From Candidatus Pacebacteria bacterium CG_4_10_14_3_um_filter_34_15 (GTDB lineage Bacteria > Patescibacteriota > Microgenomatia > UBA1400 > PJMF01), in NCBI GenBank assembly GCA_002783105.1, contig PFJN01000048.1, positions 1-34,976 on the forward strand: a stretch of 34,976 bases of DNA. Reading direction: 5' to 3'. A program made the position numbers and the translations under genes. The notes under the pieces were generated by a model. That model was not told the origin of the DNA and searched no databases. It saw nothing but the letters and a program-made list of their open reading frames with translations. This document shows positions 1 to 34,976 of this stretch, one piece after another. Each line of letters begins with the position of its first letter. Positions within the stretch are counted from its first letter, which is position 1.

Positions 1-447
1 GGCTCCATCTCCAAATCTCGTAAAATATCCTAAATAATGTTCAGATTTATTTTCTGTTCCAACTACGAGACCTTGTTTATTTTTCGCAATGTCATACACA
101 ATTATCATTCTCACACGAGCCATAATATTGCCCTTGCGCATTATTTCATTTTGAGAAATATTTAGCGAAATACAAAGGTTGTCGACATCACTTTTAATAT
201 TTTTAACAATAATATTTTCTGTGGGAATTTGATTCCACTCACAAATTGTCATGGCGTCTGTCATATCTTGATCACCATAAGGCATTAATACTGGAAACAC
301 ATTTTCGGGCGAAATCGCTTTGCTAATTAGGGTTAAAGAAATTGTAGAGTCAATTCCGCCAGAAACAGCAATAATTGCAGAATTAATCTTATTTTTTGAA
401 AAAGTATTTTTAAGAAACACTAGTATCTGATCAGCTTCTTTTTGCAT
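1..447 (-). CDS. nadE: NAD+ synthase, C-terminally truncated by the window edge
   Basis: Reverse-complement translation from ATG at 445-447: MQKEADQILVFLKNTFSKNKINSAIIAVSGGIDSTISLTLISKAI...NIMARVRMIIVYDIAKNKQGLVVGTENKSEHYLGYFTRFGDGA. Shows the SGGIDS PP-loop and the GTxNKSE..LGYFTxxGDGA motif of NAD synthetase. Not in the supplied ORF list because it runs off the edge. Confidence 0.93.
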   Translation of the reverse strand, partial: MQKEADQILVFLKNTFSKNKINSAIIAVSGGIDSTISLTLISKAISPENVFPVLMPYGDQDMTDAMTICEWNQIPTENIIVKNIKSDVDNLCISLNISQNEIMRKGNIMARVRMIIVYDIAKNKQGLVVGTENKSEHYLGYFTRFGDGA

Positions 448-451
448 ATTT

Positions 452-1003
452 TTATTGATAAAGCTCATTATCTTTTATGTACTTAATAATTTCTGGAGTA
501 GTATACGATTCGATGGATTTTTTTTCTTGAAGTAAGTTTTTAATCTGAGTTGAAGAAATGTCGATATTTTCAACATGTTCAAGTTTTATAATACCTGGAA
601 GCATGTTATCAAAAGGAAAACCAGTTCTTGGATATACTAATACTTGGAAGTTCTTCAAAATATCTTCGTAACGGTACCATTTTTTAAAGTCAGCCAACTG
701 ATCAGATCCAACTATCCAAATAAATGTGTCGTTTGGGAACAGTTTTTGGAAATATTCAAGCGTTTCAATTGAGTAGCTAGTTGAGTTTTTGTTTAATTCG
801 TAAGCGCAAATAGAGAAGTTTTTGAACGTTTTTAGCATTGCAAAACGGTGAGATGCAGAAGAAATATCCTTTTGATATGGATGTTGAGCGCATGGAACAA
901 ACCAAATGACATCACAATATTTTTTTGCTATTAGAGTATTTGCAATCTTCAAATGACCACTGTGCGGTGGGTCAAAGCTTCCTCCAAAAAGTCCGATTTT
1001 CAT
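452..1003 (-). CDS. nadD: nicotinate-nucleotide adenylyltransferase
   Basis: MKIGLFGGSFDPPHSGHLKIA (GSFDPxHxGH) and ISSTQIKNLL motif. The likely start is the internal Met at 1003, not 1033. Adjacent to nadE. Confidence 0.9.
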   Translation of the reverse strand: MKIGLFGGSFDPPHSGHLKIANTLIAKKYCDVIWFVPCAQHPYQKDISSASHRFAMLKTFKNFSICAYELNKNSTSYSIETLEYFQKLFPNDTFIWIVGSDQLADFKKWYRYEDILKNFQVLVYPRTGFPFDNMLPGIIKLEHVENIDISSTQIKNLLQEKKSIESYTTPEIIKYIKDNELYQ

Positions 1004-1087
1004 TCCGTAATTATACATCATCAGTAGTAACATTTTTTATCTGTTAAAATAAAAGAATAAAGTAACTGAGGTCAGTTGGCAATTGGT

Positions 1088-1918
1088 ATGAACATCTTAT
1101 TTTTTAAATTTTATCGTTGGATTTTTTGCAGACCTTTTTTTTATAAATTTAATAACCATTTATTTAAGTTATCGTTGCGTGGATTAGGGGTTCTTAACTC
1201 CGAAGTTGCAAGCGCTACGGGCGAAGATTATCTTTTAGAATATCTTTCAAGGAAATGGAACCCAAAAATAATCATTGATGTAGGCTCAAATACCGATGCA
1301 TATGGACACAAATTTTTTCCAGGAGCTAAGATTTTTGCTATTGAACCTCATCCACAAACATTTAAGAAATTGAAGACAAAGTTTAAGGGAATCAGTCGCG
1401 TGAAAAAATTTAATTTTGCTATGAGCAATCAAAACGGGCAAGCCAAATTGTGGGATTTTGCTGAAAATACTGAATTGAAAAGAACACAACCTACTTCACA
1501 ACTTTCCTCTTTGAATAGAGATGTTATTATCAAAATTCATGGTCAGAAAGCTCAAGGATTCAAAGTCCAAAAAATGACTTTAGACTCATTTGCTCTTCAA
1601 CAGAAATTAGCAAAGATCGATTTTTTGAAGATTGATACCGAGGGGCATGAATTTCAGGTATTACAGGGTGCAAAACAGTTGTTGGCAGACAAAAAAATTG
1701 ACATAATTCAGTTTGAATTTAATGAAATGAATGTTATTTCAGGGAGTTTTTTGCGTGATTTTATGCAAATCTTGCCTGGACATAAATTTTTTAGATTGAT
1801 GCCACGTGGCCTTTATTCACTTGATGATTATCGACCACTCACTCATGAGTTGTTTGGGTTTCAGAATATCTTGGCTGTTCCAGATGACAAACTTGACTTG
1901 ATTTTAGATCTAGTTTGA
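1088..1918 (+). CDS. FkbM-family methyltransferase
   Basis: IIDVGSNTDAYGHKFFPGAKIFAIEPHPQTFKKLK...LDSFALQQKLAKIDFLKIDTEGHEFQVLQGAKQLL, typical FkbM SAM-methyltransferase motifs. The ORF starts with TTG at 1076; the ATG at 1088 is more likely. Confidence 0.82.
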   Translation: MNILFFKFYRWIFCRPFFYKFNNHLFKLSLRGLGVLNSEVASATGEDYLLEYLSRKWNPKIIIDVGSNTDAYGHKFFPGAKIFAIEPHPQTFKKLKTKFKGISRVKKFNFAMSNQNGQAKLWDFAENTELKRTQPTSQLSSLNRDVIIKIHGQKAQGFKVQKMTLDSFALQQKLAKIDFLKIDTEGHEFQVLQGAKQLLADKKIDIIQFEFNEMNVISGSFLRDFMQILPGHKFFRLMPRGLYSLDDYRPLTHELFGFQNILAVPDDKLDLILDLV

Positions 1919-1970
1919 TATTTATTTATAGTATAATTAAGCAGTTAATTATTTTTTGGAAAGTATAATT

Positions 1971-2264
1971 ATGTCAAAATCAAGAGCTGAGAAATTAGCA
2001 GAAAAATATGGTTTTCAACCAGAGGTTGGGGTTGAGGGAGAAGAATTGGATGCAGCAGCGCAGTCTTTTCTTTTTAGAGCAATTGTAGATATGGAAATAA
2101 GACCTGGTGACTATGATACTGCAGTGAAATTAGCTAAAATGTCAAATCCACTTAAGAAAGAAGTTTATGAAAGAAATCAACGAGATAAAATAACTAAGCA
2201 TGATATACCCAATGATGTACGTACTTTTGGAGAAAGTGACCAAAGTGAGTGGTCAAAACACTAA
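1971..2264 (+). CDS. small hypothetical protein
   Basis: Open frame MSKSRAEKLAEKYGFQPEVGVEGEELDAAAQSF...; preceded by TATAAT-like boxes. No family recognised. Confidence 0.6.
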   Translation: MSKSRAEKLAEKYGFQPEVGVEGEELDAAAQSFLFRAIVDMEIRPGDYDTAVKLAKMSNPLKKEVYERNQRDKITKHDIPNDVRTFGESDQSEWSKH

Positions 2265-2301
2265 CAATTTTAATTACTAATTTATTATATTCTTTTATAA
2301 A

Positions 2302-3318
2302 TTATTCTATATTATATCTTTTTAAAATATTGTTAAATCTTTCTTTTCTTTCTGGAGTCATGATGTTCATTCTGATAGCATAGACAGTTTTCCAGAGCAT
2401 AGTTCTAAGCAAATATAGATTCTTTTTTTCTTCAAAATTTTCTGGCAAAGGATTAACTGCTGTATATCCTTCAAGTAATTTTTGCTCTCTTGGGTAATGA
2501 GTTCGCCAGGTAGGGCATGAAGCCAAGTCTAAAATTGGATCAGCCACAACTGCTGTCTCCCAATCAAATATTCCTGCAAAATGGTTTCCTTCATAGGTAA
2601 TATTATGATCTGCTAGGTCGTGGTGTATTAATGATCCTTTTGGCGTGCTATTTATGAGATCTTTATTATTGAAAAACAATTCTTGAGTTTTTATTGCCGC
2701 TTTGGATGTAATAATTTTGTCATTGATTAAATATTCGAGGTCTGATTCTAGGCAAGTAATTAAATAATCATAAAAAGAAGCATCAGTTCCCTTGAGTTTT
2801 CCTTCAAGCGTGTTTTTTTCATCAAATTGACCCCAATTATCAAATTTTATGCTGTGAATTTTTGCAATTGCTTGGCCAAGTTCAAAAGATAAGATATCGT
2901 AGTCTTCCTTTTTCCAATCATTTTTTTGTTCTGGATCATTACCCTTTAGAACTTCTTGAATTTGAAAATCAAAAGGAAAGTCTTTTCGCGATACATCTGC
3001 ATGAAGAATGATATTGGTTGGAACTCCAAATTCAGCAACTTTTTCTGTGATCAGCTTTTCAGTCAGCATCACTGTTTCTGGTTTGCCAAATCCAGTATTG
3101 GCCCTAAAAACTAACTCATGGTGGTTTTGGATTTTTACAAAATAAATAACATGAGAGCTTCCCCATGATCTGGAGGGTTTCCAAGATTTTACTTTCAAAC
3201 TTAATGCCTTTTTGAAAACCTCAGGAATAATCGAATCATCAAATTTGTCGTAGCGAGTTTTGAAAGTATCTATTTGTTCTTGGCTTCTGTGGGCAACTGG
3301 ATAGTAAATATCGGACAT
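2302..3318 (-). CDS. aminoglycoside phosphotransferase (APH)-family kinase
   Basis: LIHHDLADHNITYEGNHFAGIFDWETAVVADPILDLAS corresponds to the HxDxxxxN catalytic loop and the IDWE metal site of the APH/choline kinase fold. Confidence 0.8.
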   Translation of the reverse strand: MSDIYYPVAHRSQEQIDTFKTRYDKFDDSIIPEVFKKALSLKVKSWKPSRSWGSSHVIYFVKIQNHHELVFRANTGFGKPETVMLTEKLITEKVAEFGVPTNIILHADVSRKDFPFDFQIQEVLKGNDPEQKNDWKKEDYDILSFELGQAIAKIHSIKFDNWGQFDEKNTLEGKLKGTDASFYDYLITCLESDLEYLINDKIITSKAAIKTQELFFNNKDLINSTPKGSLIHHDLADHNITYEGNHFAGIFDWETAVVADPILDLASCPTWRTHYPREQKLLEGYTAVNPLPENFEEKKNLYLLRTMLWKTVYAIRMNIMTPERKERFNNILKRYNIE

Positions 3319-3321
3319 AAT

Positions 3322-4191
3322 CTAAATTGAGGTTAGGATAATTCCAACAATTGTAATAATTATTCCTAATGACTGGATTTTGGTAATTTTTTCTTTAAGA
3401 AAAACTACCGCCATTAATATGGTAACTATAGATAGAGCAGATGATATTGGATAAACCAGAACTAAATCTCCAAATTCAAGTCCATAGTTCATGCTTGCAA
3501 CTGCAGCAGCTTCTAAAATTCCGATTAGTGCAATAACTAGTAAAATTTTTTTGTTTGCTTTTTCAATTTTAAGTTTTTTCTTGGCAAAAAATGAAAAAAA
3601 TAGCAAAGAGATAATTGCTCCAAATTTTACATATAAAGATGTTGGCAACCAACCAATTATTTCAGAAATATATTCACTTAAATTCCAAAAAACTCCAAAA
3701 AAAACAGATGCAAATAATACTTCTTTAACACCAGCCAATAATTTAAACTCGTTTTTTTTGAAGTCATTAAAATTAACTGAAACAAGAAAAGCACCTGATA
3801 AAACTAGGAAGACTGAGAATAATTGAAATAGAGTCAAGCTTTGCCCTGAAAAGATTACAGCAATTAACATGCCAATAACCACTTCTAAGTTGATAGCTGC
3901 TGAGACAACCGAAACATTACCAACTTCAAATGCTTTATAAAAAAATAAATATCCTGCAGCATAAGCTATAGAAGACAGAAAAATAATTATTCCTAAAAAT
4001 AAGGAAACTTGAGTGCTAATTCCAAAAAAGGGGATTAAAAAAACAGTAAAGATTATTCCTGCCAGTTGAGACCAAAAAAAAGCTTTTAAATGACCTACCT
4101 TATCTGATGAAAGATTGGCAAAGAAATCTGAAGTTCCCCAACCAAACATTGCTCCTAAACCTGCAAGTACACTTATTAATGTTTTATTCAT
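3322..4191 (-). CDS. EamA-family (DMT) transporter
   Basis: About 10 hydrophobic segments. MFGWGTSDFFANL...KAFEVGNVSVVSAAINLEVVIGMLIAVIF...GDLVLVYPISSALSIVTILMAVVFLKEKIT is the typical EamA repeat. Confidence 0.85.
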   Translation of the reverse strand: MNKTLISVLAGLGAMFGWGTSDFFANLSSDKVGHLKAFFWSQLAGIIFTVFLIPFFGISTQVSLFLGIIIFLSSIAYAAGYLFFYKAFEVGNVSVVSAAINLEVVIGMLIAVIFSGQSLTLFQLFSVFLVLSGAFLVSVNFNDFKKNEFKLLAGVKEVLFASVFFGVFWNLSEYISEIIGWLPTSLYVKFGAIISLLFFSFFAKKKLKIEKANKKILLVIALIGILEAAAVASMNYGLEFGDLVLVYPISSALSIVTILMAVVFLKEKITKIQSLGIIITIVGIILTSI

Positions 4192-4236
4192 AGTATTCTT
4201 TAGCTATTTTAACAGAAAAATGGTATTAGAAGAGAA

Positions 4237-5460
4237 TTACTTCAATCTTTTTGCTAAACTCAGAATTCCAATTTGAGATAGCGCGGCTAACATCACAATT
4301 ACAGAAACTGCTGTTTTGTTGTCAAAGTTATAAATTAAGTATAAATATAAAATTGTGGTAATTATGCGTCCAAGATTAATATAAATTTCATGATCGAATA
4401 AGAGTCGGTAACTATTAGTAATGCCTCCGTCGCTATTTTGTTCAACTTGGTTATAAAAAATTGGAAAGAAGACAAACCAATAAAGTTTATCAAAAATAAT
4501 CATTGCAATTAAATAAATCAAAATACTTAAATAGTTGAAAGACACTAACATAAAAACAGAACTAAGAATTAGTGGTACCAGACCAAAAAGTAGTATTTTC
4601 GTTCTATTGCTTGATGCATTTTTTAATCTGCCTAATATATATAGAGATATACCAGCGATGACGCTAATTAAACTTATTATTGTTCCAAGCACTCCTTCAT
4701 CACCAATATAGGTAATGATTAATGCCCCAGGTAACGCAAGTACGAGGGTAGACTGCATGCTTCCCAAAAAAGTAAAAGCTCTAAATAATTTCCATTGTTT
4801 AGGAGGATTTTTAACCCAGAGCTTAGTGATTACTGGGTTTTTAGTATCGTGCTTTTTTATAATTAAACCGGCTAAAGTAAAAATACATAGTCCAAACATT
4901 GCTAATAAGCGATATGAAGAAATTTTTTCCCAACCCCATGAGGGAGATAAAGCAATAAGCCAGCCGATAATTAGCGGAGTGGTAGTTCCAATTATTGAAT
5001 TAGTTGAGCCAGTTAGGCCTGATACATAATCTCTTTTTTCATTAGCTATTTCGGCTGTATATAAAAAGCTTCTTGTTCCCCAATATAAACCTAGTGGAAT
5101 TCCATAGAATAATCCAAAAATGAAAACAACTGCAAAGTTAATTACTGGTAGAAAAAATAAAATAAATGACAATAGTCCAAGACCTATTAATCCTGTAACT
5201 GAAACATCTCTCAAGGAATATTTTCTTAATAATTTTGCTGCCAAAATTAAAGCTAGTGGCATAGTAATGTACATGCCAAGCGCAAATACGGCTGGTGATT
5301 CCAGTTTGCCAGATTGTTGAACTATAAAAGCCAACATAAATATCCAAGTACTCACATCAGCTAATTGATAGAGTAAGATAGACCAAGTAAGGGCCCTAGC
5401 TTTTCGAGATAAACTTTTGAAGTGGTCTACTTCAGCTAATAAAAACTTTTTGAGAAACAT
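4237..5460 (-). CDS. MFS-type transporter
   Basis: Polytopic membrane protein of about 12 TM segments with FIFGLFYGIPLGLYWGTRSF. Start placed at MFLKKFLLAEVDHF (5460). Confidence 0.7.
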   Translation of the reverse strand: MFLKKFLLAEVDHFKSLSRKARALTWSILLYQLADVSTWIFMLAFIVQQSGKLESPAVFALGMYITMPLALILAAKLLRKYSLRDVSVTGLIGLGLLSFILFFLPVINFAVVFIFGLFYGIPLGLYWGTRSFLYTAEIANEKRDYVSGLTGSTNSIIGTTTPLIIGWLIALSPSWGWEKISSYRLLAMFGLCIFTLAGLIIKKHDTKNPVITKLWVKNPPKQWKLFRAFTFLGSMQSTLVLALPGALIITYIGDEGVLGTIISLISVIAGISLYILGRLKNASSNRTKILLFGLVPLILSSVFMLVSFNYLSILIYLIAMIIFDKLYWFVFFPIFYNQVEQNSDGGITNSYRLLFDHEIYINLGRIITTILYLYLIYNFDNKTAVSVIVMLAALSQIGILSLAKRLK

Positions 5461-5620
5461 GGAAGAGATTATATCAGTTTCCAGTGATAATAAAATTATT
5501 ACACATAATTGTCCCAATGTTGATGTTTCTGATCACTTACCTTTGATTGCAGAACTTGAATTAGGCTGAGGTTTTTAGCAAACGCGTAGTCTATTGTTTA
5601 AAATCGATTGTTTTTCAACT

Positions 5621-6268
5621 CTATAATTCAGCCCCAATTGTCGTTGGCTCTCCATGACCAGGATAACATATTGTTTCTTTTGGATATTTAAATAATTTTT
5701 GAAGAGATTTTTCCAATTCCAATGGCTTTGAATATTTAAAATCTGTTCTTCCAACTGAGTTCTGAAAAAGAGTATCGCCAGTGAAAATAATAGGATTAGT
5801 GCCTTTTGAAACTAAAGAAATACTTCCAGGAGTATGTCCTGGGGTTTCGATCACTTCTAATTGGCAATCTCCGAATTTGAGAATTTTTCCTTCATTAATG
5901 AAGGAAACTTCAGACGGAACCGGAGCAACTTCATGTTTTTTTAACCAATAAATAGCACTTTTTTGGGCATTTTTAATTAGAAAATCATCATTTTTATGTA
6001 AAAATATTGGTAAATCAAAATTAAGTCTTAGTTCTAATGAGCCAAGAACGTGATCAAAATGCCCATGAGTAAAAACCACACACAATGGTTTGAGTTTGAG
6101 CTCGAGAATTTTTTCGCTAATAAAACTACCGTCATCTCCGGGGTCAATAATGATCGTTTCTTGTGTTTCAGGACACGAAACTAAGTAACAGTTGGAATCA
6201 AGTTCGCCTACGGTAAGAGTTAGTATTTCGGGATCTAAATTGTGTACCGAATTATTGTTTTTTTGCAA
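5621..6268 (-). CDS. MBL-fold metallo-hydrolase (glyoxalase II-like)
   Basis: VVFTHGHFDHVLG (HxHxDH), ETPGHTPGSISL, FTGDTLFQNSVGRTDF, CYPGHGEPTTIG. Confidence 0.9.
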   Translation of the reverse strand: MQKNNNSVHNLDPEILTLTVGELDSNCYLVSCPETQETIIIDPGDDGSFISEKILELKLKPLCVVFTHGHFDHVLGSLELRLNFDLPIFLHKNDDFLIKNAQKSAIYWLKKHEVAPVPSEVSFINEGKILKFGDCQLEVIETPGHTPGSISLVSKGTNPIIFTGDTLFQNSVGRTDFKYSKPLELEKSLQKLFKYPKETICYPGHGEPTTIGAEL

Positions 6269-6280
6269 AATGAGTTTGTT

Positions 6281-6928
6281 TTAAATTGACCAAAGAATAG
6301 ATAAGATACTAGAAACAAATTCAATAATTGGAGAAATCAGATGAGAAATTGGCGATCCATTTCCATTCCAAGGCAAAATCAAGCCAATCAAAACTAAGGT
6401 TCCATACTTATTCATGAAAAGTTCGTATTCCAAAGCAATCTGCTTTGGAAGTAATGATTGAGCAATTTTTGATCCATCTAGTGGTGCCACTGGTATAAGA
6501 TTGAAAATTGCTAACATTACATTGATAAAAATAATTGTAATTAACACTGATAAAAATATTCCAGAAATGTTTAAAATACCAATTAATAGTGAAAGAATGG
6601 TTGCTAAAATAATATTTGAGGCTGGTCCAGCTAGAGCAATTAAAGCAGCGTCTCTTTTGGGATTTTTAAGATTATAAGGATCAAATTGAACCGCTTTTCC
6701 CCAGCCAAATCCAATCAGCAGAATTGCGAGTGTGCCCATAGGATCCAGATGTGCTCTAGGGTCGAGAGTCACTCTGCCTTGATATTTCGGAGTAGGGTCG
6801 CCTAATTTATTGGCAATGAATGCATGAGCAAATTCATGAATAGTAACCGAGACAATTAAGCCAACGGCAATCATTATAAATGAGATAGGGTCATTGAACA
6901 AAACAGATAATAATCCAATTCTAGGCAT
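6281..6928 (-). CDS. site-2 protease family (M50) membrane metalloprotease
   Basis: HEFAHAFIANKLGDPTPKYQGRVTLDPRAHLDPMGTL and FNLIPVAPLDGSKI. Confidence 0.92.
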   Translation of the reverse strand: MPRIGLLSVLFNDPISFIMIAVGLIVSVTIHEFAHAFIANKLGDPTPKYQGRVTLDPRAHLDPMGTLAILLIGFGWGKAVQFDPYNLKNPKRDAALIALAGPASNIILATILSLLIGILNISGIFLSVLITIIFINVMLAIFNLIPVAPLDGSKIAQSLLPKQIALEYELFMNKYGTLVLIGLILPWNGNGSPISHLISPIIEFVSSILSILWSI

Positions 6929-7016
6929 GGTCTAAATTATAGACTATTGTGTTTGCCAATCAAGGGGGTAGGTAGTATAATTGCAATCTGATTGAAATTT
7001 AACTGGAACAATAATT

Positions 7017-7229
7017 ATGTCAAGTTTTGCATTTAAACACAAAAGTGTAGCCCATATCGGCAATAAAGTTTCTCATGCCAAAAATAGAAGCAAAAGACCA
7101 TTCAAATTTAATTTACACACCGTAACATTGCTAATTGAAGGTCAAAAACAAAAAATGAAAGTTCCTGCAAAGGTTCTTAAAATGCTAAAGAAGTCTGGTA
7201 TGACTACACACTGGAAAAAGCCAGAATAA
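7017..7229 (+). CDS. rpmB: 50S ribosomal protein L28
   Basis: IGNKVSHAKNRSKRPFKFNLHTVTLLIEGQKQKMKVPAKVLKML resembles the L28 core (GNxVSHAxxxxKRxFxPNL). Confidence 0.82.
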   Translation: MSSFAFKHKSVAHIGNKVSHAKNRSKRPFKFNLHTVTLLIEGQKQKMKVPAKVLKMLKKSGMTTHWKKPE

Positions 7230-7230
7230 A

Positions 7231-8202
7231 TTATTCAACAATTGAATTTTTAACGTCGTTCCACAATCCCGGATCTTTTCCTTCAATGTGAACGGTAATT
7301 AATACTAATTTGTCGATGTTTTTGTTTTTATCTTCCTCACCATTTTTTACTTCTAAGCTTAATAGCTTCATTCTTTTTTCACCTTTTTGAGTCGGTACCA
7401 TCGTCCATAGTCCTGGCCACGGGAAAAATGCTTTGCTAGCTCTTTCTAAGGTTAGGGCGAGTGAGCGATTATGTTCTAGGGCTTTCAATAATAATTTAGA
7501 AAGTTGAGGCTTTTGATTTTCAATATTTTTACCATTCATTGCCATTTTTAAGATTTTCCAAGTAACAAATGTTTGTTCTTTCTTTAGTTTATAAGCAATC
7601 ATGGTTGGAGATTTTTCTGGTTGTGATCTTGCCACATCTTTAGTAAACTTTGCAACTTTTCCTCCCAGCCCATCACACATAAGTTTAAATGCGTGCGAAT
7701 AATAATCTTCATGATTCCAGCTTCTATTAATTTTAAAAAAGTCTTGATGAATTATTGGGCCTTGGTCAAATTTGTTATTTATTTTCATTAATGTGACGGC
7801 AGACTCTGTATCATTAAACAAAATTGAGAATTGTCCTGGAGATGTGCCTCGCCATTTTGGAAGTTCAGAGGGATGAATGTTTAAAGGAGCGATTTTTGGG
7901 AGATTTAATAACCAATTTGGGATGAAATAGCCAAAATCTACGACGAGTAGAAAATCTGGAGTAATAGAAATTTGTGAAGCAATGGTTTCATCAATTTTAT
8001 TTTCAACATAAACAACTGGTACTTCATTTTTTTCCGCAAAAATATTAAGTGGATTGGGAGTCACAATTTTTTTTCTACCACTGGGCTTTGGTTTTGGGGT
8101 TAAGACCCAGACGATCTCAAAGTTTTCATCATTTTTAAGTGCCTCAGCACAAATGGCAGTTCTTTGAGTTGATCCTGATATAGCGATTGTATATTTATTC
8201 AT
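7231..8202 (-). CDS. fmt: methionyl-tRNA formyltransferase
   Basis: LNIHPSELPKWRGTSPGQFSILFNDTESAVTLMKINNKFDQGPIIHQ, formyltransferase core; adjacent to def. Confidence 0.87.
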   Translation of the reverse strand: MNKYTIAISGSTQRTAICAEALKNDENFEIVWVLTPKPKPSGRKKIVTPNPLNIFAEKNEVPVVYVENKIDETIASQISITPDFLLVVDFGYFIPNWLLNLPKIAPLNIHPSELPKWRGTSPGQFSILFNDTESAVTLMKINNKFDQGPIIHQDFFKINRSWNHEDYYSHAFKLMCDGLGGKVAKFTKDVARSQPEKSPTMIAYKLKKEQTFVTWKILKMAMNGKNIENQKPQLSKLLLKALEHNRSLALTLERASKAFFPWPGLWTMVPTQKGEKRMKLLSLEVKNGEEDKNKNIDKLVLITVHIEGKDPGLWNDVKNSIVE

Positions 8203-8211
8203 TTATAAAGT

Positions 8212-8760
8212 TTAAAAAAGCTCCAAAAGCGCGTTATCGATTTCTTCGTACTTATCTCCCTTGCTTTTTTTGTAAACAGGCAAGTCGTATTTTAAAGAGT
8301 AATCTGTGAACAAAACACCATCAAGATGATCGAGCTCATGTTGAAACACTCTTGCTTTAAAGTCTTCTAATCTTAGTTTTTTTTCAGAAAGTTTGTCGCC
8401 GTCAATAACTTGGCACTCTATTTCGACCCAAGAAAATCTAGGAACTGGTCCATATAGATCAGGAATAGAGAGGCAAGCCTCTAAAATAGGATCTTCTTCA
8501 TCTGGTCCAAAAGTAATTCTTTTGCTTTGCTTAATAACTCTTGGATTGATAAATGTTTCAATTCCTGCAATATTAATGCAGAAAATTCTCCATAATTTAT
8601 CAACTTGAGGAGCAGCGAGGCCTACACCACGCGGATTTCTTTTTTTTGCAAGCGTTTCTTCCAATTCAGTTACGAAATTTTTCAGTTTTTTATCATAATG
8701 CGTCACAACTTTAGCTGTTTTTCGTAGTGTTGGGTGAGGTATTGTAATAATTTTTTTCAT
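8212..8760 (-). CDS. def: peptide deformylase
   Basis: GVGLAAPQV, EACLSIP and QHELDHLDGVLF, the three PDF motifs (motif 2 is EACLS rather than EGCLS). Confidence 0.93.
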   Translation of the reverse strand: MKKIITIPHPTLRKTAKVVTHYDKKLKNFVTELEETLAKKRNPRGVGLAAPQVDKLWRIFCINIAGIETFINPRVIKQSKRITFGPDEEDPILEACLSIPDLYGPVPRFSWVEIECQVIDGDKLSEKKLRLEDFKARVFQHELDHLDGVLFTDYSLKYDLPVYKKSKGDKYEEIDNALLELF

Positions 8761-8778
8761 TGAGGGATATTATAACAT

Positions 8779-10977
8779 CTAGAGCATTTCTAGCTCTGCT
8801 ATTTTATTCTCTGCTTCCTCATTTCCTGGAGAAATATAGTCAATGATATATTGAAGTTGTTCTATTGCTTTTTCAATTTTACCATTGCTTTCATAGAGTT
8901 CTGAAGCCCTCCATCTTGCTTTCTCATAGTCTGGTTTAAGTACTAGGGTTTTTTCAACCAATTGTTGTCCAAGTTCATTGTTTCCATTACTTAATTCAAT
9001 AATTGCCTGGGTGTAGACAAGTTTTGGGTCTGTAGGTGAAAGCTCAAGAGCTTTTTCAATAGTTTTTTGAGCTTCATATATAAAGTTTTCGTCTAGCTGT
9101 GACAGTGTAATAAAAACCCGTGATCTAGTTTTATAAAAATTTAAATGTCTATCATTATTTTCTATTGCAAGATCGCTTGCTTTAATGGCTTCATTGGTAA
9201 GTTGGGTAGCAGCTGTTGCTTCTCCAGTTTTTGCTAATTCAACTGCTAACATTGCATAGTTATCTGATAGGCTATCGTAATAAAGAGCTTCTTTGGGGGA
9301 TTTTTTTGTGGCCTCAACTTGTTTTTGAATCCCCACAGCATAATTACCAGACGAGAAATAAGCTTTTCCTTGAGAAAATAATCTATCTGCATCCCAGTAA
9401 TTATAAATTTTTATTAGTATGATCAGTGAAATAATACTTATTAAGGTAACAGCAAAATACTGATCAGCAGAGTTGATTTTAGCTCTGTACCCCAGGCCAG
9501 CCTCTCTTGTTTCACAATTCACCTTCTTCACCTTGTCTTTTTTTGAAGATTTTTGATTTGTTTGGATTTCTTTTTGATTAAAAACAATAAATACTCCAAA
9601 TAAAATAAACATTAGGACATTGACCATGACAGTTGAAAATCCAAAAAAGTTGGAGATAAACAGTCCAACAATTCCAGCCAAAATAGCAACTGAGACAATG
9701 CTAGTTTTATTATTTTTAAAAACAGATTTAATGACTTCTGTTCCAAAAGCGACAAATATTAATAAATATGTTGCTAGGCCAAAAATCCCTGTTGTTGCTA
9801 GAAAGTTTATGAGTTCGTTATGAGCTTTATTATATAAAAAATCCCATTCGGAAACGTCATTATGTTCTCTTGGTCTATCGAGATAATAACTGTAGGCAAA
9901 TGTTTCAACTCCAGAACCTATGATTGGATATCTTTTCCAAATTTGTAGACCACCTTTCCAAACTATTTTTCTGATTTCTCCAGAATCGGTTCCTCCCAAA
10001 TCTAATCGATTGACGACGGGTTGCTCAACTTCTTCTAGATTGTTTATTGAGTTTTCAGCATTATTTAAAATTTTTGTTTGTTTATTTTTTTTGGATAGTT
10101 CATCAAATGAAGGAGTGTACATGGTTCCAAAGACTCCGGTTGTTAATACGATTATTGCCAGCAAAGCTGTGGCAATTTCAAGATTGATTACTTTTTTATT
10201 TTTCAAAAATGCAATTAATGCACCGATTAAAAAGACAAACATTCCGCCTGTTAAACCGATTAATCCTGACCTCGATTTAGTAAAAATCAATACCGCAAAA
10301 AGAAGAACAGAGGAAATACCAAAAAATAATATTTGAAAAAATATGTGTTTTTTTGCATCATTCTTTTTTTGAATTGTTAAAGCTATTCCAAGAGGCAAAA
10401 TTGTAATTGCGTATGCAGCCAACCAATTTGGTTGACCAAAAGTTGCAAAAACTCTTGACTGGACATCTTGTTTCCAACAATTAACACTAAAATCTTTTAA
10501 TCCAGGCGCCAACAGACAACTAAATGAGTGTCCGAAGTGTTCGAGTATTCCATAAACTGAAACCAGTATTCCAGATGTGAACGTAGTTATTAAGATTCCT
10601 AGAAGATCTTTTTTCTTTACGTTACTGACAAATGCATAATAAAGAAGTGCGTAACTAATCATTGAGATCAATCCGCCATTAAATCTGGAATAATAACCGA
10701 GCATAGATGTTCTTGGATGAATGGAGAAAATTGTTGAAATAGTTTGAGCTACAATGAATAAAAAAATTGGGACATCTAAAGGCGTTTTTTTAAAGATTAA
10801 TTTTTTTTCTTGAATCATGTGAACTAACCAGAAAAAAACGATTATTGTTGTGAGTGCGTACACTAAAATCATTTTATTAAACTCAAACAGCTCTTCGTTT
10901 ACAAATCTAAAGTAGAGTGGAACTGAAAAAAGTAGAAAATTAAAAAAGAAGATCATTATTTTTTTGGGGTTTTTCAT
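8779..10977 (-). CDS. O-antigen ligase/polymerase (Wzy)-like membrane protein with C-terminal TPR region
   Basis: Polytopic N-terminus; ...GGLQIWKRYPIIGSGVETFAYSYYLDRP...HNELINFLATTGIFGLATYLLIFV; C-terminal helical repeats such as EALELSPTDPKLVYTQAIIELSNGNNELGQQLVEKTLVLKPDYEKARW. Confidence 0.87.
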   Translation of the reverse strand: MKNPKKIMIFFFNFLLFSVPLYFRFVNEELFEFNKMILVYALTTIIVFFWLVHMIQEKKLIFKKTPLDVPIFLFIVAQTISTIFSIHPRTSMLGYYSRFNGGLISMISYALLYYAFVSNVKKKDLLGILITTFTSGILVSVYGILEHFGHSFSCLLAPGLKDFSVNCWKQDVQSRVFATFGQPNWLAAYAITILPLGIALTIQKKNDAKKHIFFQILFFGISSVLLFAVLIFTKSRSGLIGLTGGMFVFLIGALIAFLKNKKVINLEIATALLAIIVLTTGVFGTMYTPSFDELSKKNKQTKILNNAENSINNLEEVEQPVVNRLDLGGTDSGEIRKIVWKGGLQIWKRYPIIGSGVETFAYSYYLDRPREHNDVSEWDFLYNKAHNELINFLATTGIFGLATYLLIFVAFGTEVIKSVFKNNKTSIVSVAILAGIVGLFISNFFGFSTVMVNVLMFILFGVFIVFNQKEIQTNQKSSKKDKVKKVNCETREAGLGYRAKINSADQYFAVTLISIISLIILIKIYNYWDADRLFSQGKAYFSSGNYAVGIQKQVEATKKSPKEALYYDSLSDNYAMLAVELAKTGEATAATQLTNEAIKASDLAIENNDRHLNFYKTRSRVFITLSQLDENFIYEAQKTIEKALELSPTDPKLVYTQAIIELSNGNNELGQQLVEKTLVLKPDYEKARWRASELYESNGKIEKAIEQLQYIIDYISPGNEEAENKIAELEML

Positions 10978-11043
10978 ATCTATAATAGTATCAGAAATTT
11001 ATCTATTTCAAATTATGATAAAAAACTGTTATAGTTATGTTAT

Positions 11044-11661
11044 ATGAACGATAATCCTACACAAGGCACTCAACCAAGTAATTCTTATGTTGACGACTAT
11101 CAGCCACCACAGAGTGTGGGAGTTGATCAAACAAGCCAAGCAACATCACCTATCCCAACACCAGTGACCTCAGACATTGCCTCCAATGCTAATAGTGAAA
11201 CCTTAGAAGATCAAAATATTTTCTTTATGCTTGGAGTAGAAGATGGGAATGATGAGGTAAAGGAAAACTTTTTAAATGAACTTCAAAAAGTTATTTGGGA
11301 CGATTTTCTTGAAAATGATGTTAATTTATTGATTACTTCTGAAGAAAAAGTTAAATTTGATGAATTAATGGCAAAAAAAGAAATCAGTGACAAACAGGGG
11401 ATTACTGAAGAGGCCAGTGAAGAAATTCAAGATGCTTTGGTGGCATATCTTGAAACATTAATTCCAGATCTAGAAGATATTATGTTAGAAAAAGCCTTAG
11501 ATTTGAAATCTGATTTATTTGTTGAAAGAATTAATGGATTAAGAGAATACTACGCCAATGATGCTACTGTACTTGAGAAAATTAACAAGTCAGAAAAATT
11601 GATGAGTGAAGAGAAATGGTTCTCATCTGCAGAAGTATTGAATCAGTTTGATGCTAAGTGA
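11044..11661 (+). CDS. hypothetical protein with disordered Pro/Ser/Thr/Gln-rich N-terminus and acidic helical C-terminus
   Basis: Open frame MNDNPTQGTQPSNSYVDDYQPPQ...; TATAGT box 8 nt upstream of the ATG. Confidence 0.65.
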   Translation: MNDNPTQGTQPSNSYVDDYQPPQSVGVDQTSQATSPIPTPVTSDIASNANSETLEDQNIFFMLGVEDGNDEVKENFLNELQKVIWDDFLENDVNLLITSEEKVKFDELMAKKEISDKQGITEEASEEIQDALVAYLETLIPDLEDIMLEKALDLKSDLFVERINGLREYYANDATVLEKINKSEKLMSEEKWFSSAEVLNQFDAK

Positions 11662-11709
11662 TAATAAATTGCTTGTTAATTTCTTCAGCTTCTCATTTAT
11701 ACTAACCCC

Positions 11710-12690
11710 ATGAACGTCAAGAGTTTCAATGACCAAGAGCTATATATAGATATTGGTTCGGCAAATACAAGAATTTTTTCAAATAATCAAGAAATTTTTA
11801 GTGAACCTACTTGTATTGTTTATCACAAAAATAGTGATTCGGTAGTTGCAGTTGGTAATAAAGCCTTAATGCTATTGGGTAAAACTCCTAGCTCGATCGA
11901 AATTGGTTTTCCAGTTCAATATGGATCTATTTTTAACACAAAATATTTTGAATTATTTTTATTGGCTGTTTTGAGCCAAGTAATGCCAAAAAATAGATTT
12001 CGAAGGATGATTTTTGGCCTGAATGGAAAATTTTCGGTGATGAGTGCTCTTTCTCCTGCAAAAAAAAGATTGTTACATAATTTGCTTAAAAAAGTTGGTT
12101 TTTCCAAAATTAAGTTAATTGATAGTGCATATGCGGCTGCATTATCTATATGTAACGGAGATAAAACGCAACTGAACAATTTTTGTGTAATTGATATTGG
12201 TGCTCAAAAAACTGAAATTGCAATTTTTTCTATGGATGAGCTAGTCAAATCAAGAATTTTCAAATGGGGAGGGATCAAATTGACAGAAGCTCTTCAAAAG
12301 ATTGTTAGATCCGAACACCAATGTGTTGTGGGCTGGCACTTGGCTGAGGAAGCAAAAAAACAAGTTGGTACATTGGGAAGTGAAAAAAATAAGTTTGCAT
12401 TGCATGGCAAGGATTTGATAAGTCAGGCAAGCAAAACCATTGTCTTTAGTTCAGATGATATTAGAGTTGAATTTAATAAATTATTTGGAGAGCTTTTAGA
12501 TGATATCCAAAGTTTTATTTCGACACTTCCTTCTGAAACTGCGGTTTCAATTTTAGATAGAGGCATATTTATAACCGGTGGTGGTAGCATGCTCAGTGGA
12601 ATAGATAGTGTTATTCGCAAACGACTTAAGTGCGATGTTTTTATCTCTAGCAATCCAAAAAGAGATGTAATTAATGGCCTTAGATTATGA
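11710..12690 (+). CDS. mreB: divergent MreB/actin-family rod-shape protein
   Basis: YIDIGSANTRIF...EPTCIVYHK...VAVGNKALMLLGKTPSSIEIGFPVQYGSIFN matches the MreB N-terminus; FITGGGSMLSGID is the adenosine motif; directly upstream of mreC with ATGA overlap. Confidence 0.83.
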   Translation: MNVKSFNDQELYIDIGSANTRIFSNNQEIFSEPTCIVYHKNSDSVVAVGNKALMLLGKTPSSIEIGFPVQYGSIFNTKYFELFLLAVLSQVMPKNRFRRMIFGLNGKFSVMSALSPAKKRLLHNLLKKVGFSKIKLIDSAYAAALSICNGDKTQLNNFCVIDIGAQKTEIAIFSMDELVKSRIFKWGGIKLTEALQKIVRSEHQCVVGWHLAEEAKKQVGTLGSEKNKFALHGKDLISQASKTIVFSSDDIRVEFNKLFGELLDDIQSFISTLPSETAVSILDRGIFITGGGSMLSGIDSVIRKRLKCDVFISSNPKRDVINGLRL

Positions 12691-13442
12691 AGCTAAAGGA
12701 AATTGTCATACTTATATTATTGATTTTATTGTTTTCACTTTTTGAGTTTGTCGGGTGGTTTTCAAAAATAGAAACTGTAGCTAATAAATGGCTCACGCCA
12801 ATTTATAGTATTAACATTTCATTGGTCCAAAAAATCAAAATTCCGTATGATTTTGTTGTTTTTTCCTTTAATAAATTTAAATATATGAACCAGTTGGAGT
12901 CTAGATATATTAAGTCATTGTCCGAACTTAGCGAGTTAGACAAACTCCGTGAAGAAAATGTTGAACTAAGGAAACTCATAGAGAATAGAGACATAAAGAT
13001 TCAAAAAACAATTATTAGCGCTCCAATTATTTCATTAGCATATCCAGCAGTTGGTGTGGGAAGTAACGATGGGGTAGAAGTAAATGATATGGTTCTCTCA
13101 AATGGAATGTTAGTAGGAACTATTGATGAAGTTGAAAATTATCAATCGAAAGTTTCGCTACTGTCTAGGCACAGAAATAATAAAATATTAGCAAAAACTG
13201 AGTCTGGTGTGGAAGGAGTTATTGATGGTGATGGAAAAAATGTTTTGTTAACTCAAGTTCCAAGAAATTTAGACCTAATCAATGGAGAAAGAGTTGTGAG
13301 CGTAGGACAAGAGGGCATAGAGAGAAACATTTTAATTGGTACATTAAGAATTATTGATAATAATCCTTCAGCTCCTACTCAAACGGCAACTATTATTCAA
13401 GAGATCACTTTTTATGATGCAATATTGTTGGAGGTGAAATAA
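12687..13442 (+). CDS. mreC: rod shape-determining protein MreC
   Basis: N-terminal TM, coiled coil (LDKLREENVELRKLIE), then VGVGSNDGVEVNDMVLSNGMLVGTIDEVENYQSKVSLLS, the MreC beta domain. ATGA overlap with mreB. Confidence 0.88.
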   Translation: MKLKEIVILILLILLFSLFEFVGWFSKIETVANKWLTPIYSINISLVQKIKIPYDFVVFSFNKFKYMNQLESRYIKSLSELSELDKLREENVELRKLIENRDIKIQKTIISAPIISLAYPAVGVGSNDGVEVNDMVLSNGMLVGTIDEVENYQSKVSLLSRHRNNKILAKTESGVEGVIDGDGKNVLLTQVPRNLDLINGERVVSVGQEGIERNILIGTLRIIDNNPSAPTQTATIIQEITFYDAILLEVK

Positions 13443-13915
13443 TGATCTTAATTAAAAATTTGCTTGCGACGCTGATCAAGTTATCACTATTATTGATGGT
13501 TATTGCGTTTGAAAAAGTTGTTGGTCTGCCATTAATTTTTCTTACTTTGGTGTTAATATTTTTTGTAAATGACAGAAGTTTCTATAAATATGTCTATCCT
13601 GTGTTTGGTTCGGTATTTTTAGCAATTATGTATGGTTTTTCGTTATCATTTTCATTAATACTATTAGATTTTTTAGTTTTAACAGTGAGTTATGGAGGAA
13701 ATATAATCGCAAATGATATTAATAGGGTTTTACTGATCATTTATAGTTTGATTATGTTAATTGCCGTAGTTTCTCAAATTGCTTGGGAGGGTAGAGTGGT
13801 GGGATATTTTATTATTAGTTCAATAACTATGATAATAATTTTAATGAAAACTTTGTTTTTTAAATATGGTTTGACTGGTAGAATTACAGGCAAAAATAGC
13901 AATTTTTTCAGATAG
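13442..13915 (+). CDS. mreD: putative MreD-like membrane protein
   Basis: About 5 hydrophobic segments, TAATG-coupled to mreC and upstream of PBP2. Assignment is mainly positional. Confidence 0.6.
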   Translation: MILIKNLLATLIKLSLLLMVIAFEKVVGLPLIFLTLVLIFFVNDRSFYKYVYPVFGSVFLAIMYGFSLSFSLILLDFLVLTVSYGGNIIANDINRVLLIIYSLIMLIAVVSQIAWEGRVVGYFIISSITMIIILMKTLFFKYGLTGRITGKNSNFFR

Positions 13916-13965
13916 AGTTATCGCTACAAATGACGGTAGCGTGATAGCTGCGGGAGGTGGTGGAA

Positions 13966-13989
13966 ATGGGGGGGGGTGACAAACTATGA
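13966..13989 (+). other. candidate leader mini-ORF (MGGGDKL*) overlapping the PBP2 start by ATGA
   Basis: gggaggtggtggaaATGGGGGGGGGTGACAAACTATGA: SD-like ggaggt 7 nt before the ATG; the mini-ORF stop TGA overlaps the PBP2 ATG (13986). Confidence 0.35.
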
Positions 13990-15917
13990 AAAACAAGTTA
14001 ATTTTTGGATTGATTGTATTTGTTTTTACAACGCTTCTATTTAGATTGATTGATATTCAACTTCTAAATGGGAATATTTATGAAAATTTAGCAAATAATA
14101 ATAAAACATATAGAGTTAATCTTCCAGAAGAAAGAGGTGTTTTTTTGGATAGATATAATCAGTCAATGGTTTATAACAAACCTGTTTATTTTAAACTCAA
14201 CTCCAGCGAATCTCTCTATAGTGATAAAACCAGAATTACTTACGACGAAGCACTGCGAGTGATGTCTCAAGATTCAGATTTGATTAGAACTGAGTTGGAA
14301 AGAATGTACCTTTACCCAAAATCGATGGCACACGTTTTGGGCTATGTTGGTAGCGTGAGTTTGGATGAATTATCAAGTGACTCAACCTTATATATAAGTG
14401 ATCGGGTTGGAAAATTTGGGCTGGAGAAAGAATTTCAGAGTTTTTTGCGAGGGAGCAAAAGTTCGCAAGTATTTGAAATTAACGCACTTGGCGAGAAACA
14501 ACGCCTGATAACAGAAGAAACTGGTATTCCTGGAAGAAACGTTCCGACTACTTTGGATTCGTATCTATCTGAAGTTGCGTTGAGGGCTATGGGAGATAAT
14601 AAGGGTGCAGTAGTAATTCTTGATTCCTCAAATTCTGAAGTATTAAGCTTGGTTAGTACTCCAACTTTCGATAGTTCAGTTCTAAGTGAATCATTTGCCA
14701 ATGAGGAGTCCGAGAGACTTCGCGTGCGCACTATTCAAGATTTTCTTTCAAATCCTCAGAAACTTTTTTTTAATCGAGCAGTAAGCGGTGCGTATCCACC
14801 AGGATCAATTTTTAAAATCATAACCTCTCTTGCTGGTTTAGAAGGAAAGCAAATTGACAAAGATACTTCTGTAATAGACGAGGGCACATTAGAAGTTGGT
14901 GAGTATTCATATGCCAACTGGTATTTTACTCAGTATGGGCTAAAAGAAGGCGAAATCAGCCTTGTTAGAGCTATCACAAGGAGTAATGACATCTATTTTT
15001 ATAAAGTTGCTGAGTGGGTGGGACCTGAGAAATTAAAAGAAATGGCAAACCTTTTTGCTTTAGGAGAAAAAAGTGGTATTCAACTTCAGGCTGAAATAGA
15101 GGGAGTTATTCCAGATCCAGAATGGAAACAAAGAATGATCGGTGAAAGATGGTTTTTGGGCAATACATATCATATGGGAATTGGCCAGGGAGACATTCTC
15201 GTTACTCCAATTCAAATTGCTCAGTTAGTTCAGGGTATAGCCAATAATGGCAATCTTTGTAAGGCGACGCTAATAAAAGACACTTTTGATTTGGGAAACG
15301 TAGGATTAAGCAGTGTTGGTGGCATTTTTGGCAAAAGCAGGTGCGAAGAAGTTGGAGTTTTGGAGGAAAATATTAATCTTGTTCTAGATGGTATGCTCGG
15401 AGCATGTAGTGCTGGTGGGACTGGCTTTCCTTTTTTTGAAAATAATTCTTTAGTTCTTAAAGAAGGGTTGTCTGCTAAGGATCAACTTGATAATGGTGCG
15501 GTTGCTTGTAAGACTGGTACTTCTGAGTTTGGTCCTTTAGACGCCAATGGATATAGAAAAACCCATGGCTGGTTTGCATCAATAATGGGAACAAAAGCTT
15601 TAGTAAATAATGCACTTGAGGAGAGAAAGCAAGCTAGAGAGAAATTAGAAAATATCCCAAAAATGGGAAGCGAAAGTGCGGTTGCTGAGATAGATTCTGA
15701 AAATATGTTGACAAACCAATCTGATTTATCTATAAACAGAGACCTCTGGCTAGATGGAGTGGAGAAATATGGATTTCCAGACGAAATAGTAGTGATTGTG
15801 TTGGTCGAAAGTGACGAATTAAATCCATATAAAGAGGGATCTAAAGATGCTGGGCCAGTTGCCAAGGAAATTTTTGATTGGATTAAAAATGGTAAATCAT
15901 CTTCTACAACTAACTAA
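13986..15917 (+). CDS. mrdA: penicillin-binding protein 2 (class B, elongasome transpeptidase)
   Basis: ERGVFLDR..., GAYPPGSIFKI (SxxK), SNDIYFY (SxN), KTGTSE...HGWFASIMG; downstream of mreBCD. Confidence 0.92.
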   Translation: MKNKLIFGLIVFVFTTLLFRLIDIQLLNGNIYENLANNNKTYRVNLPEERGVFLDRYNQSMVYNKPVYFKLNSSESLYSDKTRITYDEALRVMSQDSDLIRTELERMYLYPKSMAHVLGYVGSVSLDELSSDSTLYISDRVGKFGLEKEFQSFLRGSKSSQVFEINALGEKQRLITEETGIPGRNVPTTLDSYLSEVALRAMGDNKGAVVILDSSNSEVLSLVSTPTFDSSVLSESFANEESERLRVRTIQDFLSNPQKLFFNRAVSGAYPPGSIFKIITSLAGLEGKQIDKDTSVIDEGTLEVGEYSYANWYFTQYGLKEGEISLVRAITRSNDIYFYKVAEWVGPEKLKEMANLFALGEKSGIQLQAEIEGVIPDPEWKQRMIGERWFLGNTYHMGIGQGDILVTPIQIAQLVQGIANNGNLCKATLIKDTFDLGNVGLSSVGGIFGKSRCEEVGVLEENINLVLDGMLGACSAGGTGFPFFENNSLVLKEGLSAKDQLDNGAVACKTGTSEFGPLDANGYRKTHGWFASIMGTKALVNNALEERKQAREKLENIPKMGSESAVAEIDSENMLTNQSDLSINRDLWLDGVEKYGFPDEIVVIVLVESDELNPYKEGSKDAGPVAKEIFDWIKNGKSSSTTN

Positions 15918-15944
15918 AGAATAGTTTGTTAAGCTTTGTTTGCT

Positions 15945-17102
15945 ATGAGCTTAGAACAAACAATTATAAATTCAAAAAAACATTTCACCCTCAAAGATAA
16001 AAAATTTGTATTGTTGTTACTTTCCGTAACAGGAGTGGGTAGAAAAACTGCCAAGAACATTATTTATTTACTAATAAAATACGAACTCAAATTTGAGGAC
16101 TTTTGGGTAAACAAATTTGGAATTTGGCAAAAATCTCAGCTGTCAAATAAATCTATTGAAAACATTAAAAAGATTAAAACAGAACATAATAATTACTCAT
16201 TATATAAAGACATAATTAAAAAGGATATTCGGGTGATCGCTTTTTGGGAAGAAGAGTATCCAAAATTACTAAAACAGTGTGATGACTTTCCAGTAATTTT
16301 ATTTGTTAAAGGAAATGCTAAATGTCTTCAAAATGATTCAATTGGAGTGGTTGGTACTCGAAGAATAACTAGCTATGGTAGGCTAGCAACCAAAAAAATA
16401 GTTGAGGATTTGGTACTCGAGGGTTTTTCCATTGTTTCAGGTTTTATGTATGGTGTTGATTTGTGTGCTCATCTGGAGGCAATGAAAAACGGAGGAATTA
16501 CAATCGCTGTTTTAGGATTTGGATTTGATCATATGTATCCAAGAAGTCATACAAAATATTTCGATCAGGTTATTAAAAGTGGTGGCTGTTTTATAACTGA
16601 ATTTCCACCTAATGTAGAACCAGCAGCAGGCAATTTCCCCTCAAGAAATAGAATTGTTGCTGGAATCAGCAAAGGAGTTGTTGTTATTGAGGCAGCCAAG
16701 AAAAGTGGTAGTCATATCACTGCAGAGTGCGCCGTGAACGAAGGCAGAGAAGTCTTTGCCGTTCCTGGTCCGATAAACAATCCATTTTCTGAGGGAACGA
16801 AGTGGTTAATAAATCAAGGAGCCACGATGATTACATCTGGACATGATGTGATAGAACAGTTTAAGGGAGTTTGTAATATATCAAGCGATGCTAGAGCTGA
16901 CAGTTCTAGCAATGATTTGCTAAAGAACTTGAGTAAAATTCAGAGGTTGATAATTGAAGAATTAAGGGGTGGGCCCCAAGAAATAGATAATTTGGCCGAC
17001 ACTATTAAAATAGATGTGAATGAAATAATAAAAGAAATTACTTTATTAGAAATTAGTGATATTGTTAATGTTATTGGAAATAGATTAAGTATAAAACTGT
17101 AA
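15945..17102 (+). CDS. dprA: DNA-processing protein DprA
   Basis: VGTRRITSYGRLATKKIVEDLVLEGFSIVSGFMYGVDLCAHLEAM...FPSRNRIVAGISKGVVVIEAAKKSGSHITAECAVNEGREVFAVPG, the SLOG/DprA domain. ATG at 15945 (the ORF extends to a TTG at 15936). Confidence 0.95.
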   Translation: MSLEQTIINSKKHFTLKDKKFVLLLLSVTGVGRKTAKNIIYLLIKYELKFEDFWVNKFGIWQKSQLSNKSIENIKKIKTEHNNYSLYKDIIKKDIRVIAFWEEEYPKLLKQCDDFPVILFVKGNAKCLQNDSIGVVGTRRITSYGRLATKKIVEDLVLEGFSIVSGFMYGVDLCAHLEAMKNGGITIAVLGFGFDHMYPRSHTKYFDQVIKSGGCFITEFPPNVEPAAGNFPSRNRIVAGISKGVVVIEAAKKSGSHITAECAVNEGREVFAVPGPINNPFSEGTKWLINQGATMITSGHDVIEQFKGVCNISSDARADSSSNDLLKNLSKIQRLIIEELRGGPQEIDNLADTIKIDVNEIIKEITLLEISDIVNVIGNRLSIKL

Positions 17103-17126
17103 GTTTGGCACAACTTGCTTTATAAT

Positions 17127-17152
17127 AGCCCGAATAGGAAGCCCGGATAGAA
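17127..17152 (+). repeat. 13-bp tandem repeat in the topA leader
   Basis: agcccgaatagga / agcccggatagaa (11 of 13 identical), directly 3' of a TATAAT box at 17121-17126. Confidence 0.6.
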
Positions 17153-17160
17153 AGCAAAAT

Positions 17161-19344
17161 ATGAATTTAGTAATTGTCGAATCACCTACAAAAGCCAGAA
17201 AATTAAGTAAGTTTCTGGGGAAAGATTACATTGTTGAAGCTTCCGTTGGACATATTCGAGATTTGCCAAAATCAGGTCTTTCAGTTGATACAGAAAATAA
17301 TTTTGAACCAACATACGCAATTTCCAAAGATAAAAATAAGGTCGTTAGTAAGTTAAGAGCTGCAGCGGTCAATGCTGACAAAATTTATTTAGCAACTGAC
17401 CCTGACCGTGAGGGAGAGGCAATAGCTTGGCATGTTAAGTATGTGTTGGAGAATACTACAGGTAAAAACAAGACAAAAGCAAAGTTTTTGCGTGCAACTT
17501 TTCATGAGATTACCAAAAGTGCAGTTTTGAAAGCAATGGAAAATCCTACTGAATTAAGTATGGATATGGTTGATGCTCAGCAGGCTCGTCGAGTGGTTGA
17601 TCGTTTGGTTGGTTATAAACTATCCCCAGTTCTATGGAAAAAAGTGAGAAGAGGACTATCTGCCGGTAGAGTTCAATCGGTTGCATTGAGACTAATTGTC
17701 GAAAAAGAGCGAGAAATTGAAGCATTTATAGCTGAAGAATATTGGGAGCTTGATGTCGCTCTAAGTGCTAATAAACTATCAGGCATTACTGCTTTTACTC
17801 AAGAATCAAAGGTAATCGAAGATCTCAATCAAGACGTTTTTATTTCGAGAGTTATTTCGGTCGAAGGCAAAAAGTTTGAGCCAAAAAAAAAGGGAGTTGT
17901 AGAGCCAGTTTTGGCAGTACTTGATGACGCTGATTATTTAGTTGAAGCAATCGAAAAGAAAGAGAGAAGTCGCGTCAGTTTGCCCCCTTTCACAACTTCT
18001 ACAATGCAACAAAAATCTGCTACCAGCTTTGGTTATAGTGGTAAACAGACCATGAGTTTAGCTCAGCATCTTTATGAAGAAGGTTTAATTACATACCATC
18101 GTACCGATTCTGTGGTTTTATCTCAGACGGCAGTTGATATGGCTAGAGGTTTTATTGCTAGCGAGTACGGAAATAATTATTTACCAAAAGCTCAAAATAT
18201 TTTTTCAAAAAAGAGTAAAAATGCCCAAGAGGCTCATGAGGCTATTCGTGTGACAGATATCACTATTCAAGGGAATGATATTTTGCAGAAAAGTGCAAGA
18301 TTTACACCTCAACATGTTAAATTATATGATTTGATCTGGAGAAGATTTGTTTCTAGTCAAATGGAAAAAGCAGCTTACAGCCAAACTTCCATAACAATTG
18401 AGTTTAAGAATGATAAAAGCAATGGACCAAAATCAGGAATGCTCAGAACATCTGGATCTATCTTGAAGTTTGATGGTTGGATGAGGTTATTTCCAAATAG
18501 AGAAGATACCTTGTTACCAGATCTTAGCGAAGGTCAAACACTTAACTTTGTAGATAAGTCTGCTACACAAAAATTTACTCAACCACCGGCTAGATTTAAT
18601 GATGCATCTTTAATTAAAGAACTAGAAAAAAGAGGTATTGGTAGACCTAGTACGTATGCTTCAATTATCTCAGTGATTATTGATCGTGGTTACATTGAGC
18701 GCACGCAAAAGAAATTTTTCGCAAGCTCAGTAGGAATAACTGTCAGTGATTTTTTGTTAAAACATTTTCCAATTGTTATGGATTATGATTTTACCGCCGA
18801 AATGGAAGAAAATTTGGACAGAATTTCGAGAGGTGAGAAAGAGTGGCGAAAAACTGTTGCTGATTTTTATTATCCTTTAGAAAAAACAATTGAGTCAGTA
18901 ACAGATAATGCAGAGAGAACTCAAATTCCTGTAGAAAAAACTGGAGAGAAGTGTCCAGAATGCAACGCCGAATATGGTGGAGAGATAGTTATTAGGTCTG
19001 GAAGATTTGGAAAGTTCAAAAGCTGTAATCGTTTCCCAGAGTGCAAGTTTACGCAAAATATTGTTGAAGTTGTCGAGGATGTTATTTGCCCACTGTGTCA
19101 AAAAGGTGAGGTCACGATCAAAAATACTAGATGGGGAAAACCATTTTTTGGTTGTGGAAATTATCCAAAATGCAACTGGGCATCTTGGAATAAACCAGAA
19201 AAAGGTGAGACAATGTCAAAGGAAGAGTGGGCGGTTCTTCAAGCAGCTAGTGAAGAACGTAAAGCAAAGTGGGCTGAGAGAAACAAAAAGAGTGCTGATG
19301 TGGCAGAAGCTAAAAAACCTGCAAAAACTACCAAGCAAAAATAG
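17161..19344 (+). CDS. topA: DNA topoisomerase I with C-terminal Cys4 zinc ribbons
   Basis: MNLVIVESPTKARKLSKFLG (Toprim), ATDPDREGEAIAWH, GLITYHRTDS, KRGIGRPSTYASII, and zinc ribbons CPECNAEYGGEIVIRSGRFGKFKSCNRFPECKF / CPLCQKGEVTIKNTRWGKPFFGCGNYPKCNW. Confidence 0.97.
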   Translation: MNLVIVESPTKARKLSKFLGKDYIVEASVGHIRDLPKSGLSVDTENNFEPTYAISKDKNKVVSKLRAAAVNADKIYLATDPDREGEAIAWHVKYVLENTTGKNKTKAKFLRATFHEITKSAVLKAMENPTELSMDMVDAQQARRVVDRLVGYKLSPVLWKKVRRGLSAGRVQSVALRLIVEKEREIEAFIAEEYWELDVALSANKLSGITAFTQESKVIEDLNQDVFISRVISVEGKKFEPKKKGVVEPVLAVLDDADYLVEAIEKKERSRVSLPPFTTSTMQQKSATSFGYSGKQTMSLAQHLYEEGLITYHRTDSVVLSQTAVDMARGFIASEYGNNYLPKAQNIFSKKSKNAQEAHEAIRVTDITIQGNDILQKSARFTPQHVKLYDLIWRRFVSSQMEKAAYSQTSITIEFKNDKSNGPKSGMLRTSGSILKFDGWMRLFPNREDTLLPDLSEGQTLNFVDKSATQKFTQPPARFNDASLIKELEKRGIGRPSTYASIISVIIDRGYIERTQKKFFASSVGITVSDFLLKHFPIVMDYDFTAEMEENLDRISRGEKEWRKTVADFYYPLEKTIESVTDNAERTQIPVEKTGEKCPECNAEYGGEIVIRSGRFGKFKSCNRFPECKFTQNIVEVVEDVICPLCQKGEVTIKNTRWGKPFFGCGNYPKCNWASWNKPEKGETMSKEEWAVLQAASEERKAKWAERNKKSADVAEAKKPAKTTKQK

Positions 19345-19382
19345 ATATGTTATAGTTTCTGTAGTACACCCAAAGGGCATAA

Positions 19383-20270
19383 ATGACAAAAACTCTCGAT
19401 TCTCAATACAAAAGACTTCTCAGAGAAATTTTAGAAAATGGTACGGTCACGGAATCTCAACAAGGTGTAGATGCGCTCACTTTAATGGCACCTCAGCCAC
19501 TTCGATTTCGACTTTCAAATGGCTTCCCGATTATTACAGAACGAAAAATTTCCAAAAAAATTTGGGGTCAGGCAATTGGCGAAATTATTGGTTTTATCAA
19601 CGGAGCAAGAACTCAGGAAGAATTATCTAGCTACGGTTGCCGTTGGTGGAAATATTGGGTAACTGAAAAAAAGTGCAAAAAACGTGGTTTAGAGCCTGGA
19701 GATATGGGTCCTGGAAGTTATGGAGTTGCTTTTCATGATTTTCCAACTTCAGAAGGTCCAGTTTACAATCAATTCAAAAATATTATCGAACAAATTAAAG
19801 AGCAACCCCAGTTAAGAACTCATTTTATTACTCCTTGGATTCCTCAATATACGATCAGAGGTAAGGGTAAGCAACAAAAAGTTGTAGTTTGTCCTTGCCA
19901 TGGGTGGATTCACATCAGGATTATTGATAATAAATTAACTCTTCATATGTTTCAAAGAAGTAGTGATACCCCAATTGGCTTACCGGCAAACTTAGCTCAA
20001 TATGCAGCTTTAACCATGATGATTGCTCATGTTACCGGCTATGAAGCATACGAATATATTCATAGTTTTTCTGATGCACATATGTTTGTTGATCAAATTA
20101 AGCATGTTAAAACGATGCTTGAGCGTGAAGATAAAACTTTGCCCACAATGAAACTTAATGTTGGTTCAGGAAAAGCTAAGAAAGACTTATTCGATTTTAG
20201 AGTTGATGATTTCGAGTTAACTGATTACGATCCGCATCCAGGAATATGGGATATTCCTGTGGCAATTTAA
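19383..20270 (+). CDS. thyA: thymidylate synthase (ThyA type, divergent)
   Basis: VVCPCHGWIHIRI (catalytic PCH), HMFQRSSDTPIGLPANLAQYAALTMMIAHVTGYEAYEYIHSFSDAHMF, and DYDPHPGIWDIPVAI C-terminus. Confidence 0.9.
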   Translation: MTKTLDSQYKRLLREILENGTVTESQQGVDALTLMAPQPLRFRLSNGFPIITERKISKKIWGQAIGEIIGFINGARTQEELSSYGCRWWKYWVTEKKCKKRGLEPGDMGPGSYGVAFHDFPTSEGPVYNQFKNIIEQIKEQPQLRTHFITPWIPQYTIRGKGKQQKVVVCPCHGWIHIRIIDNKLTLHMFQRSSDTPIGLPANLAQYAALTMMIAHVTGYEAYEYIHSFSDAHMFVDQIKHVKTMLEREDKTLPTMKLNVGSGKAKKDLFDFRVDDFELTDYDPHPGIWDIPVAI

Positions 20271-20297
20271 TTATTTAAGCTATCAAGGTTTACTTTT

Positions 20298-20750
20298 ATG
20301 AAAAAGCAATTTGTTGATTTAGATAATGCTAGGGAAGATGAACAAAAGCAGGTTATGGAGGAGATTATCAAGGCTGGTCACTGTCCTTTTTGTCAGGAGA
20401 ACTTCAAGTTATATAATTCCCAGACATCTTTAAGAGATGGAAAGTATTGGTTTATGATTAAAAATAGATGGCCATACAAAAATACCAAGGTACATTTAAT
20501 CGCAATTTATAAACAACATGCAACTAATTTGGATGACATTGATTCGGAATCAGGAAAAGAACTACTTGATTTTTTGAAGTGGGCTGAAAAAGAATATGAT
20601 GTTCCTGGGGGAGGGTGGTCAATGAGATTTGGTGATACTGATTATTCGGCAGGAACTGTCAATCATATTCATGTTCAATTTATTCAACCTGATATAAATG
20701 CGCCAGAATATAAGCCTGTGAAAATCAAAATTGGGAAAAGATTCAAGTAA
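20298..20750 (+). CDS. HIT-like domain protein
   Basis: CPFCQENF...KNTKVHLIAIYKQHATNLDDI...GTVNHIHVQFIQP (HxHxQ-type histidine motif). Confidence 0.72.
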   Translation: MKKQFVDLDNAREDEQKQVMEEIIKAGHCPFCQENFKLYNSQTSLRDGKYWFMIKNRWPYKNTKVHLIAIYKQHATNLDDIDSESGKELLDFLKWAEKEYDVPGGGWSMRFGDTDYSAGTVNHIHVQFIQPDINAPEYKPVKIKIGKRFK

Positions 20751-20764
20751 GTTTATTTAATCAA

Positions 20765-21715
20765 TTATTTAATTATTCGAATTACTTCAACCCCGAATTT
20801 TTTCAAAATTTTGTCACCATCAAGCATAGCGTATCCATCAGTAAAGTAGAGCTTTGATATTCCGCTACAAGCAACTAATTTGGCGCAAGCCGGGCATGGA
20901 AAAGTTGTTACATATATTTCGGTATCTAGAAGTGAAACTCCATCCTTAGCAGCCTTTGAAATTAGGGCAGCCTCAGCGTGAATGGCAGTTGAAAGATCAA
21001 TATTTTCACTCTTGTGAAAGCTATTTCTTGGATCGCTATCAATATATGGTGAATATGGAGTTGGCAGTTGTGTGTTGTGAGCAATCGCAATAATTTTTTC
21101 ATCTCTGAGTGTTTTCTCAATTGTTTCTTTTGACGAACTTCCAGAATTACCTTTAATGACTACTGCACCAACTTGACGCCACCAGTCAGAACTAAGTTTC
21201 TTTTGATTGTTTGCCACATCCATCATTTTTTTGGAAAATTCGTCTTCTGAAATTTCGACCGACGATTCAATTTGTTTTTTTTGTGTACTGTTATTTCTAT
21301 TCCATCTTAAAAAAGTTGGTTCAAATTCCACAAACTTATGTGTAAGATATTTTTTTTGGAGCCAGACAAAAATATCTTCATTTGGGAGGATATATTTTGG
21401 TTTTTCTTGAATTTGCTGAGAGCTAATTTCTAAAAATTTTTCAACAGACAAGAGACTGATTTTTCTTTCAGGGAAAAGTGCTTTTAGAGCAAGTTTTGCT
21501 TGGTTCGGGGATAGCGAACGAATCTCTTTTCTTAAGTAGTCAAATTCCTCATCTATCAAGGAGATTAATGACTCGTCTAAAATAAAAATTTCAGATTCGG
21601 GATATTTTTCCAATAATTTTACATATCCAGAGTGAATTACTGGTAGATAGAGAAGCAATTTTGAATTAGTGGTATTTTGTTCTTGGTGCGATTTTTGATT
21701 TTGGTTTTGATTCAT
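20765..21715 (-). CDS. dCMP/cytidine deaminase-family protein with about 150-aa N-terminal domain of unknown function
   Basis: C-terminal IHAEAALISKAA and TTFPCPACAKLVACSGISKLYF (HAE and PCxxC zinc motifs). N-terminal half LLLYLPVIHSGYVKLLEKYPESEIFILDESLI... not recognised. Confidence 0.8.
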   Translation of the reverse strand: MNQNQNQKSHQEQNTTNSKLLLYLPVIHSGYVKLLEKYPESEIFILDESLISLIDEEFDYLRKEIRSLSPNQAKLALKALFPERKISLLSVEKFLEISSQQIQEKPKYILPNEDIFVWLQKKYLTHKFVEFEPTFLRWNRNNSTQKKQIESSVEISEDEFSKKMMDVANNQKKLSSDWWRQVGAVVIKGNSGSSSKETIEKTLRDEKIIAIAHNTQLPTPYSPYIDSDPRNSFHKSENIDLSTAIHAEAALISKAAKDGVSLLDTEIYVTTFPCPACAKLVACSGISKLYFTDGYAMLDGDKILKKFGVEVIRIIK

Positions 21716-21728
21716 TCCGTTTACCCTC

Positions 21729-22286
21729 TTAATCTTTTAATTCCTCAAGCATTTGTTCCATTGTGGAAATTAAGCGATTTGAAATTGTTTTAGTTATTTT
21801 TTTTTCAGCACCAATCTGAACTAATCTTATTTTTGCACTAGTTGATGTTGTAGCACGTCTACCTAGAATTTTGATTTCTCCGCAAAGTTTTTCAAGTTGC
21901 TTAAGACTTTCCTTAGAGTACGTTTCATCAATTGCAACTAAAACATCTGGTTTTATTAATTTTATCAGCTCCCATTTTGGTTGATCAAGATTTTTTAAAA
22001 CAACGTGATCAACATCCTTAATATATGTGAGCATTTCTATTCGTTCTTCTTCTGGGACAACTGGACGATCAGGACCTTTGCGAGTCCTTATTTTTTTATC
22101 ACTATCAACACCTACAACAAGAACATCACCAAATTTTCTGGCATCACACAGGTAGCGGCAATGTCCGATGTGCAACATATCAAAAGAACCAGAGGTAAGA
22201 ACAATTTTTTTACCTTCTTTTCGGTATTTGCTAATTAAAGGTGTGACTTTTTTATAATCAGTAATTATTTTGTGACTATTTTTCAT
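21729..22286 (-). CDS. cytidylyltransferase-like (RfaE2/TagD-type) nucleotidyltransferase
   Basis: KKIVLTSGSFDMLHIGHCRYLCDARKFGDVLVVGVDSDKKIRTRKGPDRPVVPEEERIEML. Confidence 0.85.
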   Translation of the reverse strand: MKNSHKIITDYKKVTPLISKYRKEGKKIVLTSGSFDMLHIGHCRYLCDARKFGDVLVVGVDSDKKIRTRKGPDRPVVPEEERIEMLTYIKDVDHVVLKNLDQPKWELIKLIKPDVLVAIDETYSKESLKQLEKLCGEIKILGRRATTSTSAKIRLVQIGAEKKITKTISNRLISTMEQMLEELKD

Positions 22287-22341
22287 AACTTACTAGCATC
22301 CTACTATATGTTTATCTGTTGTGCTACCATATGTGAAAGAT

Positions 22342-22851
22342 ATGAAAGTTTCAATAATAGTTTCAATTACTGCAGATGGATTTATTGCTCAAAGTGTAGG
22401 GCAATCGTCATTAAAATGGACAAGCAAGGAAGACACAAAGTTTTTTGTGGAATATACAAAAAAAGTTGGTGTGCTTATCATGGGCTCAGCAACTTTTGAG
22501 ACAATAAATAGACCTCTTCCAGATAGAAAAATAATCGTATTAACTCGATCTAAAAAATATGATCAATTCGATTCAGATCAGGTTGTTGCAGAGGGTAGGG
22601 AGATTAAAGAAGTTTTGCAAGAGCTGGAAGCCTCAGGTCAAAAAGAAGTTGCTATTACTGGTGGTACAAGTGTTTATACTCAATTTATGAAAGAGAAGCT
22701 TGTTGACGAACTGTATTTAACAATTGAACCAATCGTATTTGGTTCGGGTCTCAAACTCTTTAATGAGTCTTTATATCAGAAATTAGAACTAGTAGAAATA
22801 ATTGATTTATCAGAACAAACAAAAGTATTGCACTATAAAATTATTCAATAA
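22342..22851 (+). CDS. dihydrofolate reductase-family protein (FolA/RibD-C fold)
   Basis: MKVSIIVSITADGFIA...EDTKFF...VLIMGSATFETINRPLPDRKIIVLTRSKKY...VAITGGTSVYTQFMKEKLVDELYLTIEPIVFGSGLKLF. Confidence 0.82.
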   Translation: MKVSIIVSITADGFIAQSVGQSSLKWTSKEDTKFFVEYTKKVGVLIMGSATFETINRPLPDRKIIVLTRSKKYDQFDSDQVVAEGREIKEVLQELEASGQKEVAITGGTSVYTQFMKEKLVDELYLTIEPIVFGSGLKLFNESLYQKLELVEIIDLSEQTKVLHYKIIQ

Positions 22852-22897
22852 TGATTTTAGGAACCCCCCAAACTTATTATTGGAGAGACCCATAAAA

Positions 22898-23362
22898 ATG
22901 ACGAACGACAAAGGTGAATCTACTAAAAAAATAACTCTACGTATGAAGTTATTTGACAAAAAATTGCCCATTCCAGAATATAAATCTGAGGGGGCTGCCG
23001 CTGTTGATTTGTATGCCAGGGTTGAAACAAAGATACCAGCCAAGGGAATTGGCTATATCCCGCTCAATATTGCTTTGCAACTTCCGGAAAACCACTGGGC
23101 TCTCATCTCTGCCAGAAGCTCGCTCCACAAGCGTGGTTTGATGATCGCTAATGGTATTGGTGTAGGAGATTACGATTATAGAGGTCCAAATGATGAATAT
23201 TTAGTTGCAGTTTATAATTTTACAGATACAGAGGTTGTCATTGAGAAAGCTGAACGAGTTGCACAACTAATTGTGATGTCTCGCGAACCAGTTGAGATAG
23301 TATTAGCAGATGATTTTGATGCTCCTAATCGCGGTGGTTTTGGTAGTACTGGAAAAATTTAA
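22898..23362 (+). CDS. dut: dUTP diphosphatase
   Basis: AAAVDLYA, SARSSLHKRGLMIANGIGVGDYDYRG, ERVAQLIV and RGGFGSTGKI, the trimeric dUTPase motifs. True start ATG at 22898. Confidence 0.9.
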   Translation: MTNDKGESTKKITLRMKLFDKKLPIPEYKSEGAAAVDLYARVETKIPAKGIGYIPLNIALQLPENHWALISARSSLHKRGLMIANGIGVGDYDYRGPNDEYLVAVYNFTDTEVVIEKAERVAQLIVMSREPVEIVLADDFDAPNRGGFGSTGKI

Positions 23363-23400
23363 TTAATTAAATTTGTTGATTTAATTTCTAAAAATTTATT

Positions 23401-23475
23401 TTTGGCTTATGTGTAGCCAGCGAAAGAAAAAGCTGGCCTTCCCAGTCCTGATACTTTGTGAGCTAGTTTTTTCTT
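23401..23475. ncRNA. candidate structured RNA / GC-enriched intergenic island (strand uncertain)
   Basis: ggcttatgtgtagccagcgaaagaaaaagctggccttcccagtcctgatactttgtgagctagtttttt: perfect 6-bp stem GCCAGC(23416-23421)/GCTGGC(23432-23437), an alternative GGCT/AGCC pairing, and a downstream T-run, inside a 280-nt AT-rich intergenic gap. Confidence 0.25.
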
Positions 23476-23645
23476 AAAATCAGTTTTTTAGCAAAGTTAC
23501 TCAAAAATTTAAAATTTAATTAATATGTCGGTCACAAATACATCATATGGTTTTTTACCTATTGCATACACACAATATATTGTGGTTTAGTTGCTGGTAT
23601 TGAAATAATTAAAACTTTTAAAAGTATTCGTAGTTAAGGGTAAAA

Positions 23646-24635
23646 ATGTTTGAGACTGCTCCAGTTGGCATTGATAGTTTTATAGAAATAGCTGAGCGCG
23701 AAGCTGAGCTAAAGTTTTCAAAAGAAGATTTAACTTTTTGGAACAATAATCCACCCGAACAGGTTGTTTTTGCTACTGGCAGTATTAGAAAAGCAATAAT
23801 GCTCATTTCTGAGATTGATAATTTTTCATTCAAGGTTATAGAAGACGGAAAACTAAAGCAAATATCTGATCCGCTAGATCTATTGAAATATTTTAATGAA
23901 AATGTTTACAACGGCAATGGATCGGTCAAAGTAAAAACATTTTTAGGTTATTTATTTGGAGTAGAACTTTATATTCATCCTGGAGAAGGAGAATCGAGTT
24001 CAAACGAATTTCCTTTGGAGGAGGCAAAAAATAAAGCCTCATATTTATATGAAGAAGAAGCAAATGGATATAAAGGAAGAGATATTTTAATTTTTAGTTC
24101 TGACACCGTTGATAAGCCAGATGCAGCAAAATTACCACTTGGAAAACCTGAAAATGAAAATGAAGAAAGTGGTTTTCCTTTCCCACAAAAAGTAGATTAT
24201 GTTGGTGATGACGCAGGCTTTGAGGCAGCGAAAGTAGAATATCTCATAGCCTGGAAAGAAAGATTTTATGTTGCTAGTAAAGAGATTATACATACAAATG
24301 CAATTGCGGTTTTAGATGCACTTACTGGTGAATTTATAGAGTTAGGAGATCTGGCCACTTTGGAGCTAAATGTTCCAATAGATCATGACAGACTAAGAGA
24401 AGCTATAGTTTACCATGATATGGCCGGTGGCGGCATATTACAACAATTAATAGAATGGGGAAACATTGACGCGATACTGAATTATTTTGATGAAATTTCT
24501 TTGCGATTAATTAAAGAACAGTCAGAAGAAATTATAAAAATGGCTCTAATGTGTCAAATAATGGGATCACCGCATGCTATTATTGAATTGGTTAGAATGG
24601 CAAATGAAAAAAGGGGAAATTTATATGGCAATTAA
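23646..24635 (+). CDS. uncharacterised protein; possible remote Maf-like nucleotide pyrophosphatase
   Basis: VVFATGSIRKAIML, YLYEEEA, ILIFSSDTVDKPDAAKLPLGKPENENE, TNAIAVLDALTGEFIELGDLATLELNVPIDHDRLREAIVYHDMAGGGILQQLIEWGN loosely follow the order of Maf motifs (LASxSPRR, GADTVV, LGKP, TxVxF, KAGxYxIQG). Family assignment is inference only. Confidence 0.4.
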   Translation: MFETAPVGIDSFIEIAEREAELKFSKEDLTFWNNNPPEQVVFATGSIRKAIMLISEIDNFSFKVIEDGKLKQISDPLDLLKYFNENVYNGNGSVKVKTFLGYLFGVELYIHPGEGESSSNEFPLEEAKNKASYLYEEEANGYKGRDILIFSSDTVDKPDAAKLPLGKPENENEESGFPFPQKVDYVGDDAGFEAAKVEYLIAWKERFYVASKEIIHTNAIAVLDALTGEFIELGDLATLELNVPIDHDRLREAIVYHDMAGGGILQQLIEWGNIDAILNYFDEISLRLIKEQSEEIIKMALMCQIMGSPHAIIELVRMANEKRGNLYGN

Positions 24636-25260
24636 AAAAGGTTTCTTAATTACACTTGAAGGTGGAGAGGGCGGAGGAAAAACCACTCAAGCAGTAAGTT
24701 TATATAAGAGATTAAAAAAGGCAGGCAAGGACGTAGTTATTTTCAGAGAGCCCGGTTGCACAGTAATTAGCGAACAAATTCGCGAAGTAGTTTTGTCTGC
24801 GAAAAATAAAAACATTGCATTCACGACAGAAGTTTTGCTTTTTCAAGCTGCTAGAGCTCAAATTTATGAAGAGTTGGTTTTACCTTCGATGCGGGCTGGC
24901 AAAGTTATTGTGATGGATAGATCCAGAGACAGTTCTGTTGTTTATCAAGGAATGGTTCGTGGGTTTGGCAAAAAAATGATTGAGCAACTTAACAATATTT
25001 CTACAAGTCGCACATTGCCAGACTTGACTTTGCTTTTAGATGTTCCTGTAAATAAAGGGCTTAAGAGAAGAGAGAATTCTGGAACTATAAATAGACTTGA
25101 TATGGAAGCCAAAAACTTTCATAACAAGGTCAGAAAAGCCTATTTAGAGCTTGCGGAAGAAGATAAATCAGGGAGATGGCGCGTTATTAATGCTGCTAAA
25201 TCAATTGAGAATGTTGAAGAACAAATGTGGGAAGCTATTTCTGATAAACTTGGTTTATAA
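24625..25260 (+). CDS. tmk: thymidylate kinase
   Basis: FLITLEGGEGGGKTTQAVSLYKRLKKAGKDVVIFREPGCTVISEQIR...VIVMDRSRDSSVVYQG. Start at ATG 24625, overlapping the preceding CDS. Confidence 0.92.
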   Translation: MAIKKGFLITLEGGEGGGKTTQAVSLYKRLKKAGKDVVIFREPGCTVISEQIREVVLSAKNKNIAFTTEVLLFQAARAQIYEELVLPSMRAGKVIVMDRSRDSSVVYQGMVRGFGKKMIEQLNNISTSRTLPDLTLLLDVPVNKGLKRRENSGTINRLDMEAKNFHNKVRKAYLELAEEDKSGRWRVINAAKSIENVEEQMWEAISDKLGL

Positions 25261-25294
25261 ATTAACAAAAATAACTTTGAAGATTAAGAAATTT

Positions 25295-25903
25295 ATGAAA
25301 TTACCAAGAGCAGTACAAAATTTGATCGAAAAATTCGAAAAACTTCCAGGGGTTGGGCCAAAATCTGCTCAGCGCTTAGTTTTTTATTTACTTCACAATC
25401 CAGATCATGAGATTGAAGATTTTTCGAAAAAACTGCTTGAATTAAAGAAAAACACCGTACTTTGTGAAATTTGCCACAATGTGAGTGAATCAAACCCTTG
25501 TGAAGTTTGCGGTGATGAAACAAGAGAAAACAATGTTCTTTGTATAGTTGAGCATCCATTAGACGTTTTAGCGCTTGAGCGTTCAAATTCATTTAAAGGT
25601 AGATACCATGTTTTACACGGAAGCATTGCTCCGCTTAATAACATTGGTCCTGACCAGCTATTTTTGCATGATGTAGCTAAACGGCTAGATAAAATTGATG
25701 AGTTAATTATTGCCACAAACCCTACGATGGAAGGTGAGGCCACTGCTTTATATATTACTGAGTATCTTAATCAAAATTCACAGGTTGATTCAGAAAAGAT
25801 GATAATCACTAGGATTGGCCATGGTTTACCAATTGGTGCTGATATTGAATATGCAGATGGAGTCACCTTAGCAAAGGCTCTTGAGGGCAGAAGAAAAATT
25901 TAA
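25295..25903 (+). CDS. recR: recombination mediator protein RecR
   Basis: MKLPRAVQNLIEKFEKLPGVGPKSAQRLVFYLL, C4 zinc finger CEICHNVSESNPCEVC, Toprim VEHPLDVLALE, NPTMEGEATALYI. Confidence 0.94.
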   Translation: MKLPRAVQNLIEKFEKLPGVGPKSAQRLVFYLLHNPDHEIEDFSKKLLELKKNTVLCEICHNVSESNPCEVCGDETRENNVLCIVEHPLDVLALERSNSFKGRYHVLHGSIAPLNNIGPDQLFLHDVAKRLDKIDELIIATNPTMEGEATALYITEYLNQNSQVDSEKMIITRIGHGLPIGADIEYADGVTLAKALEGRRKI

Positions 25904-25990
25904 TTAATTTATAGACTTTTTTCTGTTTAATTAAATTCAATAATGATGTTAATATTTATTTAGATGGTTAAATTAAATAATGAAACTAGA

Positions 25991-26029
25991 CCACTCAAAT
26001 TCTTAAAGTAAGAATAGAGTGGTTTTTTT
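25991..26029 (+). terminator. Rho-independent terminator downstream of recR
   Basis: ccactcaaattcttaaagtaagaatagagtggttttttt: CCACTC/GAGTGG and ATTCTT/AAGAAT arms followed by T7. Confidence 0.85.
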
Positions 26030-26092
26030 GTAAATAAAAAAAGGGAGGGGGGGGGCAAAAAATCAGCAAAATCTCAGGAAAAATTGAGAACA

Positions 26093-26122
26093 TTGAGTCG
26101 TACAAATATTTTAAAGTATAAA
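26093..26122 (+). promoter_or_regulatory. candidate sigma-70-type promoter for hpf
   Basis: TTGAGT (26093-26098), 18-bp spacer, TATAAA (26117-26122), about 30 nt before the hpf ATG. Confidence 0.4.
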
Positions 26123-26151
26123 TAGAAGCCTTATCAGGCAGAAGGATTTAT

Positions 26152-26490
26152 ATGACAGTAATAGTTGAGTCAAAGAAAATGAAAGTAACGAACGCAATTA
26201 GACAGTTTGCTGAAAAACAAGCACTTAAAATTAGCAAATTAGGTAAGAGTGTTTTAGATATTAAGATCCATTTAGAGAAAATTCGTAAAAAAAAGATGGA
26301 TGAAAACTCAAATATTGTCACATATTTTGTATCTACTCCTGGAAAAAATATTGTTGTGAAAAGTAAATCAGCTGATATGTACAAAGCAATTTTTGAAGCT
26401 ACTTCTAGTGCAGTGAGGAAACTTAGAAAAATGAGTGAAAAGAGAAAAACAATCAAAAGATCAACAAAAAAACTTTCGTTAGTAAGTTGA
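26152..26490 (+). CDS. hpf: ribosome hibernation-promoting factor (short HPF/YfiA family)
   Basis: MTVIVESKKMKVTNAIRQFAEKQALKISKLGKSVLDIKIHLEK...DMYKAIFEATSSAVRKLRKM. Confidence 0.82.
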   Translation: MTVIVESKKMKVTNAIRQFAEKQALKISKLGKSVLDIKIHLEKIRKKKMDENSNIVTYFVSTPGKNIVVKSKSADMYKAIFEATSSAVRKLRKMSEKRKTIKRSTKKLSLVS

Positions 26491-26575
26491 ATAGATAATT
26501 AAAATACTAATTTAAAAAGAATTACTGCCAAATTCACCCTTGATTAAGGTGCATACTATCTTGTATCGTGTAAAT

Positions 26576-26632
26576 AGACTTCTTGCGAAATAGATGTCAA
26601 AATTGCTACAAAGCTTATTTCGCAAAAAGTCT
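26576..26632. repeat. 17-nt-arm inverted repeat (one mismatch), 23-nt spacer
   Basis: agacttcttgcgaaata (26576-26592) / tatttcgcaaaaagtct (26616-26632), 16 of 17 complementary; no T-run after it. Confidence 0.85.
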
Positions 26633-26658
26633 AATGTGTATCTTACAATGGAGTTTAT

Positions 26659-27057
26659 ATGGCAGATGATAATAAAAATCCCCTAGACGTTTTAGAAGAA
26701 TTGTTAAAACAGTCCGGTGGTGGCGCAGGAACTGGTGGCGCAGGAGTAGGTGCTGTGGCGGCAGGAAAAGCTTCACTATCTGCTGATGAAGTTGCGAAGA
26801 TCAAAGAAGAAGCTGAAAAAAAACTTGCTGAAGAGCTCGAAGTTAAGCGTCTAGAACTTGAACAGCACCAAGTTGAGCAAAGTGTTGTAGATGAAGTGAA
26901 AATGGCAGAACAGAGAGAAGAAATTGTAAAGATTAAAGATTCTGATGAATATAAGGCAAGAATACAGCAAGACTCAGATAAAAAAGCTAGTGATGACAAT
27001 AAGATTATTGCAGGCGATGGCTTTGAAATTGATCAATTAGATCACAAAAAGGTTTAA
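26659..27057 (+). CDS. hypothetical protein, Gly/Ala-rich linker and charged helical region
   Basis: MADDNKNPLDVLEELLKQSGGGAGTGGAGVGAVAAGKASLSADEVAKIKEEAEKKLAEELEVKRLELEQHQVEQS. Confidence 0.65.
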   Translation: MADDNKNPLDVLEELLKQSGGGAGTGGAGVGAVAAGKASLSADEVAKIKEEAEKKLAEELEVKRLELEQHQVEQSVVDEVKMAEQREEIVKIKDSDEYKARIQQDSDKKASDDNKIIAGDGFEIDQLDHKKV

Positions 27058-27059
27058 TA

Positions 27060-27701
27060 ATGCTAAGTTCAGCATCAAATCATGGTTCAAGTATGGGTTC
27101 AGGTGGTATGGGTGGTTTTGGAGGTATGAGTGGTGGAGATAGTTTTGGCGAAGCAGCAGATGAGAGAAGTAAGATACAACAAGCCATGTCTAGTAATTCT
27201 AATAAAGGTTCTGGTGCAAGCTCTGCATCTGGTACTGGTGGTGCTGGAAGCACTCCACAAAATCAACCAATGGCTCAGTCACCAGCTGAACCAAGGGAAG
27301 TTGCTGAAATACCAGAGGAAGCAAAACGAGGGGTGGAGGATGTTTGGCTTGAAGTGAAGAAATTCTTTTCATTAAATGCATGGTTGGGAATTGATCCAGA
27401 AAACATGAACCCTGAGGAGCAAGCCCAAGCAAAGCAATTTCATGCAAAATACCAACAGTTAGATCAGGAACAACAAGCTGTTGCAAAACAAATGTACCAA
27501 GAAAAACTTCAAAAGAAAAAAATGTTAGAAGAAGAAGAGAGGCGTAAAAAAGAACAAGAAGCTCAGGAAAAAGAACAGTCAATCGTGATACCGTCTGGTC
27601 CTCAAAAAGGTGCTGGTCAAGAAGGAAAAACCAAAAAACAACAAGTGCTAAGCAAAATTAAGCAGGACAGAACTACACTTTCAACAAGTCAGGGAGAGTA
27701 G
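27060..27701 (+). CDS. hypothetical protein, Gly/Ser/Met-rich N-terminus and coiled-coil-like C-terminus
   Basis: MLSSASNHGSSMGSGGMGGFGGMSGGDSFGEAADERSK...; 2-nt gap from the previous CDS; followed by cysS with a gggagag SD. Confidence 0.65.
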   Translation: MLSSASNHGSSMGSGGMGGFGGMSGGDSFGEAADERSKIQQAMSSNSNKGSGASSASGTGGAGSTPQNQPMAQSPAEPREVAEIPEEAKRGVEDVWLEVKKFFSLNAWLGIDPENMNPEEQAQAKQFHAKYQQLDQEQQAVAKQMYQEKLQKKKMLEEEERRKKEQEAQEKEQSIVIPSGPQKGAGQEGKTKKQQVLSKIKQDRTTLSTSQGE

Positions 27702-27704
27702 TAT

Positions 27705-29198
27705 ATGAAACTTTATAATACACCTACCAAAAAAATTGAAGAATTTATTCCAATAGATGATGGAAAAGTCGGTTTATATGCTTGCGGATTCACAGTTTAC
27801 GATTTTACACATTTGGGTCATTTGAGAAAATACACGATGGATGATGTTTTGATTAGAACTCTCAAACACGAGGGTTATGACGTAAATTTCATTCAAAATA
27901 TTACTGATGTTGGTCACTTAGCTTCAGATGAAGATACTGGCGAAGATAAGCTGGAAAAAGGTGCTAAAAAATATGGCAAATCTGTTTGGGATGTAGCAAA
28001 AGAATTTGAAGATTATTTTTTTAGAAGTATGGATTTAATGGGAAACTTGCGACCTGATAAAAGTACTAGAGCAACAGAGCATATCGAAGAGCAGTTAAAT
28101 TTGGTTAAAACACTTAAGGAAAAAGGTTATACATATGTGATAGATGGAGACGGAGTTTATTTTGATACCAGTAAATTTCCTGAATATGGAAAAATGGCTG
28201 GACTTGATTTGAAACGGCAGCAAGAAGGTGCGCGTGTTGAGAAAGTAGTTGGCAAAAGAAACTCTTCAGATTTCGCTTTATGGAAGTTTGAACGTGAAGG
28301 TGAAAATAGGGCCATGATTTGGGAAAGCCCTTGGAGCAAACGAAGCTTTCCAGGATGGCATGTTGAATGTAGTGCAATGTCCATGAAGTATTTGGGTGAA
28401 CAATTTGACATCCACACTGGTGGCATTGATCATATTCCTGTTCATCACACAAATGAAATAGCTCAGTCCGAAGCAGCTACGGGAAAATCGCCATTTGTTA
28501 AGTATTGGGTGCACCACAACTTTCTGAAGGTCGATGGCACCAAAATGAGTAAGTCATTGGGTAATTTTTATACTATTGATGATGTGATGGAGCGTGGATT
28601 TAGTCCACGAGCGTTAAGGCTCCTATTCATGACGGCTCATTATCAATCTGAGATGAACTTTACTTGGGAAAATTTGGTTGGTATGCAGAAAAGTTACGAA
28701 AGGCTGTTGAAAATTGTTGTTGATTTGAAAAAAAATGTTTTAGAATCAGAAAAAACTGACGAAAAACTTGTTGCTGATTTTGATGGCAATTTGGCAACAA
28801 AATTTAAAGACAAATTCTTTACAGCCCTGTCAGAAAATCTTAATACAGCTCAAGCTTTAGCTGTTCTTTGGGAAGTGATGAAGTCTGATGAATTAAGTAA
28901 CTCTGAAAAATTATCATTGTTGTTGGCATTTGATGAAGTTTTTCAGTTAGATTTAAAACAGGCAGAACAAGTTTTGGAAAAAATTAAATTTAACAAATTG
29001 GGCGACACAACAGGCAATTTTTCTGGAGAAATGAATGATTTACCTGAGGAAATTCAGCAAATATTATTAGATAGAGAAACTGCTAGAAAGAATAATGATT
29101 GGGGTCAGTCAGACGCACTTAGAGACCTACTTCTAAAAAAAGGTTATAAAGTTTTGGATTCTTCTGAGGGGCAAAAATTGGAGAAGCTTCATTTCTAA
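27705..29198 (+). CDS. cysS: cysteinyl-tRNA synthetase
   Basis: GLYACGFTVYDFTHLGHLRKYTMDDVLIR, FPGWHVECSAMSMKYLGEQFDIHTGGIDHIPVHHTNEIAQSEA, KMSKSLGNF (KMSKS). Confidence 0.97.
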   Translation: MKLYNTPTKKIEEFIPIDDGKVGLYACGFTVYDFTHLGHLRKYTMDDVLIRTLKHEGYDVNFIQNITDVGHLASDEDTGEDKLEKGAKKYGKSVWDVAKEFEDYFFRSMDLMGNLRPDKSTRATEHIEEQLNLVKTLKEKGYTYVIDGDGVYFDTSKFPEYGKMAGLDLKRQQEGARVEKVVGKRNSSDFALWKFEREGENRAMIWESPWSKRSFPGWHVECSAMSMKYLGEQFDIHTGGIDHIPVHHTNEIAQSEAATGKSPFVKYWVHHNFLKVDGTKMSKSLGNFYTIDDVMERGFSPRALRLLFMTAHYQSEMNFTWENLVGMQKSYERLLKIVVDLKKNVLESEKTDEKLVADFDGNLATKFKDKFFTALSENLNTAQALAVLWEVMKSDELSNSEKLSLLLAFDEVFQLDLKQAEQVLEKIKFNKLGDTTGNFSGEMNDLPEEIQQILLDRETARKNNDWGQSDALRDLLLKKGYKVLDSSEGQKLEKLHF

Positions 29199-29259
29199 TT
29201 AATCAATATCATGCAAAACATAAAACTCGGAACATATTAATATTGCAAAGGTACAAACT

Positions 29260-29853
29260 ATGAATATTTGTATATTTGGCGATAGTATTGCTTGGGGAGC
29301 ATGGTTGCCATTTAGAGTTAGTTGGGCTAATCTTCTCAGAAACTATCTTGAAAAAAACTTCGGCAGTACATTTTCTGTTTATGACTTAGGTATTGATGGT
29401 GATACTACAAATGATTTAATTATGAGATTTGATGCGGAAGCAAAAGCTCGTTCTCCAAAATTAATAATTTTTGCAATAGGAACGAATGATTCTTCTTTCA
29501 GGAAAACAAGGAATAACCCAATAGTTGACATAAATACTTTCAAAAGAAATGTAAAAATTTTAATAGATAAAGCTAAAATTTACACTCAGAAAATTATATT
29601 TCTTGGTTTGGTTAAGGGTAATGACCAAGAAACAATGCCACTACCTAGCAGTAGTACTGGAAAGTGTTACGACAAAGAAAATGTAGTTTTATATGATGAA
29701 GCCATGAAGCATATTTGCTTAGAAGAAAATGTTAACTTTATAGACTTGTATTCATTATTAACAGATCAAGATTTTATTGATGGTCTTCACCCCAATCCAG
29801 CTGGTCACATAAAGATTTTTGAGATTATTCGTGAAATGTTTGATAGTGAGTAA
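29260..29853 (+). CDS. SGNH/GDSL-type hydrolase
   Basis: ICIFGDSIAWGAWL (block I GDS), IFAIGTNDSS (block III GxND), DGLHPNPAGH (block V DxxH). Confidence 0.88.
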   Translation: MNICIFGDSIAWGAWLPFRVSWANLLRNYLEKNFGSTFSVYDLGIDGDTTNDLIMRFDAEAKARSPKLIIFAIGTNDSSFRKTRNNPIVDINTFKRNVKILIDKAKIYTQKIIFLGLVKGNDQETMPLPSSSTGKCYDKENVVLYDEAMKHICLEENVNFIDLYSLLTDQDFIDGLHPNPAGHIKIFEIIREMFDSE

Positions 29854-29878
29854 TTGAGTAAATAGGTTTTTCTATAAT

Positions 29879-29924
29879 TAATGCAAATTGACAAAAGTAA
29901 TGCAAAATGATATTATTAATGCAT
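29879..29924 (+). repeat. three TAATGCA direct repeats at exact 19-bp period (candidate operator)
   Basis: TAATGCAAA at 29879 and 29898, TAATGCAT at 29917. Confidence 0.65.
29888..29916 (+). promoter_or_regulatory. promoter of the AbrB/PIN operon
   Basis: Consensus -35 TTGACA (29888-29893), 17-bp spacer, -10 TATTAT (29911-29916); ATG at 29925 only 8 nt downstream. Confidence 0.65.
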
Positions 29925-30194
29925 ATGTCACAAATTGTATCTATAACATCACAAGGTCAAATTAGTATTCCAGCACAAATGAGGAGGTTTTTAGGTTTAG
30001 ATTTAGCTAAAAAAGCTTATGTTACTCAAGAAAATGGAAAGATTATTATTGAACCTGTTCCAGATCTTCTAACTTTGGCAGGATCTTTAAATTCTGTTGC
30101 AATTAAAAATAAATCTAGTGAAGAAATTCAATCAATAGAACAAAAAGCTGTTGAGCAAGTTCGAATAAATAAATATCTAAGCAAGAAAAAATAG
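29925..30194 (+). CDS. AbrB/SpoVT (VapB-like) antitoxin
   Basis: MSQIVSITSQGQISIPAQMRRFLGLDLAKKAYVTQENGKIIIEPV, swapped-hairpin AbrB motif. The supplied ORF start (29907) lies inside the promoter. Confidence 0.85.
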   Translation: MSQIVSITSQGQISIPAQMRRFLGLDLAKKAYVTQENGKIIIEPVPDLLTLAGSLNSVAIKNKSSEEIQSIEQKAVEQVRINKYLSKKK

Positions 30195-30226
30195 GTTAAA
30201 TATCTTAGAAATAATAGATTCCATTT

Positions 30227-30625
30227 ATGAAAAAACTATATGTAGATACAAATGTTTTTTTAAGATTTCTTCTACAAGATAATATCAAGCAAGCTAAAGT
30301 CGCTGAAAAAAATTTTATTTTGGCAAAAGACGAAAAAGTTAAAATAGTAATTGTTTCAGAAGTTATTCCAGAATTAGTTTATGTTTTGTCTGGTGTATAT
30401 AAATTATCAAGAGTAAATATTGCAAAATATATTGAGAATATTGTTAAAACTATATATTTAAATGTCGAGCAGAGGGATGTTTGGATTAAGGTTATGAGTA
30501 TTTATCCTCAGGTTAATTTTGATGTTGTAGATATATTTTTAGCTGTAAAAGCAAAAGAGGAAAATGGAGAAGTTTTGTCTTTTGACAAAGATTTTGAAAA
30601 ACTAGAGAAACATCTATCGATTTAA
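30227..30625 (+). CDS. PIN-domain (VapC-like) toxin
   Basis: KKLYVDTNVFLRFLLQD...SEVIPELVYVL...NFDVVDIFLAVKAKEENGEVLSFDKDFEKL: acidic PIN residues in order. Confidence 0.87.
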   Translation: MKKLYVDTNVFLRFLLQDNIKQAKVAEKNFILAKDEKVKIVIVSEVIPELVYVLSGVYKLSRVNIAKYIENIVKTIYLNVEQRDVWIKVMSIYPQVNFDVVDIFLAVKAKEENGEVLSFDKDFEKLEKHLSI

Positions 30626-30651
30626 ACTAAACCTGATAAAATACAGCCTAT

Positions 30652-31734
30652 ATGTCTTTATCAGTAGGAATAGTTGGTTTACCAAATGTAGGAAAGTCTA
30701 CATTGTTTAATGCACTTCTAAAGCGCCAAGCTGCTTTGGCCGCCAATTATCCTTTTGCAACCATTGATCCCAATATCGGAATTGTTCCTGTACCAGATGC
30801 ACGCTTGGAAGTTTTGGCAAAAATGGTTTCTGCCAAAGCAATTAAGCCTGCGGTTGTTGAATTTGTTGATATCGCTGGCTTGGTTTCTGGAGCAAGCAAG
30901 GGCGAAGGCTTAGGTAACAAATTTTTAGCAAATATACGCGAAACCGATCTGATTTGTCATGTCGTGCGAGGTTTTAGTGATGATTTAATTTTGCGTGAAG
31001 GCAGTACAGATCCAAAATCTGATCGAGAAGTAATTGAGATGGAGCTTTTATTAGCCGACATCACAACTTTGGAGAAGCAACGTCAGCCAAAAGCAACCAA
31101 AGACAAAGATTTATTGTTCAAGTGGGAAGTTGTTCAGAAAATGTTAAAAGTGGCTATTGATGGTCAAATGATTTCTTCTGCGCTTGCTTCTGATGAAGAA
31201 AAAAAAGTGGGCCGAGAAATGGGATTGCTTACAGCTAAAGAAATTATTTATATCATTAATGTCGACGAGAATGTGATTAGCGAGCAGGATTCTCAAATAA
31301 AAAATTATGCAGATCTTTTAAGCGTTTCTGAAGACAAAATCGTGATTATTAGTGCCAAAATTGAAAGTGAAATTGCAGCTTTGGCTGACGAAGATTCAGC
31401 CTTATTTTTGGAGGAATTGGGACTAAAAAAAAGTGGTTTAGAAAGACTAATTCAAACTGCTTATGATCGATTAGGTTTGCAAACATATCTTACTGCTGGA
31501 GAAATGGAAGTTAAAGCATGGACTATCAAAAAAGGTACCCTAGCACCTCAGGCTGCTGGCGTAATTCACACTGATTTTGAAAAGAAATTTATTAAAGCCA
31601 AAGTAGTTTCTTATCAAGATTTCTTAGATTTTGATGGTTGGAAGGGGACTAAAGAAAAAGGTAAACAGAGAATTGAAGGTAAGGATTATGAGATGCGAGC
31701 TGATGATGTTGTTGAATTTATGATCGGAACTTGA
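30652..31734 (+). CDS. ychF: redox-regulated Obg-family ATPase YchF
   Basis: SVGIVGLPNVGKSTLFNALLKRQAALAANYPFATIDPNIGIVPVPD, VDIAGLVSGASKGEGLGNKFLANIRE, C-terminal TGS-like domain AGVIHTDFEKKFIKAKVVSYQDFL. Confidence 0.96.
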   Translation: MSLSVGIVGLPNVGKSTLFNALLKRQAALAANYPFATIDPNIGIVPVPDARLEVLAKMVSAKAIKPAVVEFVDIAGLVSGASKGEGLGNKFLANIRETDLICHVVRGFSDDLILREGSTDPKSDREVIEMELLLADITTLEKQRQPKATKDKDLLFKWEVVQKMLKVAIDGQMISSALASDEEKKVGREMGLLTAKEIIYIINVDENVISEQDSQIKNYADLLSVSEDKIVIISAKIESEIAALADEDSALFLEELGLKKSGLERLIQTAYDRLGLQTYLTAGEMEVKAWTIKKGTLAPQAAGVIHTDFEKKFIKAKVVSYQDFLDFDGWKGTKEKGKQRIEGKDYEMRADDVVEFMIGT

Positions 31735-31813
31735 TCCAAGAGAAAACTTTTTGATTTTACATATAATCTTGTGATATATATACTTATCTAGTCTAGGTAT
31801 ATTACATAAATAA

Positions 31814-32683
31814 ATGATGAATCAAGAAATTTCAGCTAATAATTCTGGTCCAGAAAAAAATCACCAAGTGAGCAGAAGAGATTTTTTGAAATTGATGAAT
31901 CGTGCCCTTTTGGGTTTAGGAGTCGCGGTTGTTACACCACCATTGAGACGTTATGAGAAACTTATGAATGGTCTTTTGAGTTCAACAGATTTAGAAAGTG
32001 GGAATGCTTCTGAAACTGCAGCAGAAGCATTCCTTCTTATAACCGAAACGTATGGACTTGAAATCTATAATGGCGAGAACAAAATTACAAATATTTTAAG
32101 TTTAGGTAACGTAAGTGGTGAAGAATTGAGCCGTGAAGAATTGGAGGGCGCTTTACAGCTAGTAGCACAGGAAATTTTAAAATATCCACCAAATTTTTTT
32201 AAAAAAAATAATGTCAATAGTGTTCGTTTTATGAATAATATAACGTATTTTAGTGATAGGGCTGCTGGATTAACTTTAAGCTTTGGTGATTTTAGTATGG
32301 AATACGATGATTTGAATAAAGAATATAGAAGGGCAACTTTTCACCATGAAATTTTCCATTGTCTGACTTTACGTTTAAAATCAATTGGAAACTTTTTTGC
32401 TTACAAGAAAAATTATATTGATGGAGCTAATGCTAATATAAATAGACACGATGGAGCACTTGAGGATATTGCAGAATTAGCAGAGCAAATAATGCTTGCT
32501 GATGGACATGCAAAATTTATTGATCGAATTAATTATGAACCATATCAGAAACTAAAAAAAGCACTTCAGGTTAAATATTCTTTGATTAAACAAATATACT
32601 TTGATTTGAGTGACGGAGCTATGGATGAAGAATATTGGAGGAATTTAATACGTAATAAAATAGATCGAGATTACTTTAACTGA
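31814..32683 (+). CDS. Tat-signal protein with HExxH motif, putative exported zinc metallopeptidase
   Basis: N-terminal SRRDFLKLMNRALLGLGVAVVTPP (twin-arginine signal-like) and RRATFHHEIFHCLTLRL (HEIFH), with downstream ALEDIAELAEQIM as a possible third-ligand Glu. Confidence 0.6.
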   Translation: MMNQEISANNSGPEKNHQVSRRDFLKLMNRALLGLGVAVVTPPLRRYEKLMNGLLSSTDLESGNASETAAEAFLLITETYGLEIYNGENKITNILSLGNVSGEELSREELEGALQLVAQEILKYPPNFFKKNNVNSVRFMNNITYFSDRAAGLTLSFGDFSMEYDDLNKEYRRATFHHEIFHCLTLRLKSIGNFFAYKKNYIDGANANINRHDGALEDIAELAEQIMLADGHAKFIDRINYEPYQKLKKALQVKYSLIKQIYFDLSDGAMDEEYWRNLIRNKIDRDYFN

Positions 32684-33869
32684 CGCTTTTTTTCATTTGA
32701 ATATGTCTTACGTGAATTACTTGCATAGTATCATAGCCACCCACTTCTTCTGCGACTCTTTTTATTTGTTTGCTAATTGAGGTTTCTTCTTTCATTTTGT
32801 CGAAAACAGAAATTTCAGTTCCAAGTAGATCTTGAAGCATTTCTGCAGCTTTAATTCGCATTTCTTTCTTTTTTTTGCCAGCTTCATTTCCATCTAATAT
32901 TTCTGATTGTGACAGCAAAAATCCTTCTACAGCTCCTACGACAAATCCTTCTAATTTTTGACGAAGTTTTACATCATCAGGGAATTGATCAATTATTATT
33001 CTTGCAACTTTTGCCAAAAGAAGAATTGATCCTTCTGCGTTTGTAGTTAGGCTAAGATCTACAAATTTAAATAACTCAATTTTGCCAATTTTGTCTTTAA
33101 TATCATCAGGAAGTAAATTAGTAAATTTTTCCATAAGAGGTGCATTTACCCAATCAGTTCTGAGTAAAAATTTCTGAGTTTGATTTAATAATTTTTTACG
33201 ATGATCCAAAGAATTTTGATGAAAGTCGAATCCTTCTAATTGGTGGTTCCAAAGAGAGAGTTCTTCTTTTTCTGTATCATTCATCTGATCTTCGGTAATT
33301 TCGTTAATTCTAGAAATTAATAATTTCAGTATTTTTCTAGCTTCAGGATTATTTATGGATAGAGGACCATGAGCATCTGTTTCCTTAGAAAACTCTCCAA
33401 GTATTTTTCTAGCAAGTGCTGGTAAGATTTTTGGAAATGCCTCAAGTACATCATTTGCCATTTCCCAACTTCTACTGTTGCCTATGTTTTTTTCTACAAA
33501 TGTGATTGCAATTGCAACAGTTTCTGGATCTTCACTTTTTGTTTCGGCAGCTGCGACGAGATCCTCTTTGAGTTTTTGTAATTTAATTAGTTTTTTTTCT
33601 TTTTGCGTGCCTTCTTTTGGATCAGTATAATAAGAATCAGCTGTTTTGCTTGCCCCATCTCTTGCTTTGACAATTTTTTTCCCTAATTTAGCTTCTGGTG
33701 ATGGCGTTGGTTTTTGTTCAGTTTCACCACCAATTTTCCAGAGAGTTTCTGCCGCATCGTGTTGTTGAAAGGCGGAGTCCGCTGCTACTGTCTTATGCAA
33801 AGTTTCATCACCTTCTGGAGCTACATCTGTTTCTATTACTTTTTTTATATTTTCATTTTCATTTATCAT
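32676..33869 (-). CDS. hypothetical protein, helical, charged
   Basis: Long open frame MINENENIKKVIETDVAPEGDETLHK...; convergent 8-bp overlap with the previous CDS. No family recognised. Confidence 0.6.
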   Translation of the reverse strand: MINENENIKKVIETDVAPEGDETLHKTVAADSAFQQHDAAETLWKIGGETEQKPTPSPEAKLGKKIVKARDGASKTADSYYTDPKEGTQKEKKLIKLQKLKEDLVAAAETKSEDPETVAIAITFVEKNIGNSRSWEMANDVLEAFPKILPALARKILGEFSKETDAHGPLSINNPEARKILKLLISRINEITEDQMNDTEKEELSLWNHQLEGFDFHQNSLDHRKKLLNQTQKFLLRTDWVNAPLMEKFTNLLPDDIKDKIGKIELFKFVDLSLTTNAEGSILLLAKVARIIIDQFPDDVKLRQKLEGFVVGAVEGFLLSQSEILDGNEAGKKKKEMRIKAAEMLQDLLGTEISVFDKMKEETSISKQIKRVAEEVGGYDTMQVIHVRHIQMKKSVS

Positions 33870-33923
33870 AGTTCATTCATTGTATAAGAACATTAATGAT
33901 TAGGTCACGATACATTTGGCACA

Positions 33924-33941
33924 AACGGCCGTTAGGCCGTT
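33924..33941. repeat. perfect hairpin immediately before the transposase ORF
   Basis: aacggcc-gtta-ggccgtt (7-bp stem, 4-nt loop). Confidence 0.8.
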
Positions 33942-34967
33942 ATGAGAATCAGACATAATTTTCCAATAATAAAAACAGAGCAGTATGATTGTTTTATGAC
34001 AACTATCAACACTGCTCTTGGCTTTGATTCTAACGACAAAGCTAAATTTAAACTACGGGTAATTGAATTATTTGAAACTTCTGGTTTAAAAGTAACACAA
34101 CTAGCATTTCCAGGAATCAGTAAGAGAACAATATATCGGTGGAGAAAAAGATTTATTGAGTCTGGCAAAAAGTTGCGAAGCCTCTTGCCTTTATCAACCA
34201 AACCCAAGAAGGTAAGAGAAATGGTAGTACCATATCAAATACTTGGCTTTATCAAAGAAATTAGAAAAAAATATCCTCGGCTCTCAAAATATAAAATTAG
34301 AGTGTTTTTAGATTCATATTGTGAAGAAAATCATTTGAGAAAATATTCATCTTCTTGGATTGGAAAAGTAATTAATAGATACAAGTTTTTCTTTAATATT
34401 AGAAAGGAAGTGAGAAGAAAAAGAAGGAGTACGGAACAAGTAACTCGGGTTAAACATTGTCCCAAACAAAAAGATATTGAATTAGGATACTTACAACTTG
34501 ATGGAATTAAAGTATATTTTGAAGGCAAGAACTACTATTTTCTTTCTTGTATTGAACTTAAATCCAGACAATCTTGGGCTAAAAGAGTTGGGTCAATTTC
34601 AAGCCTTAATGCAAAACTATTTCTTGAAGAAATACTTTCATCAGTTAATTATCCAATTCATACAATCCAAACAGATAATGGATCTGAGTTTAAAGGATAT
34701 TTTGACAAGGCAATTGAAGAGCTAAAAAATACACAACATGTTTGGAGCTATCCAAAGTCTCCTAAAACAAATGGCTATGTTGAGAGATTCAACTGGACTA
34801 TTCAAGATGAGTTTATTAACTATGAGATTGATACAGCAACTTATGACCTAAAAGAATTTGACGAAAGACTAGATGATTGGCTAATTTATTACAATACAAT
34901 CAGACCACATCAATCACTTAACTATATGACACCAAACAATTATTTAGTACAATTACAGAAAGGATGA
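33942..34967 (+). CDS. IS481/IS3-like transposase, integrase catalytic core
   Basis: N-terminal HTH (VTQLAFPGISKRTIYRWRKRF); LQLDGIKVYF...IQTDNGSEFKGYF...NGYVERFNWTIQDEF...YNTIRPHQSLNYMTPNNYL: DDE rve core. An alternative Met start exists at 33996. Confidence 0.87.
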   Translation: MRIRHNFPIIKTEQYDCFMTTINTALGFDSNDKAKFKLRVIELFETSGLKVTQLAFPGISKRTIYRWRKRFIESGKKLRSLLPLSTKPKKVREMVVPYQILGFIKEIRKKYPRLSKYKIRVFLDSYCEENHLRKYSSSWIGKVINRYKFFFNIRKEVRRKRRSTEQVTRVKHCPKQKDIELGYLQLDGIKVYFEGKNYYFLSCIELKSRQSWAKRVGSISSLNAKLFLEEILSSVNYPIHTIQTDNGSEFKGYFDKAIEELKNTQHVWSYPKSPKTNGYVERFNWTIQDEFINYEIDTATYDLKEFDERLDDWLIYYNTIRPHQSLNYMTPNNYLVQLQKG

Positions 34968-34976
34968 GCACGTTTG

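Follow-up and report, generated by a model that had tools for sequence, protein, structure and literature searches.

Three putative operator sites phased at 19 bp through the core promoter of a VapBC operon with a predicted leaderless start in Patescibacteria

Upstream of a predicted toxin–antitoxin (TA) operon in the window (the whole 34,976-nucleotide stretch of DNA analysed here), three identical copies of TAATGCA are interleaved with a sigma-70-type promoter. The arrangement is best explained as an autoregulated VapBC promoter in which three VapB or VapBC operators are phase-locked to the core promoter and the mRNA is leaderless, a reading drawn from sequence to which a probability of about 0.8 is assigned. 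Each TAATGCA-centred site would bind one SpoVT/AbrB dimer, most likely as a VapB–VapC complex, and dimers seated 19 bp apart, one ahead of the -35, one between the two hexamers and one over the start point, would exclude sigma-70 RNA polymerase. Loss of the antitoxin would empty the sites and permit transcription from 29923-29925, yielding a leaderless mRNA whose 5ʹ end would coincide with the antitoxin AUG or lie no more than 2 nt from it; the toxin would be translated from this mRNA too. The features of the locus, in window coordinates, are as follows.

29879..29885, + strand: operator site 1 (predicted), TAATGCA, upstream of the -35; read directly
29888..29893, + strand: -35 hexamer TTGACA, 6/6 matches; read directly and conserved in the family
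29898..29904, + strand: operator site 2 (predicted), TAATGCA, inside the 17-nt spacer; read directly
29908..29916, + strand: extended -10, TG at 29908-29909 and TATTAT at 29911-29916 (5/6 matches); read directly
29917..29923, + strand: operator site 3 (predicted), TAATGCA, between the -10 and the start codon, across the expected transcription start
29923..29925, + strand: expected transcription start, 7-9 nt past the -10, from the spacing here and general sigma-70 spacing
29925..30194, + strand: AbrB/MazE-type (SpoVT/AbrB) antitoxin VapB, 89 aa, from profile matches and the family profile
30227..30625, + strand: PIN-domain toxin VapC, 132 aa; PF01850, 51.3 bits against a cut-off of 23.6, E=2.2e-13

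Direct reading of the DNA reproduced exactly the anatomy given by the sequence-only reading, namely TAATGCA at 29879, 29898 and 29917, TTGACA and TATTAT 17 nt apart, and an ATG at 29925. The three copies follow one another with periods of 19 and 19 and reach up to the start codon, and the control unit as a whole occupies 46 bases. The promoter matches the consensus at 11 of 12 positions with a 17-nt spacer and additionally carries an extended -10. Transcription from sigma-70 promoters typically starts 7-9 nt past the -10. With the antitoxin ATG (29925-29927) lying 8 nt past this element, a start would be expected at 29923-29925, giving a predicted 5ʹ UTR of 0-2 nt; a -10 at this distance from the ATG, in the absence of an SD sequence, is the pattern expected of a leaderless mRNA. 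Two more in-frame ATGs, at 29907 and 29919 (MILLMHMSQ...), precede the expected transcription start, and the family alignment places the antitoxin start at 29925.

A predicted PIN toxin and an adjacent upstream antitoxin mark the locus as a putative VapBC type II TA system. The toxin scores 20 bits against the NCBIfam VapC equivalog, under the cut-off of 80, and a PIN-like gene follows the antitoxin in 155 of the 156 homologous loci with enough downstream DNA. The antitoxin consists of a DNA-binding domain (residues about 1-46) and a tail (about 47-89) that presumably binds the toxin. Its matches to PF04014 (24.3 bits, cut-off 24.7) and TIGR01439 (27.8 bits, cut-off 28.3) fall just short of the curated cut-offs, with E-values of 1.6e-6 and 3.1e-5 for the AbrB/MazE models, and the antitoxin family profile matches AbrB and MazE structure chains with E-values from 2e-4 to 8e-3. 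These matches, with the models marginally under cut-off, indicate membership of the SpoVT/AbrB domain family; a single-sequence fold of the protein was of low confidence (pLDDT 60, pTM 0.25). The gene order near 29.9 kb is cysS, GDSL hydrolase, antitoxin, PIN toxin and ychF, and a defence-system library search of the locus gave no match. The antitoxin–toxin gap (30195-30226) holds no SD sequence, and most homologues have about 0-20 nt at this place; the toxin may therefore be translated by coupling or by a non-SD route. The ychF gene (30652-31734) comes immediately after the TA pair both here and in G025, a genome of the same family. YchF is reported to regulate leaderless mRNA translation (PMC8138138); the adjacency of ychF to a leaderless-type operon is probably a coincidence.

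Homologues were drawn from 138 relatives, 374 genomes of the class and named genome records, mostly metagenome assemblies, and yielded 158 unique loci encoding AbrB-type antitoxins in Patescibacteria, mostly Microgenomatia. Named records with homologues are mostly Microgenomates (Daviesbacteria, Woesebacteria, Collierbacteria, Roizmanbacteria, Levybacteria and Gottesmanbacteria), and these relatives place the genome of the window, presumably, in the Patescibacteria, class Microgenomatia. Start codons, set by antitoxin-profile alignment and thus independent of promoter position, are ATG in all 158 loci. A strong promoter, defined as a sigma-70-type score of at least 10.5 within 90 nt, a level reached by 1.5% of shuffled sequences, is present in 136 of the 158. 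That the transcript is leaderless, as the sequence-only reading proposed, gains support from the position of this promoter: the -10 ends 6-12 nt ahead of the aligned ATG in 122/158 loci and an SD-like sequence occurs in 6/158, and a strong promoter at 5-12 nt occurs in only 0.25% of shuffled sequences. Outside the class, a strong promoter ends 6-9 nt before the ATG in at least eight loci. Under the same scoring, about a tenth of the strong-promoter homologues have a leader of 20-56 nt. Among antitoxins with a QKGQ sequence (L022, L108, L112, L119 and L134), the best-scoring promoter lies about 32-33 nt before the ATG, and GTAATAC-type sites occur within the promoter and in the leader.

The 19-bp phase recurs across these loci. 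With the promoter hexamers masked, the upstream self-match is 0.545 at lag 19 and 0.502 at lag 38, compared with about 0.30 at most lags and with shuffle means of 0.316 (sd 0.008) and 0.318 (sd 0.015), placing the observed values 27 and 12 sd above expectation. The best lag is 19 in 70 of 123 loci. Within the class of loci with TAATG sites, copies stand at -9, +10 and +29 relative to the initial T of TTGACA (exactly so in 38/53, 39/53 and 29/53 loci, respectively), which is exactly the arrangement in the window. A fourth site, at -28, is present in nine loci. Sites within a locus also resemble one another more than sites permuted across loci do (6.33/6.11/5.93 of 7 positions vs 5.58/5.47/5.20). 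As 19 bp corresponds to about 1.8 helical turns, neighbouring dimers would sit on a slow spiral. Antitoxins of the K[FW]Q...HIP subgroup (L031, L054, L111, L122, L223 and L235-L238) have a 17-bp phase, not 19, and the first TATTG copy overlaps the -35.

Site sequence varies together with the antitoxin. By simple patterns, which left 33 of the 158 loci in no class, sites were assigned to TAATG(C/T/G)A, to GTA(A/T)TAC (in the form AGTAnTACT, palindromic around a central base) or to CCTTG/CCTTAC. The 63 TAATG-class loci have Gln at residue 10 in 62 cases and Asn in one, and the 62 loci of the other two classes all have Lys; conversely, all 62 Gln-10 antitoxins have TAATG sites and all 62 with Lys-10 have GTAnTAC or CCTTG/CCTTAC sites. 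Within the Lys-10 group, Ala at residue 5 goes with CCTTG/CCTTAC (28/29) and Thr or Ser with GTAnTAC (28/29). Some sites are inverted at unchanged phase, the behaviour expected of a dimer with two-fold symmetry. The association requires about five changes on a tree of the rest of the protein, two of them on supported branches, and is not phylogenetically significant; clade-linked and with few independent changes, this residue code is a correlation, not proof. Residues 8-11 of Shigella VapB have been proposed to enter the major groove (PMC3384007), and Trp-9 of MazE, which pairs with antitoxin residue 10 in a hand alignment, contacts DNA (PMC4803016). The residue-10 association agrees with this published structure work on both proteins.

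The case that the antitoxin's own domain reads the repeats rests most heavily on an exchange in G025 (L012, G025:C32). The orthologous TA operon there lies directly upstream of ychF, as in the window, and the eight other relatives checked in which a full-length ychF was found gave no match to this TA pair beside it. The window and G025 loci share 68% identity in the toxin and 62% in the antitoxin tail but only 18% in the DNA-binding domain, and the G025 operator is AGTAnTACT in place of TAATGCA; the G025 promoter is less clearly defined than the window's. Of the 575 toxin pairs that are at least 45% identical, 397 have matching site classes, and the window–G025 pair is the only one with differing assigned classes. 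The proposal in the sequence-only reading that the repeats form the operator is consequently strengthened: three phased copies recur among the homologues, where their 19-bp phase with respect to the -35 is kept, in line with its proposed check of conserved spacing, their sequence tracks the DNA-binding residues, and domain and operator changed jointly in G025.

Readings in which the repeats are not the antitoxin's operator fare poorly. TAATGCA alone is unexceptional, with 10 occurrences in the window against 9.2 expected, and the region is AT-rich (about 33% GC), both of which would suit a triplet that arose by local duplication or by chance in AT-rich DNA and plays no part in regulation. However, the TAATGCA triplet is the sole case in the window of an identical 7-mer present three times at one spacing (7-40), and no four-letter 7-mer triplet of this kind appeared in 100 simulated windows (first-order Markov). 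Moreover, repetition is limited to the 7-bp core, with the -35 and -10 between copies, and the phase is kept in the family despite differing site sequences and either orientation. On the simulations and the conserved phase, chance or duplication was rejected as the triplet's origin and is scarcely credible. The repeats might instead bind another regulator, such as a host factor. Against this, the TAATGCA-N12-TAATGCA doublet is found at this locus only in the whole 1.0-Mb genome (72 contigs, of which the window is contig 58), and from locus to locus the site sequence changes with the antitoxin's DNA-binding domain; in G025 the site switched with that domain while toxin and tail stayed. A host regulator was rejected on the doublet's uniqueness and the G025 exchange, and is very unlikely.

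A further alternative retains the repeats as operator but gives the transcript a short or normal leader, from the perfect TATAAT at 29873-29878 or an upstream start, with non-SD translation. This hexamer could yield a leadered transcript, SD signals are generally weak in this genome (SD-like sequence in 50/195 ORFs of a control gene set made up of 20 contigs plus the window), some homologues have the 20-56 nt leaders noted above, and homologues in Aquifex and Paenibacillus have SD leaders. However, the TATAAT is without a good -35, and the promoter that the homologues share is the interleaved one alone, which stands 6-12 nt ahead of the ATG in the 122 loci. A leadered transcript is accordingly rated improbable, and the autoregulated, leaderless VapBC promoter is preferred.

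Leaderless-type starts are also seen elsewhere in the same genome. The pattern TTGACA-N16-18-TAnnnT-N5-10-ATG occurs 20 times, compared with 4 for the reversed pattern, whereas with the ATG 20-25 nt away the counts are 7 and 9; furthermore, -10-like hexamers are enriched 4-12 nt before the ATG of control genes. Leaderless-type genes include RelB-like antitoxins, HrcA, XRE-type, Fic-like and BRO-type genes, and several have inverted repeats spanning the -10 to the ATG. The idea that leaderlessness is special to the TA operon was rejected on two grounds, namely the genome-wide enrichment of the arrangement and the presence of several regulators or antitoxin-like genes among those that have it. 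At four loci (L259, G000:C67:4200-5500; L251; L250; L247), HrcA-like, RelB-like, DUF6364-like and another small gene have TTGACA-17-TAnnnT directly before the ATG and inverted repeats across the -10 to ATG region. Autoregulated genes of this genome seem to share, as a general design, a leaderless start with an operator placed on it.

Several characterized systems share parts of this arrangement. We know of no 19-bp direct triplet at E. coli mazEF, which has a MazF-type toxin and a palindromic operator. MazE nevertheless has the same DNA-binding fold, and residues of the same loop contact DNA (PMC4803016). Shigella flexneri VapBC likewise combines an AbrB-fold VapB with a PIN VapC, and its VapBC sites overlap the -35 and -10; however, two sites are modelled there as adjacent major grooves (PMC3384007), whereas the window has three, 19 bp apart, located upstream of the -35, in the spacer and after the -10 and ending at the predicted leaderless start. 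In Mycobacterium tuberculosis, antitoxin genes lack a 5ʹ UTR in 32 of 37 TA pairs with a mapped primary TSS (PMC3898074), and TA operators are reported to be centred on the -10 (PMC9477884). Starts were mapped in that organism, and its MazE6 is a ribbon-helix-helix protein with one 18-bp site; here an AbrB fold and three sites in Patescibacteria are deduced from sequence. Haemophilus influenzae VapBC-1 is similar in that VapBC footprints lie at most 50 bases from the vapB ATG, and differs in its inverted-repeat target and competition with Fis (PMC3302801).

Closer in spacing are two plasmid loci, Aquifex aeolicus ece1 (NC_001880) and a Paenibacillus amylolyticus plasmid (NZ_CP145893), where an AbrB antitoxin gene is followed by a PIN gene and AGTAATACT-like copies stand 19 bp apart upstream. 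Both differ from the window in their site sequence and in an SD-like leader between promoter and ATG; spacing and leaderlessness are therefore separable. VapBC autoregulation with sites over the -35 and -10 (PMC3384007) and leaderless M. tuberculosis TA operons (PMC3898074) were already known. The new element is the combination, in Patescibacteria, of a predicted leaderless start with a three-site lattice whose 19-bp spacing is conserved while the sequence recognised changes; a literature search, mostly without subscription journals, found no paper on such an arrangement in this phylum.

A broader interpretation can be put forward tentatively, at somewhat less than even odds. The lattice may belong to a phylum-wide modular repressor, in which three sites 19 bp apart are set in a sigma-70 core promoter and the DNA-binding domain and operator are swapped as a matched pair. 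A short code of residues, mainly 5 and 10, would set which site is read, and the lattice, the promoter, the toxin and the toxin-binding tail would remain constant. In Patescibacteria, leaderless translation would have cut this unit to about 46 bp, so that it moves with the operon. Almost no Patescibacteria are in culture, and hardly any work exists on how they control their genes; comparative sequence here supplies, together for a large antitoxin family, the operator and its spacing, the promoter, the start and candidate residues for specificity. If true, the interpretation would provide sets of mutually independent repressor–operator pairs and a clean test of how VapBC complexes are placed on phased sites, and would tie leaderless mRNAs to autoregulated genes outside mycobacteria.
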